From NCBI GenBank assembly GCA_002255905.1, contig NKIN01000005.1, forward strand, positions 62,001-126,000: a stretch of DNA of 64,000 bases, written 5' to 3'. A program made the translations under genes and the position numbers. Positions 1 through 64,000 of this stretch are shown here, piece by piece; position 1 is the first letter of the stretch; each line of letters starts with the position of its first letter. The notes under the pieces were generated by a model. That model was not told the origin of the DNA, searched no databases, and worked only from the letters and a program-made list of their open reading frames with translations. This stretch comes from Burkholderiales bacterium PBB1 (GTDB taxonomy: Bacteria; Pseudomonadota; Gammaproteobacteria; Burkholderiales; Burkholderiaceae_C).

Positions 1-658
1 CCTGCCCTCGGCGGGCGTGCACCGCAGCCAGCGCCAGGTCATAGGCCACGCTCACCTGCTCGGGCCCGGCCACCGTCATCCGCAGGTCTTCGAGCAGGCC
101 GTTGTACAGGCCGTAGAACCAGCCGTGCACCACCAATTCCTGTCCGCGCGCCCAGGCGTCCTGTACCACCGTGGTCTGGCACACGTTGCGTGCCTGCTCG
201 ATCACGTTCAGTTCGCACAGTGCGTCGACCCGTTGGGCTTCCTCGACCGTCTCGAGCCAGTCCTGGTGCCGGTTGCGCACGTCCTGCACGTAGCGGATCC
301 AGTTGTCGACGATCCCGACCCGCGTGTTGTGCAGTGACGCTGCCACGCCGCCGCAGCCGGAATGGCCGACGATGATGATGTGCTTCACCTTCAGCATGTC
401 AGTGGCGTACTGCACTACCGACAGGCAGTTCAGATCCGAATGCGCAACCACATTGGCGACATTGCGGTGCACGAACAGCTCGCCCGGCGCCAGGCCGACC
501 AGCTCGTTGGCCGGTACGCGGCTGTCGGCACAGCCGATCCACAGGTATTGCGGGGCCTGCTGCTTCAACAGGTTGGTGAAAAAGCCGGGCGTGCGTTCCT
601 CGGTGGCACGCGCCCACATCCGGTTGCTCTCGAAGAGTTCGTTCAGTTCGCTGGACAT
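1..658 (-). CDS. can: Beta-class carbonic anhydrase (3' end cut by window edge)
   Basis: Zinc enzyme interconverting CO2 and bicarbonate in the cytoplasm. About 219 codons are visible; the family is usually 210-230 residues, so nearly all of it is present and only the C-terminus is lost at the window edge. The zinc and catalytic residues are clear: C43, D45 and R47 in CADSRVP, then H99 and C102 in GHSGCGG, the C-D-H-C set of beta-CAs. The start is the ATG at 656-658, giving MSSELNELFESNR, a usual N-terminus for proteobacterial Can. It is divergent from the metallo-hydrolase at 718, with 59 nt between the starts, so both promoters lie in or near that gap. Identity is secure; the physiological role is inferred from the family. 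Confidence 0.95.
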   Translation of the reverse strand, partial: MSSELNELFESNRMWARATEERTPGFFTNLLKQQAPQYLWIGCADSRVPANELVGLAPGELFVHRNVANVVAHSDLNCLSVVQYATDMLKVKHIIIVGHSGCGGVAASLHNTRVGIVDNWIRYVQDVRNRHQDWLETVEEAQRVDALCELNVIEQARNVCQTTVVQDAWARGQELVVHGWFYGLYNGLLEDLRMTVAGPEQVSVAYDLALAAVHARRGQ

Positions 659-717
659 AAGTTGAAGGCACACTGAAAACCCGAGTCTATCGAGCGGAAG
701 TCCACCGATCGAACACC

Positions 718-1860
718 ATGAGTCCTGCCACGACCGTGACGCACCAGCCCCAGCAAGAACCGGACTACCCCTGGGGCGATGCGCTGCCCGCCACAGGCTT
801 TGCCATGGAGGTGTCCCCTGGCGTGCGCTGGCTGCGCATGTCGCTGCCGTTTGCGCTGAACCACATCAACCTGTGGCTGCTGCGCGACCAGCTCGACGGC
901 CCTGGCGGCCCGGTGCAGGGCTGGACGGTGGTTGATTGCGGCATTGCCGACGAGGCCACCCGCACGGCCTGGGCGCAGGTGTTTGAGTCCCAGCTCGAAG
1001 GCTTGCCGGTGTTGCGTGTGGTGGTCACGCACATGCACCCGGATCACATCGGGCTGGCGCACTGGCTGACGCAGCGTTGGAGCCGCCCCGCCACAGCGAC
1101 CGACGCCGGGTTCGAATGCCGCCTGTGGATGAGCGCCACCGACTTTGCCGCCGCGCGCCTGGGCAGCCGCGCCGATCCGTTGATGGGCGGTGACGCTGCC
1201 GCTGCGTTCGTGGCGGCGCATGGGGTGACCGATCCGCACACGCTGGCGCAGATCCGCGCCCGTGCCGGCCACTACGCCAGCATGGTGCCGGCCTTGCCCG
1301 CCACCTACTGCCGCCTGATGGGCGGCGGTGTGCTGGACATGGGCAGTGCGCAGGTGTCAGGTCGCCATGCGTGGCACGCCCTGGCCGGCCACGGCCACGC
1401 GCCCGAACACATCGCGCTGCACAGCCCGGCGCTGGGCGTGCTGCTGGCCGGCGACATGCTGCTGCCGCGCATCTCCACCAACATCAGCGTCGATCACCTC
1501 GAGCCCGAGGCCAATCCGCTGGCGCTGTTTCTCGCCTCGCTCGACCGCATGCGCGCGCTGCCCGCCGAGACGCTGGTGCTGCCTTCGCACGGCAAGCCTT
1601 TCCGCGGCCTGCATGCCCGCATCGATCAGCTGCACCGGCACCATGCCGATCGGCTGGCCGACGTGATGGCTGCATGTGCGCAGGCGCCCCGCACCGCCGC
1701 GGAGCTGCTGCCGGTGCTGTTCAAGCGCCCGCTCGATGTGCACCAGACCACCTTTGCGATGGGCGAGTCGATCGCGCACCTGAACGCCTTGTGGCACGAG
1801 GGGCGCTTGCAGCGCCAGCGCGAGCAAGGCGTTTATCGTTTTTCGCCGTCCCTCGCTTGA
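718..1860 (+). CDS. Metallo-beta-lactamase-fold hydrolase, LACTB2-like
   Basis: 380-residue protein with the metallo-beta-lactamase dinuclear metal motif HMHPDHIG near residue 105. Further ligands are probable in the GHGHAPEH segment, in LLAGDMLLPR and in LPSHGKPF. The C-terminal ~90 residues look like the small winged-helix domain found in LACTB2-type hydrolases (GRLQRQREQGVYRF). Family members cleave thioesters, RNA or other esters, so the substrate cannot be read from sequence. The start ATG at 718 directly follows a CACC context and no better upstream start is open. It is convergent with the ygjP-like gene (10 nt between stops). Confidence 0.85.
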   Translation: MSPATTVTHQPQQEPDYPWGDALPATGFAMEVSPGVRWLRMSLPFALNHINLWLLRDQLDGPGGPVQGWTVVDCGIADEATRTAWAQVFESQLEGLPVLRVVVTHMHPDHIGLAHWLTQRWSRPATATDAGFECRLWMSATDFAAARLGSRADPLMGGDAAAAFVAAHGVTDPHTLAQIRARAGHYASMVPALPATYCRLMGGGVLDMGSAQVSGRHAWHALAGHGHAPEHIALHSPALGVLLAGDMLLPRISTNISVDHLEPEANPLALFLASLDRMRALPAETLVLPSHGKPFRGLHARIDQLHRHHADRLADVMAACAQAPRTAAELLPVLFKRPLDVHQTTFAMGESIAHLNALWHEGRLQRQREQGVYRFSPSLA

Positions 1861-1870
1861 CGGTCAGACG

Positions 1871-2782
1871 TCAGTCGAACACCGGCAGCACGTCGGTCTT
1901 CAGCACCTCGCGGGTGCGCTGGTAGTCGGGAACGACCGAGCGCACCACATCCCAGAAGCGCGGGCTGTGGTTCATCTCGCGCAGGTGGGCGAGTTCGTGG
2001 GCGACGACGTAGTCGATGGTCGACAGTCCGAAATGAATCAATCGCCAGCTCAGCCGGATCGAGCCGTCGGCGCTTGCGCTGCCCCAGCGGGTCTGTGCCG
2101 ACGACAGGCTGAGCCGGCGATAGCGCACACCCAGTTGCGCGGCGTAGTGCTCGCAGCGCTCGGCGAAGACGCGCTTGGCCTGGCGCTGCAGCCAGCTCTG
2201 CACCGCATCGCGGATCTGCTCGGGCGCGGCGTTGGCCGGCAGCCCGGTGTGCAGTTGGCGCGGGGCGCCGTCGCCCGTGCCCGCGTCGAGTACCGCCCCC
2301 GAGGGCGTGATGCCGGCGCGTGCATCGAGCACCACCACCACCGTCTGGCCGAGGAAGGGAATCGTGACCCCATCGCGCCAATCGACGCGCGCCGATTGCA
2401 GTCGGCGGCCGCGCTCCCGTTGCTCGTGCAGCTTGCGCAGGATCCAGGCGGCTTTCTCGCGCAGCGCCGTTTCGATGTCGCGTGGGCCGACCCAGCTCGG
2501 CACGTTGACGCACAGGCCCTCGGTGCCGACGATGAAGCCGATGCTGCGCCGGCGTACGCGCTTGAGCGCGTAGCCCACGGGGTGGCCCTCCAGCACGATC
2601 TCGCGCGCTGCTTGCGGATGACGGAAGGCCGTCGGTGCCAGGGCCGAGTCGCCTGCAGCGCGGGGCGGGTCTGCAGGCGTCGTGGCAGGGGCCGGCGGGG
2701 GGCGCATCGGTGTCGAGGCCGTCGGCTCCATCGCGACGAACAGCGACAGCTGTGCGGGGTCGGGGCGACGGGGGGCGGCCAT
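1871..2782 (-). CDS. YgjP-like (DUF45/M48-type) zinc metallopeptidase
   Basis: 303 residues. A gluzincin-type motif VAHELAHL lies near residues 262-268, with a third ligand in NHSPRFW six residues later, which is the YgjP/WLM-like arrangement (HExxH plus a downstream His). An N-terminal ~60-residue Ala/Pro-rich part (PPPAPATTPADPPR) is poorly conserved and probably disordered. Substrate unknown; YgjP-like proteins remain poorly characterised. Its start lies 11 nt downstream of the plsC stop, so it is the last gene of a gmhB-plsC-ygjP unit. The order is typical of Burkholderiales. Confidence 0.85.
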   Translation of the reverse strand: MAAPRRPDPAQLSLFVAMEPTASTPMRPPPAPATTPADPPRAAGDSALAPTAFRHPQAAREIVLEGHPVGYALKRVRRRSIGFIVGTEGLCVNVPSWVGPRDIETALREKAAWILRKLHEQRERGRRLQSARVDWRDGVTIPFLGQTVVVVLDARAGITPSGAVLDAGTGDGAPRQLHTGLPANAAPEQIRDAVQSWLQRQAKRVFAERCEHYAAQLGVRYRRLSLSSAQTRWGSASADGSIRLSWRLIHFGLSTIDYVVAHELAHLREMNHSPRFWDVVRSVVPDYQRTREVLKTDVLPVFD

Positions 2783-2793
2783 GGGCGCGGAGT

Positions 2794-3612
2794 CTACGGT
2801 TCGGTTGCCGTGCCGCCCGCTGGCGGGGTGGCGGGCAGGGCCGCGGTGGGCCGCGAGGCCTCACCCACATAGGCGTCCGGATCAAGCCGCCGCATCTCGG
2901 CCTCGATCCAGGTTTCCACCTCGCGCATCAGCGCGTCGGGGCGCTTGCCCGCCGAGGACAGCAGCGGTCCCACCGACACATCGATGACCCCCGGGCGCAG
3001 GATGAAACTCTTGCGGGGCCAGCAGCGCGCCGAGGTCACCGCGATCGGCAGCACCGAAGCACCGGTGGTGACGGCCAATCGTGTGCCGCCCGACTTGTAT
3101 TCCTCCTGCTGCCCGCGTGCGGCGCGGGTGCCTTCGGGGAACATGATCACCCAGGCGCCGTGCTTCATGTGCCGCGCACCCTGCTCGGCCACGCGTCGCC
3201 AGGCTTCCGAGCGGCGGGCGCGGTCGATGTGGATCATGTCCATGCGCGCCATCGCCCAGCCGAAGAACGGGATGTACAGCAGCTCGCGCTTGAACACGTA
3301 GGCCAGCGGGTGCGGCATCAGCCCGGGAAAAGCGAAGGTTTCCCAGGTCGACTGGTGCTTGGGCAGCACGATGACGGCCGGGGCACGGTTCGCCTCGGCG
3401 AGGTTCTCGAGGCCATGCACGCGGTGGCGCACGCCGCAGATCACGCGCGCGGCGGCGATCGAATGCGTCAGCCAGCCGGCGCACAGCCAGTAGATGCGGT
3501 CGCCGCGGGTGAAGATCGACACGATCAGCACCACCGTGGCCCAGGGCACCACGCTGATGGCCATGTAGGCCAGGAAAAGAGACGACCGCAGCGCGCAGAA
3601 GAAACGTTCCAT
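2794..3612 (-). CDS. plsC: 1-acyl-sn-glycerol-3-phosphate acyltransferase (PlsC family)
   Basis: 272-residue membrane-associated acyltransferase making phosphatidic acid from lysophosphatidic acid. An N-terminal hydrophobic anchor (LFLAYMAISVVPWATVVLIV) is followed by the acyltransferase blocks: KHQSTWET (block I), FFGWAMARMDMIHIDR, FPEGTR (block III) and LPIAVTSA. Block I reads H-x4-E instead of the usual H-x4-D, a conservative change. The ATG at 3610-3612 shares one base with the gmhB stop (TGATG), a translational-coupling arrangement; an in-frame GTG one codon upstream is an alternative. The role in phospholipid synthesis is family knowledge; which PlsC paralogue this is cannot be told. 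Confidence 0.92.
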   Translation of the reverse strand: MERFFCALRSSLFLAYMAISVVPWATVVLIVSIFTRGDRIYWLCAGWLTHSIAAARVICGVRHRVHGLENLAEANRAPAVIVLPKHQSTWETFAFPGLMPHPLAYVFKRELLYIPFFGWAMARMDMIHIDRARRSEAWRRVAEQGARHMKHGAWVIMFPEGTRAARGQQEEYKSGGTRLAVTTGASVLPIAVTSARCWPRKSFILRPGVIDVSVGPLLSSAGKRPDALMREVETWIEAEMRRLDPDAYVGEASRPTAALPATPPAGGTATEP

Positions 3613-4244
3613 CACCGCGATTCCTCGAAGCCTGAGCCGGACTCGCTGCTGTCACCGTGTGGGTGGCGCTGCTGACGAATCCACCAGTCGGCGAAAGCCG
3701 AGAGGTCGGCGTGCACGCGGGTACCCGGCACCGCCGCGAGCAGGTCGGCCAAAGGCTGGCCCTCGAGGCCGGCGCTCTTGCCGGTCAGCACCAGGTGCGT
3801 CGGGCAGCCAGCCGCCATGCCGGCCTGCAGGTCGCGCAAGGTGTCGCCGACCATCGGGGTGTTGTCCAGCGACACGCCGAAGCGCTCGGCGATCTGCAGC
3901 ATCATGCCCGGCAGGGGCTTGCGGCAATCGCAACCCTCGTCGGGGGTGTGCGGGCAGAAAAACACCGCATCGATGCGGCCACCCTGGGCCGCCAGCGCGT
4001 GGTTCATCTTCAGCTGGATCTCGTTGAGCGAGGCCATGTCGAACAGCCCGCGTCCGAGGCCCGCCTGGTTGGTGGCCAGCACCGTGTGCCAGCCCGCATG
4101 GTTGAGCCGCGAGATGGCCTCCAGCGCACCAGGCAGCGGCACCCATTCCTCCGGCGATTTGACGTAGTCGTCGCGGTCTTCGTTGATCGTGCCGTCGCGG
4201 TCCAGGATGACGAGCTTGAGTGCGTTGGACGAGGTGGGTGACAT
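3612..4244 (-). CDS. gmhB: D-glycero-beta-D-manno-heptose 1,7-bisphosphate 7-phosphatase
   Basis: HAD-superfamily phosphatase of ADP-heptose (LPS inner core) synthesis. The motif I DxDGT is LDRDGTIN at about residues 14-21. A zinc-binding loop with CPHTPDEGCDCRKP matches the C-x-H-x-C-x-C site of GmhB, and the last motif is MVGDTLRDLQAG. With the ATG at 4242-4244 (MSPTSSNALKL) the product is 210 residues, close to the usual 180-200. A longer in-frame reading to 4346 would add unrelated residues and was not used. The gene normally directly follows glyS in this group; here a hairpin repeat pair sits in between, so its promoter may lie in or next to that element. Confidence 0.93.
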   Translation of the reverse strand: MSPTSSNALKLVILDRDGTINEDRDDYVKSPEEWVPLPGALEAISRLNHAGWHTVLATNQAGLGRGLFDMASLNEIQLKMNHALAAQGGRIDAVFFCPHTPDEGCDCRKPLPGMMLQIAERFGVSLDNTPMVGDTLRDLQAGMAAGCPTHLVLTGKSAGLEGQPLADLLAAVPGTRVHADLSAFADWWIRQQRHPHGDSSESGSGFEESR

Positions 4245-4314
4245 CTCAGCTTTCCAGGGTGCTTTGCGCGACCCGCGAAGCATGAAACGGCCGAGCATGC
4301 TTTGGTCTGCGCGA

Positions 4315-4441
4315 GCGGAGGCTACCGGGTGACCGGCTCCGCTCATGTCCCCCGGGCCGATTCACTGACCAGGCGCTTGGCGTCGAATCGATCCGGCCCT
4401 CCTCCTTTACTTCGCTGCGCCGGTCACCCGGCATCCTCCGC
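4315..4441. repeat. Hairpin repeat, locus 1, unit A (type 1)
   Basis: Arms 4315-4337 and 4419-4441 form a 23-bp inverted repeat with two mismatches. They enclose 81 nt. Just inside the left arm is TCCGCTCATGTCCCCC; just inside the right arm, on the same strand, is TCCTCCTTTACTTCGCTGC. A short inner stem GGGCCG/CGGCCC closes an apical loop of about 33 nt. It pairs with unit B (4492-4620) in inverted orientation to make a 306-nt composite between the glyS 3' end and the gmhB 5' end. The same composite, in the opposite orientation, occurs at 41331-41649. No coding function is supported. Family identity is unknown to me. Confidence 0.8.
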
Positions 4442-4491
4442 AAGCATCCAAAGCTGCAGTCAACGGTCTTCAACCGCCACGATGACGCCCA

Positions 4492-4620
4492 GAGCGATGT
4501 GGTGGGGTGCCGTGTGGAGTGAAGTAAAGGAGGAGGGCCGAATCGACGTGGGCCGAGCCGAGCGGATGTTGAACCGGCCCGGGGGACATGAACGCAACAC
4601 GGCACCGCGCCGCAGCGCTC
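4492..4620. repeat. Hairpin repeat, locus 1, unit B (type 2, inverted)
   Basis: Arms 4492-4515 and 4597-4620 match at 20 of 24 positions as an inverted repeat; the innermost ten base pairs (GGTGCCGTGT/ACACGGCACC) are perfect. Exactly 81 nt lie between them. Reading the minus strand, the core begins TGCGTTCATGTCCCCCGGGC and ends CCTCCTTTACTTCACTCC, closely matching the unit at 41331-41459, but the central part of the stem has changed on both arms in a compensating way. Units A and B are separated by 50 nt. The whole 4245-4696 gap otherwise shows no gene. Confidence 0.8.
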
Positions 4621-4696
4621 TCTCGCAAATCGAGCCATGTGGCGCACAAACGTCTGCACGGGTCCGAAAGTCGGCGCCGACAAGTCTGGTTTCATC

Positions 4697-6862
4697 CTAG
4701 GCCGCCAGCTTGGACAGGTCGGCAACGCGGTTCATCGCGGCGTGCAGCTGGGCCAGCAGACCGAGGCGGTTGGCGCGCAGCGCGGCGTCTTCGGCGTTGA
4801 CCATCACCGACTCGAAGAAGGCGTCCACCGGCGCCCGCAGCGCAGCCAGGGCCTGCAGCGAGGCGGTGTAGTCGTGCTGATCGAACAGCGTGTCGGCCTG
4901 GGGGCGCACGCTGGTCAGCGCCTGCGCCAGCGCGTGCTCGGCGGGTTCACGCAACAGCGAGGCCTCGACGGTGGTGGGCGCTGCCCCATCGACCTTCTTC
5001 AGGATGTTGCCCACCCGCTTGTTGGCTGCGGCCAGAGAGGCGGCTTCCGGCATGGCGGCGAAGGCGCGCACGGCCTCCAGCCGGCGCGGCAGGTCGCCCA
5101 GTCGGGTCGGTGCCAAGGCGAGTACGGCGTCCACTTCCTGGGCGCTGTAACCCTGGTCGCGCAGGCTCACCGCCAGCCGGTCGGTGAAGAAGCTCCGCAG
5201 CGCGTCGGTGGGGTCGGAAATCAGCTCCCCGAACGCCGGCAGCGCGCCCTGCAGCAGGGCGGGCAGATCCAGCGGCAGGTTCTTCTCGGTCAGGATGCGG
5301 ATCACGCCCAGTGCGTGGCGGCGCAGTGCGAAAGGGTCCTTGTCGCCGGTGGGCAACTGGCCGATGCCGAACAGGCCGACCAGGGTCTCCAGCTTGTCGG
5401 CCAGCGCCAGCACGGTGCCGGTGTGGTTGCGCGGCAATGCGTCGCCGGCGTAGCGGGGTTTGTAGTGGTCTTCGATGGCGATCGCCACGCCGTCGCGCAG
5501 GCCCTCGTGGCGGGCGTAATAGCCACCCATCACGCCCTGCAGTTCGGGAAACTCGCCGACCATGTCGGTCAATAGATCGGCCTTGGCCAGCCGCGCGGCC
5601 TCTTGCACCTTGCTGTCGAGCACCGCGAACTCGTCCTGCGCGTCCACGGTGTAGGGCAGCGTGGCCATGCGCAGCTGGTTGACGATGGCGTGGCCGATCG
5701 CGCGCACGCGCTCGGTGCGCTCGCCCTGGCTGCCCAGCTTGTTGTGGTAGACCACCTTGCCCAGGCCATCGACCCGCGAGGCCAGCGTCTTCTTGCGGTC
5801 CTGGTCAAAGAAGAACTTCGCGTCGGCCAGCCGCGGCCGCACCACGCGCTCGTTGCCGCCGATCACCGCGCTGGGATCGGCCGGGCTGATGTTGCTGACG
5901 ATCAGGAACTTGTTGGTGAGCTTGCCTTCTTTGCCCGATGACACGTCGAGCAGCGGGAAGTACTTCTGGTTCGCCTTCATCGTCAGGATCAGGCACTCCT
6001 GCGGCACGTCGAGGAACGCTTCCTCGAAACGACCGAGCAGCACGTTGGGCCGCTCGACCAGCGCAGTCACTTCATCCAGCAGCGCGTCGTCGTCGATGGG
6101 CGTCAGGCCTTGCTTGGCGGCGGCATGCTGGAGCTGGCGCGCAATCTCGCCGCGGCGCTGCGCGAAGCTGGCGATCACCGCGCCCTGGTCACGCAACTGC
6201 TCGGCATAGCAGTCGGCGTGTTGCAGCACCACCGGGTCCATGGCCGCCTCGAAGCGATGGCCGTGGGTTTCGCGGCGGGCCTGCAAGCCCAGCGCCGACA
6301 CCGGCACCAGATCAGCGCCGTGCAAGGCGACCAGGCCATGCGCCGGCCGCACGAACTGCACGCTGGTCCAACCGGGTTGCGCGCCGGATTCGAGCTGGTA
6401 GGTCATCACCTTCGGGATCGGCAGTTTGGCGATGGCCTCGTCAAGCGCCTTTTGGAGCCCGTGCGCCAGCGTTGCGCCCGGCACCAGGCTGTCGAAGAAC
6501 AAAGCCTCGGCCTTGCCATCCATCTGGCGCTTCAGCGCAGGCAGCACCGACGCATCGGCACCCAGGCTGGCCAACTTTTTCAGCAGCGCCGAGGTCGGCG
6601 AGCCGTCGGCGGCCAGCGCGACGCTGACGGGCATCAGCTTCTGCGACACGGCCTTGTCGGGCGCGGCGGTGAGCACGGCACTCACATGCGCGGCGAGTCG
6701 GCGCGGCGAGGCGAAGGGCGTGACGGCCGAATGCTCGGTGGCGAGGCCTTGTGCGCGCAGGCTGTCTGCCAGCCCCTGCGCGAACGATTCCCCCAGCTTC
6801 TTCAGCGCTTTCGGCGGCAGTTCTTCGACGAACAGTTCCACCAGCAAATTGGCAACAGTCAT
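4697..6862 (-). CDS. glyS: Glycyl-tRNA synthetase beta subunit
   Basis: 721 residues, within the usual 690-720 range for the beta subunit of the bacterial alpha2beta2 GlyRS. It begins with the typical LLVELFVEELPPKALKKL and contains family blocks such as LTMKANQKYFPLLD and RNHTGTVLALADKLETLVGLFG; a DALR-type anticodon-binding region forms the C-terminus (about 590-700). It attaches glycine to tRNA-Gly together with GlyQ. The ATG at 6860-6862 lies four bases after the glyQ stop, so the two are one operon. Functionally essential and well conserved. Confidence 0.98.
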   Translation of the reverse strand: MTVANLLVELFVEELPPKALKKLGESFAQGLADSLRAQGLATEHSAVTPFASPRRLAAHVSAVLTAAPDKAVSQKLMPVSVALAADGSPTSALLKKLASLGADASVLPALKRQMDGKAEALFFDSLVPGATLAHGLQKALDEAIAKLPIPKVMTYQLESGAQPGWTSVQFVRPAHGLVALHGADLVPVSALGLQARRETHGHRFEAAMDPVVLQHADCYAEQLRDQGAVIASFAQRRGEIARQLQHAAAKQGLTPIDDDALLDEVTALVERPNVLLGRFEEAFLDVPQECLILTMKANQKYFPLLDVSSGKEGKLTNKFLIVSNISPADPSAVIGGNERVVRPRLADAKFFFDQDRKKTLASRVDGLGKVVYHNKLGSQGERTERVRAIGHAIVNQLRMATLPYTVDAQDEFAVLDSKVQEAARLAKADLLTDMVGEFPELQGVMGGYYARHEGLRDGVAIAIEDHYKPRYAGDALPRNHTGTVLALADKLETLVGLFGIGQLPTGDKDPFALRRHALGVIRILTEKNLPLDLPALLQGALPAFGELISDPTDALRSFFTDRLAVSLRDQGYSAQEVDAVLALAPTRLGDLPRRLEAVRAFAAMPEAASLAAANKRVGNILKKVDGAAPTTVEASLLREPAEHALAQALTSVRPQADTLFDQHDYTASLQALAALRAPVDAFFESVMVNAEDAALRANRLGLLAQLHAAMNRVADLSKLAA

Positions 6863-6866
6863 GACG

Positions 6867-7811
<945 letters not shown>

Positions 7812-7876
7812 CGGTGGTGGGCCTGGTGGTGGGCGGAGTCATGGGCGCGAGGCGGTAGCCCGCGCAGCCGCTGATT

Positions 7877-9481
7877 TTAGGGGCGGGGTGCTGTCTGCCC
7901 CGGCGAGTGGCGCCCGATGTACGCGCTCAGGCCGACGATCGCGAGGGCGGCGGCGATCAGCGGCCACAAACCGCACAGCGCCAGCCAGCGAGCGTAGGGC
8001 GTTTCGCCGAGGCGGCCTTCGACGGTGGCTTCGAGCACGCCGGTGGTGAGCGGCGGCAGCCGCGCGGTGACGTGGCCCCGGTGGTCGACCACCGCGGTGG
8101 CGCCGGTGTTGGTCGAGCGAATCACCGGCCGCTGGAACTCGATCGCGCGCATCTGCGAGAACTGCAGATGCTGGTCCTGCACCAGCCAGCGCCCGAACCA
8201 GGCCAGGTTGCTCACATTGACGAACACCGTGGCCGCCTGCGGTCCGACCATGCTCGACACGATGTCCTCTCCGAACAGGTCTTCGTAGCAGACCAGCGGG
8301 CGCAGACGCTGCCCACCGAACGCGAACGCGTCGGTGCTGCGTCCTCGGGCCTGGTCGGCCAGCGGGATGTTCATCAGGCGCACGAACCAATGGAAGCCGG
8401 GCGGGATGATCTCGCCGAAAGGCAGCAGATGGCGCTTGCCGTATCGGTAGCCGGTGTCTGCGTTGACGGCAGCCGCATCGGGCGCGCCAGCCGACAACGC
8501 CACGACCGAGTTGACGTAGCCCTCGGCCTCGTTGCCGACGAACAGACCGATCAGCGCGGCGCGCTCGGCAGCGGCCGGCGAGGTGGCTGCTGTCGTGGCC
8601 TCCGGCAGCAGCGCGCGCTGCAGCGTCGCCCAGTAGCCGTCGCTGATCTGGTCGCGCGACAGCGGCAGCACCGATTCCGGTGTCACCACCAGAGCGCCGC
8701 GGGCTGCGCTCAACTGCCGCACCAGGCCGAGCAGTTGCAGGTTCAACCGGTCGGGGTCGAACTTGATCTCTTGCGGCACGTTCGGTTGCAGCAGGCTGAC
8801 CCCTAGCGTGCCGGTGGAGTGAGTGAACTGATCGGGCAGCAGGTGCGGCACCAGCGCCAGCGCGAGCACGGCCATGCTGACGGCCGTTCGACGCCGCAGC
8901 GAACCACCGCGCAGCCACAGCGCAGCGGCAGCGGCAATGGCCGCGGCCAGTCCACAGAGGCCATAAACGCCGATCCAGGGTGCCCAGGCCGCCAGCGGGC
9001 CCACGGCATGCGCGTAGCCCGAGGCGATCCACGGGAATCCAGTGAACACCAGCCCGCGTGCCAGCTCGGCAAGCAGCCAGCAGGACGCCCACAGCACGAC
9101 GTTCCAGCCGCGGCTGCCGGTGCGCAGTCGCGCCCAGAGCGCCATCGCTGCCGCGTAGTAGAGGCCCAGCAACGCCGCCAGCACCAGCACCGCCAGCGTC
9201 GCGAGGGCGGGGTGCATGCCGCCGTAGTCGTGCATGCTGATGTAGAGCCACCAGAAGCCCGACACCAGCCAGCCCACCGCGTACAGCCAGCCCAGCATCG
9301 CAGCGCGGCGGGGAGCCGCTTCTGCAGTGGCGTGGGCCAGCACCGTGAGTGACAGCAGCTGCAGCCACCACCACTCGAAGGGCGAGAACGACAAGGTTTG
9401 CGCGATGCCAGCCAGCAGCACCGACGGGGCGCTGGCGAGCCAGCGCCATGGCGCTGCGCCTGACGCTGACGGGCGCATCAA
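7877..9481 (-). CDS. lnt: Apolipoprotein N-acyltransferase
   Basis: 534-residue inner-membrane enzyme adding the third acyl chain to the N-terminal Cys of lipoproteins. The first ~215 residues hold six to seven hydrophobic segments; the periplasmic nitrilase-like domain follows. The catalytic Glu-Lys-Cys triad is visible as VVTPESVLPL, YGKRHLLPFGE and LVCYEDLF; a last membrane segment lies near the C-terminus. The ATG at 9479-9481 overlaps the corC stop by four bases (ATGA), so the two are coupled. This start is preferred to a longer upstream reading because of that overlap and the position of the first membrane segment. Confidence 0.96.
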   Translation of the reverse strand: MMRPSASGAAPWRWLASAPSVLLAGIAQTLSFSPFEWWWLQLLSLTVLAHATAEAAPRRAAMLGWLYAVGWLVSGFWWLYISMHDYGGMHPALATLAVLVLAALLGLYYAAAMALWARLRTGSRGWNVVLWASCWLLAELARGLVFTGFPWIASGYAHAVGPLAAWAPWIGVYGLCGLAAAIAAAAALWLRGGSLRRRTAVSMAVLALALVPHLLPDQFTHSTGTLGVSLLQPNVPQEIKFDPDRLNLQLLGLVRQLSAARGALVVTPESVLPLSRDQISDGYWATLQRALLPEATTAATSPAAAERAALIGLFVGNEAEGYVNSVVALSAGAPDAAAVNADTGYRYGKRHLLPFGEIIPPGFHWFVRLMNIPLADQARGRSTDAFAFGGQRLRPLVCYEDLFGEDIVSSMVGPQAATVFVNVSNLAWFGRWLVQDQHLQFSQMRAIEFQRPVIRSTNTGATAVVDHRGHVTARLPPLTTGVLEATVEGRLGETPYARWLALCGLWPLIAAALAIVGLSAYIGRHSPGQTAPRP

Positions 9482-10386
9482 GCGCCGTCTGATTCGATGG
9501 CGGGTTCGGGCGCGCGGGTGACCTTGAACCAGCGCACCGCACCGCCGCGCGTGAGCATCACGCTGAAAAGCAGCCCGCCCATCGCCACCGCTTCGCCGCG
9601 GCGGGGCACGCGGCCCAGTTCGTGGGCGATCAGCCCGCCGATGGTGTCGAAGCTGTCCTGCGGCAACTGGGCGCCGAAGGACTCATTGACCGCGCCGATC
9701 TCGGCATCGCCCGCCACCCGGTGGCTGCCGTCGGCCAGCGTGTAGACGCTGGACTCGCCATCCTTGTCGTCGAACTCGTCCTCGATCTCGCCCACGATCT
9801 CCTCGAGCACGTCTTCGATGGTGATCAGCCCGGCGGTGTTGCCGAACTCGTCGATGACGATCGCCAGGTGGTTGCGGTTGGAACGGAAGTCGCGCAGCAG
9901 CTCGTTGAGCCCTTTCGATTCGGGCACGAACACCGCCGGGCGCAGCAGCGTGCGCAGGTTCAGGTCGGGCGAGCGCTGCAGCTTCAGCAGGTCCTTCGCC
10001 ATCAGGATGCCGATGATGTTGTCGCGCTGACCTTCGTAGACCGGAAAGCGCGAATGCGCGGTACCGATGACCAGATGCAGCAACTCGTCGTACGGCGCGT
10101 CGATGTCGAGGTGATCCATGTGGGGCGCTGCCACCATCACGTCGCCGGCGGTCATGTCCGCCATGCGGATCACGCCCTCGAGCATCATCCGCGACTCCGG
10201 TGCGATCAGCTCCCGATGCTCGGCGTCGGCCAGTGACTCGATCAGCTCGTCGCGTGAATCGACGCCTGGTGAAATGAATTCGATCAGCCGCTGAAACAGG
10301 TTGCGCTTGTCGACTGCGGCAGGGCGGCGCGCTGAATTCTTGACGCGGGCAGTGGGGGCGGAATGCGCCGGGTACGGGTCAGACAT
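9478..10386 (-). CDS. corC: CorC/HlyC-family CBS-domain protein
   Basis: 302 residues: two CBS repeats (about 75-200; MVAAPHMDHLDIDAPYDELL and GILMAKDLLKL) and a C-terminal CorC_HlyC transporter-associated domain (about 215-295; ADGSHRVAGDAEIGAVNE). The acidic linker DEFDDKDGESSVYTL is typical. Family members are linked to Mg/Co handling and membrane stress, but the biochemical role is not settled. It is coupled to lnt. In many proteobacteria ybeY and ybeZ precede it; here the upstream neighbour is instead a divergent GTPase gene, so ybeYZ are elsewhere or absent from this operon. Confidence 0.92.
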   Translation of the reverse strand: MSDPYPAHSAPTARVKNSARRPAAVDKRNLFQRLIEFISPGVDSRDELIESLADAEHRELIAPESRMMLEGVIRMADMTAGDVMVAAPHMDHLDIDAPYDELLHLVIGTAHSRFPVYEGQRDNIIGILMAKDLLKLQRSPDLNLRTLLRPAVFVPESKGLNELLRDFRSNRNHLAIVIDEFGNTAGLITIEDVLEEIVGEIEDEFDDKDGESSVYTLADGSHRVAGDAEIGAVNESFGAQLPQDSFDTIGGLIAHELGRVPRRGEAVAMGGLLFSVMLTRGGAVRWFKVTRAPEPAIESDGA

Positions 10387-10525
10387 CGCGCCGGGGCGAA
10401 AAGTGAATCACGGGCACAGCTTACCCGAACCGACATTGACAAGTGTGTTAGCTTGAAGGGTTGCGCATCGGCCCCATATGCCGATGTCAGGCCCTCAGAG
10501 TTCTCATTTCCCAGGACAACAGCCC

Positions 10526-11590
10526 ATGGCCACCCCCACCGCCAAAGCCGCCGCGCTCATTCCCGCCACCATCCTGACGGGGTTTCTCGGGTCGGGCAAG
10601 ACGACCCTGCTCAAACGCGTGCTGAGTGAAGCACACGGTCAGAAGATCGCCGTGATCGAAAACGAGTTCGGCGACGAAAACATCGACAACGACATCCTGG
10701 TGCAAGATTCCAAGGAGCAGATCATCCAGTTGAACAACGGCTGTGTGTGCTGCTCGATCCGCGAAGATCTGCGCACCACGCTCTCCGATCTGGCCGAAAA
10801 GAAGCGCAAGGGCGAATTGCAGTTCGATCGGGTGGTGATCGAGACCACCGGCCTGGCCGATCCAGGGCCCGTGGCGCAGACGTTCTTCATGGACGACGAG
10901 ATTGCCGAGTGCTACCTGCTCGACTCCATCCTGACGCTGGTCGACGCGAAGCATGGTGAGCAGCAGCTCGACAGCCGGCAGGAAGCCCGCCGCCAGATCG
11001 GCTTTGCGGACAAGATCTTCATCAGCAAATCGGATCTGGTGGATGAAGCTGCCGTCGATGCGCTGGCGCATCGCATCAAGCACATGAACCCCCGCGCGCC
11101 GCAGAGCCGGGTGCATTTCGGCGAGGTTCCGATAGCCAGCGTGTTCGATCTGCGCGGCTTCAACCTGAATGCCAAGCTCGACATCGACCCGGACTTCCTG
11201 AACGCCGATGCCCATGGACACGACCACGCGCACCATGACCACGATCATGAGCACGGCGAGCACTGCGACCACCCCAGCCACCATGTGCATGACGACGATG
11301 TGAAGTCGTTCGTGTTCCGTTCCGACAAGGCTTTCAACCCGGCCAAGCTGGAGGATTTCCTGGCGTCGATCGTGCAGGTCTATGGCCCGAAGCTGCTGCG
11401 CTACAAGGGCGTGCTGTTCATGAAGGGCTCGCCCAAGAAGGTCATCTTCCAGGGGGTGCACCAGCTGATGGGCAGCGACCTCGGCCCGGCCTGGGCACCT
11501 GGCGAGAAGAAGAACAGCAAGATGGTGTTCATCGGCATCGACCTGCCGAAAGACATATTTCTGCAGGGCCTGGAGCAATGCCTCGTGTGA
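10526..11590 (+). CDS. COG0523 (CobW/YjiA/ZNG1-type) metal-handling GTPase
   Basis: 354 residues from the ATG at 10526; an earlier in-frame ATG (10478) would add 16 unconserved residues. Walker A GFLGSGKTTLL near residue 20, the metal-binding CxCC motif GCVCCS near residue 72, a guanine-specificity motif SKSD, and a C-terminal CobW_C domain. Between the domains lies a His/Asp-rich stretch (about 227-260) with more than a dozen histidines, a likely metal reservoir. COG0523 proteins deliver or insert zinc, cobalt or iron; the CxCC and His-rich loop favour zinc but do not prove it. Directly upstream of a DksA-like gene, a neighbourhood seen for zinc-responsive COG0523 members. Confidence 0.9.
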   Translation: MATPTAKAAALIPATILTGFLGSGKTTLLKRVLSEAHGQKIAVIENEFGDENIDNDILVQDSKEQIIQLNNGCVCCSIREDLRTTLSDLAEKKRKGELQFDRVVIETTGLADPGPVAQTFFMDDEIAECYLLDSILTLVDAKHGEQQLDSRQEARRQIGFADKIFISKSDLVDEAAVDALAHRIKHMNPRAPQSRVHFGEVPIASVFDLRGFNLNAKLDIDPDFLNADAHGHDHAHHDHDHEHGEHCDHPSHHVHDDDVKSFVFRSDKAFNPAKLEDFLASIVQVYGPKLLRYKGVLFMKGSPKKVIFQGVHQLMGSDLGPAWAPGEKKNSKMVFIGIDLPKDIFLQGLEQCLV

Positions 11591-11603
11591 TGCCGGCTTG
11601 CCC

Positions 11604-11637
11604 CGCAAGGCGTGGCTACAATCCGCCCCGCCTTGCG
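11604..11637 (+). promoter_or_regulatory. Palindrome overlapping a candidate -10 upstream of the dksA-like gene
   Basis: Perfect 9-bp inverted repeat CGCAAGGCG (11604-11612) and CGCCTTGCG (11629-11637) with a 16-nt loop containing TACAAT (11617-11622), a good -10 match; no convincing -35 is seen at the right distance. It could be an operator overlapping the promoter of the dksA-like gene or a weak terminator of the GTPase gene (no T-run follows). No match to the usual Zur box was recognised. Confidence 0.35.
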
Positions 11638-11721
11638 ATTTGAGTCGATGGCAATGTCGTGGTGCCAACGTGGCGCTCGTTTCGCGCCCTGGCGGTAGCA
11701 ACCCGCTGCGAGGAGAACCCT

Positions 11722-12780
11722 GTGACCCGATCCCCGGCCAAGTCTGCGCCCCCTGCCGCGCGAACAGCCCCCGTGCTCAAGAAGAAGGCCACAGCGTCGG
11801 CGTCGGTGAAGTCCGCGCCTCCCAAGAAAGCGTCTCCACCCGCCAAGAAGCCAGCTCCACCGCCCAAGAAGCCAGCTCCACCGCCCAAGAAGACAACGCC
11901 ACCCGAGAAGATCTCCCCACCGGCGCCCAAAGCGGCGCCTGTGCCCGCCCCGAGCCGAGCCAAGGCTGCCTCCAAGCCTGCTCCGGTCCCGCCCGCTCCC
12001 AAAGTTGCGCCGGCCAAAACAGCGAAGCCCGCTGCCACCGCTGGAAAACCTGTTCCGAAACCGATGCTGAAATCCCTCCCTCAGGACGCCGCGAAAGAGG
12101 TCGTGGCGCCCCAGGTGCCGGCACCCGCCGACACCGTCTCGGCGGCACCCGCTGCCGCCAAGCCGCCGCGCGCCAAATCGGCGGCCAAGTCCCGTTACGG
12201 CGCACCGATGCCCACCGCGCCATTGCCGCCACCGACCTCGCGTTTTGCCGACCGCTTTGCGCCTCCGCGTCCGCCGACCCGCCAGATGAACAACCTGGGG
12301 CTGGACACCCCGCGTGCGGTGACCAAGGCCGATCCGAAGCTGGCCAATGCCTGGAAGACCAAGGCAGGCAAGGACCTCACCGAAGCCGAGGTGCTCGCCA
12401 TGCCAGACAGCGAGTACATGAACGAGAAGCAGCTCGACTTCTTCCGCGCCACGCTGAAGAAGCTCAAGGACGATCTGCTCAGCAATGCCGGAGAAACCAC
12501 CGAGCATCTGCGCGAAGACACCTCCATCGTTCCTGATCCGGCCGACCGGGCCACGATCGAGGAAGAGCACGCCCTGGAGCTGCGCACCCGCGATCGGGAG
12601 CGCAAGCTGCTCAAGAAGATTGCGCAGTCACTCAACCGCGTCGACAGCGGTGAGTACGGTTTTTGCGATGAGACCGGGGAACCCATCGGCCTGGGCCGCC
12701 TGATCGCGCGTCCGACCGCCACCTTGTCTCTCGAAGCTCAGCAGCGCCGGGAACTCAAGCAGAAGATGTTCGGCGACTGA
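11722..12780 (+). CDS. dksA: DksA-like RNA polymerase-binding protein with long basic Pro/Ala/Lys N-terminal tail
   Basis: 352 residues from GTG 11722, chosen because GAGGAGA lies five bases upstream; an ATG at 11659 is open but has no such site. The last ~140 residues are a DksA module: coiled coil (LDFFRATLKKLKDDLL, with DPADRATIEEEHALE at its tip region) and a C-terminal globular part. The four-Cys zinc finger is degenerate: one Cys remains (GFCDETGEPIG) and LEAQQRRE stands where the second pair would be, as in zinc-independent DksA forms. The first ~200 residues are low-complexity K/P/A (histone H1-like), including a KKPAPPP tandem repeat, whereas typical DksA is about 150 residues. DksA with ppGpp tunes rRNA and amino-acid promoters; the tail probably binds nucleic acid, which is inference. 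Confidence 0.88.
   Translation: MTRSPAKSAPPAARTAPVLKKKATASASVKSAPPKKASPPAKKPAPPPKKPAPPPKKTTPPEKISPPAPKAAPVPAPSRAKAASKPAPVPPAPKVAPAKTAKPAATAGKPVPKPMLKSLPQDAAKEVVAPQVPAPADTVSAAPAAAKPPRAKSAAKSRYGAPMPTAPLPPPTSRFADRFAPPRPPTRQMNNLGLDTPRAVTKADPKLANAWKTKAGKDLTEAEVLAMPDSEYMNEKQLDFFRATLKKLKDDLLSNAGETTEHLREDTSIVPDPADRATIEEEHALELRTRDRERKLLKKIAQSLNRVDSGEYGFCDETGEPIGLGRLIARPTATLSLEAQQRRELKQKMFGD
11845..11886 (+). repeat. 21-nt tandem repeat inside the dksA-like gene
   Basis: Two exact head-to-tail copies of a 21-nt unit (11845-11865 and 11866-11886) encode KKPAPPP twice, followed by a diverged third start (KKTTPPE). In-frame unit length means copy number could change without a frameshift. Confidence 0.85.
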
Positions 12781-12812
12781 CCATCCCCCGTACCCCAGCA
12801 GGCACTGACCCC

Positions 12813-14462
12813 ATGGCGGACCCCAAAGACACGACGAGCTTCTTCCGCAAGGTCGTGAAGTTCGTCGCCAATCCGGCCACCGAATGGAACGAGTTGGGGC
12901 AGCCTGCACCAGGATCGATCGAGAGCGAGCTCGCCAAGTCCGAGCTGAAGGCCATGATCGAGCGCAAGCGGCGCAACGACTTCGTGCGCAAGCGCGAGTT
13001 CGACATGCTGCGCAAGGTCCGTCGCGACGGGCTGACGCCCGAGCAACTTGCAGCGCTGGGCGGCTCGTCGGCGATGGGCGGTGATTCGGTGCCGCGCCTG
13101 CGCGACAGCGAGGCGCGCTCCGGTCCCGGCATGAAGGCCAAGATCGACGCCATCGAGCAGCAGATGGTGGGCAACAGCCAGCCGGCTGCGCTGCGCCGGT
13201 CCCCCGAGTTCTATGCCGCGCCGACGCAGGCGGCGCCGCTGGACGCAGCCGGAAACGCCCAGGTGCCTGGCGCGGATGCCACCGACTCGACGCCGCCGTA
13301 TGCCGCGGGCCTCACCTTCAACCGCGAGGTGGTCGGATCCTCGTTCGACAAGGCGTTCGTGTCGGCCGAGACCAACAACGAACTGGCGCTTGACCCGGAG
13401 CTCGACGAGGCCGTGATCGCCTTTGCGAACGCCGATTTCGATCTGTGCGAGCAGTCGCTGACCCAGCTGATCCAGCCGCACGGGGCGCGTGCGCAGCATG
13501 CCGAGACCTGGTTGGCGCTGTTCGACATGCACCGTGCAACGGGCCAGTTGCCCAAGTTCGAGGCCTTGGCCATTGAGTACGCCCAGCAATTCGGCTGGTC
13601 GGCCCCACAGTGGTTTTCGATGCCGCAGCGGGTGGCTGAAGCCGTCAGCGAAGAGCGCCAGCCGCGCAGCCGCATCGACGGCCAGGTCGGTTGGTCGAGC
13701 CCGGAGTGGATCGATGGCGAGGCGGTGTCGCGACTGCGGTCGCAAACCCTGCAGATGCCGCTGCCGTGGGTGTTCGACTGGGCCGCGCTGCGCGGGATCG
13801 ATGCCGAAGCCTGCGCCCGTCTCAGCGATCTCTTTCGCAGCTGGATGCCGCAGAAGCTCGACATGCGTTGGCTGCATGGCGACGCCCTGCTGAACTGCCT
13901 GCACGAGGCCACGCCCAATGGGGTGCGCGACGCCGACCCTGTCTATTGGCAGCTGCGCCTGGATGTGCTGCGCATGACCAACCGGCCCGACCAGTTCGAC
14001 GAGACGGCCATCGAGTACTGCATGACCTACGAAGTCTCGCCGCCGTCCTGGGAGCGCGCGCAGTGCCGGGTCCGACTGAGCGGTGCGGCGAGCAGCACGC
14101 TGTCGCCATCGATGTCGATGGTGAGCGAGGTGTCCACCGGTTTTGTCGAGTCCAACCTGCTCGATGACGCGGTGCTGGTGCAGGTGTCCAGCGTCGAGTT
14201 GTCCGGCCAGTTGATCGGCGACATCGGGCCGCTGCTGCAATCGATGACCGAGCAGCTCGGCACGGCGCCGGTGATCACGGTGTCTTGCTCGCGGCTGATC
14301 CGCGTCGATTTCATCGCGGCCGGGGACCTGCTCAACTGGGTGCTGGCGCGCCGCGGCGAGAACCGCTCGGTGACCTTCGTCGATGCACACCGACTGGTGG
14401 CGCTGTTCTTCGGCGCCATGGGCATCAACGAGCACGCGACGGTCAAGGTCCGCACCGTCTGA
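12813..14462 (+). CDS. STAS-domain protein, function unknown
   Basis: 549 residues. The N-terminal segment is charged (FFRKVVKFVANPATEWNEL, then ERKRRNDFVRKREFDMLRKV); a long middle region (about 180-440) is helical and unassigned; the last ~100 residues resemble a STAS fold (VLVQVSSVELSGQLIGDIGP, then ITVSCSRLIRVDFIAAGDLL). STAS domains act in anti-sigma antagonism, transporters and MlaB-like lipid transport. Asp rather than Ser is at the usual phospho-site position (RVDFIAAG), so phospho-switching is doubtful. Located between the dksA-like gene and hslV. I recognise it as a recurring Burkholderiales neighbour but know no function. Confidence 0.75.
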   Translation: MADPKDTTSFFRKVVKFVANPATEWNELGQPAPGSIESELAKSELKAMIERKRRNDFVRKREFDMLRKVRRDGLTPEQLAALGGSSAMGGDSVPRLRDSEARSGPGMKAKIDAIEQQMVGNSQPAALRRSPEFYAAPTQAAPLDAAGNAQVPGADATDSTPPYAAGLTFNREVVGSSFDKAFVSAETNNELALDPELDEAVIAFANADFDLCEQSLTQLIQPHGARAQHAETWLALFDMHRATGQLPKFEALAIEYAQQFGWSAPQWFSMPQRVAEAVSEERQPRSRIDGQVGWSSPEWIDGEAVSRLRSQTLQMPLPWVFDWAALRGIDAEACARLSDLFRSWMPQKLDMRWLHGDALLNCLHEATPNGVRDADPVYWQLRLDVLRMTNRPDQFDETAIEYCMTYEVSPPSWERAQCRVRLSGAASSTLSPSMSMVSEVSTGFVESNLLDDAVLVQVSSVELSGQLIGDIGPLLQSMTEQLGTAPVITVSCSRLIRVDFIAAGDLLNWVLARRGENRSVTFVDAHRLVALFFGAMGINEHATVKVRTV

Positions 14463-14538
14463 GTGGATCTCCCGCGCTGCGGCGCGTTCGGCCAGGCCGG
14501 GGCATTGAAATCGGCGTGAACGCCCTCACACCCTCCCC

Positions 14539-15090
14539 ATGGATTACAACGCTCCTCCCAGCTTTCACGGCACCACCATCGTCAGCGTGCGCCGTGGTGC
14601 GCAGGTGGCGCTGGGTGGTGATGGACAGGTCACGCTCGGCCACATCGTCGTCAAGTCGTCGGCCCGCAAGGTGCGCAAGCTGTACCGCGAACAGGTGCTG
14701 GCCGGGTTCGCGGGCGCCACGGCCGATGCGTTCACCCTGTTCGAGCGCTTCGAGTCCAAGCTCGAAAAGCACCAGGGACACCTGGTGCGTGCGGCCATCG
14801 AATTGACCCGCGACTGGCGCACCGACCGCGTGCTGCGCCGCCTCGAAGCGATGCTGGCCGTGGCCGATGCGACGGCCTCCCTGATCATCACCGGCAACGG
14901 CGATGTGCTCGAGCCCGAGCACGGCATCGTCGCCATCGGCTCCGGTGGCTCCTACGCCCAGGCCGCTGCCCGTGCGCTGATCGCGCACACCGAACTGTCA
15001 CCCCATGACGTGGTCAAGCGGTCGCTAGAGATCGCCGGCGACATCTGCATCTACACCAATCAGAACCACACCATCGAGACCCTGGGATGA
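14539..15090 (+). CDS. hslV: ATP-dependent protease catalytic subunit HslV
   Basis: 183 residues, proteasome-beta-type threonine peptidase. The precursor [11 protein letters not shown] would be removed to expose the catalytic Thr12 of TTIVSVRR. Further family blocks include [20 protein letters not shown] and [19 protein letters not shown]. Assembles as a double hexamer capped by HslU and degrades regulatory and misfolded proteins. Its stop overlaps the hslU start (ATGA at 15087-15090), so both are translated as a coupled pair. Confidence 0.98.
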
Positions 15091-16430
15091 GCACGCCGAT
15101 GAGCAGCCACATGACGCCGCAGGAGATCGTCTCCGAGCTCGATCGCCACATCGTCGGCCAGCATGACGCCAAGCGCGCGGTGGCCATCGCGCTGCGCAAC
15201 CGCTGGCGTCGGCAGCAGATCGACGAACCGCTGCGCAGCGAGATCACGCCCAAGAACATCCTGATGATCGGCCCGACCGGTGTCGGCAAGACCGAGATCG
15301 CGCGCCGCCTGGCGAAGCTGGCAGATGCGCCGTTCATCAAGGTCGAGGCGACCAAGTTCACCGAGGTCGGCTACGTCGGCAAGGACGTCGATTCGATCAT
15401 CCGCGACCTCGTCGAAACCGCTGTCAAGCAGCAGCGCGAATCCGCGATGCGCCGTCAGCGCTCGCGCGCCGAAGACGCTGCCGAAGACCGCATCCTCGAT
15501 ATCCTGGTGCCGCCGCCGCCGCGTGGCGCCGATCCCGCTGCCGCGCCAGCCGACAACACCGCGCGCCAGGTGATGCGCAAGCGATTGCGCGAGGGCACGC
15601 TCGACGACAAGGACATCGAGATCGACCTGGCCGAGCCCAAGCCGCAGCTGCGCATCATGGGTCCGGCCGGCATGGGAGACATGGCCGACCAGCTGCAGGG
15701 CCTGTTCGCCAGCGCGAGTGGCCCCAGGCGCAAGCTGCGCAAACTGAAGATCGGCGAAGCTCGGCATCTGCTGGTCGACGACGAAGCGGCCAAGCTGGTC
15801 AATGAGGAGGAGATCCGGGCTGCTGCCGTGCTGCAGACCGAGCAGAACGGCATCGTCTTCCTGGACGAGATCGACAAGGTCGCCTCGCGCAATGAAACCA
15901 GCGGCGCCGATGTGTCTCGGCAAGGGGTGCAGCGCGATCTGCTGCCGCTGGTCGAAGGCACGTCGGTCAGCACCAAGCACGGCATCGTCAAGACAGACCA
16001 CATCCTGTTCATCGCGTCGGGGGCGTTCCATCTGTCCAAGCCCAGCGACCTGATTCCCGAACTGCAGGGTCGCTTCCCGATCCGCGTGGAGCTGGGCTCG
16101 CTCGGCGTGGACGACTTCGAGGCGATCCTGACGCAGACGCACGCCAGCCTGGTCAAGCAGTACCAGGCACTGCTGTCGACCGAGGGCGTGACGCTGCAGA
16201 TCGCAGCCGACGGCATCCGCCGGCTCGCGCAGATCGCCTACGACGTCAACGAGCGCACCGAGAACATCGGGGCACGGCGCTTGGCCACGGTGATGGAGCG
16301 GCTGCTCGACGAGGTCAGCTTCGACGCCCCCAAGCTCAGCGGCCAGACGGTCACGCTGGGCGCAGCCGAGGTCGATGCCAAGCTGGCCGAGCTGGCCCAC
16401 AACGAGGACCTGTCGCGCTACATCCTGTAG
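15087..16430 (+). CDS. hslU: ATP-dependent protease ATPase subunit HslU
   Basis: 447 residues, AAA+ unfoldase of the HslUV protease. Walker [18 protein letters not shown] near residue 65, Walker [11 protein letters not shown] near 255, sensor 2 region ENIGARRL, and the C-terminal tail LSRYIL that docks between HslV subunits. The inserted I-domain (about 110-245) is present. The ATG at 15087 overlaps hslV; internal Met codons at positions 5 and 9 are alternatives. Confidence 0.98.
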
Positions 16431-16447
16431 CGCGAGCGCTGCTGCCA

Positions 16448-16470
16448 GCCTGCCCCCGCGTGGGGCAGGC
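16448..16470. terminator. Hairpin between convergent hslU and the hydratase/dehydrogenase gene
   Basis: Perfect 9-bp stem GCCTGCCCC/GGGGCAGGC with loop CGCGT, lying in the 42 nt between two convergent stops. A strong GC hairpin without a clear T-run on either strand, so a bidirectional terminator or transcript-end stabiliser is likely. Confidence 0.65.
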
Positions 16471-16472
16471 GC

Positions 16473-18881
16473 TCAGTTCCTGACCGGCTTGCCGGTGCTG
16501 AGCATTCCGAGGACGCGTTCCTGGGTTTTAGGGTGCTTGAGCAGGTCGCAGAAATGCCGGCGCTCGAGGGCCATCAGGTAGTCCTCGCTGACCAGCGATC
16601 CGGCATCGATGTCGCCGCCGCACAAGACCTCGGCGATCAGCGAGGCCAGATGGAAATCGTGCTCGCTGATGAAGCCGCCGTCTCGCATGTTGACCAGCTG
16701 CGCCTTGATGGTGGCGATGCCATCGCGCCCGGCCACCGGGAACAGCCGCTTCGCCGGCGGTCGGTAGCCGCTGTCGAACAAGGCGCGGGCCTGGGCGAGC
16801 GCCACGAACAGCAGTTCGTCCTTGTGCGGCACGATCACGTCGCTCCACAACAGGTAGCCGAGCTGACGGCTGTCGATCGCGCTGGTACCGACCTTGGCCA
16901 TCGCTGCTGTCGTGAAACCGTCTTTCAGGAAGGCGAGGATGTCGGCATTTGCGTTGCCCGCGGCAGCCATCTCGGCGGCACGGCGCGCGATGTAGGTCAG
17001 CCCCCCTGCGCCAGGAATCAATCCCACGCCGACCTCGACCAGCCCGACATAGCTCTCCATCGCCGCGACCCGCTTCGCGCAATGCACCGCCAGCTCACAG
17101 CCGCCACCCAGCGCCAGACCCCGGATGGCCGCCACCACCGGCACCGTCGCGTAGCGCACCCGCAGCATCGCGTCCTGCAGCTTCTTCTCTTCGACGGCAA
17201 TGCCCTTGGGGCCCATGGTCATGAACACCGGCATCAGCGCCTCGAGATTGGCGCCGGCAGAAAACACATCGTCGGGTGACCAGATCACCAGGCCCTTGTA
17301 GCTCTCCTCGGCGAGGCCGACGGCCTTGACCAGCCCCTCGGTGACGGCAGGGCTGATCAGGTGCAGCTTGGTGGTGATGCTGGCGATCAGCACCACGCCG
17401 TCGAGCGTCCACACCCTGAGCTCATCGGTCTTGAACACCTCGGTCCCCGATGCCAGGGCAGTCGGTGCGCCCGCACCGAGCACGGCCTCGCGGAAGTGCT
17501 GTCGCTCGTACACGGGCAGATGGCTCGGGGCCACCCAGCGCATGTGGGCCGCGCTCCACGATCCCGTGGGCTGGTGCACCCCGCCCTGCTCGGGAACCGG
17601 GCCTTCGAGCACCCAGGCCGGCAGCGGGGCCGCGCACAACGCCTTGCCCGCAGCGATGTCTTCCTGGATCCACTGTGTGACCTGCGTCCAGCCAGCCGCC
17701 TGCCACAGCTCGAACGGACCCTGGGTGAAACCGAAGCCCCAGCGCATCGCGAAATCGATGTCACGCGCGCAATCGGCGACCTCGGCCAGGTGCACGGCGC
17801 TGTAGTGGAATCCGTCGCGCAGCACCGCCCAGACAAACTGTGCGTGCGGGTGGCTCGATTCGCGCAGCAGCCGCAGCCGCTCTGCGGGCGGCTTCTTCAG
17901 GATGCGTGCAACCTCCTCGTCGGCCACACCGCCACCAGGCACGTAGCCGCCGGTGGCGGGGTCGAAGCGCAGGATGTCCTTGCCGACCTTCTTGTAGAAA
18001 CCGGCGCCTGTCTTCTGCCCGAGCGCACCCTGCGCCATCAGCGTCGCCAGCACGGGCGGCGTGGCATAGCTGCCAAAGAACGGGTCGTTCGAGCGGTCCG
18101 GCCCGAGGTTGTCCTGCAAGGTCCTGATCACGTGCGCCAACGTGTCGAGACCGACCACGTCGGCCGTGCGGAAGGTGCCGGAGCTGGCGCGGCCGAGCTT
18201 CTTGCCGGTGAGGTCGTCGACCACGTCGTAGCTCAGGCCGAACAGCTCGGCCTCCTTCATCACCGCCAGCATCCCTGCCACGCCCACGCGGTTGGCAATG
18301 AAGTTCGGCGTGTCCTTGGCACGCACCACACCCTTGCCCAGCGTGGTGGTCACGAAGGCTTCGAGCTGGTCGAGGATCTCGGGCTGTGTGGCGGGTGTCG
18401 GGATCAGCTCGACCAGTGCCATGTAGCGCGGCGGATTGAAGAAGTGGATGCCGCAAAAGCGTGGCTGGATGGCCTCGGGCAGCACCGCGCCCAGCTGGCT
18501 GATGCTCAACCCGGACGTGTTGCTGGCCACGATCGCATGGGGTGCAACGAACGGCGCGATCTTGGTGTACAGATCGAGCTTCCAGTCCATGCGCTCGGCG
18601 ATCGCCTCGATGATCAGATCGCAGTCGCGCAATTGCTCGAGGTGCTCCTCGTAATTTGCCTGGGCGATCAGCGCCGCATCGTCGTTGATGCCCAGCGGCG
18701 CAGGCTTGAGCTTCTTCAGGCCTTCCACGGCCTTGGTGACGACCCCGTTCTTCGCGCCATCCTTGGCCGGCAGATCGAACAGCAGCACCGGGACCCGCAC
18801 GTTGGCAAGGTGAGCGGCGATCTGGGCACCCATGACGCCGGCACCCAGCACGGCGACTTTGCGGACGTTGAATCGTTTCAT
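16473..18881 (-). CDS. 3-hydroxyacyl-CoA dehydrogenase / enoyl-CoA hydratase fusion (FadN-like)
   Basis: 802 residues from the ATG at 18879-18881, which has a GGAG site; a longer reading adds 14 residues without support. Order of domains: NAD-binding Rossmann (KVAVLGAGVMGAQIAAHLAN), dehydrogenase with HFFNPPRYMALVE, C-terminal HAD domains (about 190-420), then a crotonase domain (about 490-700) with the oxyanion segment RGLALGGGCELAV. This dehydrogenase-first order differs from E. coli FadB and matches FadN-type proteins. Catalyses hydration and NAD-dependent oxidation in fatty-acid beta-oxidation. It follows the acyl-CoA dehydrogenase gene by 72 nt in the same direction, giving the first three steps of the cycle; a thiolase is at 59340. 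Confidence 0.92.
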   Translation of the reverse strand: MKRFNVRKVAVLGAGVMGAQIAAHLANVRVPVLLFDLPAKDGAKNGVVTKAVEGLKKLKPAPLGINDDAALIAQANYEEHLEQLRDCDLIIEAIAERMDWKLDLYTKIAPFVAPHAIVASNTSGLSISQLGAVLPEAIQPRFCGIHFFNPPRYMALVELIPTPATQPEILDQLEAFVTTTLGKGVVRAKDTPNFIANRVGVAGMLAVMKEAELFGLSYDVVDDLTGKKLGRASSGTFRTADVVGLDTLAHVIRTLQDNLGPDRSNDPFFGSYATPPVLATLMAQGALGQKTGAGFYKKVGKDILRFDPATGGYVPGGGVADEEVARILKKPPAERLRLLRESSHPHAQFVWAVLRDGFHYSAVHLAEVADCARDIDFAMRWGFGFTQGPFELWQAAGWTQVTQWIQEDIAAGKALCAAPLPAWVLEGPVPEQGGVHQPTGSWSAAHMRWVAPSHLPVYERQHFREAVLGAGAPTALASGTEVFKTDELRVWTLDGVVLIASITTKLHLISPAVTEGLVKAVGLAEESYKGLVIWSPDDVFSAGANLEALMPVFMTMGPKGIAVEEKKLQDAMLRVRYATVPVVAAIRGLALGGGCELAVHCAKRVAAMESYVGLVEVGVGLIPGAGGLTYIARRAAEMAAAGNANADILAFLKDGFTTAAMAKVGTSAIDSRQLGYLLWSDVIVPHKDELLFVALAQARALFDSGYRPPAKRLFPVAGRDGIATIKAQLVNMRDGGFISEHDFHLASLIAEVLCGGDIDAGSLVSEDYLMALERRHFCDLLKHPKTQERVLGMLSTGKPVRN

Positions 18882-18953
18882 GGTGACTCCGGGAAGTTGA
18901 AGATCGGCGCAGGTGCCGAGCAAGTGCCGCGCCGCGCCGTCGGGGTGCGTCCG

Positions 18954-20759
18954 TCAGAACTGCGCTTCATCGACCGCCATCAGCAGCTTCACACCGGCGC
19001 GCGCGCTGCGAATCAGTGCGGCGGTTTCGGGCAGCAGGAAGGAGAAGTAAAAGCGCGCAGTGGCCAGCTTGGTGCGGTAGAACGGGTCTTCATCGGCCTG
19101 GTGATCGAGCGCCACCCGCGCCATCCGCGTCCAGAAATAGGCGAACACCAGGTGCCCGACCACGCGCAGGTAGTCGACTGCTGCCGCGCCGACTTCGTCC
19201 GGATTGCTGAAGGCCTTCAGGCCCAGCTCGGTGGTCAGCTTTGTGAGCTTTTCGCCGAGGTCGGCCAGCGGGTTGATGAACTCGAGCATCGCCGCATCGC
19301 CGCCCTCGGCCTCGATCAACTGCTGCACCAGCTCGATGAGCTTCTTGAGCTTCTTGCCCTTGTCCAGCAGCACCTTGCGCCCGAGCAGGTCGAGCGACTG
19401 GATGGTGTTGGTGCCTTCGTAGATCATGTTGATGCGGGCGTCGCGGACGAACTGCTCCATGCCCCACTCGCGTACATAGCCGTGCCCACCGAAGACCTGC
19501 AGGCAGTGCGAGGTGGAGAGCCAGGCGTTGTCGGTCAGGAACGCCTTGACGATCGGCGTCAGCAACGCCACGAGGTCGGCGGCATCGGCCTTGACCGTCT
19601 CGTTGGTGGACGACAGTTCCTGGTCGATCAGCATCGCCGTGAAGACGGCCAGCGCGCGACCGCCTTCCGCATAGGCGCGAGCGCTCAGCAGCATCCGCCG
19701 CACGTCGGGGTGCACGATGATCGGGTCGGCCGGCTGCTCGGGTGCCTTCGCCCCGCTGAGTGCCCGGCTCTGCAGGCGCTGCTTCGCGTAGGCGACCGCG
19801 TTCTGATAAGCCACTTCGGTCAGTCCCAGCGACTGCATGCCGACGCCCAGCCGCGCTGCGTTCATCATCACGAACATCGCGTTCAGGCCCTTGTTCGGCT
19901 CGCCGACCAGCCAGCCGCGGGCGCCATCGAGGTTCATCTGGCAGGTGGCGTTGCCGTGGATGCCCATCTTGTGCTCGAGCGCGCCGCAGGTGATGGCGTT
20001 GCGAGCACCGAGCGAGCCATCGGCATTGACCAGGAACTTGGGCACCACGAACAGCGAGATCCCCTTGCTGCCCGCCGGTGCATCGGGCAGCCGTGCCAGC
20101 ACCAGGTGCACGATGTTGGCCGCCAGATCGTGCTCGCCGGCACTGATGAAGATCTTGTTGCCTGTGATCAGGAAGCTGCCGTCGGCCTGCCCGTCGCTTT
20201 CAGAGGGGATGGCCTTCGTGCGCAGCAGCCCCAGGTCGGTGCCGCAGTGCGCTTCGGTCAGGCACATCGTGCCGGTCCATTCACCGCTGGTGAGCTTGGG
20301 CAGGTAGGTCTGCCGTTGCTCCGGCGTGCCATGGGCGTGCAGGCATTCGTAGGCGCCACGGGTCAGGCCGGGATACATCGTCCAGGCCTGGTTGGCGCTG
20401 TTGAGCATCTCGTAGAGGCACTGGTTCAGCGTCACCGGCAGACCCTGTCCGCCATAGGCTGCGTCACAACCCAGCGATGGCCAGCCGCCTTCGACGAACT
20501 TGTCGTAGGCGGCCTTGAAGCCGCTGGGGGTGGTGACCTCGTGCGTGTCGCGGTTGAGCGAGCAGCCTTCGGCATCACCGATCTGGTTCAGCGGCGCAAT
20601 GACTTCGCTGGCGAACTTGCCGCCTTCCTCGAGCACCGCGTTCATGGTGTCCACATCGATCTCGGCATGTGGCGGCAGCTGTTTCAGTGCGTCGGTGACG
20701 TTCAGCAGTTCGTGCAGCACGAACTGCATGTCGCGCAGCGGGGGGGTGTAGTGAGCCAT
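18954..20759 (-). CDS. Acyl-CoA dehydrogenase (large, C-terminally extended type)
   Basis: 601 residues from the ATG at 20757-20759, preceded by AGGAA. FAD-dependent first step of beta-oxidation. Acyl-CoA dehydrogenase blocks include MCLTEAHCGTDLG, GNKIFISAGEHDL, and the region QVFGGHGYVREWGMEQFVRD followed by IYEGTNTIQSLDLLGRK. An extra ~130-residue C-terminal domain is present, as in the 590-600-residue class used for longer acyl chains. First gene of a two-gene operon with the downstream hydratase/dehydrogenase. Substrate chain length cannot be read from sequence. Confidence 0.93.
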   Translation of the reverse strand: MAHYTPPLRDMQFVLHELLNVTDALKQLPPHAEIDVDTMNAVLEEGGKFASEVIAPLNQIGDAEGCSLNRDTHEVTTPSGFKAAYDKFVEGGWPSLGCDAAYGGQGLPVTLNQCLYEMLNSANQAWTMYPGLTRGAYECLHAHGTPEQRQTYLPKLTSGEWTGTMCLTEAHCGTDLGLLRTKAIPSESDGQADGSFLITGNKIFISAGEHDLAANIVHLVLARLPDAPAGSKGISLFVVPKFLVNADGSLGARNAITCGALEHKMGIHGNATCQMNLDGARGWLVGEPNKGLNAMFVMMNAARLGVGMQSLGLTEVAYQNAVAYAKQRLQSRALSGAKAPEQPADPIIVHPDVRRMLLSARAYAEGGRALAVFTAMLIDQELSSTNETVKADAADLVALLTPIVKAFLTDNAWLSTSHCLQVFGGHGYVREWGMEQFVRDARINMIYEGTNTIQSLDLLGRKVLLDKGKKLKKLIELVQQLIEAEGGDAAMLEFINPLADLGEKLTKLTTELGLKAFSNPDEVGAAAVDYLRVVGHLVFAYFWTRMARVALDHQADEDPFYRTKLATARFYFSFLLPETAALIRSARAGVKLLMAVDEAQF

Positions 20760-20976
20760 GCGGGTTCCTGGTGGCGATCTGTGCGGAGCAATGACGGGCA
20801 AGTGCGGTGACTGCCAAACCCCTATTGTCGGGCGCACCGAACCCCTGTGCCGAAGGGGCCCATGCCGAGTGCCGACCGGGGTTCATCAGGTAAAGACACA
20901 CGCATGGCGCTGGCGCATGCGAATATTCGGGGGTGTCACGCGGATCGGTTGGGCTTGTATTTCGGGAGGCTTGATC

Positions 20977-21534
20977 TTGGAAGTTCTGCAACTCGACGTG
21001 TCAGGGCGACCCCAGTCCTGGCTTTCGGCCAAGGAAGCGGCCGTGCTCTACGCCAGCGATGGCGTCGCCTGGACGCTCGGCGATGCCTTCTACGTGCTGC
21101 GTGGTGGCGTCCAGCGGCGCACCGGGTTGCAGTCGCGCATTGAGGTGCATCCGATCATCGCGGTGCGAGGCGCCGTTCCCAGCCGTGCCTGGCGTCAGAG
21201 CCCGGCGTTGTCAAACCCCAAGCTGTTCGTGCGTGATCGGCATGTCTGCGCCTACTGCGGCGGACATTTCCACGCCGACGATCTGACCCGTGAGCACATC
21301 ATCCCGACCTCTCGCGGCGGGCACGACACCTGGATGAACTGCATCACCGCCTGCCGCACCTGCAACGGCAACAAGGGCAACCGCCTGCCCGAGGAAGCGC
21401 GGATGACCCTGCTGTACCTGCCCTACGTGCCCAGCCTGCACGAAGACATGATCCTGCGCGGCCGCAGGATCCTGGCCGATCAGATGGAGTTCCTGCTGGC
21501 CAGCGTGCCCCGGCACAGCCGACTTCGCACGTAG
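20977..21534 (+). CDS. HNH endonuclease
   Basis: 185 residues if translation starts at TTG 20977, seven bases after GGGAGG; TTG 20971 is an alternative, and the longer open frame back to 20758 codes for unconserved sequence. The HNH core is complete: CAYCG, then REHIIPTSRGGHDTWMNCITAC and RTCNGNKGNR, with two CxxC zinc pairs. The N-terminal half (EVLQLDVSGRPQSWLSAKEA) is typical of a widespread family of small proteobacterial HNH proteins found outside mobile elements. Role unknown; a DNA nicking or repair function is only a guess. Confidence 0.88.
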   Translation: MEVLQLDVSGRPQSWLSAKEAAVLYASDGVAWTLGDAFYVLRGGVQRRTGLQSRIEVHPIIAVRGAVPSRAWRQSPALSNPKLFVRDRHVCAYCGGHFHADDLTREHIIPTSRGGHDTWMNCITACRTCNGNKGNRLPEEARMTLLYLPYVPSLHEDMILRGRRILADQMEFLLASVPRHSRLRT

Positions 21535-21540
21535 ACGTAG

Positions 21541-21565
21541 ATGTTGCAGCGCCGTCCTGCAACAT
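21541..21565 (+). terminator. Hairpin just after the HNH gene
   Basis: Perfect 9-bp inverted repeat ATGTTGCAG / CTGCAACAT with a 7-nt loop, starting six bases after the HNH stop codon and followed by GTCTTTA. Shape fits a weak intrinsic terminator; the short T-run lowers confidence. A protein-binding palindrome is the alternative. Confidence 0.5.
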
Positions 21566-21695
21566 GTCTTTACGTTCCAGCAGAGGAACATCGCGCCGTG
21601 GTCGGTGTCCAATGTGGGCGCGTGCGCGTCAACCCGGCAACGACGCAGGGCGTTGCGTGACGCATCGAACACAGGACACAGAAGAGGGCATGACC

Positions 21696-22175
21696 ATGAA
21701 AAAAACCGCCGCTGCAATCGCGATCCTTGCCGTACTCGCCGGCTGCTCGACCACGAGCCCTGACGTCATCCAGCGCGGCGACGCGCAGCGCTTGTCTCAG
21801 GTTCAGGACGCCACGGTGCTGTCGGTGCGCTCTGTCACTGTCGATGGCAGCCAAAGTGGCATCGGCGGCGTGACCGGCGCTGTGGTCGGTGGCGTGGCGG
21901 GCTCGCAGGTGGGTGGCCACACCACTGGTGCGGTGGTCGGGGTTCTCGGCGCGGTGGCCGGCGCTTTGGCGGGCAACGCCATCGAGCGCATGGGCACCAG
22001 CGAGGATGCCATTGAGGTCTTGGTTCAGCTGCGCAACGGCGAGCGCCGTGCCATCGTGCAGGCCAAGGGCAACGAAACCCTGGCCGCCGGTGACCCTGTC
22101 ATCCTGGTCACGACTGGCGGCAAGACGCGAGTAACCCGTGCACCGGCAGTGATGTCGATTCCGTCGCGGAGCTGA
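21696..22175 (+). CDS. Outer-membrane lipoprotein with glycine-zipper 2TM domain (SlyB/17-kDa antigen type)
   Basis: 159 residues. Signal peptide MKKTAAAIAILAVLAGCSTT ends in the lipobox LAGC, so Cys17 would be lipidated. The mature part has a glycine-zipper stretch (GIGGVTGAVVGGVAGSQVGG, then GVLGAVAGALAGNAIE) and a C-terminal beta-rich part (IEVLVQLRNGERRAIVQ), the SlyB/PcpL layout. Start ATG 21696 is eight bases after AGAGG; ATG 21690 two codons earlier is possible. Such lipoproteins stabilise the outer membrane and are often stress-induced. It stands alone, with hairpins on both sides. Confidence 0.9.
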   Translation: MKKTAAAIAILAVLAGCSTTSPDVIQRGDAQRLSQVQDATVLSVRSVTVDGSQSGIGGVTGAVVGGVAGSQVGGHTTGAVVGVLGAVAGALAGNAIERMGTSEDAIEVLVQLRNGERRAIVQAKGNETLAAGDPVILVTTGGKTRVTRAPAVMSIPSRS

Positions 22176-22180
22176 GACAA

Positions 22181-22226
22181 CGCGTGATGGCTCGCTCGAG
22201 CGTGGCCAGTAGCCATCGAGCACGCG
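22181..22226 (+). terminator. Bulged hairpin after the lipoprotein gene
   Basis: Outer stem CGCGTG/CACGCG and inner stem ATGGCT/AGCCAT with a four-base bulge, starting five bases after the stop codon and followed by TCTTG. Position and structure suggest transcription termination. Confidence 0.45.
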
Positions 22227-22572
22227 TCTTGTCGGGTTTCGGCCGCAGCAGCAGCACTCTGCGCGGCACTGCCAAGGCCCCATTAAAGCGTTCCTGATCC
22301 CCTGAACCGCTAGCTCGCCACCGTCTTGGATTCGGCGACCCATTGCCGCTGGATGTCGGGTCGCGCACCCGTGCTAGCGTCACAGAAATGACTGCACAAA
22401 GGCGTCCTTCGAATCGGATATCGGGCTGGCTTGCACCGCCCCAGTGCCTCTCAGCGAACCACGCCAACCACCGTTTGAGTCCACTTTCTGCTCAACCCTG
22501 CGCTGCAACAGCGCACGCACCCACATGCGACGGCGTCGATAGCCCCTGTCCGCGATGGTTCTGGAGGCATGC
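22227..22572. other. Gap before the polysaccharide cluster
   Basis: About 350 nt without a supported gene. It must carry the promoter of the downstream cluster, but no convincing -35/-10 pair was recognised and no ops/JUMPstart sequence was found. GC content falls sharply immediately after it. A short open frame on the minus strand does not resemble any protein I know. Confidence 0.5.
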
Positions 22573-23361
22573 ATGAGTCCCCAGAGTTCCGTCAGGAATG
22601 ATTTGACAGAGGCCATCTCGTCCTATGAGCTGTGGTCTTTTCTGGCTTGGCAGGACATCCGAATCAAGTATCGGCGTTCGAAAATCGGCCCTATGTGGCT
22701 CACGCTCAGCATGGCGATTTTTTGTATCGCGCTTGGGATGGTTTACAGCCAACTCTTTAAAACCAAGATCGAGGAGTTGCTCCCCTTCCTGGCTATTGGT
22801 CTGGTGGTGTGGGGGTTTTTATCCAACTGCCTTGGAGAAATGCCAAATCTCTTCGTTGACAACGCTCCGTACATTCGAGACATGCGTATCAACCCGTTGA
22901 GCATCATACTTCGTTCTCTTGCCAGAAATATAATTATATTTGGGCACAACCTGCTCATTGTGATTGGAATCTATATTTTCTTTGGCATTTGGCCCGGATG
23001 GGGGGTATTGCTGGCTTTGCCGGGATTTCTGCTGGTCGCATTGAATTTGCTTGCAATAGCCATTCCGCTGAGTATCGTCGGGGCGCGATTCAGAGATCTT
23101 TCTCAGATCACGCAAAGCATCCTTCAGGTCGTGTTTTTCATCACGCCAATCTTTTGGTTTCCCCGCCTCCTGGAAAAAGGAAGCTGGGTAATTGCCATCA
23201 ATCCGGCCGCCTATTTTATCGACTTGGTTCGATCGCCGTTGTTGGGCCATGCGCCGGCGGCTTCCTCCTGGGGCGTGTCTTTATTGACGTTGCTGCTGAG
23301 TTCGTTGATGGCGGCTTCGGTATACCGAAGTAAAAGCAAGATGGTCGCATTCTGGGTATGA
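22573..23361 (+). CDS. Polysaccharide ABC transporter permease (Wzm/KpsM type)
   Basis: 262 residues, ABC-2 type inner-membrane permease. The cytoplasmic N-terminus (SYELWSFLAWQDIRIKYRRS) is the usual interfacial helix region, followed by about six membrane segments and the late motif FFITPIFWFPRLL. Start ATG 22573 is five bases after GGAGG. With the following ATPase it would export a lipid-linked O-antigen or capsule glycan across the inner membrane. Notably lower GC than the genes to its left, a sign of transfer. First gene of the rightward cluster. Confidence 0.93.
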   Translation: MSPQSSVRNDLTEAISSYELWSFLAWQDIRIKYRRSKIGPMWLTLSMAIFCIALGMVYSQLFKTKIEELLPFLAIGLVVWGFLSNCLGEMPNLFVDNAPYIRDMRINPLSIILRSLARNIIIFGHNLLIVIGIYIFFGIWPGWGVLLALPGFLLVALNLLAIAIPLSIVGARFRDLSQITQSILQVVFFITPIFWFPRLLEKGSWVIAINPAAYFIDLVRSPLLGHAPAASSWGVSLLTLLLSSLMAASVYRSKSKMVAFWV

Positions 23362-24131
23362 GCGCTGCCATGAGTTCCATCGACCTGCGGCACGTGAACC
23401 TCGACTACCCGCTGGTCGGCATGGGCAGCCGGTCGCTGAAGAGTCGGCTGCTGGGCACGGCCACTGGCGGGCTTGTGTCATCGGGTGATGCCATTCCAGT
23501 GGTCAAAGCGCTACGCGATGTCACCTTTTCGCTGAGCAAGGGGGACCGACTGGGTTTGGTCGGGCACAACGGGGCAGGAAAGTCCACCCTTCTCAAAGTA
23601 CTGGCTGGTATTTATCAGCCGACTGGTGGGACCATCACGACCGCGGGCAGAATCGTGTCCACCTTGAATATATCGCTGGGGATGGAGCCAGAGGCTACAG
23701 GGTTCGAGAACATCGTCATTCGCGGGCTTTTGCTGGGAATGAAACGATCTGAGATCAATGAAAAGATAGAAGAAATTGCTTTGTTCACTGAACTGGGTGA
23801 TTACCTCAACATGCCTGTTCGGATTTATTCATCAGGCATGGCAACAAGGCTCGCATTCGCCACCGTGACGGCAATGGATTCAGATATTCTTTTGATGGAC
23901 GAGGTCATCGGTACCGGCGATGCATCGTTCATGGACAAGGCCGAAAGGCGATTGAATGAATTTCTCAACAGAAGCAAGATCATCGTTCTGGCCTCGCATT
24001 CAGATCACGTCATCAAGAAATTTTGCAACAGGGCCATCTTGCTGGAGCATGGGCAGGTCTTGCATGAAGGCACCCCCGATGCCGTGATTGAAAAATACCA
24101 TTCTCGAGCCGTTGGGCGCGTAGGCGCGTGA
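23358..24131 (+). CDS. Polysaccharide ABC transporter ATP-binding protein (Wzt/KpsT type)
   Basis: 257 residues with Walker A GLVGHNGAGKSTLLKVLAG near residue 75, a divergent signature region (YSSGMATRLAFA) and Walker B DILLMDEVIGTGD. Overlaps the permease stop by four bases (ATGA); ATG 23370 is a possible alternative. It ends shortly after the ATPase core, so it lacks the C-terminal carbohydrate-binding domain of Wzt proteins that recognise a terminal modification; this favours a KpsT/TagH-like exporter not gated by chain-end modification. Partner of the upstream permease. Confidence 0.92.
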   Translation: MSAAMSSIDLRHVNLDYPLVGMGSRSLKSRLLGTATGGLVSSGDAIPVVKALRDVTFSLSKGDRLGLVGHNGAGKSTLLKVLAGIYQPTGGTITTAGRIVSTLNISLGMEPEATGFENIVIRGLLLGMKRSEINEKIEEIALFTELGDYLNMPVRIYSSGMATRLAFATVTAMDSDILLMDEVIGTGDASFMDKAERRLNEFLNRSKIIVLASHSDHVIKKFCNRAILLEHGQVLHEGTPDAVIEKYHSRAVGRVGA

Positions 24132-24193
24132 AGACAATCCGAGAGCTTTGAATTTCATTGTTTCCAAACTGATCAATTCACGAAAGATTCCGC

Positions 24194-25132
24194 ATGTCTC
24201 AAAACATACTGGTCACTGGTGGCGCCGGTTACCTTGGCTCTACCATGGTGCCGGAACTGCTGGCGGCTGGACACAAGGTCACGGTACTGGACAGCTTCAT
24301 GTATGGCCAGAACAGCCTGGCCCATGTGTGCCACAACCCGAATTTCAGTGTCGTGCGTGGTGATGTACGCCAAGAATCGGTGCTGCTTCCCTTGTTGGCC
24401 AAGGCCGACATCATCATTCCGCTGGCCGCGCTGGTGGGGGCGCCCATCTGCGCGCGTGATCCGGTTGGGGCCACCACCATCAACCACGATGCCATCCTGA
24501 TGATGCTCAAGCACGTGAGCCAGCACCAGCGCATCCTGATGCCCACGACCAACAGCGCTTATGGTTCGGGCGACAAGGACAACTTCTGCACCGAAGAATC
24601 CCCGCTGAACCCGATCTCGAAGTACGCCATCGACAAGGTCGAGATCGAGCGCGCGCTCATGCAGCACCCGAACTTCATCAGCTTTCGCCTGGCCACGGTG
24701 TTTGGCATGTCCCCGCGCATGCGCATCGATCTGCTGGTGAACGACTTCACCTACCGCGCGGTGCATGACCGCTTCGTGGTCCTGTTCGAGGGCACTTTCA
24801 AGCGCAATTACATCCATGTGCGCGACGTCAGCCGGGTGTTCCTGCATGCCATCGCCCACTTCGACAGCATGAAGGGGCAGATCTACAACTTCGGGCTTTC
24901 CGATGCCAACGTCTCCAAGCAGGAGCTCTGCCAGCGCATACAGAAATACGTGCCCGAGTTTGTCTACATCGACGCCCCTGTCGGCAAAGATCCAGACCAG
25001 CGCAACTACATCGTCTCCAATGCCAAGATCGAAGCAACCGGCTTCAAGCAGGCACACTCGCTCGACTTCGGGATCCAGGAGCTGATCAAGGGCTACACGA
25101 TGATTCGCAACACGCGGTACGGCAACGTCTGA
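24194..25132 (+). CDS. NAD(P)-dependent sugar-nucleotide epimerase/dehydratase (extended SDR)
   Basis: 312 residues. Cofactor motif TGGAGYLGS at residues 8-16, catalytic region TTNSAYG and YxxxK as YAIDK (about 138-142). The C-terminal substrate-binding part contains FKRNYIHVRDVSRVFLHAI. Likely acts on an NDP-sugar for the exported glycan; epimerase versus dehydratase versus reductase cannot be decided. Higher GC than the exporter genes before it, so the cluster is a mosaic. Confidence 0.85.
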   Translation: MSQNILVTGGAGYLGSTMVPELLAAGHKVTVLDSFMYGQNSLAHVCHNPNFSVVRGDVRQESVLLPLLAKADIIIPLAALVGAPICARDPVGATTINHDAILMMLKHVSQHQRILMPTTNSAYGSGDKDNFCTEESPLNPISKYAIDKVEIERALMQHPNFISFRLATVFGMSPRMRIDLLVNDFTYRAVHDRFVVLFEGTFKRNYIHVRDVSRVFLHAIAHFDSMKGQIYNFGLSDANVSKQELCQRIQKYVPEFVYIDAPVGKDPDQRNYIVSNAKIEATGFKQAHSLDFGIQELIKGYTMIRNTRYGNV

Positions 25133-25143
25133 TAAGCACATCT

Positions 25144-26394
25144 GTGCCGAACCGCCAGTTCGTCCTGATCGATCACTCGATCGAAGATGCCGGCGGGCAT
25201 CACCTCGAATACGCGCGGCGCGTGCTGGGTGCCGCCAAGGCCGAAGGCTTTCGCACCGTGCTGGCCATCAATCAAAGGGCCCGGTCGGTCGATTGCCCCG
25301 AGGCGGACGCCGTCTTCAAACCGTTTGCTCACACCTGCTGGGAGATGCAGGCCCAGCCGGTGCTCCGAACGCTGGCTGGCTTTGCGATGAGGTGCGATGC
25401 CATGACGGCCGACCCGCGGAAGGTGGCCCGATTCGCGATTGAACTGGCCTCATTGGTGACCGAAGCGAGCGTGACCGAAACCGACATCGTCTTCGTGCCC
25501 ACCTTGGGCGGTGCCGAAGCGCTTGCCATCTCGGCCTACTCTTCAGGCGATAGCGCGAAGCCGCTGCATTGGCACTTGCTGTTCCGTCGGGATGTCGCAT
25601 CACGCGCGACATTGACGAACCCCCGGGCTGCCATCGAGCGCTGGCGCATCCAATCAGCGCTGGCACGGGCCGCCAGGCGTTTCGGCGTGGGGGTTCGCTA
25701 CCGGTACACCGACACCGAAGAGCTCACCCAGCGCTACGACAAGCTCGGTGCCGGCGTCTTCCAGACGCTGCCGATTCCCATCGATGACAGACTGGGTCAG
25801 AAATACCCTCACGATGCCCACCGTCCACTGGTGGTCTCGTATGTCGGCGACCTGCGCGACGAAAAGGGCATCGATCTGCTCCCCGGCATCATGGCGTCTG
25901 TCCGACGTGCAGGCCACGGCACGGCCAAGGTGCAGTTTCGCATCCAGGGCAATCTGCCCGTGGCCGGGGTGACCGCCCACACGCGGCGGGCGAGGGCTGC
26001 ACTTGAGGCCGCCGCGCAGGACGTCGGCGGTGTGGAACTGGTGGAGGGCCCCCTGGACAGCGACGCCTACATGGACCTGATGCTGCATTCCGATGTACTG
26101 CTCATCCCTTACTCGCCGATCCACTACGCTGCACGTAGCTCGGGCATCTTCGTCGAAGCGCTTGCGGCGGGCATCCCTACCGTGCATCCTCGGAATTCGT
26201 GGATGGGGCGCAATGCGGCAGACCGGCTCGGCTTTGGATACTCAATACCCAGCGAGATCTCAACCGGGTTGCAAGACATGATCGTCAATTACCCTCGGTA
26301 CGAGGCTGCCAGCAAAGGGCATGTCCCAACATGGCGAGATTGGCACTCGGCCGCCCGACTGATCAGCTTGCTGCGAGCAAATGAAAAACAGTGA
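25144..26394 (+). CDS. Glycosyltransferase, GT-B fold (GT4-like)
   Basis: 416 residues from GTG 25144, 11 nt after the previous stop. The C-terminal nucleotide-sugar half carries VSYVGDLRDEKGIDLLPGI and the retaining-GT motif region SSGIFVEALAAGIPTV, with the usual Glu residues. The N-terminus has IDHSIEDAGGHHLEYA, closely resembled by the N-terminus of the next gene (IADPSFEDWVGHHAPYD), so the two are related. Overlaps that gene by 14 nt. Donor and acceptor unknown. Confidence 0.85.
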   Translation: MPNRQFVLIDHSIEDAGGHHLEYARRVLGAAKAEGFRTVLAINQRARSVDCPEADAVFKPFAHTCWEMQAQPVLRTLAGFAMRCDAMTADPRKVARFAIELASLVTEASVTETDIVFVPTLGGAEALAISAYSSGDSAKPLHWHLLFRRDVASRATLTNPRAAIERWRIQSALARAARRFGVGVRYRYTDTEELTQRYDKLGAGVFQTLPIPIDDRLGQKYPHDAHRPLVVSYVGDLRDEKGIDLLPGIMASVRRAGHGTAKVQFRIQGNLPVAGVTAHTRRARAALEAAAQDVGGVELVEGPLDSDAYMDLMLHSDVLLIPYSPIHYAARSSGIFVEALAAGIPTVHPRNSWMGRNAADRLGFGYSIPSEISTGLQDMIVNYPRYEAASKGHVPTWRDWHSAARLISLLRANEKQ

Positions 26395-29209
26395 CAGACT
26401 GATGATTGCCGACCCGTCGTTCGAGGACTGGGTCGGGCATCACGCGCCCTACGACATCTCGATCCTGAAAGCCGGCGATCAGGTCGGATTGACGGTGCAA
26501 ATCTGGGCGGCGAGAGTGATCGATGTGGATATTTCAGCCTATGCCGGCAGGGTATCGAAAATCTATACCCACTCGGCGTGGGGACGGCCATATGCAGTCA
26601 AGAGGCCGTTGGAAAACAGGATCACCACGTTTTGCGGTTCCTTGTTCAACCTGCAGCACGCGGCGTTGGGCTATTCAAGAATAAAGAATCGATCGGCCGA
26701 AGTCCTGGGGCGATTGGTCAGGCCATTCAGGTATTTTCTAGGTCCATGGATTCCACCGCTGCTGAAGCGAATGTTTTGGCATCCTGGCTCTTTCCTGATG
26801 GATTTTGCTCCTCCAGCCCTCTTGGATGCACGAAAAGCTTGGCTGGCCAGAATCGGCAAGAGTACCGGCCGGCAGTGTGGAATGGTCGTTGGGACGCTAG
26901 TCCATGCCTATAAGCGCTTGACCCCCCCATTTTTCAAGAGGCTTGTCTCTCATCCGGTGGCATGGACGAGCGATCTTCTGCCACCCATCGTCGCAAAAAT
27001 GGCGCGAGCTGCTATATCCAGGCTGTCGATAATATCCCCGCAGGTCGCTTACCTTCCGCTGCTGGGTAACTCTAGGCAGGAGTATTTTGAAACCGTCCGC
27101 GCGGTTGCAAAAAGTAAGCCTCGAGAGGGCTTGATCGTCTTCTCGCACATGATTACCGGGTTCAATTTTTTGGCGTGGGCAATGATCGCCAAGTACTGCG
27201 AACGCAGAGGCCTGAGGGCAAAAATACTATTCAGATACCCGACGGCATTCTTGCCGGAACATCGGGCTGACATAAAGATTGGAAGGCTGCTGTATGAGCA
27301 GTGTTCGAGGGGTGGAATGGTTGAATACTACTCGGACAGCCAGGTTCTCTCCGACCACTATCGAGAATTTCTTAATGCGCCTGTGCAGACCTTGCCCATA
27401 CCGCACATGCCTGCTTTAAAATTGAAGCAGGAGCGTAACGCGGATCAGGCAATTTGCGTCGTGGTTTTGGGGAATGCACGAGCGGAAAAGGGCTTCTGTG
27501 AAATCGTCGACAGTATTCAGCTTCTCCAAGACTCAGAAGAGCATGGGTTTGAATTTGTCATTCAAACCAACAACCCTGACGAGGAGGCTGCAAGCCGGCT
27601 GAGCGATCTCGATGCTATCGCAGGCATAAAAATCATCAAACACCAAGCGGCACTGACGGAAAAAGAATATGAGGAAATTCTTTCCGGCAGTGATGTCGTA
27701 TTAGCTCCTTATCATGCTGAAGTGTATGGAGCGAGAACATCTGGGGTGCTGTTGGAAGCGATCGCGGCAGCCAAGGTGGCCATCGTTGCCGAAGGAACTT
27801 GGCTTGCGGCAGAGTTGCGAGAAAATGGCTCCGGAATCATTGTCGAAAACAAATCTGCAACATCCATCGCAAAGGCGCTGATTCATGTCAGAGATAACTT
27901 TACGCAGTTGCAGGCAGAGGCACTGGCGAAGGCAAAGTATTACAGACAAAAGCACGGCGCTGAAAACTTCTTGAGTTGCCTACTCGGAAGCAACAAGCTA
28001 CGCGCTCCGGGACCCCTGCGAGCGCTGATTGTTTTTCCATTCAGTGATTTTTTTGAGCAAAGCACAGGGGCAACGGTCCGGAGCGGACTTCTGTGTCAGT
28101 ATTTATTGTCCGAGGGTGTAGAGGTTTCTGTGGTGCTGCCAATGCAGAGCACCAAGGTGGTTCACCCTAGGCTTGTCGGTGCCAGATTCTTTCAATACCG
28201 CGAAAATCCAACCGAGACCGATGGCTTCAAAGCGCTCCTAAGAAATCCATGGCGCCAAAGAGAAAATTACCGCTCAATCTGGTATACAGCGAGAAGCCAC
28301 AGCAATTCCAAAAACATTGAGTTCGACCGGGCGCTGAACCGTGCATTGCGGCCGAACTCCGTCGTTCTCGTAGATTATCCATTCGATATCGATAATGTCC
28401 GGCGAGCGACTCGATCCTACGGGAATCGTATATCTCTCACCCTGCACGATTTGATGGGCATCTTCGGGCGAAAGGGCGCTTTGCGCTCCAAGGCGCTTGC
28501 CATCGAGCTGGCTGCCGCCGCCTCATGCGATCGAGTGGTGACGGTCGCCAAGCAAGAATCAGAATTTCTGAAATCGATCGGCGTTGAAAATGAATTGATC
28601 CCCAACCCATGCGTCGTTCCACGGCGAGGCACCAGCGAACCCTTCTCTGAGCCGATGGGTTTTCACATCGAGGGTGACTTTGCGTTGTTCGTTGGATCGA
28701 ATCACTTACCGAATATCGATGCGGCAATCGCACTGAAGGCCGTCGCGAAGCAGTTGTCGAAGGGCGGCTCCCGGGTCAAGATTGTCGTGGCAGGGTCCTG
28801 CCTCGAGGCTGGAGTAGATGAGGGCTTTGTCTCTCTGGGCAAGGTGAGCGATGAGGGCCTGCGTTATCTCAACGAGAACTGTTTGATGTTTGTGTGCCCT
28901 CTGGAGGGCGGTACGGGAGCCTCATTGAAAACCATACAGGCGATGGGCTTCAACAAGATTGTGCTGGGGACGCGGGACGCGTTCCGAGGGTTGAATATAA
29001 CGAACCTTGTCAATTGCATCGTCGAGGAAAGTCTGGATGAATATCCTCGGTGGATCATGGAAGTCGAGCGTGATCCGGAGAGATTTGGTGCCATCGGAAG
29101 CAGTGCCCGCGATTTCGCTGAAGGATACGATTACAGATCAGTTTTTCGACCGCAGCTTGCATATATCAGGCAGTGTGCCGGGATAGGCGCTGAAGCCGCA
29201 AAATACTGA
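26381..29209 (+). CDS. Tandem two-domain glycosyltransferase
   Basis: 942 residues, about twice the size of a single GT-B enzyme. The first unit (about 1-545) starts with the same SFEDWVGHH motif as the upstream gene and has an acceptor/donor segment VLAPYHAEVYGARTSG followed by VLLEAIAAAKVAIVAEG. The second (about 546-942) restarts at PLRALIVFPFSDFFEQSTGA, with LFVGSNHLPNIDAAI and CPLEGGTGASLKTIQAMG as its C-terminal half. Two active sites in one chain suggest two successive sugar additions, or one active and one structural unit. GC is intermediate. Catalytic assignment is family-level only. Confidence 0.8.
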   Translation: MKNSDRLMIADPSFEDWVGHHAPYDISILKAGDQVGLTVQIWAARVIDVDISAYAGRVSKIYTHSAWGRPYAVKRPLENRITTFCGSLFNLQHAALGYSRIKNRSAEVLGRLVRPFRYFLGPWIPPLLKRMFWHPGSFLMDFAPPALLDARKAWLARIGKSTGRQCGMVVGTLVHAYKRLTPPFFKRLVSHPVAWTSDLLPPIVAKMARAAISRLSIISPQVAYLPLLGNSRQEYFETVRAVAKSKPREGLIVFSHMITGFNFLAWAMIAKYCERRGLRAKILFRYPTAFLPEHRADIKIGRLLYEQCSRGGMVEYYSDSQVLSDHYREFLNAPVQTLPIPHMPALKLKQERNADQAICVVVLGNARAEKGFCEIVDSIQLLQDSEEHGFEFVIQTNNPDEEAASRLSDLDAIAGIKIIKHQAALTEKEYEEILSGSDVVLAPYHAEVYGARTSGVLLEAIAAAKVAIVAEGTWLAAELRENGSGIIVENKSATSIAKALIHVRDNFTQLQAEALAKAKYYRQKHGAENFLSCLLGSNKLRAPGPLRALIVFPFSDFFEQSTGATVRSGLLCQYLLSEGVEVSVVLPMQSTKVVHPRLVGARFFQYRENPTETDGFKALLRNPWRQRENYRSIWYTARSHSNSKNIEFDRALNRALRPNSVVLVDYPFDIDNVRRATRSYGNRISLTLHDLMGIFGRKGALRSKALAIELAAAASCDRVVTVAKQESEFLKSIGVENELIPNPCVVPRRGTSEPFSEPMGFHIEGDFALFVGSNHLPNIDAAIALKAVAKQLSKGGSRVKIVVAGSCLEAGVDEGFVSLGKVSDEGLRYLNENCLMFVCPLEGGTGASLKTIQAMGFNKIVLGTRDAFRGLNITNLVNCIVEESLDEYPRWIMEVERDPERFGAIGSSARDFAEGYDYRSVFRPQLAYIRQCAGIGAEAAKY

Positions 29210-29346
29210 TTCATTGACGACCGGGCAACGTGTTTTTTGTGTCCGATGTCTTTATTTTTCTCTGAGGTGGCGCTGCGGCTCTTGAATTCAGGGTCGGTGA
29301 AGTGATGATCTGTCGATCATCAATGAGTTATGTATTGGAGGGTGCG

Positions 29347-30372
29347 GTGCTGAGTAAGCTAACTAAACTAAAGAGACTGTTGGGTAAGCTGGGAAAGATC
29401 GACGAGATCATATGGAGGCTCGATCAGATTTCTCGCTCGATCAACGCCAAGTCTTTGGTCGGAGACCTGCCTGCTGTGTCGAGTGGTGCGACAAATATCG
29501 GCGAGCCTCCGATCGGTGTTTCTCCAGAGCGGCCTTCCGAGTCGCACGGCGGTGTGTCGGTGACCCGGTTGGGCTCGGAATCGTTGGTATCTTTTCCGGA
29601 TGGGCCTCGAGGTCTATTTGTGCCGCTTGATTATCCCGGCGTCATACAGACGCGCACTCAAAACTATCTGTACGAGGCGGTGCGAGCTCGTGTGGATTCA
29701 GATCGAATACACATCGATCGATTCTTGGCCCAGTTGTCTCCATTTCTTGCCCATCCGTCGCTCGAAGAGGTTCCCGTTGATGAGCGAGTCAAGGGTGAGC
29801 CTTATTGGAATAATGGTTATTTTTCCGGAGACGACGCGATATTTCTTTTTGCATTTGTGGCGGCATTCAAACCAAGGCGAGTTCTGGAAATCGGAAGTGG
29901 CAACTCGACCAAATTCATGCGTCTGTCATTGAATACTTTCGGCATCGCCTCACAGATCATATCGATCGACCCTGTACCGCGCGCGCAGGTCGACGGGGTG
30001 GCCGATATCGCCTTAGAAAAGAGCTTGCTCGAAGTCTCTTTGTCCGAATTCGACAGGCTCGAAGCTGGGGATTTGCTTTTTCACGACGGCAGCCATCTGA
30101 CTTTCAACGGCACAGACACGGTCTGCCTGTTTTTGGAGGTTCTTCCCCGCATCAAGCCTGGCGTTGTCGTTCATATTCATGACATACAGCTCCCCTATGA
30201 ATACTCTGCCTCCTTCGATGGTCGTGGATACAGCGAGCAGTACATGCTGGCCGCCGCATTGCTCTTTGGTAACGGCTGGGAGATATTGGCGCCAGTGGAT
30301 TACCTGCGACGAACCGGACGCGTGAAGCACGGAGGCGCATCTTTTTGGATGCGCAAGGTTGCGCTACCCTGA
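29347..30372 (+). CDS. Class I SAM-dependent methyltransferase with N-terminal leader
   Basis: 341 residues from GTG 29347 (GGAGG five bases upstream); an in-frame start at 29302 is less supported. A basic, leucine-rich leader LSKLTKLKRLLGKLGKIDEI is followed by a ~90-residue linker. The methyltransferase domain (about 170-300) has SAM motif I RRVLEIGSGNSTKFM, then DLLFHDGSHL and VHIHDIQLPYEYS, the Methyltransf_24 pattern. Probably O-methylates a sugar of the exported glycan. The leader is reminiscent of, but not the same as, those at 32553 and 34163. Confidence 0.8.
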   Translation: MLSKLTKLKRLLGKLGKIDEIIWRLDQISRSINAKSLVGDLPAVSSGATNIGEPPIGVSPERPSESHGGVSVTRLGSESLVSFPDGPRGLFVPLDYPGVIQTRTQNYLYEAVRARVDSDRIHIDRFLAQLSPFLAHPSLEEVPVDERVKGEPYWNNGYFSGDDAIFLFAFVAAFKPRRVLEIGSGNSTKFMRLSLNTFGIASQIISIDPVPRAQVDGVADIALEKSLLEVSLSEFDRLEAGDLLFHDGSHLTFNGTDTVCLFLEVLPRIKPGVVVHIHDIQLPYEYSASFDGRGYSEQYMLAAALLFGNGWEILAPVDYLRRTGRVKHGGASFWMRKVALP

Positions 30373-30414
30373 AGCGATGGTCAAATGAGCCTCGAATACC
30401 TGAAGGCAGAATGT

Positions 30415-31620
30415 ATGTCGTGTCGTGTTTGTGATTCGAGCGACCTTGAATTGGTCGTGGATCTGGGTGAGCAGCCCTGGTGCAACAACTTCCTCAGATC
30501 TGACGAAGTCGGCCAAGAGCCGTTCTACCCGCTGCGCGTGCTCTATTGCCAAGACTGCCATACCTCCCAGCTCGACTTCACGGTCAAGAAGGAAATCATG
30601 TTCGGCGACCACACCTACCTGTCGGGTGTGACCAAGTCGTTGTCCGAACACTTCCGCAACATCGCCACGCAGGTCGATGCCCGGTTCTTTACCGGGCGGA
30701 ATCACAAGTCGGTGCTGGACATCGGCTCGAACGATGGCACCCAGCTCAAGCACTTTCAGGCACTGGGCTACGAAGTGCTGGGGGTGGAGTCGTCGAAGAC
30801 CACGGCGCGCATGGCCAACGAGGCCGGCGTGCCCACGTTGAACCAGTTCTTCAACGAAGCCACGATGGCGTCCATCGGCAAGCAGTTCGATGTATTCAAC
30901 GCGTCGGGCGTGTTTTTTCACCTGGAAGAGCTGCATTCGGTTTGTCGCGCCATCAAGCAGGGGCTCAAGCCCGATGGCGTGTTCGTGGTGCAGTTCCTGT
31001 ACATGAAAAGCATCATGGAGAACCTGGCCTTCGACCAGATCTACCACGAGCATTTGCTGTACTACACGCTGCAGACGATCGAGGTGCTTCTCAACCGCCA
31101 CGGCCTGGCCATGTTCGATGCGTATCTGGCGCCGATCCACGGTGGCTCGATCATTGGCTACATCGGCCATCAGGGGACCCGCTCGCCGTCGGCGCAGTTG
31201 CAGGCATTGCGTGAGGAAGAGCAGGCCTCGGGCTGCAACGACATCGAGGCGTACCGCGCCTTCGATCTGCGCATCCAGCAGATGAAACAGGCCAACCTGG
31301 CCTACCTGAAGGCCGCCAAGGCGGCTGGCAAGCGCATTTACGGTTTCGGCGCGCCGGTCAAGGGCAACACCATGCTCAATTACTTTGGCGTGGGGACCGA
31401 GCTGATCGACTACCTGGTCGAGAAGAACGAGCTACGCCGCGGTTTGTACTCGCCTGGCATGCACATTCCGCTGCTGATCGAAGACGAAGTGACGGAGTTG
31501 CCCGACATCTACTACGTGCTGGCCTGGAACTTCAAGACGGAAATCCTGGCCAACAACCAGGGCCTGATCGACCAGGGCGTGGAGTTCTACTTCCCAGTCA
31601 ATCCGAAGGTCAGCGCATGA
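30415..31620 (+). CDS. Sugar C-methyltransferase (TylCIII/NovU-like)
   Basis: 401 residues from ATG 30415, preferred because GAAGGCAG sits just upstream and it begins at the zinc site; ATG 30385 would add 10 residues. N-terminal zinc-binding part with CRVC and CQDCH, central SAM-binding domain with VLDIGSNDGTQLKHF, and the C-terminal Methyltransf_14 domain containing IYGFGAPVKGNTMLNYFG. This three-part order is typical of enzymes that C-methylate NDP-4-keto sugars to make branched deoxysugars. A decayed second copy of its C-terminus lies at 33919. Overlaps the next gene by four bases (ATGA). Confidence 0.88.
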   Translation: MSCRVCDSSDLELVVDLGEQPWCNNFLRSDEVGQEPFYPLRVLYCQDCHTSQLDFTVKKEIMFGDHTYLSGVTKSLSEHFRNIATQVDARFFTGRNHKSVLDIGSNDGTQLKHFQALGYEVLGVESSKTTARMANEAGVPTLNQFFNEATMASIGKQFDVFNASGVFFHLEELHSVCRAIKQGLKPDGVFVVQFLYMKSIMENLAFDQIYHEHLLYYTLQTIEVLLNRHGLAMFDAYLAPIHGGSIIGYIGHQGTRSPSAQLQALREEEQASGCNDIEAYRAFDLRIQQMKQANLAYLKAAKAAGKRIYGFGAPVKGNTMLNYFGVGTELIDYLVEKNELRRGLYSPGMHIPLLIEDEVTELPDIYYVLAWNFKTEILANNQGLIDQGVEFYFPVNPKVSA

Positions 31621-32528
31621 AGCTCATCGTCACCGGCAGCTCGGGCTTTCTGGGAACTGCCTTGTGCGCATACCTCGAGCAGCAGGGGCACACGCTGACG
31701 CGTCTCACCTCGGCCAACTGCGATCTGCGCCAGGCCGACAGCCTGTGTGCCTTCTCCGGCGAGAAGTACGACATGTTGATCCACCTGGCCGCGTGGACGC
31801 AGGCCGGTGACTTCTGCATCAGGCATCCCGGCGAGCAGTGGATCATCAACCAGCAGATCAACACCAACGTGCTGGCCTGGTGGGCCGCCGAGCAATCGCA
31901 GGCCAAACTGGTGTTCATGGGCACCAGCTGCGTCTATGCGCCCGAAGGTCAGCTGACCGAAGCCGAGTACATGCTCGGTGAGCCGATCGACAGCCTGTAC
32001 ACCTATGCGATGACCAAGCGCATGCTGTATCAGGGCGCGCGCGCGTTGAACAAGCAATTCGGCCTGAGGTACTTGTGCGCGGTGCCGTCGACGCTGTACG
32101 GCCCTGGCTACCACACCGATGGCCGGCAGATGCATTTCATCTTCGATCTGATCCGCAAGATCATCCGCGGCAAGGAGTTGGGCGAACCGGTGGTGCTGTG
32201 GGGCGATGGCTACCAGCGGCGCGAGCTGGTGCTGGTCGACGATTTCGTGCGCATCCTGTGGCAACTGGCACAGCGCTTCGACAACGAGATCTTCAACATC
32301 GGCGCCGGCGAGGAGCACAGCATCCGCACCTTCGCTGACAGCATCTGCAAGATCGTAGGTTACCCGGCCGAGCAGATCGAGTACGACACGTCACGCTATG
32401 TGGGTGCGAAGTCGAAGTGCCTTAATGTGGAAAAGCTGGCAACAGTAATGCCTAGTTTAGAAATGCAGCCACTAGGCGCTGGGTTGAAGGACGTGGTCAA
32501 TTGGTTTTACGCCGCAAAGGCATATTAA
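31617..32528 (+). CDS. NAD-dependent sugar epimerase/reductase (GDP-fucose synthase-like SDR)
   Basis: 303 residues. Cofactor motif VTGSSGFLGTAL, catalytic MGTSCVYAP and YxxxK as YAMTK (about 125-129), and the conserved Cys before VY seen in WcaG-type epimerase/reductases. Coupled to the C-methyltransferase upstream, so it plausibly completes the same branched or deoxy-sugar (epimerisation plus 4-keto reduction). The exact sugar cannot be deduced. GC falls abruptly near its last ~120 bases, marking a recombination boundary. Confidence 0.85.
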   Translation: MKLIVTGSSGFLGTALCAYLEQQGHTLTRLTSANCDLRQADSLCAFSGEKYDMLIHLAAWTQAGDFCIRHPGEQWIINQQINTNVLAWWAAEQSQAKLVFMGTSCVYAPEGQLTEAEYMLGEPIDSLYTYAMTKRMLYQGARALNKQFGLRYLCAVPSTLYGPGYHTDGRQMHFIFDLIRKIIRGKELGEPVVLWGDGYQRRELVLVDDFVRILWQLAQRFDNEIFNIGAGEEHSIRTFADSICKIVGYPAEQIEYDTSRYVGAKSKCLNVEKLATVMPSLEMQPLGAGLKDVVNWFYAAKAY

Positions 32529-32552
32529 TCGACAATGTAAGGCGTCAATGCG

Positions 32553-33641
32553 ATGTTGAAGAGGCTCGCCCTATTTATCCCTAGGCTGCGTGCTTTGCAT
32601 GCTGAAAGAAACTTTTATGCCGCATCGCTAAGAAATCTTTCGGAGGAAAATAAGCTTCTGAAGTCGATTGTCGATGCCGGCGGCGGTGATGTCGTGAGAC
32701 GGGAAATGGGGGGAGTCGCCGAGAAGTTAGAAAAACTTGTAGCTACTACCGTAAGGCTGGAGGAAGAAATAACCAAGCCTGTTCGGTATTCTGAGCAGTG
32801 CGCAACCACGGAAAATAGCCGGACGGACTTTTCTGGCCGTGGATTATTCGTGGTGGGGCACGCGCGGTCAGGTACGACGATACTTGTTGATGCTTTAAAC
32901 TCGTCTAGGGATGTCTATTGCCTGGGGGAGGCGAACTTCCATAGAACAATTAAGGGCGAATATTTTAGTAGCTGGTTTAATTCAGTGCATCGATCATTTG
33001 ATAATCCGGCAATGAAATCGACATGCCTGCCGGACTTACCCAACAAGTGCGGGTGGGATGTGCTTGAAAAATTGATGGAAGATTATAAGTTGGTTGGTGA
33101 AAAAGTCGCATTTTTTAGCGACGTAGAGCGTGAGGTCAGATCTTTCTTTGCCTTCTCAATAAAACATTTTCAGAGATCGAATTATATCTGCGTAATCCGG
33201 CACCCAAGAAGCGTCTCTGCATCGTGTATCGAAATGTTTATGTCCGGCCAAATAACCCCGGACGCCCTCGAAGCTGTTGCTATCAGTCAGCTGCAGACAT
33301 ATTATTTAATATTGAGCCTCGCATTGTCTTTGCCAAGCGTCTACATTTTAGTTCATGAACAAATGTCGAACGCGACTTTTGATTCGCTTGGCAACCAGCT
33401 TGGAGTCAATTTGGAAGGTGCTGCGGGATTTTATGATTTCGAAAAATCTGTGTCCAAATTGAGCCTGCATGAAGTTATTGGGGATGATGAAATGTCGCGC
33501 CCTATACATTATTATAATATGATTGGCAAGGCATTTAATTCAAGCTCGTTGAGCTCGCAAAATAATCTAGAAATAAGAAATTGCTTATTTGAATTGCACG
33601 CCGAATTAAAGTCTATGAACAGGCTTCCATTGTTGGTTTGA
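32553..33641 (+). CDS. Sulfotransferase with N-terminal coiled-coil leader
   Basis: 362 residues, AT-rich. The first ~40 residues (MLKRLALFIPRLRALHAERN) are shared with the protein at 34163; a coiled coil continues to about residue 80. The sulfotransferase part starts at FVVGHARSGTTILVDALN, the 5'-phosphosulfate loop of PAPS-dependent enzymes, and has the 3'-phosphate-binding region YICVIRHPRSVSASC. It would transfer sulfate from PAPS to the glycan or a lipid. A cysC gene that could make PAPS closes the cluster at 38185. Codon use and GC differ strongly from the core genes. Confidence 0.85.
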   Translation: MLKRLALFIPRLRALHAERNFYAASLRNLSEENKLLKSIVDAGGGDVVRREMGGVAEKLEKLVATTVRLEEEITKPVRYSEQCATTENSRTDFSGRGLFVVGHARSGTTILVDALNSSRDVYCLGEANFHRTIKGEYFSSWFNSVHRSFDNPAMKSTCLPDLPNKCGWDVLEKLMEDYKLVGEKVAFFSDVEREVRSFFAFSIKHFQRSNYICVIRHPRSVSASCIEMFMSGQITPDALEAVAISQLQTYYLILSLALSLPSVYILVHEQMSNATFDSLGNQLGVNLEGAAGFYDFEKSVSKLSLHEVIGDDEMSRPIHYYNMIGKAFNSSSLSSQNNLEIRNCLFELHAELKSMNRLPLLV

Positions 33642-33704
33642 ATGTGCCATTGAATTGATTTCCAGAAATGTTCCGGGCGAAGTTTTGCATTGATCTGAAT
33701 GGGA

Positions 33705-33710
33705 TATAAT
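33705..33710 (+). promoter_or_regulatory. Candidate -10 in the low-GC gap
   Basis: Perfect TATAAT in the 520-nt gap after the sulfotransferase gene; upstream TTGCAT is only 14 bases away, so the -35 is poor. Could drive the 34163 gene separately from the cluster promoter. Confidence 0.25.
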
Positions 33711-33918
33711 TTATTCTGGTTTGTTAGAAATATTACCGCATCTATATTTTTAGACTGAAGCTATGGTTATCTATTTCGGCCCGATCAGAACATCGTACTG
33801 TCTTGTTCTTGCCGTTTAAAAACCTGGATAAACCACTTGGCGCGAGCTATCGACATTTGCCTTGCACAAGTAGCGCATTGCCGAATTGAGGGTGTGAACC
33901 TCAAAGATAGTCGCGAGA

Positions 33919-34162
33919 TTGAGCATCCATCAGCTCAGGCAGAACAACCTGACGTACCTGCCTGCAGCGAAGGCGGCTGGCAGGCGCAGTTACGGTTTCG
34001 CTACACCGGTCAAGGGCAACACCATGCGCAATTACTTTGACGAGAAGATCAAGGCCGCGTTGCCGAACATTCAACTGAGGCTGCTTGAATTTGGGTCGAT
34101 GGAGGCTATGAAATGGCTCTATGAGACCAAGTCATACGAGCTGGTTGGCGAGAGCGCTGGTT
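33919..34162 (+). pseudogene. Remnant: C-methyltransferase fragment joined to an SDR C-terminus
   Basis: The open frame matches the C-terminal domain of the gene at 30415: LRQNNLTYLPAAKAAG against MKQANLAYLKAAKAAG, then YGFATPVKGNTMRNYF against YGFGAPVKGNTMLNYF. The DNA is also clearly similar. Right after this the frame changes partner: EKIKAALPNIQLRLLEFG and MKWLYETKSYE resemble the last ~30 residues of the SDR at 31617 (EKLATVMPSLEMQPLGAG, VNWFYAAKAY). The start of the methyltransferase, its end and most of the SDR are missing. This is what remains of a second methyltransferase-SDR pair after an internal deletion. The rest of 33642-33918 is AT-rich and holds no recognisable gene. Confidence 0.7.
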
Positions 34163-35275
34163 ATGCTTAAGAGGTTGGCGCTTAAAGTACCTGCACTGCG
34201 AAGATTGCATGAGCAGCGGAATATTTATGCGAAATCACTCGCGGAACTGGTAGAAGATAAGAATCAACTTCTTAAGAAATTTAATGATCTGCAAGAACGT
34301 CAAAGACTTCACGTCAAGGCGTTGGTCAAGCTTAACGAAGAAAATAGTCAACTTCAAAAGCGCGTTTATGAGTTGGAGGGCGGAAAGCCACTCATACGGG
34401 CAGTTGACTATCTGCCAACAGAAATTTTGCCAGCAGGAAAATCTGAAGGCCGCTTTTATATTTTAACTGCATTGGAGTTTAATCATATCCAGCGCCCAAT
34501 GAGGCTGGATAAGCGCCTGTTCGATAAAGCCAACACGGAGTTTTATTTTTTCGACAGCGGATTGGATCTCTCGGAATTTCCTAGACCCTATAAAGTAGAA
34601 ATAGAAATCTATCCTCAGATTGCGGCTGCGGGGAGGTCGCATTTGGCGGAATGGAGTTTCTTGTTGGCGGAATACGAGAGGGGCTTTGTTGAGTATCCAT
34701 TCTTCATGACGTCAAGCAGATTCTATGAAAAGAATCTAAGGCTTCAGAAATCGCTGAGTAGTTATCAGTCGAATCTTTTCATGTGGCTGGAAAAATACGG
34801 GTATGGCTATCTTCCTTCGTACGATCGAAATTTGTCTTTCGTGGATATGAGGGAATATCATCGACAGGGGCTCCTTGGGTCCGACAAAAACACATTGAGC
34901 TTCATAGAGGATATGTTCGGGGTCGACATGTGGGAGGAGGGCCGGTTTGTAAGTGATTTTTGGTGTAACTACATCGGCTTTCATAACAGAGCGAATCTTG
35001 TCGCTTACGTCGAGTTTTATCTTCCGATGATTAGGCGGTTTTTTGACGCGCAGTGGAATTTAACCGTTGATTATCGTGAACTGGCGATAGTGCGCTCAGA
35101 CGTAAATTTCCGACAATTTAAGCCGCTGACGCTGCTTTTGGAGAGAGTCAGTCACCTTTTCTTTTTTAAAAATAAAATCCCGTTCGTTGGGTTGCATTAC
35201 GACGGATTTTATGAAATCAATGAATGGGCTGGAGAGGCCTTTAAAATTCAAGAAAACGCATTGAATTGTGATTAA
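34163..35275 (+). CDS. Unrecognised protein with MLKRLAL coiled-coil leader
   Basis: 370 residues, low GC. The N-terminus MLKRLALKVPALRRLHEQRN is closely related to that of the sulfotransferase at 32553; a coiled coil runs to about residue 75. The remaining ~290 residues are rich in Phe/Tyr with segments such as FYILTALEFNHIQRPMRLD, EYPFFMTSSRFYEKN and YGYGYLPSYDRNLSF. I do not recognise the domain; its place suggests a glycan-modifying enzyme or glycosyltransferase, but no catalytic motif was identified. Its start overlaps the end of the pseudogene frame, copying the SDR-then-MLKRLAL order at 32528-32553. Confidence 0.75.
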   Translation: MLKRLALKVPALRRLHEQRNIYAKSLAELVEDKNQLLKKFNDLQERQRLHVKALVKLNEENSQLQKRVYELEGGKPLIRAVDYLPTEILPAGKSEGRFYILTALEFNHIQRPMRLDKRLFDKANTEFYFFDSGLDLSEFPRPYKVEIEIYPQIAAAGRSHLAEWSFLLAEYERGFVEYPFFMTSSRFYEKNLRLQKSLSSYQSNLFMWLEKYGYGYLPSYDRNLSFVDMREYHRQGLLGSDKNTLSFIEDMFGVDMWEEGRFVSDFWCNYIGFHNRANLVAYVEFYLPMIRRFFDAQWNLTVDYRELAIVRSDVNFRQFKPLTLLLERVSHLFFFKNKIPFVGLHYDGFYEINEWAGEAFKIQENALNCD

Positions 35276-35287
35276 TGGGTGTGATTA

Positions 35288-36271
35288 ATGATAATATCTA
35301 GAACTCCATTTCGCATCTCCTTTTTTGGGGGCGGCACAGATTACCCGCCTTGGTTCAAGCAGCATGGGGGAGCTGTTTTGTCGACATCGTTCGACAAATA
35401 CTGCTACATCACCTGCCGCGAGCTTCCACCGTTCTTCGAGCACAAATACCGAGTCGCATATTCCAAGGTCGAGAACGCGAAAGACATCGGCGACATTGAG
35501 CACCCTGCAGTGCGTGCCGTGTTCTCAGAGATGGGCATGACACAGGGCTTGGAAGTGCATGCCGATGCGGACTTGCCCGCGCGCTCTGGCCTGGGCTCGA
35601 GTTCGTCGTTCGTGGTGGGCATGTTGAACTCCCTGAGCGCGCTTCAGGGCAAGCGGGTGACCAAGGAATGGCTGACACAGGAAGCCATTCGAATCGAGCA
35701 GGAGGTCCTGCGGGAGAACGTGGGCTCGCAGGATCAGGCTGCTGCGGCACACGGGGGGTTCAATGTCATCCACTTCCAACAGGACGGGGGATTGCGGGTG
35801 GAGCCGCTCGTCTTGCCCGCCGCGCGGAAACAAGAGCTGAATGAACACCTGATGCTGTTTTTTACCGGCTTCTCCAGGTTCTCTTCCGACATCGCCAAGG
35901 CACAAGTGGCCAATATGGAGAAAAAGGCCGAGTCGTTGCACCGCATGAGGGCCATGGTGGACGAAGGCATTTCCATCCTGTGCGATGGCCGCGACATCAG
36001 AGATTTTGGGGATTTGCTCCACTGCGGATGGATTCAGAAGCGCGGCCTGTCCGATCAGGTGTCCAACGGCAGCATCGACGCGCTCTACGACAAGGCCCGA
36101 CAGGCCGGAGCGATTGGCGGCAAGCTGCTGGGCGCCGGTGGCGGCGGCTTCATGCTGTTGTTCGTGCCCCCGCAGCAGCAGCCTGCCGTCAGGTCGGCTC
36201 TCGGCGATCTGATCCATGTGCCGTTCAAGTTCGAGAACACCGGAAGCCATGTGATCTATTACCAACCGTGA
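35288..36271 (+). CDS. GHMP-family sugar kinase (HddA-like)
   Basis: 327 residues. GHMP motifs: N-terminal TPFRISFFGGGTDYP, ATP-binding LPARSGLGSSSSFVVG (about 98-113) and the C-terminal GGKLLGAGGGGFMLLF. Closest recognisable relatives are D-glycero-D-manno-heptose 7-phosphate kinases and related sugar-1-kinases. It would phosphorylate a sugar on the way to an NDP-sugar donor; no matching gmhA or hddC neighbour is in the cluster. GC rises from low to high within the first ~120 bases, another mosaic boundary. Confidence 0.85.
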   Translation: MIISRTPFRISFFGGGTDYPPWFKQHGGAVLSTSFDKYCYITCRELPPFFEHKYRVAYSKVENAKDIGDIEHPAVRAVFSEMGMTQGLEVHADADLPARSGLGSSSSFVVGMLNSLSALQGKRVTKEWLTQEAIRIEQEVLRENVGSQDQAAAAHGGFNVIHFQQDGGLRVEPLVLPAARKQELNEHLMLFFTGFSRFSSDIAKAQVANMEKKAESLHRMRAMVDEGISILCDGRDIRDFGDLLHCGWIQKRGLSDQVSNGSIDALYDKARQAGAIGGKLLGAGGGGFMLLFVPPQQQPAVRSALGDLIHVPFKFENTGSHVIYYQP

Positions 36272-36289
36272 ACCAGCCGTGATTCCCTG

Positions 36290-37381
36290 ATGGCTGAATT
36301 CAGAAGCGATCGTTGGCTCTACGTCGGTGCGTTCGTGCCGTTGCCCAACGCGCGCCACGCGGGCGGTCGGGTCGCCTTTGAAAATCTCCGCCATCTCCAG
36401 CGCACGTACGACCACGTTGACGCGGTTGTCTGTACGACCGAACCCGAGTCGGTCGCGCCTGCGCCGTCTGGCGTCCGTGTGTTCCGACAACACGGATCTG
36501 ATTTCGCAGGGTACCTGCTGTCGGCGGCACGGTCGCTCACACTGAGGCAGCGACTGACCGCTCCTGTGCTGCACACCCGGTTGCACAAGGGTTGCCAAGG
36601 CGCGCTCGAGGCGCTGATGCGCCAGCATGACTACGCGGGCGCCTTCGTCGATTTCACACAGGCCGCTCTGCTCGTCCAGCGGGCTGCTGCGGCGAGCGAT
36701 TGCTTCGCCCCGGTGACACTGTGCATCCACGACGTCTTTGCACAGCGGCTGCTCAGGAGCCGACACTGGCTCGAGCGCCGCCTCACGGGCACAGTGATGC
36801 GCGAGGAGCTGCTGCTGCTGTCCTCGGTCGAGCGGGTCCTGACGCTGAGTGAAAAAGATCGCCAACTCGCGCAGACCCTGTATGCGTTGCCGCGCGTCGA
36901 CGTCAAGGAGTTCCTCCCACCTGAATGGCACGTGCAGGTGCGCCGCGACCAGATCGACCCAGAGGCGTTGCTGTTCTTTGCGAATTTCGAGCGGTCCGAA
37001 AACAGCGATGCGGCCCGCTGGTTTGTTCGCGAAGTGCTGCCGAACATCCACGCGGTGCTGCCGGGCGTGACGCTGATGCTGGTGGGCAACGGCAGCGAGT
37101 GGCTGGCTGCCGAGTTCGCCAGCACCGCCGTCCACGGCACGGGCTATGTCGAGGATCCATCTCCCTGCTTCAGCCGTTGTCGCCTGGCGATCGCTCCGCT
37201 GCTGGCCGGCGCTGGCGTCAAGTTCAAGGTGCTGGAGGCCCTGTCGTGCGGTGTGCCGGTGGTCGGGACGCCAGTCGCCCTGGAGGGCATCCCGCCACAA
37301 CAGGGCCTGACCTGCTGCCAGCCCGAGTCCTTCGCGCGCGGGGTGCTCGAGCTGCTCGCTGCACCAGCGCTTGGGCATTGA
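36290..37381 (+). CDS. Glycosyltransferase, GT4-like
   Basis: 363 residues, high GC. GT-B layout: N-terminal acceptor half with LYVGAFVPLPNARHAGGRV, C-terminal donor half with FFANFERSENSDAARWF and the motif region PLLAGAGVKFKVLEALSCG. Substrate unknown. It ends at 37381; the next gene starts at ATG 37402, or at TTG 37378 overlapping this stop. Confidence 0.85.
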   Translation: MAEFRSDRWLYVGAFVPLPNARHAGGRVAFENLRHLQRTYDHVDAVVCTTEPESVAPAPSGVRVFRQHGSDFAGYLLSAARSLTLRQRLTAPVLHTRLHKGCQGALEALMRQHDYAGAFVDFTQAALLVQRAAAASDCFAPVTLCIHDVFAQRLLRSRHWLERRLTGTVMREELLLLSSVERVLTLSEKDRQLAQTLYALPRVDVKEFLPPEWHVQVRRDQIDPEALLFFANFERSENSDAARWFVREVLPNIHAVLPGVTLMLVGNGSEWLAAEFASTAVHGTGYVEDPSPCFSRCRLAIAPLLAGAGVKFKVLEALSCGVPVVGTPVALEGIPPQQGLTCCQPESFARGVLELLAAPALGH

Positions 37382-37401
37382 GCGACTGCCTCGGCCTGGC
37401 C

Positions 37402-38136
37402 ATGCAGCAGGACAATCGGGTGACCTACACGCTCTCCGTCGTGAGTCACGGGCAGGCGTCGCTGGTGCGCCTGCTGCTGTCTGATCTCGAGCGCCTGCAG
37501 CCGGCCGATTCCGAGGTGCTGCTGACGCTGAACGTCCCGGAAGACGAGAGCGGTCTGACGTCGAGCGGGTTTCCGCTGCGGGTGATCCGGAACACGCGCC
37601 CCAAGGGGTTTGGTGCGAATCACAACGCCGCGTTCGCCGTGTCCCGCGGGGCCTACTTCGTGGTCATCAACCCTGACATCCGCCTGCCTCACCTTGCCCT
37701 CGACGGGCTGCGCCAGGTCGTCGATCTGGATGGCACAGGCGCCTGCGCGCCACTGGTTTTCAACAGCCGTGGCCACCTTGAAGACAGCACCAGGCGCTTT
37801 CCTACCGTGCTGCGCCTGCTACGCCGAGTCGTGCTTCGTGACCGTTCCCCCGACTACGAGTGGCAAGGCACATCGCAGGCGGTGGACTGGGTGGCCGGCA
37901 TGTTCGTCATGTTCCGTCGCGAGGCCTACGCGCAGGCGCGGGGCTTCGACGATCGACGGTTCTTCATGTATTTCGAGGATGTGGACATCTGCCGGCGTCT
38001 GAAAGGGTTGGGATGGGCCGTGCGCGTGCAACCCGCTGTCCAGGTGGTCCACGATGCCCAGCGCGCGAGCGCCCGCCGGCTGAAGCACCTGTGGTGGCAC
38101 CTGACGAGTGCCGCGCGCTACCTGACGGGTCTCTAG
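37402..38136 (+). CDS. Glycosyltransferase family 2 (rhamnosyltransferase-like)
   Basis: 244 residues from ATG 37402; a TTG at 37378 overlapping the previous stop would add eight. GT-A fold: LSVVSHGQASLVRLLLSDL at the N-terminus, FGANHNAAFAVSRGAYFVVI with the DxD-like NPDIRL, then the WVAGMFVMFRREAY block and FFMYFEDVDICRRL with the catalytic-base region ED. These are typical of GT2 rhamnosyltransferases, which are slightly longer. Last rightward gene of the cluster; convergent with cysC after 48 nt. Confidence 0.85.
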   Translation: MQQDNRVTYTLSVVSHGQASLVRLLLSDLERLQPADSEVLLTLNVPEDESGLTSSGFPLRVIRNTRPKGFGANHNAAFAVSRGAYFVVINPDIRLPHLALDGLRQVVDLDGTGACAPLVFNSRGHLEDSTRRFPTVLRLLRRVVLRDRSPDYEWQGTSQAVDWVAGMFVMFRREAYAQARGFDDRRFFMYFEDVDICRRLKGLGWAVRVQPAVQVVHDAQRASARRLKHLWWHLTSAARYLTGL

Positions 38137-38184
38137 CACGCGAGGACCCGACCAGCGCGGGGTGGGTGTCCGCAATGGCCGCGT

Positions 38185-38781
38185 TCAGGTCGCTGGAGGC
38201 GCCACCGTCCGAAGCAAGCGGCACAGGGCGTCGACGCAATCCTGCACGCTGGATGTGCTGCCGTCCACGATGACGTCGGGCGTCTGCGGTCGCTCGTAGG
38301 CGCTGTCGATGCCTGTCATGTTCTGTAGTTGGCCCCCGCGGGCCTTCTTGTACAGACCCTTGGGGTCGCGCGCCTCGCAGACGGCCAGTGGCGTGTCGAC
38401 GAACACCTCGCTAAAACGGTCGGCGCCGATGAGATCCCTGGCCAGTTCGCGCTCGCGCCTGAAGGGCGAGATGAAGGCAGTGATCACGATGATGCCGGCG
38501 TCCATCATGAGGCGGGCGACTTCGGCCACGCGACGGATGTTTTCGATGCGCCCCTCGTCGGTGAACGGCAGGTCCTTGTTCAGGCCTTGTCGAATGTTGT
38601 CCCCGTCGAGGATGTAGGTGCGCCTGCCTTGCCGGTAAAGCTCGACCTCCAACGCATTGGCGATCGTGGATTTGCCGGCACCTGACAGACCTGTCAGCCA
38701 GATCACCCGACCCGGGTGTCCTGCCAGACGCTCGCGGTCACTGCGGTCTATCGAGAACTTCTGGAGATGGAGGTTTTGCAT
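38185..38781 (-). CDS. cysC: Adenylylsulfate (APS) kinase
   Basis: 198 residues. Walker A GLSGAGKSTIANALE near residue 32, the DGDNIRQGLNKDL motif and the substrate lid region GLYKKARGG are those of APS kinases; a substrate loop with FISPFRRERE follows. It phosphorylates APS to PAPS. Because it is a stand-alone kinase at the edge of a cluster that contains a sulfotransferase, it may serve sulfation rather than assimilation; betaproteobacteria often reduce APS directly. That link is inference. It has its own direction and a 200-nt gap to ahpC. Confidence 0.92.
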   Translation of the reverse strand: MQNLHLQKFSIDRSDRERLAGHPGRVIWLTGLSGAGKSTIANALEVELYRQGRRTYILDGDNIRQGLNKDLPFTDEGRIENIRRVAEVARLMMDAGIIVITAFISPFRRERELARDLIGADRFSEVFVDTPLAVCEARDPKGLYKKARGGQLQNMTGIDSAYERPQTPDVIVDGSTSSVQDCVDALCRLLRTVAPPAT

Positions 38782-38983
38782 GCGGCATGGGGGCTGAAGG
38801 TGGCGTCGCGGCGCACACAGGCGAAAGTCCGAGACTTGCTCGTGAGGGGGAGGGGATGGCGCGCTGTCATCGCTCCATAGCCTCCCTCAATGCGAATCAT
38901 TTTTTCAATTCATAAACAGCATGGCATCGGCCACCTATGATTCTTGTTTTCGTCCTGCGGTTCAACCTCACTGGAGACTTCTT

Positions 38984-39547
38984 ATGTCACTGATCAACAC
39001 CCAAATTCAGCCGTTCACGGCACAAGCCTTCCAAAACGGCAAGTTCATCGAAGTCACCGAGCAGAGCCTGAAGGGCAAGTGGTCCGTGATCATCTTCATG
39101 CCGGCGGCGTTCACCTTCAACTGCCCGACCGAAGTGGAAGATGCGGCCGACAACTACGCCGAGTTCCAGAAGCTGGGCACCGAGGTCTACATCGTCACCA
39201 CCGACACGCACTTTTCGCACAAGGTCTGGCACGAAACCTCGCCGGCCGTCGGCAAGGCCAAGTTCCCGCTGGTCGGCGATCCGACCCACAAGCTGACCCG
39301 CGCCTTCGACGTGCACATCGACGCGGACGGCCTGGCCTACCGCGGCACCTTCGTGGTCAACCCGGACGGCATCATCAAGACCGCCGAGATCCATTCGAAC
39401 GAGATCGCACGTGACGTGAAGGAAACGCTGCGCAAGCTCAAGGCCGCGCAGTACACCGCCGCCCACCCTGGCCAGGTCTGCCCTGCCAAGTGGAACGAAG
39501 GTGCGAAGACGATCACCCCTTCGCTGGACCTCGTCGGCAAGATCTGA
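38984..39547 (+). CDS. ahpC: Alkyl hydroperoxide reductase peroxidase subunit
   Basis: 187 residues, the standard AhpC length. Typical 2-Cys peroxiredoxin: peroxidatic Cys in FTFNCPTEVED (about residue 49) and resolving Cys in HPGQVCPAKW (about 167). Reduces H2O2 and organic peroxides with electrons from AhpF. ATG 38984 follows a TGGAGA site; an upstream in-frame ATG (38921) would add 21 residues. Candidate -10 TATGAT at 38936-38941; no clear OxyR site was recognised. ahpF follows after two hairpins. Confidence 0.97.
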   Translation: MSLINTQIQPFTAQAFQNGKFIEVTEQSLKGKWSVIIFMPAAFTFNCPTEVEDAADNYAEFQKLGTEVYIVTTDTHFSHKVWHETSPAVGKAKFPLVGDPTHKLTRAFDVHIDADGLAYRGTFVVNPDGIIKTAEIHSNEIARDVKETLRKLKAAQYTAAHPGQVCPAKWNEGAKTITPSLDLVGKI

Positions 39548-39566
39548 TCGGACATTCCGGTCCGTT

Positions 39567-39632
39567 ATGAACGCCCGGTGAACCGCACCGGGTGGCGTTC
39601 ATCCGCCGCAAGCCCACAAAGCCTGCGGCGGA
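39567..39632 (+). promoter_or_regulatory. Two back-to-back hairpins between ahpC and ahpF
   Basis: Hairpin 1: ATGAACGCC (39567-39575) pairs with GGCGTTCAT (39594-39602), with inner CGGTG/CACCG. Hairpin 2: TCCGCCGCA (39602-39610) pairs with TGCGGCGGA (39624-39632), 13-nt loop. No T-run follows either. They probably protect the ahpC mRNA end or attenuate read-through so that AhpC is made in excess of AhpF. Confidence 0.6.
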
Positions 39633-39688
39633 CCTGAATCAGTGTCCCATTCGGGCGCTCGCATTCGTCACATCACCAGGAGCTCACC

Positions 39689-41269
39689 ATGCTCGACGAC
39701 ACCCTCAAATCGCAATTGCAGGCCTACCTCGAACGCGTGAAGATCCCGTTCGAGATCGTCGCGTCGCTCGACGACAGCGCTGCCGCGCAAGAAATGCACG
39801 GTCTGCTGCAAGACATCATCGGCTTGTGCGACAAGATCACCCTGAGAACCGATGGCACCGATGCCCGCAAGCCGTCGTTCACACTCGCCCGCATCGGCGA
39901 GGCGCCGCGCATTCGATTCGCAGCGATCCCGCTCGGGCATGAATTCACGTCGCTGGTGCTGGCGCTGCTGCAGGTTGGCGGCCACCCGCCCAAGATCGAA
40001 GCCGAACTGATCGAGCAGATCAAGAACCTCGACGGCGACTTCCGTTTTGAAACCTACGTTTCATTGAGCTGCCACAACTGCCCGGACGTGGTCCAGGCGC
40101 TGAACCTGATGGCAGTGCTGAACCCGCGCATCCAGCACGTCACGATCGACGGTGGCCTGTTCCAGCAGGAAGTGGAAGCCCGCCAGATCCTCGCGGTGCC
40201 GATGGTGTTCCTGAACGGCGAACACTTCGGCCAGGGCCGCATGGAGGTCGACGAGATCGTGGCCAAGCTCGACACCGGCGCCGCGGCGCGCGATGCCGCG
40301 AAGCTCAACGCCAAAGCGGCTTACGACGTGCTGATCGTCGGTGGTGGCCCTGCGGGCGCCGCCGCTGCCGTCTACGCCGCGCGCAAGGGCATCCGCACCG
40401 GCATGCTCGCCGAGCGGATGGGCGGGCAGACCATGGACACGATGAGCATCGAGAACTTCATCTCGGTGCTTGAGACCGACGGGCCGAAGTTTGCTGCCGC
40501 GCTGGAGCAGCACGCCAAGCAGTACGACGTCGACATCCTGAACCTGCAGCGCGCCGAGAAACTGATCCCGGCGTCGCAGCCGGGTGGCCTGATCGGCGTG
40601 CAGCTCGCCAACGGCGCCACGCTGAAGAGCCGCACCGTGATCCTGGCCACCGGCGCGCGCTGGCGCGAAGTCAACGTGCCGGGCGAGCAGGAATACCGCA
40701 ACAAGGGCGTGGCCTACTGCCCGCACTGCGATGGCCCGTTGTTCAAGGGCAAGCGCGTCGCGGTGATCGGTGGCGGTAACTCGGGTGTCGAAGCGGCGAT
40801 CGATCTGGCCGGCATCGTCGGCCACGTGACGCTGCTGGAGTTCGGCGAGCAATTGCGTGCCGATGCAGTGTTGGTCAACAAGCTGAACAGCCTGGCCAAC
40901 GTCACCGTCCACACGCAGGCGCAGACCACCGAGATCAACGGCACCGACGGCAAGGTCAGCGGCCTGACCTACACCGATCGCGCCAGCGGCGAATCGAAGC
41001 ACGTCGAGCTGGCGGGCGTGTTCGTGCAGATCGGGCTGGTGCCCAATTCCGAATGGCTGAAGGGCACGCTGGAACTGACGCGCCACGGCGAGATCGTCGT
41101 CGACGCGCGCGGCCAGACCTCGGTGCCCGGCGTGTTCGCCGCCGGCGACGTGACCACCGTGCCGTTCAAGCAGATCATCATCGCGACAGGCGACGGTGCG
41201 AAGGCGGCGTTGGGGGCGTTCGATCACCTGATCCGGACGCCGGCTCCGAAGGAAGCTGTGGCGGCTTGA
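39689..41269 (+). CDS. ahpF: Alkyl hydroperoxide reductase flavoprotein subunit
   Basis: 526 residues. An N-terminal double-thioredoxin-like domain with redox pair SCHNC near residue 130, then a thioredoxin-reductase-like part: FAD motif [20 protein letters not shown] (about 215), redox CPHC near 344, NAD(P)H motif [14 protein letters not shown] (about 355) and C-terminal FAD motif [16 protein letters not shown]. The N-terminal extension distinguishes AhpF from TrxB. Transfers electrons from NADH to AhpC. Followed by a strong intrinsic terminator. Confidence 0.97.
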
Positions 41270-41290
41270 GCGGCTTGTTCTTTGCAATTG

Positions 41291-41317
41291 AAAGGCCACC
41301 TTCGGGTGGCCTTTTTC
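41291..41317 (+). terminator. Intrinsic terminator of ahpF
   Basis: AAAGGCCACC-TTCG-GGTGGCCTTTTT: a 10-bp stem closed by a TTCG tetraloop and followed by a T-run. A textbook rho-independent terminator 22 nt after the ahpF stop. Confidence 0.93.
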
Positions 41318-41330
41318 CTGGTGATCTCGT

Positions 41331-41459
41331 GAGCGCTGCGGCGGGCCGCTGTGTTGCGTTCATGTCCTCCGGGCCGGTTCGCCAACCCTTCACTTCGGCT
41401 TTGGTGGCGCCGGCCCTCCCCCTTTACTTCACTCCACACAGCGGCCCACCGCAGCGCTC
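41331..41459. repeat. Hairpin repeat, locus 2, unit A (type 2)
   Basis: Arms 41331-41354 and 41436-41459 form a 24-bp inverted repeat with a single G-U-compatible mismatch. They enclose 81 nt that begin TGCGTTCATGTCCTCCGGGC and end CCCTTTACTTCACTCC; inner stem GGGCCGG/CCGGCCC. Same type as unit B of locus 1 (4492-4620). Seven stem bases in the middle differ from that copy, changed on both arms so pairing is kept. Confidence 0.82.
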
Positions 41460-41516
41460 CAACAACCATCGGTGCGCTCCAGGGTTTGAATGCATTCGCA
41501 TGCGACAACGGTGCCT

Positions 41517-41649
41517 GCTGCCGAGGGCGTGGGGTGACCGGCGTAGCGAAGTTAAGGAGGAAGGCCGGCTCGGTGTGACCCGAAGCGTTTGAGCGGTGAC
41601 CCGGCCTGGGGGACATGAGCGGAGCCGGTCACCCCATGCGCTCGGCAGC
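41517..41649. repeat. Hairpin repeat, locus 2, unit B (type 1, inverted), overlapping the uvrA 3' end
   Basis: Arms 41517-41542 and 41624-41649 form a 26-bp inverted repeat with two mismatches, enclosing 81 nt; inner stem AGGCCGG/CCGGCCT (the A-T pair replaces G-C of the other copies). The right arm includes the last six codons and the stop of uvrA, so the left arm is an inverted near-copy of the uvrA end. Read on the minus strand the core starts TCCGCTCATGTCCCCC and ends TTAACTTCGCTAC, matching type 1 at 4315-4441. Units A and B are 57 nt apart. No gene lies in 41270-41628. Confidence 0.82.
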
Positions 41650-44600
41650 TACACGAGCCAACACAGGCATCAGGGCCGCACCTGTATGGCTTGAAGCCAC
41701 AGTGACTAATTGCTCTGGTGTCGCAGCCGCCAAGACCCGGCCGCCGTTCGTGCCACCCTCGGGCCCGAGGTCGATGACCCAATCGGCCTCGGCGATCACG
41801 TCCAGGTCGTGCTCGATCACCACCACGCTGTGACCGCCATCGACCAGCCGGTGCAGCACGCGGATCAGTTTCTCGACGTCGGCCATGTGCAGGCCGACCG
41901 TCGGTTCGTCCAGCACGTACAGCGTGTGCGGCGCCTTGTTGCCGCGCTTGCCGACGTCGTCGCGCACCTTGGTGAGTTCGGTCACCAGCTTCAGGCGTTG
42001 GGCCTCGCCGCCACTCAGCGTGGGTGAGGGCTGGCCCAGCGTCAGGTAGCCCAGGCCCACGTCCTTCATCAGACGCAGCGGGTGACTGATCGCTGGCATG
42101 CTGGCGAAGAACTCGACCGCTTCGTCGATTTCCATGTTCAGCACGTCGCCGATGTTCTTGCCGCGCCAGGTGACGGCCAGTGTTTCGGGGTTGAAGCGCT
42201 GGCCGTGGCACTGGTCGCAAGGCACCTTCACGTCGGGCAGGAAGCTCATCTCGATCGTGCGCATGCCCTGGCCTTCACAGGCCGGGCAGCGGCCTTCGCC
42301 GGTGTTGAAGCTGAAGCGGTTCGCGGCGTAGCCGCGGGCTCGCGACTCCAGCGTGTCAGCGAACAGCTTGCGGATCGTGTCCCAGAAACCGATGTAAGTG
42401 GCCGGGCAGCTGCGCGGTGTCTTGCCAATGGGGGTCTGGTCAACTTCGAGCACGCGGTCGAGGTAGCCCCAGCCGTCGATCTGCTCGCAGCCCTGCCATT
42501 TCGGGCTGCCGCCCTTCAGGTTGATGAACTGCAGATTGGCCAGCAGCACGTCGCGCGCAAGCGTCGATTTTCCCGAGCCACTGACGCCGGTGATGGCCAC
42601 CAGCCGCTTCAGCGGCACGTCGATCGTGACCTGCTGCAGGCTGTGCAGCGTGGCGCCTTGAATCGTCAACCGCCGGTTGGCCTCGGATTCGCGCGGCCCG
42701 GCCGCAACGGCCGTCGGCACCTCGCGACGCGCTTGCAAGGGGTGGATCAGCGGGTGAGCCAGCAGGTGACCCGTCTGAGAATCGGGCGCAGCGGCCAGAT
42801 CGGCCACGCTGCCCTGCGCCACCAGCCGGCCGCCGCGTGTGCCGGCGCCCGGGCCGATGTCGATCAGGTGGTCGGCACGGCGGATCGTGTCCTCATCGTG
42901 CTCGACCACCACGAGCGTGTTGCCCTTGTCGCTGAGCGTCTTCAGCGCCTTCAAAAGGATCTGGTTGTCGCGCGGGTGCAGGCCGATCGTCGGCTCGTCG
43001 AGCACGTAGCAGACCCCCTGCAGGTTGCTGCCGAGCTGCGCGGCCAGGCGGATGCGCTGGGCCTCGCCGCCACTGAGCGTCGGTGCGGCGCGATCCAGTG
43101 TCAGGTAGCCCAGGCCGACTTCTTCGAGGAACTCCAGCCGGCCGCGGATCTCGCTGACCACGTCGCGCGCGATCTCCGCATCGCGGCCTGTGAGCTTTAG
43201 CGATTCGACCCACTGCCGCGCACCCGCCACCGACCACTGAGCGATCCAGGCGATCGAATGGCCTTCGAACGTGACCTTGCGCGAGGCGGGGTTGAGCCGT
43301 GTGCCGGCGCAGTCGGGGCAGGGCTCGTCGACCAGTCCTTCGGCTTCACTTTCCTCCGATGGAAAGCTCTGTTCTCGGCCCTTGTTGTCGTCGTCACGCA
43401 CCGAGTCGTCGTAGACCTTGCGCTGTTCGCGCGTCAGCGCCAGCCCGGTGCCGACGCAGGTGGTGCACCAGCCGTGCTTGCTGTTGTAGCTGAACATGCG
43501 CGGGTCGAGCTCGGGGTAGCTGGTGCCGCAGGTCGGGCAGGCGCGCTTGGTGGAAAACACCTTGATGCGGCCGATGCCTGCGGTCGATGACGCGGTGCGC
43601 ATCGCCTCGGTCAGCCCGTTCAGCGGCGCCAGCAGGTGCATCACGCCCTTGCCGAGGTCGAGCGCTTTCGCCAGCGCTTCCCGCAACTCGCCTTCGCGCT
43701 CGGCGCTCACGATGAAGTCGGCCACAGGCAGTTCCAGCGTGTGCTCCTTGAAGCGGTCCAGCCGCGGCCAGGGGTCGACAGGGAGGAACTCACCATCGAC
43801 ACGCAGGTGCGTGTGGCCGCGTGCCTTGGCCCATTTCGCCAGGTCGGTGTAGACGCCCTTGCGCGCCACCACCAGCGGTGCCAGCAGCCCGACATGCTCG
43901 CCCCTGTGATCACGCAGCAGTTGCGCGGCGATGCTCTCGGCCGACTGCGGTCGTACTTCGGCACCGTCCTTCACGCAGTGCTGCAGCCCGAGCTTCACGT
44001 AGAGCAAGCGCAGGAAGTGCCAGACCTCGGTGGTGGTGGCCACGGTGCTCTTGCGCCCGCCGCGGCTCAGGCGCTGCTCGATGGCCACGGTGGGCGGGAT
44101 GCCGTAGACCGCATCAACCTCGGGCCGGCCCGCCGGTTGCACGATGCTGCGCGCGTAAGCGTTCAGGCTTTCGAGGTAGCGGCGCTGGCCTTCGTTGAAC
44201 AGGATGTCGAACGCCAGCGTGCTCTTGCCCGAACCCGACACGCCGGTGACCACGGTGAACTGGCCGCGTGGGATGCTCACGTCGAGCGATTTCAGGTTGT
44301 GTTCGCGGGCATTGACGATGCGGATGCAGTCGTCATTCAGGTTCTCGATGCGGATGGATTCGTCGTCAACGGCTCTTTCGGCGCGTGCGGCGCGCAGCAG
44401 CGATTGCAAAGGCATGCCTTCGTCGGCTGCCAAGCCACCCAACCCCATCGCACGGTCGTAGTCCACCAGCGCACGACCGGTGTGCGAGGTCGGGTGTTGC
44501 TTCACATCGGCCGGCGTGCCGGTGCACACCACCAGCCCGCCGCCCTCGCCCCCTTCGGGCCCGAGGTCGATCAGCCAGTCCGATGCGTTGATCACATCGA

Positions 44601-47406
44601 GGTTGTGCTCGATCACGATGAGTGAGTGGCCAGCATCGAGCAGCTTGCGGAACGCCCGCATCAGCTTCGCGATGTCATCGAAGTGCAGGCCGGTGGTCGG
44701 CTCGTCGAACATGAACAGCGTGCCCTTCTTGGCCACCGGCTGGCGGCTCGCGGTCGCGCTGTTCGCCGATTCGGCGAGGAAGGCCGCGAGCTTGAGCCGC
44801 TGCGCTTCGCCGCCAGACAGCGTCGGCACCGGCTGGCCGAGCTTCACGTATTCGAGGCCGACATCGACGATGGGCTGGAGCACGCGCAGCACCTCGCGAT
44901 CATTGGCGAAGAGCTGCACCGCTTCGCTCACCGTCAGGTCGAGCACATCGGCCACCGACAGGTCGCGCAACACTTCGCCGGGCAGGCGGCGGTCGATCTT
45001 GACTTCGAGCAGCTCACGGCGAAAGCGCCGGCCATCGCAATCGGGGCAGCGCAGGTACACATCGCTCAGGAACTGCATCTCGACGTGCTCGAAGCCCGAG
45101 CCGCCACAGGTCGGGCAGCGTCCGTCGCCCGCATTGAAGCTGAACATGCCGGCCCCGTAGCCGCGTTGCTGTGCCAGCGGTGATGCGGCAAAGAGCTTGC
45201 GGATCTCGTCGAACGCGCCCACGTAGCTGGCAGGGTTGGAGCGCGCGGTCTTGCCGATTGGCGACTGGTCGACGAACACCGCGTCGCCCAGCCAGTCGGC
45301 GCCGAGCAAGCGGTCGTGCGCGCCGGGCGCATCGCTGGCATGGCCGAAGTGGCGCGCGAGTGCCGGGTACAGCACGTCCTGGATCAAGGTCGACTTGCCC
45401 GAGCCTGACACGCCGGTGACGGTGACCAGGTGCTGCAGCGGGAACTCGACCGTCACGTCGCGCAGGTTGTGGTCGCGTGCACCTTCGACGATCAGCTTCG
45501 GCGTCGCTGCGGTCACCAGTCGAGTGAATCCGCTGCCAATGTGCTTGCGTCCGCCGAGGTAGGCGCCGGTCAGCGTGTCGGCATGGCGGATGGTCTCGGG
45601 CGTGCCGTCGAAGACGATCTGTCCGCCGCGCTCGCCCGGGCCGGGGCCCAGGTCGATCAGCCGGTCGGCGGCGAGCATCACCGCCGGATCGTGCTCCACC
45701 ACCACCAGCGTGTTGCCCGCATCGCGCAGCCGGTGCATCGCCTCGATGATGCGGTTCATGTCGCGCGGGTGCAGGCCGATGCTGGGCTCGTCGAGCACGA
45801 ACATCGTGTTGACGAGGCTGGTGCCGAGCGCGGTCGTCAGGTTGATGCGCTGCACCTCGCCGCCGGAGAGCGTGCGGCTTTGCCGGTCCAGCGTCAGGTA
45901 GCCGAGGCCCACATCGCAGAGGTAGCGCAGCCGCGTGCGGATTTCGTCGACCAGCAGCTTCAGCGCGTCGTCGAGCATCGTGCTCGGCAAGGACAGGCCG
46001 TCGAAGAAGCGCCGGATGCGCTCGATCGGCAGCAGCATCAGGTCGTGCACCGTCAGGCCGGGCAGCGCTTCGAGTTGCTCGCGCGACCAGGCCACGCCGT
46101 TCGGCAGCGAACGCAGGGCCGGTGCCATCACCGCGTCGGCATCGGCCTTCGTGCCCAGCCGCCACAGCAGCGATTCGGTCTTCAGCCGCGCGCCGCCGCA
46201 GGTGCCGCAGGTCGTGTAGCTGCGGTACTTCGACAAGAGCACGCGGATGTGCATCTTGTAGGCCTTGCTCTCCAGGTACTCGAAGAAGCGCTTGACGCCG
46301 TACCACTGCTTGTTCCAGTTGCCTTTCCACTGCGGCGAGCCGCCGATGATGAAGTCGCGCTGCGCTGCATTGAGCTGCGACCACGGCGTGTCGCGAGGGA
46401 TGCCGGCCTCGCCGGCGTACTTCAGCATGTCCTCGTGCGCGTCTTTCCAGGCCGGCGTCATCAAGGTCTTGATCGCGCCGGAACGCAGCGTCTTGCGGTG
46501 GTCGGGGATCACCAGGTCGTAGTCGACACCGATCACGCGGCCGAAGCCGCGGCAGGTGTCGCAGGCGCCCATCGCCGAGTTGAAGCTGAACAGCGCCGGT
46601 TGCGGATCGGTGTAGCGCAGGTCGCTGTCGGGGCAGTGCAGGCCGGTGGAGAAACGCCAGAGGACGGGGTCACCTTCATCGGCCAGCACGTAGACGTTGA
46701 GCCGCCCGCTACCGCGCTTCAGTGCCATCTCGATGGCTTCGACGGCCCGCACCTTTTCAGTGCCCTGGATGCGGAATCGATCGGCCACCACATCGAGCAG
46801 CTTGCGCGTCCCGGTCGGCGTCGCGACCTCGCGCTCGGCCTGCACCCGGGTGAAGCCGCTGGCCGACAGCCACTGCTCGATTTCCTCCGGTGTCGAGACG
46901 GCCGGCAGTTCGACCGGAAAAGTCAGCACGACACGGGGATCGGCTGCAGCGGTGCGTGCCATCAACTCGGCATAGATCGTCTCCGGCGTGTCGTGCCGCA
47001 CGCGCTGGGCGGTCTGCCGGTCGAACAGGTCGGCGGCGCGGGCGTAGAGCAGCTTCAGGTGGTCGTTCAGCTCAGTCATCGTGCCGACCGTGGAGCGGCT
47101 GGTGCGCACCGGGTTGGTCTGGTCGATCGCGATGGCGGGCGGCACACCATCGACCCGGTCCACGGCAGGGCGGTCCATGCGGTCGAGGAACTGGCGTGCG
47201 TAGGCGCTGAAGGTCTCGACGTAGCGCCGCTGGCCTTCGGCGTACAGCGTGTCGAACACCAGGCTGGACTTGCCCGAGCCGCTGGGGCCGGTGACCACCG
47301 TCATCTCGCCGGTGCGGATGTCCAGGTCGAGGTTCTTCAGGTTGTGCTGGCGGGCACCGCGGATCCGGATCAGACCTGCGGCAGGGCGTTGAACACCTGA
47401 AGACAT
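41629..47406 (-). CDS. uvrA: Double-length UvrA (tandem-fused excinuclease ABC subunit A)
   Basis: 1925 residues, about twice the usual 940. Four Walker A motifs (near residues 40, 660, 1052 and 1604; GPSGSGKSS or GVSGSGKST) and four LSGGE signatures (near 513, 862, 1445 and 1798) show two complete UvrA units in one chain, joined near residue 1000. Zinc-module CxxC pairs are seen, e.g. CPDCDGRRF, CPACEGQGM and CDQCHGQRF. UvrA recognises bulky DNA lesions as a dimer and loads UvrB; the fusion would be an intramolecular dimer. Each half keeps its ATPase motifs. The last codons and stop lie inside a hairpin-repeat arm. Start ATG is at 47404-47406. Confidence 0.94.
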   Translation of the reverse strand: MSSGVQRPAAGLIRIRGARQHNLKNLDLDIRTGEMTVVTGPSGSGKSSLVFDTLYAEGQRRYVETFSAYARQFLDRMDRPAVDRVDGVPPAIAIDQTNPVRTSRSTVGTMTELNDHLKLLYARAADLFDRQTAQRVRHDTPETIYAELMARTAAADPRVVLTFPVELPAVSTPEEIEQWLSASGFTRVQAEREVATPTGTRKLLDVVADRFRIQGTEKVRAVEAIEMALKRGSGRLNVYVLADEGDPVLWRFSTGLHCPDSDLRYTDPQPALFSFNSAMGACDTCRGFGRVIGVDYDLVIPDHRKTLRSGAIKTLMTPAWKDAHEDMLKYAGEAGIPRDTPWSQLNAAQRDFIIGGSPQWKGNWNKQWYGVKRFFEYLESKAYKMHIRVLLSKYRSYTTCGTCGGARLKTESLLWRLGTKADADAVMAPALRSLPNGVAWSREQLEALPGLTVHDLMLLPIERIRRFFDGLSLPSTMLDDALKLLVDEIRTRLRYLCDVGLGYLTLDRQSRTLSGGEVQRINLTTALGTSLVNTMFVLDEPSIGLHPRDMNRIIEAMHRLRDAGNTLVVVEHDPAVMLAADRLIDLGPGPGERGGQIVFDGTPETIRHADTLTGAYLGGRKHIGSGFTRLVTAATPKLIVEGARDHNLRDVTVEFPLQHLVTVTGVSGSGKSTLIQDVLYPALARHFGHASDAPGAHDRLLGADWLGDAVFVDQSPIGKTARSNPASYVGAFDEIRKLFAASPLAQQRGYGAGMFSFNAGDGRCPTCGGSGFEHVEMQFLSDVYLRCPDCDGRRFRRELLEVKIDRRLPGEVLRDLSVADVLDLTVSEAVQLFANDREVLRVLQPIVDVGLEYVKLGQPVPTLSGGEAQRLKLAAFLAESANSATASRQPVAKKGTLFMFDEPTTGLHFDDIAKLMRAFRKLLDAGHSLIVIEHNLDVINASDWLIDLGPEGGEGGGLVVCTGTPADVKQHPTSHTGRALVDYDRAMGLGGLAADEGMPLQSLLRAARAERAVDDESIRIENLNDDCIRIVNAREHNLKSLDVSIPRGQFTVVTGVSGSGKSTLAFDILFNEGQRRYLESLNAYARSIVQPAGRPEVDAVYGIPPTVAIEQRLSRGGRKSTVATTTEVWHFLRLLYVKLGLQHCVKDGAEVRPQSAESIAAQLLRDHRGEHVGLLAPLVVARKGVYTDLAKWAKARGHTHLRVDGEFLPVDPWPRLDRFKEHTLELPVADFIVSAEREGELREALAKALDLGKGVMHLLAPLNGLTEAMRTASSTAGIGRIKVFSTKRACPTCGTSYPELDPRMFSYNSKHGWCTTCVGTGLALTREQRKVYDDSVRDDDNKGREQSFPSEESEAEGLVDEPCPDCAGTRLNPASRKVTFEGHSIAWIAQWSVAGARQWVESLKLTGRDAEIARDVVSEIRGRLEFLEEVGLGYLTLDRAAPTLSGGEAQRIRLAAQLGSNLQGVCYVLDEPTIGLHPRDNQILLKALKTLSDKGNTLVVVEHDEDTIRRADHLIDIGPGAGTRGGRLVAQGSVADLAAAPDSQTGHLLAHPLIHPLQARREVPTAVAAGPRESEANRRLTIQGATLHSLQQVTIDVPLKRLVAITGVSGSGKSTLARDVLLANLQFINLKGGSPKWQGCEQIDGWGYLDRVLEVDQTPIGKTPRSCPATYIGFWDTIRKLFADTLESRARGYAANRFSFNTGEGRCPACEGQGMRTIEMSFLPDVKVPCDQCHGQRFNPETLAVTWRGKNIGDVLNMEIDEAVEFFASMPAISHPLRLMKDVGLGYLTLGQPSPTLSGGEAQRLKLVTELTKVRDDVGKRGNKAPHTLYVLDEPTVGLHMADVEKLIRVLHRLVDGGHSVVVIEHDLDVIAEADWVIDLGPEGGTNGGRVLAAATPEQLVTVASSHTGAALMPVLARVAAERMG

Positions 47407-47585
47407 GCGGCTATTCCTGGCTGCAAACGCAGCGAAGCGGGGGATTTTAGGAGCCCGGCTTTTCGGGGGGCCTGTGTGGGGATCGACATCGATGGCGGTG
47501 CTTGTTACCTCGTTGTTTCACCTCGGTCGGGAACCAAGTCGCCATTGATGGCACAACCTCCATACCGGGATAAACCCTGGTTTCG

Positions 47586-50078
47586 ATGAAACCCGAGACG
47601 CATCTGATGACCGAACTGGTTGGCCTCCCCGATCACGGCGCGCGCGCAGGCGCTGCCGTGCTCGCTCGCCGAGAGCCCAGCCGCATCGACGAGGTGGAGC
47701 GCCTGCAGCGCCAGATGCTGGTCAGCGACGGGTTGCATTGGGAGCTGCACCTGGTCTCGGGCCGGTGGTGGTGCTCTCCCGAACTTCACCGGCTGCTGCG
47801 CTTGCCCAGCGAGACCCCCGTGCCGGTCAGCCCCTTCGAGCGCTGCGTCGACGAGGACCGGGCACGCATCGACGACGCCTGTGCCCAGGCCATCGATCAG
47901 AACGGTGGTTTCACGCTGGACTTGCGTCTGCTCGATGGTGACGGCCATGGCCGCTGGTGGCGGTGTACCGCCCGCGTGTTGCCGGGAGCGAGCGGCGTGA
48001 CCGAATACCTGGCAGGCGTGTTGCGCGAGGTGCATGCGGACAGGCAGGCCTTGCTGAACCTCGAGGCGATGGCCTCCCGCTGCGAGCGCGCGATGGAAGC
48101 GACCTCGGAAGTGCACTTCGAGCACACCGTGGGCCGTGCGGACTTTTTCATCAGCGACCGCATCTGCACCCTGCTGGGTTATCCGAAAGGCACGCCCGCG
48201 CCCGCTCGCGAGGTGTACTTCAGCTGGGTGCACCCCGAGGACCGTGCGCTGCTGCAGACTGAATTCGCCACGGCCAGCGCGGCGCCCGGCGCCTGGGAGT
48301 CCGTGTACCGGCTGCGCCACCGCGACGGCGGGTTCCGCTGGGTGCGGGCGCGTGGACGCACCGAAGTCGGGGCCGACGGGCGGCTGCGCATGACGGGGAT
48401 GCTCACCGACACGCACGAGCAGACGCTGCTGCGCCGCGACATCGAAGCGCAGCGCCAGCACCTCGAAGCGATGGTCGAGGAGCGCACCACACGCCTCGAA
48501 ACCGCGCTGGCCGAAGCGCAGCGCCAGCGTGAGCAGGCCGAGCGCGCGAACGAATCGAAGTCGGTCTTCCTGGCGCACATGAGCCACGAGATCCGCACGC
48601 CGCTGAATGGGGTGCTCGGGCTGAACGAACTGGCGCTGCAGGAGGCCACCAGCACTCAGCAGAAGCGTCACCTGAGGCTGGCGCTGCAGTCGGGCCGCAA
48701 CCTGCTCGGCATCATCAACGACGTGCTCGACTTCTCACGCCTGTCGGCCGGCATGCTGCCGCCGGTCGATGAGCCGTTCGACCTGTGCGACACGCTGGCC
48801 GAGGCAATGCGTGCGGTCATGCCCACGGTGCGCACCAAGAACCTTGGCCTGATCTACGACCACGTGGGTGCAATCAGCCGCGTGGTTGGCGACCCCCAGC
48901 GGGTGCAGCAGATCGTCTCCAACCTGCTGTCGAATGCGGTGAAGTACACCGAGCAGGGCCACATCGAGCTGCTCACCCAGGTGGACGAGGTGGCGCCGGG
49001 CCACTGCGTGGCCCGCATCGCGGTGCGCGATACCGGTTGCGGCATGGATGCCGAGGTGGCCGCGCGCGTGTTCCAGCCCTTCGTGCAGGGCGACGCCAGC
49101 CTGGCGCGCCGCCATGGCGGCACCGGGCTCGGGTTGTCGATCGCGTTGGGCCTGGCGCAGTCGGTGGGCGGCTCCCTGGCACTGGACAGCGTGCCCGGCC
49201 GAAGTTCGTGCTTCACGCTCGAACTGCCCCTGCGCGTGCAGGCCGGCCACCAGCCCGGCAGCGGCTGGCCGCCACCGGGCGAGGCCTGGCTGTTGCACAC
49301 CCGTCTGCTGCCGGCCCAGGCGATGCAGCAGCGGCTGGAGCGGATGGGCTGGGGCTGCGACATCCTGGGCAGCGTGACCGAGCTGATTGCGCGTGCGCAC
49401 GCGGCGCCCGAAGCGCCGGACCTGTTGCTGCTCGGCGAATCGGCGATCGATGCCACCACCGACCTGGGCCTGCTGCGCCGCCTCCTGCCGCACACCAACA
49501 TCGTCCTGCTGGTTCGACCCGACTGGAACGAGCCGCCGGTCGAAGCCGCGGCGCGGATGGCGCAGATGCCATTGATCTTCATGCCGGTGACCCCTGCTGC
49601 GCTGCTGGAATTGCTGTGCATGTCGGGACCGCAGACCGATCAAATCGTCTCCGGCCACAGTTCGCTGTCGGGCCTGCCGATGCCGGTCGATGCCGATGAC
49701 GCGTCGGATGTCCTTGTCGTGGAGGACAACATGGTGAACCAGGTGATCGTCTGCGAAATGATCGAGGTGCTCGGCCTGCGCACCCGGCTGGCCGAAGACG
49801 GCGACAGCGCCGTGCGCGCTTGCCGCGATCGGCCGCCGGCGCTGGTGCTGATGGATCTGCAGATGCCGGGTGTCGACGGCCTGGAGGCCACCCGCCAGCT
49901 GCGCGCGTTGCAGCAGCGCGGGACGCTGCCGTCGTTCCCCATCGTCGCGCTGACGGCCCACGCCACACCCCAAGACCGTGACAGCTGCGCCGCGGCCGGG
50001 ATGGTCGGCTACCTCACCAAGCCGGTGGCGATGGCCGATCTGCGCAACGAACTGTCGCGCTGGCTGCGCAGCCCTTGA
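47586..50078 (+). CDS. Hybrid sensor histidine kinase / response regulator
   Basis: 830 residues, no clear membrane segment, so probably cytosolic. Order: PAS-like domain (about 45-150), second PAS/PAC (about 165-285; ADFFISDRICTLLGYPKG, VYRLRHRDGGFRWVRARGR), coiled coil, HisKA with HMSHEIRTPLNG (His near 335), HATPase with NLLSNAVKYTEQ and DTGCGMDAEVAARVFQPFVQ, a receiver-like domain (about 555-680) lacking an evident phospho-acceptor Asp, and a true receiver (about 705-828) with VLVVEDNMVN, the acceptor Asp in LMDLQMPGVDG and Lys in YLTKP. Input signal and target unknown. The N-acyl synthase-like gene 185 nt downstream is in the same direction. Confidence 0.92.
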   Translation: MKPETHLMTELVGLPDHGARAGAAVLARREPSRIDEVERLQRQMLVSDGLHWELHLVSGRWWCSPELHRLLRLPSETPVPVSPFERCVDEDRARIDDACAQAIDQNGGFTLDLRLLDGDGHGRWWRCTARVLPGASGVTEYLAGVLREVHADRQALLNLEAMASRCERAMEATSEVHFEHTVGRADFFISDRICTLLGYPKGTPAPAREVYFSWVHPEDRALLQTEFATASAAPGAWESVYRLRHRDGGFRWVRARGRTEVGADGRLRMTGMLTDTHEQTLLRRDIEAQRQHLEAMVEERTTRLETALAEAQRQREQAERANESKSVFLAHMSHEIRTPLNGVLGLNELALQEATSTQQKRHLRLALQSGRNLLGIINDVLDFSRLSAGMLPPVDEPFDLCDTLAEAMRAVMPTVRTKNLGLIYDHVGAISRVVGDPQRVQQIVSNLLSNAVKYTEQGHIELLTQVDEVAPGHCVARIAVRDTGCGMDAEVAARVFQPFVQGDASLARRHGGTGLGLSIALGLAQSVGGSLALDSVPGRSSCFTLELPLRVQAGHQPGSGWPPPGEAWLLHTRLLPAQAMQQRLERMGWGCDILGSVTELIARAHAAPEAPDLLLLGESAIDATTDLGLLRRLLPHTNIVLLVRPDWNEPPVEAAARMAQMPLIFMPVTPAALLELLCMSGPQTDQIVSGHSSLSGLPMPVDADDASDVLVVEDNMVNQVIVCEMIEVLGLRTRLAEDGDSAVRACRDRPPALVLMDLQMPGVDGLEATRQLRALQQRGTLPSFPIVALTAHATPQDRDSCAAAGMVGYLTKPVAMADLRNELSRWLRSP

Positions 50079-50128
50079 ACTGAACCCGGGCGGTTGTTCA
50101 ACGGGCCTTGTTGGCGACCTGTGTGCCA

Positions 50129-50144
50129 CCCCTCATTCGAGGGG
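50129..50144 (+). terminator. Small hairpin after the hybrid kinase gene
   Basis: CCCCTC-ATTC-GAGGGG, perfect 6-bp stem with a tetraloop, 50 nt after the stop, followed only by TTGCC. Weak terminator candidate. Confidence 0.35.
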
Positions 50145-50263
50145 TTGCCTACCCGAAATTCGATTACCGATTGTCACCAATGGCCGCTACGATTTGCCAT
50201 GGGGCGTGAGAAAATCACGGCTTGTTCTGACACCGTTCTCAAACCTGCCGAGGGTCTCCTGCT

Positions 50264-51067
50264 GTGCTTAGCAACACCATGACCGGAGCACCCTTCGAGC
50301 CCCCGCTCTCCGTTCGACCGAGGCTGCAGGACGAATCGAACGAGGACGATCTGCACCGCTGCGAGGTCGGACGCAGGCTCTACCGGATACGCAGTGCAGA
50401 CTCGGGTGGACAGCGCAGTTCCGCCAGCATCCTGATCAACCGGATGTATGCCACCCGCGGCTACGCCAGCCGGCCACTGCCTGACGAATCATCGCCAACC
50501 CGCATCACGCTGGTGGCCAGCGAGCACGAGACCACCGTGGCCACGATCACCGTCGGCTTCGATTCCTCTGCTGGCTTGCAGGTCGACACCTTGTTCTCGC
50601 AAGAGGTCAACGCTCTCCGACAGGCCGGCCGCATGGTGTGCGAGTTCACCACCTTGGCGATCGATCAGGTCGTGCGCTCGCGCCGCGTGCTCGCCTCGCT
50701 GTTCAACGTGGCCTACATCTACGCGCACCGTGTGATGGGTTTCGACACCCTGCTGATCGAAGTCAACCCGAGGCACGTGCTGTACTACGAGCGCATGCTC
50801 GGCTTCAAGGTCATGGCGCCGCAGCGGTACAGCCCGCGGGTGGGCGCTCCGGCGGTGCTGATGGGCATCAATTTTTCGTACATCCGTGAACAGGGCGAAC
50901 GTTTCGCCCGTCTGTCGCGCGCATCCGGTGCCGGCCGCTCGCTGTACCCGGACTGGTTTTCGCCGCTGGAAGAAGAAGCCATCCTCCGCAGGCTCACCCG
51001 ATCGATGGCGCCCGCAGAGAGCGTTCTGCACCGTCGCTACGAACCGCTGCAGTTGCTGCAGGCCTGA
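50264..51067 (+). CDS. N-acyl amino acid synthase (FeeM)-like GNAT protein
   Basis: 267 residues from GTG 50264 (GAGGG about nine bases upstream) or 262 from ATG 50279. The early segment YRIRSADSGGQRSSASILIN precedes a GNAT-like core, with FTTLAIDQVVRSRRVLASLF and LLIEVNPRHVLYYERMLGFK, as in FeeM and similar long-chain N-acyl amino acid synthases that use acyl-ACP. The amino-acid product is unknown. Located downstream of the hybrid kinase, possibly as its output, though this is only positional. Confidence 0.75.
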   Translation: MLSNTMTGAPFEPPLSVRPRLQDESNEDDLHRCEVGRRLYRIRSADSGGQRSSASILINRMYATRGYASRPLPDESSPTRITLVASEHETTVATITVGFDSSAGLQVDTLFSQEVNALRQAGRMVCEFTTLAIDQVVRSRRVLASLFNVAYIYAHRVMGFDTLLIEVNPRHVLYYERMLGFKVMAPQRYSPRVGAPAVLMGINFSYIREQGERFARLSRASGAGRSLYPDWFSPLEEEAILRRLTRSMAPAESVLHRRYEPLQLLQA

Positions 51068-51097
51068 GCTGCACAGGCCTGGCGCCCGCACGGCCTG

Positions 51098-52279
51098 TCA
51101 ATCGTTGATCTCGTCGTTCAGGTCTTCGGCCACCGCCCGCACGCGGGCGTCGTGCACGGCCGCGGCGATCTGGGGTCCGCGCGCGCCTCTTTCGGCCGCG
51201 CGCCTTGCCGCAGCCCCCGTGTCCACCGCGGCACCGCGTGATCGCGACTGACGCCATCGCATGAACGAAACCGCGTGTCCGCGCGCTGAACCGCTGCCGT
51301 CTGCACGCGCAATGCACTCGCAGGCCTGCAGCATCACCTCGAAGCGCTCGGGTCGGCGCCAGGCGTCGCACCGATCCAGCAACTGCACCCGCTGTTCGGC
51401 GTCCATCGCCGTTCCAGAGCACACCACATCGTGCTCGCGCAGCACCAGTTCGGCCACTTCGCGGCAGTCGGTCGGAATGCGCCAGCGTTCGCACAAAGAG
51501 GCCAACGCATCCGCGCGTGTGGTGTGATCGATGCCGCCCAGCCGGGTGGTCACGACCGCAAATCGCGCCGGCAGCGGCAGCGCCTGCCGGGCGGCCAGGT
51601 CGATGGCGCAACGCCACCGGGTGGCCTCTGGCGTCGCGGATGACCACGCCGCCTGCAGCTCGGGCATCAGCCTGGCCAGCGCACCGCTGTCGTGCAGCAC
51701 ATCGAACATCCGTGTGGGCTGTACCTCCATCAGGCCGCGCGACAGCTCTTGCCAGACCCGTTCGGCGACCAGCGCATCGACCTCGCCCACGCTCACCATG
51801 CGCTGCATCAGCACCTGCGTCTCGGGCGCCACCTGGAAGTCGACGAAACGCGCTGCGAACCGCGCCACCCGCAGGATGCGCACCGGGTCTTCGGCAAACG
51901 CAGGCGACACATGGCGCAGCAGCCGGGCCTGCAGATCGTGTTGCCCACCGTAGGGGTCGATGATGCGGCCGGTCTCGTCCTGCGCCATCGCGTTGATCGT
52001 CAGATCGCGCCGCTGCAGATCCTCTTCCAGTGTGACACCCGGGTCCGCGTGGAAAACGAAGCCGTGGTAACCCGGTGCGGTCTTGCGCTCGGTGCGGGCG
52101 AGCGCGTACTCCTGCCGGGTGACCGGGTGCAGGAACACCGGAAAGTCGCGCCCCACCGGGAGGTAGCCCGCGGCGCGCATCGCCTCGGGTGTCGCGCCGG
52201 TGACGACCCAGTCGATGTCACTGCCGGGTCGGCCCAACAGTGCGTCACGCACTGCGCCGCCGACTTTCCAGGCCTTCAT
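51098..52279 (-). CDS. cca: CCA-adding tRNA nucleotidyltransferase
   Basis: 393 residues (E. coli 412). Class II nucleotidyltransferase: VGGAVRDALLGRPGSDIDWV carries the metal-binding DxD; ERRxR-type motifs follow as RRDLTINAMAQDE and RILRVARFAARF, with the specificity motif EDPVR. The C-terminal HD-type phosphohydrolase part is not clearly recognisable, so it may lack phosphatase activity. Builds or repairs the 3' CCA of tRNAs. Start ATG is at 52277-52279. Confidence 0.95.
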   Translation of the reverse strand: MKAWKVGGAVRDALLGRPGSDIDWVVTGATPEAMRAAGYLPVGRDFPVFLHPVTRQEYALARTERKTAPGYHGFVFHADPGVTLEEDLQRRDLTINAMAQDETGRIIDPYGGQHDLQARLLRHVSPAFAEDPVRILRVARFAARFVDFQVAPETQVLMQRMVSVGEVDALVAERVWQELSRGLMEVQPTRMFDVLHDSGALARLMPELQAAWSSATPEATRWRCAIDLAARQALPLPARFAVVTTRLGGIDHTTRADALASLCERWRIPTDCREVAELVLREHDVVCSGTAMDAEQRVQLLDRCDAWRRPERFEVMLQACECIARADGSGSARGHAVSFMRWRQSRSRGAAVDTGAAARRAAERGARGPQIAAAVHDARVRAVAEDLNDEIND

Positions 52280-52308
52280 CGGGCGCGGTCGGTCAGTGAG
52301 CGCACCGG

Positions 52309-53298
52309 TCAGCGGCCGTGCGCGCCGGCGCGCAGCGCATCGAGTCGCGCCACACCGGCGCGGTGCTGCAGCAGCGGGGCCATCACGCCCTCCAGCGCGG
52401 CAGGCTGAATGCCGAAGGCTTCCAGGCCGGGCAAGTCTCCGCTGAGCACGTTGGGCACACGCATCGAATCGAGGTTGTCCGCAGACATCAGCGGCTCACC
52501 CGGCAACCACCCCATCACCAGCGCCTGCAGGCGGGCGATGCCCTCGGGCAGCGGGATGATCATGCGTTCATGGCCCGCGCACTGGCCGGCGAAGCGAACC
52601 AGCTGCGCCAGCGTGTAGACCCCCGGGCCACCGCACTCGATGGTCTGTCCGATCGAGGTGGGTTCGTCGAGCGCGCCGACGATCGCTGCGGCCACGTCCT
52701 CCACCCACACCGGCTGGAAGCGGGCGGTGGCGCCGGCCAGCGGCATCACCGGCGCCACGGCCTGCAACCGTGCGAACAGGTTCAGGAAGCGGTCATGCTC
52801 GCCAAAGATGACCGAGGGCCGGAGCACGGTCAGCGCCAGCGCGGCGGCGCGCAACACCGCCTCGCCGGCCGCCTTCGATCGCAGATAGTGGGACGGCGCT
52901 TCGGCGCTGGCACCCAGCGCGCTGACATGCACCACACGCTGGACGCCGCTGACCCGACAGGCCGCGGCCAGTCGCCGTGGCAGATCCACGTGAGCCTGCT
53001 GGAAGGCGTCCGCGCTGCCGTGGAGGATCGCGACCAGATTGATCACCGCATCGCAGCCGGACAGCAGATGCACCAGTTCGGTCTCGCTGTGCACGTCGGC
53101 TTTGACCAGTTCGACGGTGGGCAGCGTGCGCAGATGCAGTGCCCGGTGCGGGCGGCGGCTGGGCACGACGATGCGGCCGCTGGCGCCCCCCGAGCGCTCG
53201 ACGAGCTTCTCGCAGACGCTGCGCCCGACGAAACCACTGCCACCCAGGACCAGGATGTTGGACACGCGTGGCTTGACCTCGGGTTGCGGAGTGTTCAT
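52309..53298 (-). CDS. NDUFA9-like atypical SDR (NAD(P)-binding complex I-associated type)
   Basis: 329 residues. N-terminal cofactor motif LVLGGSGFVGRSV (about 16-28), AVINLVAILHG and LRPSVIFGEHDRFLNLFARL are the marks of the NDUFA9-like atypical SDR group; no standard YxxxK is obvious (YLRSK at the expected place is a candidate). Start taken as ATG 53296-53298; a longer open frame upstream overlaps the transglycosylase. Widespread in Burkholderiales beside slt and cca; function not established in bacteria. Confidence 0.83.
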   Translation of the reverse strand: MNTPQPEVKPRVSNILVLGGSGFVGRSVCEKLVERSGGASGRIVVPSRRPHRALHLRTLPTVELVKADVHSETELVHLLSGCDAVINLVAILHGSADAFQQAHVDLPRRLAAACRVSGVQRVVHVSALGASAEAPSHYLRSKAAGEAVLRAAALALTVLRPSVIFGEHDRFLNLFARLQAVAPVMPLAGATARFQPVWVEDVAAAIVGALDEPTSIGQTIECGGPGVYTLAQLVRFAGQCAGHERMIIPLPEGIARLQALVMGWLPGEPLMSADNLDSMRVPNVLSGDLPGLEAFGIQPAALEGVMAPLLQHRAGVARLDALRAGAHGR

Positions 53299-53329
53299 GG
53301 GCGGCTGGAAACTCTTCGATTCTGTGCGC

Positions 53330-55432
53330 TCACGGCAATTCCCGGTCGGCACTCGCGATGGCTGGATCGCGCGGGCCGATCGACGCGCCCAGGCGTGCTG
53401 ACAACGACACCGATTCGTTGCCGAGCAAGGCGGCGTAGTAGGCCGCGTTGGACAGCACTTTCTTGACGTAGTCGCGCGTCTCGGAGAAAGGAATGTTCTC
53501 GGCCCAGGTGGCCGGGTCCAGCATCGGGCCTTCACGCCAGCGCCGCGACCGGCTCGGGCCGGCGTTGTAGGCCGCGGCAGCCAGCGGCTGCGAGCCGGCG
53601 AAGTCGTCGAGCACCAGCTTCAGGTAGCCGGTGCCCAGGGTCAGGTTGATGTCTCGGTCGGTGATGCGATCGTGGCTGTAATCCAGGCCGATCTTGCGCG
53701 CCGTCCAGCGGGCCGTGGCCGGCATCACCTGCATCAGGCCCGATGCACCGACGCCTGAGCGCGCGTCGGTCACGAAGCGCGACTCCTGTCGGATCAGGCC
53801 GTAGACGTAGGCCGGATCGAGGCCGATGGCCTGGGTGCGTGCCAGCACCTGCTCGCGAAACGGCGTCGGGAACCGCTGCTGCATGTCGACCACGCTTCGG
53901 GTGCGTTCGCTCGTGTTGATGCAGCGGTCCCAGATCTCGCGGTCGCAGGCCAGTTGCGCGGCGGCCAGCAGCTCGCGGTCACTCAGCGTTCGCAGGCTGA
54001 AGTTCCATTCGCGCACCCCTTCGCTGCGCAGTCCGATGGCGATCAGCTGCAAGGCCCGGTTCAGCCCGGGGTCGCGGGCAGCGGCGTCGCGTTCGGCGGC
54101 GGTCATCGCCGGTGGCCGCGGCGGCAATGACACGGGCATGCCCAGCCGTTCGCTGGACAGCGTGCCGTAGAAGTGCCATTGGCCGGCGACGCTCAAGAGC
54201 ATCTCCCGCGCCTGGGCTTGCAGCGCCTCGCCGTCTTGCGAGTCTGCTGCCAGCACTTGCAGTCCGCGTGCTTTCCAGTAGACCCAGGCGGGGTCGCGCT
54301 GCTCGGCAGGACTCATCGCGTTGATGCCCTGGATCACCTGCTGCCAGCGGCCCGCGCCCTGGTTGGCGCGCAGCGCCGCGCGCACCTTCCAGGCATAGGT
54401 GTCGTCCGGCCAGCGGTTGTCGCTGTCATCGTTGCGGGCCAGGCGCTCGGCGCGCTGGAACTGGTCGGGCGCATCGCTCGACAGGCGCTGTGCCGACTGT
54501 TTGGCGGTGGCCGCCCAGGCCCAGGCGGCCAGGTCGGCGGGCAGCGCACGCTCCCAGCGTTTGGCGAGCGCATCGGCCGCCGCGTCGGGATCGAGGGCGG
54601 CCAGCCTGGCCAGCGCCAGCGTCGCCAGTTCGGCGTTTGCGCGCCCGGCCGTCCTTGCCTTGCGAGACAGGAACGACGCCGGCGCGTCGATCAGCGCCTG
54701 CACGGCCTTGTCGGCCTTGGGGTCGGTGGTGCCCCGCGCGATCGCGACCGCCTGCACCACTGCGCGCGGGCGGTTGATGTCCATCGCCAGTCGCGCCTTG
54801 CGCCAAGCGTCTGCGGGTTTGAACACGCCGGCAGACAGCAGCGTACGCGCCAACAGTGCACAGCCATCGTCGGCATCGCGCTGCGCAGCCCAGGCGTTGC
54901 GAGCGGCGTCTCGCACGTCCTGGCCCGCCAGGTGGTCGGTCAGCAGCGCGTAGCAGCTGACTTCGCGGTCGTCGTTGAGTTTGAAACGCGGAAAGTCGAT
55001 GACGAAATTGGCCCAGTCGCGCCGACGGCCCAGCTCGAGCAGCCAGTCGTTGCGCAGCCGGTCTTCGACATATGTGCCCGTCCAGCGGCTGTAGAACGCC
55101 TCGAGATCGGCCTGCTGCAGTTCAGACAGCCGTGCATTGGCGTCCCAGTAGGCCACCCACATCGCCAGCGGGTGCTGTGTGGCGGCGGTGGCGTCACGCA
55201 ATGCGGCCAGACGCCCCCGATCCCGCTTGCGGAACGCGTCACGGGCGTCCAGCAGCGGCTCCGAGGCGACGTTGGCAGTGGGCTGTGTGATCGGCGGCGT
55301 CGCTGCATGGGCATGGGGGATCGAGCCGAGCAGGGTGCCCACGCTCAGTCCCAGCCCCAGCGCGAACGGCAAGGCGCGCAGGCGCCGATGCCCCCGCGAG
55401 ACGTCGCGTGCGGTACAACCTTCTGTCGCCAT
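53330..55432 (-). CDS. slt: Soluble lytic murein transglycosylase (Slt70-like)
   Basis: 700 residues from ATG 55430-55432; the earlier ATG (55465) would overlap the divergent 5-FCL start. Signal region LRALPFALGLGLSVGTLLGS followed by HAHA exports it to the periplasm. A superhelical alpha-solenoid (about 60-500) precedes the catalytic domain: IRQESRFVTDARSGVGASGL with catalytic Glu near 548, MQVMPATA and AAYNAGPSR. Cleaves peptidoglycan to anhydro-muropeptides. Divergent from the cyclo-ligase gene; the promoters must lie within or near 55433-55463, a very tight gap. Confidence 0.93.
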   Translation of the reverse strand: MATEGCTARDVSRGHRRLRALPFALGLGLSVGTLLGSIPHAHAATPPITQPTANVASEPLLDARDAFRKRDRGRLAALRDATAATQHPLAMWVAYWDANARLSELQQADLEAFYSRWTGTYVEDRLRNDWLLELGRRRDWANFVIDFPRFKLNDDREVSCYALLTDHLAGQDVRDAARNAWAAQRDADDGCALLARTLLSAGVFKPADAWRKARLAMDINRPRAVVQAVAIARGTTDPKADKAVQALIDAPASFLSRKARTAGRANAELATLALARLAALDPDAAADALAKRWERALPADLAAWAWAATAKQSAQRLSSDAPDQFQRAERLARNDDSDNRWPDDTYAWKVRAALRANQGAGRWQQVIQGINAMSPAEQRDPAWVYWKARGLQVLAADSQDGEALQAQAREMLLSVAGQWHFYGTLSSERLGMPVSLPPRPPAMTAAERDAAARDPGLNRALQLIAIGLRSEGVREWNFSLRTLSDRELLAAAQLACDREIWDRCINTSERTRSVVDMQQRFPTPFREQVLARTQAIGLDPAYVYGLIRQESRFVTDARSGVGASGLMQVMPATARWTARKIGLDYSHDRITDRDINLTLGTGYLKLVLDDFAGSQPLAAAAYNAGPSRSRRWREGPMLDPATWAENIPFSETRDYVKKVLSNAAYYAALLGNESVSLSARLGASIGPRDPAIASADRELP

Positions 55433-55463
55433 CGGCGACCACCACCACCCCATCCATCCACTC

Positions 55464-56036
55464 ATGTCCGAAACCTCTGTTGCCGCGATCAGCGCCGCCC
55501 GTGCCGAGCTGCGTGCCCGCCTGTTGGCTGCGCGCGCGGCCTTTGTGGCCGATGCCTCCGCGCAGTCCCGGCTTGCAACCCATCTTATGTCGGTGTTGCG
55601 ACAGCTCGTTCCCGAAAGACTCGGGATTTACAGTGCAGTTCGGTCTGAATTCAACGTGGCCGATGTGTGCGTGGCCGAGCCTGCTCTGGCTCACACGCCA
55701 TTGGCACTGCCGTTTTCGTGGATCGAGCCCCGCCGGATGGTGTTTCGTCACTGGGATCGCCAGCCGCTCACGCTGCGCGACGAATGCCAGATCCTGGTGC
55801 CGGACGGCCCGGAGGTCGTTCCCGACGTGGTGCTGGCGCCCTGCGTGGGATACACCGCCTCGGGCTGGCGGCTGGGTTACGGCGGCGGCTACTTCGACCG
55901 CTGGATGGCTGAATACCCTCATGCCACGGTGGTCGGCGTGGCCTGGTCGGTCGGCGAGATCGACGAGTCCCTGTGGCATCCGCAACCGCACGACCAGGTG
56001 CTGGCCTGCGTGGTCACGGAGCGCGGCGTGGTGTGA
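55464..56036 (+). CDS. 5-formyltetrahydrofolate cyclo-ligase (paralogue 1)
   Basis: 190 residues (family 180-200). Folate-binding GIYSAVRSEFN block, PDVVLAPCVGYTASGWRLGY and the ATP/phosphate motif GYGGGYFDRW. Converts 5-formyl-THF to 5,10-methenyl-THF with ATP. ATG 55464 starts MSETSVAAISAARAELRARL; the open frame upstream is not conserved. A second family member follows 80 nt downstream. Confidence 0.9.
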   Translation: MSETSVAAISAARAELRARLLAARAAFVADASAQSRLATHLMSVLRQLVPERLGIYSAVRSEFNVADVCVAEPALAHTPLALPFSWIEPRRMVFRHWDRQPLTLRDECQILVPDGPEVVPDVVLAPCVGYTASGWRLGYGGGYFDRWMAEYPHATVVGVAWSVGEIDESLWHPQPHDQVLACVVTERGVV

Positions 56037-56115
56037 GCGCCTGGCGGCTCCCCGCATTCCCATGCTCGCGCCCGGGCTCTGACGGATTCACACGGGTGTC
56101 TTGCACAATGGGCAC

Positions 56116-56706
56116 ATGAGCAAACCCGATGAATCCACCCCTGCGGCACCCGACGAACGTGCCGCTCAGCGCACCAAGCTGATCGCTGCCCGCCAGGCCC
56201 TGCCCGACCGCCTCGAGCGTGCGGTGCAACTGCAGAGCGTATTGCGCGTCTGGCTGGTGCGGCGCGAAGAAAAAACCATCGGCGGTTACTGGCCGATCAA
56301 GGGCGAGTTCGATCCGCTGCCGGCCTTGTACCGCTGGTCCGAAGGCAACGATCAGCGCCGCATCGGCTTGCCCGTGGTCGACAAGACCGTCGGCGCACTG
56401 CAATTCCATGTCTGGTTCCCTGGCTGCCCGATGGAACGCGACGCCTACGACATCCCGAAGCCCAAAGGCACCGAGACCTTCTCTCCGCAAATGGTGCTGA
56501 TGCCCTGTGTCGGCTATGGCCCCGGGGGCGTGCGCCTGGGCTACGGTGGTGGCTTTTACGACCGCACCGTCGCGGCGCTGACGCCACGTCCGTACACCGT
56601 GGGCCTGTGCTACTCCAACGGTTTCCTGCCCTTTCTGCGTGCCCGTCCCGACGACTTGCCGCTCGATGCCTTGCTGACCGACGACGGCGTCGTCTGGGAA
56701 CGCTGA
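56116..56706 (+). CDS. 5-formyltetrahydrofolate cyclo-ligase family protein (paralogue 2)
   Basis: 196 residues from ATG 56116; ATG 56101 would add five. Family blocks: GGYWPIKGEFDPLPALYRW, MVLMPCVGYGPGGVRLGYGG and GGGFYDRTV. The early segment AAQRTKLIAARQALPDR carries the basic residues expected for ATP binding. It is clearly related to, but well diverged from, the preceding paralogue (mainly the GYGGG[YF][FY]DR region is shared). GCACAAT just upstream of the start is a -10-like sequence. One copy may have a different pterin substrate or regulatory role. Confidence 0.88.
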   Translation: MSKPDESTPAAPDERAAQRTKLIAARQALPDRLERAVQLQSVLRVWLVRREEKTIGGYWPIKGEFDPLPALYRWSEGNDQRRIGLPVVDKTVGALQFHVWFPGCPMERDAYDIPKPKGTETFSPQMVLMPCVGYGPGGVRLGYGGGFYDRTVAALTPRPYTVGLCYSNGFLPFLRARPDDLPLDALLTDDGVVWER

Positions 56707-56727
56707 GGCCACCCCGGAGCATCCCCC

Positions 56728-57132
56728 ATGGCTGCTGGCTGGCTCACTGCGCTGAAAGTCATTCCCTGGGCCGACGTGATCGAGGCCGCACCGGGTCTGG
56801 CGAAAAGTGCCCGGGGCTTCTTCAAGCGAACCCAGGAAGGCGTGCCTGCTGCCACCGAAGGCCCGGCGGCTCCGCCTGCTGACACCGGTGACTCCGATCC
56901 CTTGGCGCAGGCAGCGCAGCGCATTGCCGCGCTGGAATCCCGCCTCGCGCAGACCACCGAGCGTCAGCACGCCGCTGCCGCACTGATCGATACGCTGGCG
57001 ACCCAGAACGCCCGCCTGGTCGAAGCGGTCGATGCGCTCGACAAGCGCTGCCAGGGCCTGAAGGTAGCGATCTTCGTGGTGGCCGTGATGGCCGTGGGGG
57101 CCCTGATCGGGGTGGCTGCCATCGCGCGCTGA
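56728..57132 (+). CDS. Small C-tail-anchored protein, function unknown
   Basis: 134 residues. An N-terminal amphipathic part (WLTALKVIPWADVIEAAPGL), a Pro/Ala linker, a coiled coil (about 65-110, AQRIAALESRLAQTTERQHA) and a C-terminal membrane segment VAIFVVAVMAVGALIGVAAI with only two residues after it. Likely anchored in the inner membrane by its C-terminus. Starts 21 nt after the cyclo-ligase and is followed 11 nt later by a ferredoxin, so co-transcribed. No family recognised. Confidence 0.75.
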   Translation: MAAGWLTALKVIPWADVIEAAPGLAKSARGFFKRTQEGVPAATEGPAAPPADTGDSDPLAQAAQRIAALESRLAQTTERQHAAAALIDTLATQNARLVEAVDALDKRCQGLKVAIFVVAVMAVGALIGVAAIAR

Positions 57133-57143
57133 GATCGGGATCG

Positions 57144-57473
57144 ATGCCGTCCGATACGCCGTTCACCATCGTCATCGAGCCGCAAGGCTGGAGTTTCGAA
57201 GCGAGCGGCGGACCCTCCCTGGTTGAATCCGCACGCCGCGCCGGCATCGTGCTGCCCACTTCCTGCCGCAATGGCACCTGCCGTGCCTGCCTGTGCCGGG
57301 TGCTCCGCGGCCAGGCGCGTCACCTGATCGAGTGGCCGGGGCTCAGCGCCGAGGAAAAGCGCGAGGGGTGCATCCTGCCGTGCGTGGCCACACCAGAGAC
57401 GGCACTGCACATCGAGGCACCGAAGGCGTCTCGCGCACCGCCGCCCGCGCCACCTGCAGCACTCGGGCCCTGA
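57144..57473 (+). CDS. 2Fe-2S plant-type ferredoxin
   Basis: 109 residues. Cluster ligands C-x4-C-x2-C in SCRNGTCRACLC and a fourth Cys in GCILPCVATPE, the plant-type pattern. The C-terminus has a Pro/Ala tail (PPPAPPAAL). Carries electrons for an unidentified oxidoreductase. Convergent with ppk2, 18 nt between stops. Confidence 0.88.
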   Translation: MPSDTPFTIVIEPQGWSFEASGGPSLVESARRAGIVLPTSCRNGTCRACLCRVLRGQARHLIEWPGLSAEEKREGCILPCVATPETALHIEAPKASRAPPPAPPAALGP

Positions 57474-57491
57474 GCGGCGCCCTGGGGCGAT

Positions 57492-58337
<846 letters not shown>

Positions 58338-58439
58338 GGTGGCGCTGAGGGTGACGACGCTGGGGCCGGCGAAATCGGCTCGGGTGCAGTCCAGTGTAGT
58401 GCCCGGCCGGGCGTGGGTTTGCCGTCACAATCGCCGCCG

Positions 58440-58517
58440 ATGAAACGCTCGCGCCACGCTGGCCCTTCCAGGTTGTTGTCGACTCCGACGCACTCGGATT
58501 TCGGGGTGCGCACATGA
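58440..58517 (+). CDS. Possible 25-residue leader ORF overlapping coaX
   Basis: ATG 58440 opens [19 protein letters not shown] and ends in a TGA that overlaps the coaX ATG by four bases (ATGA). TCACAAT just upstream resembles a -10. No homologue known to me and no clear ribosome site, so it may be chance. birA often precedes coaX in this group and is absent here. Confidence 0.3.
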
Positions 58518-59284
58518 GCTTTCTGGCTGTCGATGTCGGCAACACGCGGCTGAAGTGGGCGCTCTATGACGCGCCCCGGCCTGGCGCCTTGCTGCTGTCC
58601 CAGGGAGCGGTGTTCCTGGAGATGGTGGATCAGCTGGCCGACACCGACTGGAAGCAGATCCCCGCGCCATCGGCCATGCTGGGTTGCGTGGTCGCCGGCG
58701 AGGGCGTCAAGCGGCGTGTCTCGGAGCAGATCGAAGACCTCTGGAACCTCGAGCCTCACTGGGTGGTGTCCACCGCGCAGGCGGCGGGCGTTCGCAACGG
58801 CTACGACCACCCGAACCGCTTGGGCACGGATCGCTGGGTGGCGCTGGTCGCGGCGCGCCAGCGGGTGCTGGCCGCAGGCCGCCCCCGTGCCGCGCTGGTG
58901 GTGATGGTGGGCACGGCCGTGACGGTCGATGCGCTGGACGCCGACGGTCAGTTCATCGGCGGGCTGATCCTGCCGGGCTTCGGGCTCATGCTGCGGGCAC
59001 TCGAGATGGGCACGGCCGGATTGAAGGCGCCCACCGGAGAGGTCGTCGACTTTCCCACCCACACCAGCGATGCGCTGATGAGCGGCGGCGCGCACGCCAT
59101 TGCCGGCGCCATCGAGCGCATGCACCGCCGCCTGCTGGCCCGCGCGGGCCATGCCCCTTTGCTGCTGATGACCGGCGGCGCAGCTGTCAAACTGGCGCCG
59201 ATCACCGACCTGCCGTTCGAAACGGTCGATACGCTGCTCTTCGAAGGCCTGCTGACGCTGCAGTCGCAGCGCGTGGCCAGCTGA
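58514..59284 (+). CDS. coaX: Type III pantothenate kinase
   Basis: 256 residues. ASKHA-fold enzyme of the first CoA step. Phosphate-1 motif [14 protein letters not shown] at residues 4-17, the [20 protein letters not shown] block with catalytic Asp, and [20 protein letters not shown]. It needs no classical Walker A. Start ATG 58514 is standard for the family. Followed 55 nt later by the thiolase gene. Confidence 0.95.
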
Positions 59285-59339
59285 CGACCGACCGATTGCG
59301 ACAACAGGCCCGACCCGTCGAACCCGCGAGGACCGAACC

Positions 59340-60536
59340 ATGAAGCCACTCCAGGACGCCTACATCGTCGCCGCCACCCGCACCCCGGTCGGCCGCTCGG
59401 GACGCGGCATGTTCCGCCAACTGCGGCCCGACGACCTGCTGGTCGCTGCCATCCAGGGCGCGCTCAGGCAGGTGCCCACGCTGGATGTGAAGGCGATCGA
59501 GGACGCGGTCATCGGCTGCGCGATGCCCGAAGGCGAGCAGGGCCTGAACGTTGCGCGTCTCGGCGTGCTGCTGGCCGGACTGCCGAACACGGTGGGCGGC
59601 GTGACCGTCAACCGCTTTTGCGCGTCCGGCCTGACGGCGATCCAGATGGCGGCCGATCGCATCCGTGTCGGCGAGGCCGACGTGATGATCGCGGGCGGCG
59701 TGGAAAGCATGAGCATGGTCGCGATGAGCGGTAACCGCCCGTCGTTCAACCCGGCCGTGTTCATGCGCGACGAGAACCTCGGCATCGCCTACGGCATGGG
59801 CCTGACCGCCGAGAAGGTCGCCGAGCAATGGAAGGTCACGCGCGAGGCGCAGGACGAGTTCGCGCTGCAGTCGCACCTGAAGGCCTTGAGGGCCATCGCC
59901 TCGGGCGAGTTCAGCGACGAGATCACGCCGGTCGAGGTCACCGAGCGCGCACCGAACCTCGAGTCCGGCAAGGTGACGGCGAGCACACGCACTGCCACCA
60001 CCGACGAGGGCCCTCGCGCCGACACCACGCTCGAGGCGCTCGCCAAGCTGCGCCCGGTGTTCGCCGCCAAGGGCAGCGTGACGGCGGGCAACAGCTCGCA
60101 GACCAGCGACGGCGCCGCCTGCCTGATCCTCGCCAGCGACAAGGCGGTCAAGGCGCACGGGCTGACGCCGTTGGCGCGCTTCGTCAGCTTTGCCAACCGC
60201 GGCGTGCCGCCCGAGATCATGGGCATCGGACCGATCGAGGCGATCCCCGCGGCATTGCGCCAGGCCGGTCTGCAACCCGGCGATCTGGGCTGGATCGAGC
60301 TGAACGAGGCCTTCGCGGCCCAGGCGCTGGCTGTGCTGGGCACGCTGAAGCTGGACCCCGCCCGGGTCAATCCGCTGGGCGGCGCGATCGCGCTGGGTCA
60401 CCCGCTGGGCGCCACCGGTGCGATCCGCGCGGCCACCGTGGTGCATGCCCTGCGTCGCCATAACCTGAAATACGGCATGGTGACGATGTGCGTGGGCACG
60501 GGACAGGGCGCGGCCGGCATCTTTGAACGAGTCTGA
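59340..60536 (+). CDS. Acetyl-CoA acyltransferase (thiolase)
   Basis: 398 residues, typical thiolase length. Nucleophilic Cys in NRFCASGLTAIQMA (about residue 98), then the ALGHPLGATGA block with catalytic His and the second Cys in MCVGTGQGAAG (about 385). Completes beta-oxidation by thiolysis or works in the condensation direction. The degradative FadA type is most likely given the following enoyl-CoA hydratase and the dehydrogenase pair at 16.5-20.8 kb. Confidence 0.94.
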   Translation: MKPLQDAYIVAATRTPVGRSGRGMFRQLRPDDLLVAAIQGALRQVPTLDVKAIEDAVIGCAMPEGEQGLNVARLGVLLAGLPNTVGGVTVNRFCASGLTAIQMAADRIRVGEADVMIAGGVESMSMVAMSGNRPSFNPAVFMRDENLGIAYGMGLTAEKVAEQWKVTREAQDEFALQSHLKALRAIASGEFSDEITPVEVTERAPNLESGKVTASTRTATTDEGPRADTTLEALAKLRPVFAAKGSVTAGNSSQTSDGAACLILASDKAVKAHGLTPLARFVSFANRGVPPEIMGIGPIEAIPAALRQAGLQPGDLGWIELNEAFAAQALAVLGTLKLDPARVNPLGGAIALGHPLGATGAIRAATVVHALRRHNLKYGMVTMCVGTGQGAAGIFERV

Positions 60537-60543
60537 CCAGAAC

Positions 60544-61308
60544 ATGAGCATCAAGACCGCCACGCTGAACGGTGTTGCCACGATCGAGATGGCGCGGCCG
60601 CAGAAGAAGAACGCACTCACGGCCGAGATGTACGCCGAGCTGGCCTCGGCGCTGAAGGCCGCCGACGCCGATGCTGCCGTGCGCGCGGTGTTGATCGTCG
60701 GTCAGCCCGGTGTGTTCACTTCGGGCAACGACATCGACGACTTCATGAACCGGCCGCCCGCGACGATCGATGCGCCGGTGTTCGATTTCATGCGTGCGCT
60801 GGTGGCATGCAGCAAGCCGGTGGTCGCGGCGGTGACGGGTGCGGCCATTGGCATCGGCACCACGATGCTGCTGCACTGCGACCTCGTCTACGTGTCCGAC
60901 GAGGCACGGCTGGCGATGCCGTTCACGAGCCTGGGCCTGGTGCCTGAGTTTGCCTCCAGCCTGATCGTGCCGGGTCTGGTCGGCCACGCGCAAGCAGCGG
61001 AAAAGCTGCTTCTGGGCGATCCGTTCACCGCCGAGGATGCCGTCGAGATGCGCATCGCGAACGCGGTGTTGCCGGCGGGTGAGGTGGTGCGGCATGCACG
61101 CCGCATGGCCGAGCGCTTCAACAGCCTCCCGCCGGGCGCGGTACGCGAGTCCAAGCGCCTGATGCGCCGCGCGACCCAGGCGGCCGTGCTCGAGGCGATC
61201 GAGGCTGAAGCCGAGGTGTTTCGCCAGCGGCTCTCGAGCCCCGAGGCGACCGAGGCGTTCAGCGCGTTCTTCCAGAAACGCCAACCTGATTTCTCGTCCT
61301 TCGGCTGA
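60544..61308 (+). CDS. Enoyl-CoA hydratase/isomerase
   Basis: 254 residues, crotonase fold. N-terminal MARPQKKNALTAEMYAEL, first oxyanion-hole region FTSGNDIDDF, second VTGAAIGIGTTMLLHCD, and MPFTSLGLVPEFASS with one Glu in the catalytic region. The second catalytic Glu of true hydratases is not obvious, so an isomerase or broad-specificity hydratase is possible. ATG 60544 lies eight bases after the thiolase stop. Ends before a terminator shared with the porin. Confidence 0.88.
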   Translation: MSIKTATLNGVATIEMARPQKKNALTAEMYAELASALKAADADAAVRAVLIVGQPGVFTSGNDIDDFMNRPPATIDAPVFDFMRALVACSKPVVAAVTGAAIGIGTTMLLHCDLVYVSDEARLAMPFTSLGLVPEFASSLIVPGLVGHAQAAEKLLLGDPFTAEDAVEMRIANAVLPAGEVVRHARRMAERFNSLPPGAVRESKRLMRRATQAAVLEAIEAEAEVFRQRLSSPEATEAFSAFFQKRQPDFSSFG

Positions 61309-61321
61309 TCCCGATGTGAAA

Positions 61322-61355
61322 ACGCCTCCCGACCCGCAGCCGGGCCCGGAGGCGT
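61322..61355 (-). terminator. Intrinsic terminator of the porin gene
   Basis: ACGCCTCC (61322-61329) pairs with GGAGGCGT (61348-61355), 18-nt GC-rich loop. On the minus strand the stem is followed by TTTTC, fitting termination of the porin; on the plus strand it may also end the thiolase-hydratase transcript. Confidence 0.7.
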
Positions 61356-61374
61356 CGTCAAACGCGGAGAACGA

Positions 61375-62532
61375 TCAGAACTGGAACTGCATCGCGGCGG
61401 TGAAGGAGTCCTGGTCCACCTTGGTGCTCAGGCCACCACTGGCCTTGAGCTTGCGGTAGGTCGCGCTGATCTGGGCGTTGTAGCCGTCGATGATGTAGAG
61501 CACGCCCACGTCATACGCCTTGGTGTTCACATCGTTGTCGGCATTGAAGCGCTGCCAGCGCACGAACGGTTGCACCTTGCCCCAGCCCACCGTCTGCTCG
61601 AAGACATAGCCGGCGCCGGCGGAGTACGCCTTGCCTTCTTCGCTCTTGATCAGGTTGTCGGTGTCGTAGTCGTAGTAGGCAGCTTCGAAGGACACGCCGC
61701 CGTAGCCCTTGATCTTCTTCTCCAGCAGGAAGTCGATGTTGTAGGAGCCGTAGTCGCCCTTGGCGCCTGGCGTCGGCGTGACCGGATCGCCCGTCAACAC
61801 GCCATTCTTCTGGTATCGACCGGCGATCGCGATGGCCAGGATGTCCTTCGTGCCCAGGTAGTTGCCGGTGCCGTAGTAGCCAGGCTCGGCGTCCCAGAAG
61901 TCGTACTGCAGGCGGCCCGAGTACATGAACGAGTCCTTCGAGCCGGTGCCCGCTGCCTTCGCCTGCGACTGCGTCAGCGCGCCGATGCCGAAGGTGTGGC
62001 CTTCAGCCACGCCGAGCGCATAGCTCAGCTTGCCATCGGCCACCTGGCCCCAGACCACCACGCCGTCGTCGCGACCGCGGAAGATGCCGCCGTTGTAGCC
62101 GTAACGCGATGCCACGCTTTGCCAGTAGCCACCGCCCAGCGAGTAGTAGGCGCCCGCCATGTTGGCGCGGTCGCTGGGCGACAGCACCCGGCCGACCCAG
62201 ACATTGAACTCAGGCGCGATGGTGAACTTCACCACGGCGTCCAGCACCTTGATCGTGTCGCCATCCTTTTCGGTGTTGAAGAAGCCGCTGATGTACTTGT
62301 TCAGCGAACCGCCGAGGAAGATACGGGCGCTGTCCAGGCTGAAGTCGGACGAGTAGTTCTTGTTGTTCGTTGCGGCATCTTCGACGGCGCTGCCGCTGAA
62401 GCGCATGCCGAAGCCGACGCTGATCGATTTGTCTTCGCCGAAACTGACGGTGGCGCCGGCGTGTGCATTCAATGAACACGCCGCCACTGCGGCGGCAAGC
62501 GCCAGCTTTTTCACGCTTTGCTCTGTACGCAT
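61375..62532 (-). CDS. Outer-membrane porin (phosphate-selective porin-like)
   Basis: 385 residues from ATG 62530-62532, five bases after AAGGGG; the longer reading upstream is not signal-like. Signal peptide MRTEQSVKKLALAAAVAACS ends at NAHA. The mature protein has alternating beta-strand pattern and ends in FTAAMQFQF with a terminal Phe, the BAM recognition signal. Segments such as SARIFLGGSLNKYISGFFNT and WVGRVLSPSDRANMAGAYY resemble the porin O/P-like family. Substrate unknown. Own terminator. Confidence 0.9.
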   Translation of the reverse strand: MRTEQSVKKLALAAAVAACSLNAHAGATVSFGEDKSISVGFGMRFSGSAVEDAATNNKNYSSDFSLDSARIFLGGSLNKYISGFFNTEKDGDTIKVLDAVVKFTIAPEFNVWVGRVLSPSDRANMAGAYYSLGGGYWQSVASRYGYNGGIFRGRDDGVVVWGQVADGKLSYALGVAEGHTFGIGALTQSQAKAAGTGSKDSFMYSGRLQYDFWDAEPGYYGTGNYLGTKDILAIAIAGRYQKNGVLTGDPVTPTPGAKGDYGSYNIDFLLEKKIKGYGGVSFEAAYYDYDTDNLIKSEEGKAYSAGAGYVFEQTVGWGKVQPFVRWQRFNADNDVNTKAYDVGVLYIIDGYNAQISATYRKLKASGGLSTKVDQDSFTAAMQFQF

Positions 62533-62724
62533 CTCGTACCCCTTTTGATGTGAGTTGATCGAACTGGTCAATGCAGAAAACCTCGCGGTTACCTGACCAA
62601 TCGAGAATGGGGGACGAGACAGAGAGGCGATATACGTCGAATGGCTTACATGTTGTGAGGACGACGAAGCCGCGATGGTGCGGCCCTGCACGACTTTGAC
62701 GCGCCGAGCGTCCGATGCACCAGA

Positions 62725-63186
62725 TCAGTCCTTCGGCACCGGTCTGGGCTTGCCGAATCGGTCGATCGCCACATAGGTCAGGCTGGCGTCGGTGACCTTG
62801 ACGATGTGCGGCATGGCCGGGTTGCGCTCGGCGTAGACCTCGACGTGCACCGTGATCGAGGTGGTGCCGATGCGCTCGACCCGCGCGTAGAAGCTCAGCA
62901 GGTCGCCGACGCTGACGGGCTGCTTGAAGATGAAGCGGTTGACTGCCACCGTGGTCACGCGTCCGCGCGAGACACGCGCCGGCAGCACCGAGCCGGCAAT
63001 GTCCACCTGCGCCATGATCCAGCCGCCGAACACGCCGCCGCTCATGTTGGTGTCGGCGGGCATGGGCATCACCCGCATCACCAGGTTCGAATCGGGTGGC
63101 AGCTCGATCGGTGTGCTGACTTGCGATGGGTCCTCGCCAGAACCCCGGTTGCTGTCGGCCTCGGAGGCGGTCGTGTTCTGGGGCAT
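62725..63186 (-). CDS. Acyl-CoA thioesterase (YciA-like hotdog)
   Basis: 153 residues from ATG 63184-63186. Hotdog-fold motifs: MPADTNMSGGVFGGWIMAQV with the catalytic Asp region (VDIAG), VAVNRFIFKQPVSVGDLLSF, and TDASLTYVAIDRFGKPRPV at the end. Hydrolyses short to medium acyl-CoAs. An N-terminal ~30-residue Ser/Pro stretch is variable. Divergent from the ABC exporter gene with 67 nt between the starts. Confidence 0.92.
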   Translation of the reverse strand: MPQNTTASEADSNRGSGEDPSQVSTPIELPPDSNLVMRVMPMPADTNMSGGVFGGWIMAQVDIAGSVLPARVSRGRVTTVAVNRFIFKQPVSVGDLLSFYARVERIGTTSITVHVEVYAERNPAMPHIVKVTDASLTYVAIDRFGKPRPVPKD

Positions 63187-63253
63187 ATTGCGTGACCTGT
63201 GTTGGTGTGTCTGCGGTCCATTCTTCCATGTGGTTCTTTCTTTCGTCTGACTC

Positions 63254-64000
63254 ATGCGCCCTGCCACGCTGACCCCACCCCCGACTGCCGAGGCCGCTGC
63301 AGGCGCACCCCGCTCAGACTGGACCACGCTGAAGAAGCTGCTGCCCTACGTCTGGCAGTGGCGCTACCGGGTGGCGCTGGCACTGGCCTGCCTGATTGCC
63401 GCCAAGGTCGCCAACGTGGGCGTGCCGCTGGTGCTCAAGAGCCTGGTCGATGCGCTGGCCCTCAAGCCCGGCGACCCGCAGGCGGTGCTGGTGGTGCCGG
63501 TGGCGCTGCTGATCGGCTACGGCGCGCTGCGGTTGTCCATCACGCTGTTCACCGAGCTGCGCGAATTCCTGTTCTACCCGGTGGCCGCACGTATCGCCCG
63601 ACGCATCGGTCTGGAGACCTTCGACCACCTGCTCAGCTTGAGCCTGCGCTTTCACCTCGAGCGCCAGACGGGTGGCGTCTCGCGCGACATCGACCGCGGT
63701 GCGCGCTCGATCCAGTCGCTGTTGAACTACCTGATCTACAACATCGTGCCCACGCTGGTCGAGATCACGCTGGTCATCAGCTTGCTGTCGGCCAAGTTCG
63801 ATGGCTGGTTCGCTGCCATCACCTTCAGCGCACTGCTGCTGTACATCGCCTTCACCGTGACGGTGACCGAATGGCGCACCGCGTTCCGGCGCGCGATGAA
63901 CGAGCAGGACTCGAAGGCCAGCACCAAGGCGGTCGATGCCTTGATCAATTACGAAACGGTCAAGTACTTCAGCAACGAGAAGTTCGAGCAGGCGCGCTAC
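63254..64000 (+). CDS. ABC exporter, Atm1/HMT-like, N-terminal part (cut by window edge)
   Basis: 249 codons visible. After a Pro/Ala-rich start (MRPATLTPPPTAEAAAGAPR), membrane segments ALALACLIAAKVANVGVPLV and VVPVALLIGYGALRLSITLF and the cytoplasmic segment SLSLRFHLERQTGGVSRDID are those of mitochondrial-Atm1-like ABC exporters (heavy-metal/glutathione-conjugate or Fe-S precursor). NYETVKYFSNEKFE near the edge is highly typical. The ATP-binding domain lies outside the window. Confidence 0.9.
   Translation, partial: MRPATLTPPPTAEAAAGAPRSDWTTLKKLLPYVWQWRYRVALALACLIAAKVANVGVPLVLKSLVDALALKPGDPQAVLVVPVALLIGYGALRLSITLFTELREFLFYPVAARIARRIGLETFDHLLSLSLRFHLERQTGGVSRDIDRGARSIQSLLNYLIYNIVPTLVEITLVISLLSAKFDGWFAAITFSALLLYIAFTVTVTEWRTAFRRAMNEQDSKASTKAVDALINYETVKYFSNEKFEQARY

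Follow-up and report, generated by a model that had tools for sequence, protein, structure and literature searches.

A dispersed pair of inverted hairpins with covarying stems and a conserved internal loop in proteobacterial genomes

We describe an element of about 320 bp, composed of two inverted hairpins, that is real, widespread and without a name in Rfam or in the open-access literature searched. The fold of the element is under selection, and its active strand is the complement of the strand quoted in an earlier note on this DNA. Our main reading, to which we assign a probability of somewhat under one half (about 0.47), is that the element is dispersed and non-autonomous, resembles REP/REPIN elements, and is read in its folded single-stranded form, probably DNA, by a factor acting in trans.

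Anatomy and distribution of the hairpin pair

The window, meaning the whole stretch of 64,000 nucleotides that was analysed, belongs to a genome of 3.25 Mb in 19 contigs and contains two copies of the element with the following features.

About 4244, minus strand: start of the gmhB-like frame (relatives compared); 4697, minus strand: end of the glyS-like frame; these are the neighbours of element 1
4261–4289, plus strand: extra module, approximately GCTTCGCGCGACCCGCGACGCATGAAACG, found in a subset of copies
4295–4635, no strand assigned: element 1, an inverted hairpin pair (window sequence; extent from cross-genome matches, about query 596–936)
4313–4443, selected strand minus: hairpin A of element 1 (R1 match G000:C17:66313-66443(-), 96.4 bits)
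4343–4353, minus strand: conserved internal-loop arm of hairpin A, GGGGGACATGA
4400–4413, minus strand: other conserved internal-loop arm of hairpin A, GAAGTAAAGGAGGA
4444–4490, no strand assigned: spacer between the hairpins of element 1
4491–4621, selected strand plus: hairpin B of element 1 (R1 match G000:C17:66491-66621(+), 83.2 bits)
4521–4534, plus strand: conserved internal-loop arm of hairpin B, GAAGTAAAGGAGGA
4581–4591, plus strand: conserved internal-loop arm of hairpin B, GGGGGACATGA
41269, plus strand: end of the frame on one side of element 2
41328–41649, no strand assigned: element 2, an inverted hairpin pair (cross-genome matches, about query 629–950)
41330–41460, selected strand minus: B-type hairpin of element 2 (strand chosen by fold energy)
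41461–41517, no strand assigned: spacer of element 2
41518–41648, selected strand plus: A-type hairpin of element 2 (R1 match G000:C17:103518-103648(+), 89.5 bits)
41629–41631, minus strand: stop codon, in the last stem, of the frame on the other side of element 2

On re-reading of the sequence, the two inverted hairpins stand at both loci where the earlier note had placed them. All four hairpins are 131 nt long, and the part inside the outer stem measures 5 + 71 + 5 nt in four of four, exactly the 81 nt claimed before. A 19-letter loop pattern matched the window five times at up to three mismatches, with the four units at zero or one (chance 0.02); a looser pattern for the other loop arm matched 14 times versus 9.4 expected, which is not above chance, although all four of its exact matches coincide with the four units.

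Element 1 is placed between two minus-strand frames and element 2 between convergent frames. The names glyS and gmhB follow the earlier note and are putative, and the longest version of the gmhB-like frame in the list of open reading frames starts at 4346. The gap between these two frames is 451 nt here, compared with 10–23 nt between the same anchors in five relatives. The insert exceeds the element in size, its ends match imperfectly, and a clear target duplication was not found at this one occupied/empty site. At element 2, a long, putatively uvrA-like frame stops within the last stem (41629–41648), so that the element supplies its stop codon.

Further named loci were retrieved by an exact pattern over both loop arms that left the N positions, stems, spacer and tip free; because the pattern fixed most loop letters, the constancy of the loop in these loci is partly by construction. 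Units with 16 or more of 30 outer pairs were accepted, and the model alignment took those with 20 or more. The 284 unit finds reduced to 236 distinct ones and to 103 after removal of arm near-duplicates, and the resulting model comprises 106 positions. In the 84 units aligned, the selected strand reads 5'-stem, GAAGTAAAGGAGGA, inner stem (often tipped C(GNA)G), GGGGGACATGA, stem-3'. The core is mostly 46–51 nt in the diverse set and 69–72 nt in most units of this genome. The apical 30 nt or so, earlier said to vary freely, proved to be a short hairpin in most other lineages, the long apex being usual in this genome.

The two hairpins of an element, of about 105–131 nt each, are separated by a spacer of usually 41–65 nt (91 of 100 pairs), and their order is strongly biased. 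Neighbouring units in all fetched loci are arranged '+-' in 100 cases versus '-+' in three, with some elements lying in more than one locus; the 100 named loci, contig-edge cases excluded, hold 46 '+-' pairs, one reversed pair, one triple and 24 single units. This inverted arrangement gives each strand one correct-sense hairpin, on its 3' side. The outer flanks are complementary in some copies. The single units, together with fused or deleted forms, contradict the earlier statement that each locus always carries one unit of each subtype.

Several variant forms were also observed. In three fused copies of this genome (L008:1460-1575, L011:1490-1610 and L017:1495-1565), an internal deletion has brought together the 5' halves of both hairpins, the junction apparently lying at short stretches of inner-stem letters that the two have in common. 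Locus L014 (1480-2600) contains two hairpins of a different stem type, about 0.9 kb apart, that enclose a 184-codon open frame, a 148-residue version of which gave no Pfam match above cut-off; this arrangement is possibly a cargo-bearing form. In L091 (about 1340-1630), the second hairpin is split by an insert of about 300 nt with inverted ends CCCTAGATTCGG / CCGAATCTAGGG, which seems to be another mobile element that landed in the hairpin. The GCTTCGCGCGACCCGCGACGCATGAAACG-like module recurs, beyond its window copy, in L008, L082, L106, L114, L126, L160, L169 and L171, making nine places that are not confined to this genome, and stands 82–83 or 136–137 nt upstream of the first loop arm.

The element is dispersed far beyond the window. 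BLAST with one unit and the covariance model each found 20 places in this genome, and BLAST, model and pattern scans all returned loci other than the two described here. The comparison set comprised 40 genomes, namely this one and 39 relatives from its genus, family and order. BLAST with most of the B-type hairpin of element 2 matched 12 of the 40, this genome included, while the covariance-model search that the earlier note had proposed matched 19, this genome and 18 of the 39 relatives, with up to 46 matches per genome. The fixed pattern over both loop arms matched at least 117 stretches in named genomes. Among the matches listed, the named carriers include Rubrivivax, Rhizobacter, Ideonella, Hydrogenophaga, Rhodoferax, Variovorax, Caldimonas, Roseateles, Paucibacter, Methylibium, Sulfurisoma, Luteimonas, Pseudoxanthomonas and Lysobacter, which we assign, by name or by record title, to Burkholderiales, Rhodocyclales and Xanthomonadales. 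In an even draw across the class under strict filters, 3 of 274 genomes were carriers, counting the present one (2 of 273 others). Viral contigs gave no exact pattern match, phage records gave no match to one hairpin pair, and the plasmid set contributed only three Variovorax replicons, each larger than 1 Mb.

Within the genomes inspected, copies have stem sequences in common, and these change from one lineage to another. Cross-genome matches at both window loci reveal that the element persists at the same site across several species, so that current movement stays a postulate of our reading. In the Variovorax strains checked for an empty site the related replicon was occupied too, and a clean insertion bounded by a duplicated target was not seen.

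Selection on the fold of one strand

The four window units fold far better than expected from their composition. With 200 dinucleotide shuffles each of the selected strand, the z values are -4.5, -5.1, -9.6 and -6.1, and no shuffle was as good. Across the 84 diverse units, 94.0% of the cells in 36 stem pairs are paired, compared with 61.2% after shuffling and 36–39% for slid partners. Both-sided changes occur in 35 of the 36 stem pairs, and the covariation score reaches 0.838, versus 0.203 in shuffles and at most 0.150 for slid partners. The earlier observation that stem letters change with pairing kept therefore extends well beyond the four units on which it was made. The claim of selection on an RNA or DNA fold drawn from it is supported by this very strong covariation, with the caveat that copies also multiply as families within a genome and that copying thus contributes to the pattern.

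The strand quoted earlier turned out to be the wrong one, as its complement folds better in all four window units. Hairpin A of element 1 reaches -75.2 kcal/mol on the minus strand versus -70.1 on the plus strand, and hairpin B -70.1 on the plus strand versus -53.1 on the minus strand; the B-type hairpin of element 2 reaches -85.3 kcal/mol on the minus strand versus -79.1 on the plus strand, and the A-type hairpin -79.8 on the plus strand versus -67.8 on the minus strand. The same preference is observed in 101 of the 103 diverse units with RNA parameters and in 102 with DNA parameters. Consistent with the energies, the non-Watson–Crick stem cells on the earlier-quoted strand are A.C/C.A in 186 cases and G.T/T.G in 32 (2266 cells, 103 units), as compared with about 298 and about 210, respectively, in shuffles; per unit, the bias goes one way in 79 units and the other way in four. 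Because an A.C cell reads as G.T (G.U) when the opposite strand is considered, these wobbles fit the complement of the earlier-quoted strand, and the counting of top-strand G.T as a pair works against the asymmetry found.

The internal loop is itself part of the structure. A G.A/A.G tandem is present in 84 of 84 units, most of its letters being fixed by the search, and an A-U pair of the loop is changed to G-C in three of 84. One further position covaries, reading on the selected strand A.G in 63 units, G.A in 14, C-G in three and other letters in four. A standard-pair counter, which is blind to A.G/G.A, returns 4.8% standard pairs at this position without excess over shuffles. Three Variovorax replicons have Watson–Crick letters in place of the tandem, as expected if it lies inside a helix. 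The AGTA/GAC arrangement of the loop may resemble RNA loop-E motifs, a point against our main reading. The core flanks described earlier as constant are indeed conserved as arms, except for the one position per arm that covaries from A.G to G.A, which indicates that the 'constant' loop is structured.

Comparison of 26 orthologous locus pairs, in which genomes recur so that the pairs are not independent, ranks the parts of the element by divergence. The spacer changes fastest (371/1411 = 0.263), followed by the inner part (344/1639 = 0.210), the flanks, which are largely coding (2251/17403 = 0.129), the outer stems (335/2822 = 0.119) and the loop arms (76/1272 = 0.060). Stems are more diverged than flanks in six of the 26 pairs; in one comparison (L081 and L292), 40 of 100 stem letters differ and none of 43 loop letters. 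Between two Variovorax strains, the spacer shows 13 differences in 51 letters, the flanks 30 in 700 and the stems none in 112. As the flanks diverge about as much as the stems, the case for constraint in place rests on the comparison with the spacer, and gene conversion between copies could mimic such constraint.

Genes were called by a GC-frame heuristic, and by this call the element occupies gene gaps, but rarely divergent (promoter) ones. The 84 locus clusters divide into 43 tandem, 33 convergent and eight divergent gaps, compared with 98, 42 and 58 among the other gaps in the named loci (p 3e-5 for convergent versus divergent).

Candidate readers of the folded strand

The hairpin tips lean towards DNA as the folded form. 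GNA triloops form unusually stable DNA hairpins, whereas GNRA tips are the type favoured by RNA. Counted on stems of at least four pairs within the unit, C(GNA)G closes 48 of 62 three-base loops and C(TNC)G none, as compared with seven of 164 for either tip in control hairpins of the named loci with stems of at least seven (29/564 at six or more, 4/69 at eight or more). By comparison, GNRA is found in two of 80 loops of three or four bases, and 23 of the 103 units have no such loop.

The alternative of a two-way RNA element at gene 3' ends, in which a transcript from either side would end with one correct hairpin serving mRNA stability, mRNA processing or protein binding, perhaps with mobility as DNA besides, is in our judgement doubtful, though it accounts for a good deal. 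It fits the symmetric design, the enrichment in convergent and depletion in divergent gaps, the G.U-type wobbles and the ordered purine pairs. Between co-directional genes, the gene-sense hairpin scores higher in 39 elements and lower in 19 (p 0.012, raw), and the named set has it better kept in 15 versus seven elements and in 10 versus four single units (paired test p 0.077). Such preservation would favour RNA, but after merging of related loci the effect is 28 versus 16 (p 0.096) and not significant. The GNA rather than GNRA tips, the lack of an Rfam match and the near absence of a T-run terminator also speak against it, with TTTT found within 18 nt after the hairpin in just two of 103 units and missing in 101. 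The same count weighs on the suggestion that these are just palindromes or bidirectional terminators which chance copying has preserved, with no selection on the fold; their intergenic, GC-rich, gene-end location would suit that suggestion, but the covariation and the strand asymmetry contradict it and leave it the least probable of the explanations considered.

Two enzyme families that handle folded DNA were considered as readers. That the element is an oversized REP/BIME family, produced by a RAYT (Y1) protein or still a target of its binding, with the protein domesticated or decayed in many hosts, is an unlikely but reasonable proposal, since inverted pairs, genome-specific amplification and compensatory stems are also described for REPs in the passages cited (PMC2817692, PMC3733652). 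The PF01797 (Y1) profile gave no match in this genome, yet a protein query detected a diverged RAYT-like gene in 33 of the 40 genomes, this one included, with 18 of 19 model-match carriers and 15 of 21 non-carriers among them. Of the 19 named carriers, 15 match this query, or 16 with a PF01797 hit in G047. Carriers G046, G052 and G057 match neither the query nor PF01797, and PF01797 is negative in seven of 14 carriers (a set chosen to include weak or negative ones), and four of these seven match the query. The search for an associated transposase proposed earlier yielded a RAYT-like protein in most carriers, but its gene hardly ever neighbours the hairpins: of 67 RAYT-gene loci searched, drawn from two sets that have some genes in common, 66 lack a hairpin and one has it, and no RAYT gene flanked by two inverted units was found. 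The element also lacks a GTAG/CGTC tag. In the genus, 14 of 15 members searched have one RAYT-like match each (this genome's gene is L254, G000:C13:140668-141363; the others are L248–L253, L255 and L264–L269). In all 14 proteins the putative HUH motif is changed, to DEVRLL or, in other species, to a QQ.LLL-like form, and the putative catalytic tyrosine region is lost. Judged from these residues, the protein is probably a domesticated, inactive transposase. The species with the DEVRLL variant are all rich in elements, and carriers with an intact, differently degenerate or undetected Y1 also exist. The element may be bound, or may originally have been produced, by a RAYT, but no active, linked RAYT was seen across the genomes and RAYT-gene loci searched, and an active Y1 transposase does not seem to be needed today. 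Handling by the integron integrase, which would treat the hairpins like attC as a folded bottom strand with shape over sequence, we hold very improbable. The integrase is above the curated cut-off in 10 of 17 carriers (G010, G019, G035, G042, G043, G044, G046, G047, G052 and G070) and in none of 14 control genomes, which are not an element-free set; this genome has a fragment below cut-off (G000:C16:230822-231079). However, the attC R boxes (RYYYAAC, GTTRRRY) are found in the paired arms of none of the 103 units, as in none of the shuffled arms, and 13 integrase regions gave one weak match to the element model (E 0.0014) and 10 shorter loci none. Integrons are in any case common in some carrier clades, such as Xanthomonas with 93% according to the cited text (PMC12444791).

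Repeats of attC-like form were observed near the integrases of G046 and G070. Recurrent neighbour genes were rejected as mobilisers because their clusters, among the matches listed, were frame-shadow ORFs or orthologous housekeeping loci, and no recurrent transposase was recognised among these neighbours.

Relation to known systems and implications

Rfam gave no match at the gathering score in the window and four further loci, in line with the earlier remark that no named family has this shape; under relaxed settings the best hit, to a miRNA model whose gathering score is 149, reached 30.7 bits. Among the matches listed, open-access literature on hairpin repeats, a part of the whole literature, contained nothing matching, and searches with the motif strings returned what look like unrelated primer or oligonucleotide texts.

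The nearest relatives by architecture are REP, BIME and REPIN elements of the GTAG and CGTC classes, with which, so far as the cited passages describe them, the element shares dispersed intergenic inverted hairpin pairs, genome-specific amplification, compensatory stems and structured spacers. It differs from them in unit size (106 model positions, and 131 nt in the window, versus 20–40 bp), in stem length (more than 20 bp versus 5–13) and in having its conserved letters in the internal loop instead of a terminal GTAG or CGTC tag, which is absent at both ends of the 84-unit consensus. Unlike in the GTAG class, no RAYT gene flanked by a hairpin pair was found; for the CGTC class, the cited part of PMC3733652 reports no transposase association. 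Tag, size and RAYT linkage thus set the element apart from REPs despite its REP-pair-like architecture and behaviour. The ends of IS200/IS605 are described, in the cited text, as subterminal hairpins read as single strands (PMC6006769), but the hairpins of the present element are mutually inverted and three carriers have no detected Y1 relative.

Other known systems share individual features with the element. For a MITE of a DNA transposon, which is marked by terminal inverted repeats, a target duplication and a cognate transposase, the observations are complementary outer flanks in some copies, no clear duplication at the one occupied/empty site, and no recurrent transposase among the neighbours listed. 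attC sites are single-strand hairpins in which structure prevails over sequence and one strand is active, and the element would resemble them in these respects; it differs in lacking R boxes, in occurring as pairs and not at cassette ends, and in its absence from integrase genes beyond one weak match. Repeats of the RU-1 type, which we take to be ERIC, keep their sequence, whereas the new element keeps its loop and fold. RU-1 itself is given in the cited passage as an enterobacterial intergenic mobile repeat of 127 bp (PMC2759123), similar by description to our element.

On our main reading, the folded form would be single-stranded DNA or an extruded cruciform, in which a trans-acting enzyme or protein would read the internal loop and the fold and not the stem letters. 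This factor would copy or move the element by way of the hairpin on the 3' side of either strand, and compensatory changes of the stems would let new masters arise in each lineage. A bolder version, possible in our view yet rather less than probable, holds that the element represents a separate class of mobile DNA in three proteobacterial orders (by name), whose folded single-stranded DNA is read by a factor other than an active Y1 transposase through the ordered purine-rich internal loop and the GNA-tipped stem, while the stems drift in matched pairs.

The element is a widespread dispersed repeat with very strong evidence for selection on its fold, a clear active strand and no established enzyme. 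It makes directly testable which factors read folded strands in bacterial chromosomes: since the loop and tip are kept and the stems are free, a single bait could be tried across several genera, and the genus has a candidate binder in its unusual, apparently dead RAYT-like protein. In addition, genome annotation would gain a marker that has no match in Rfam.
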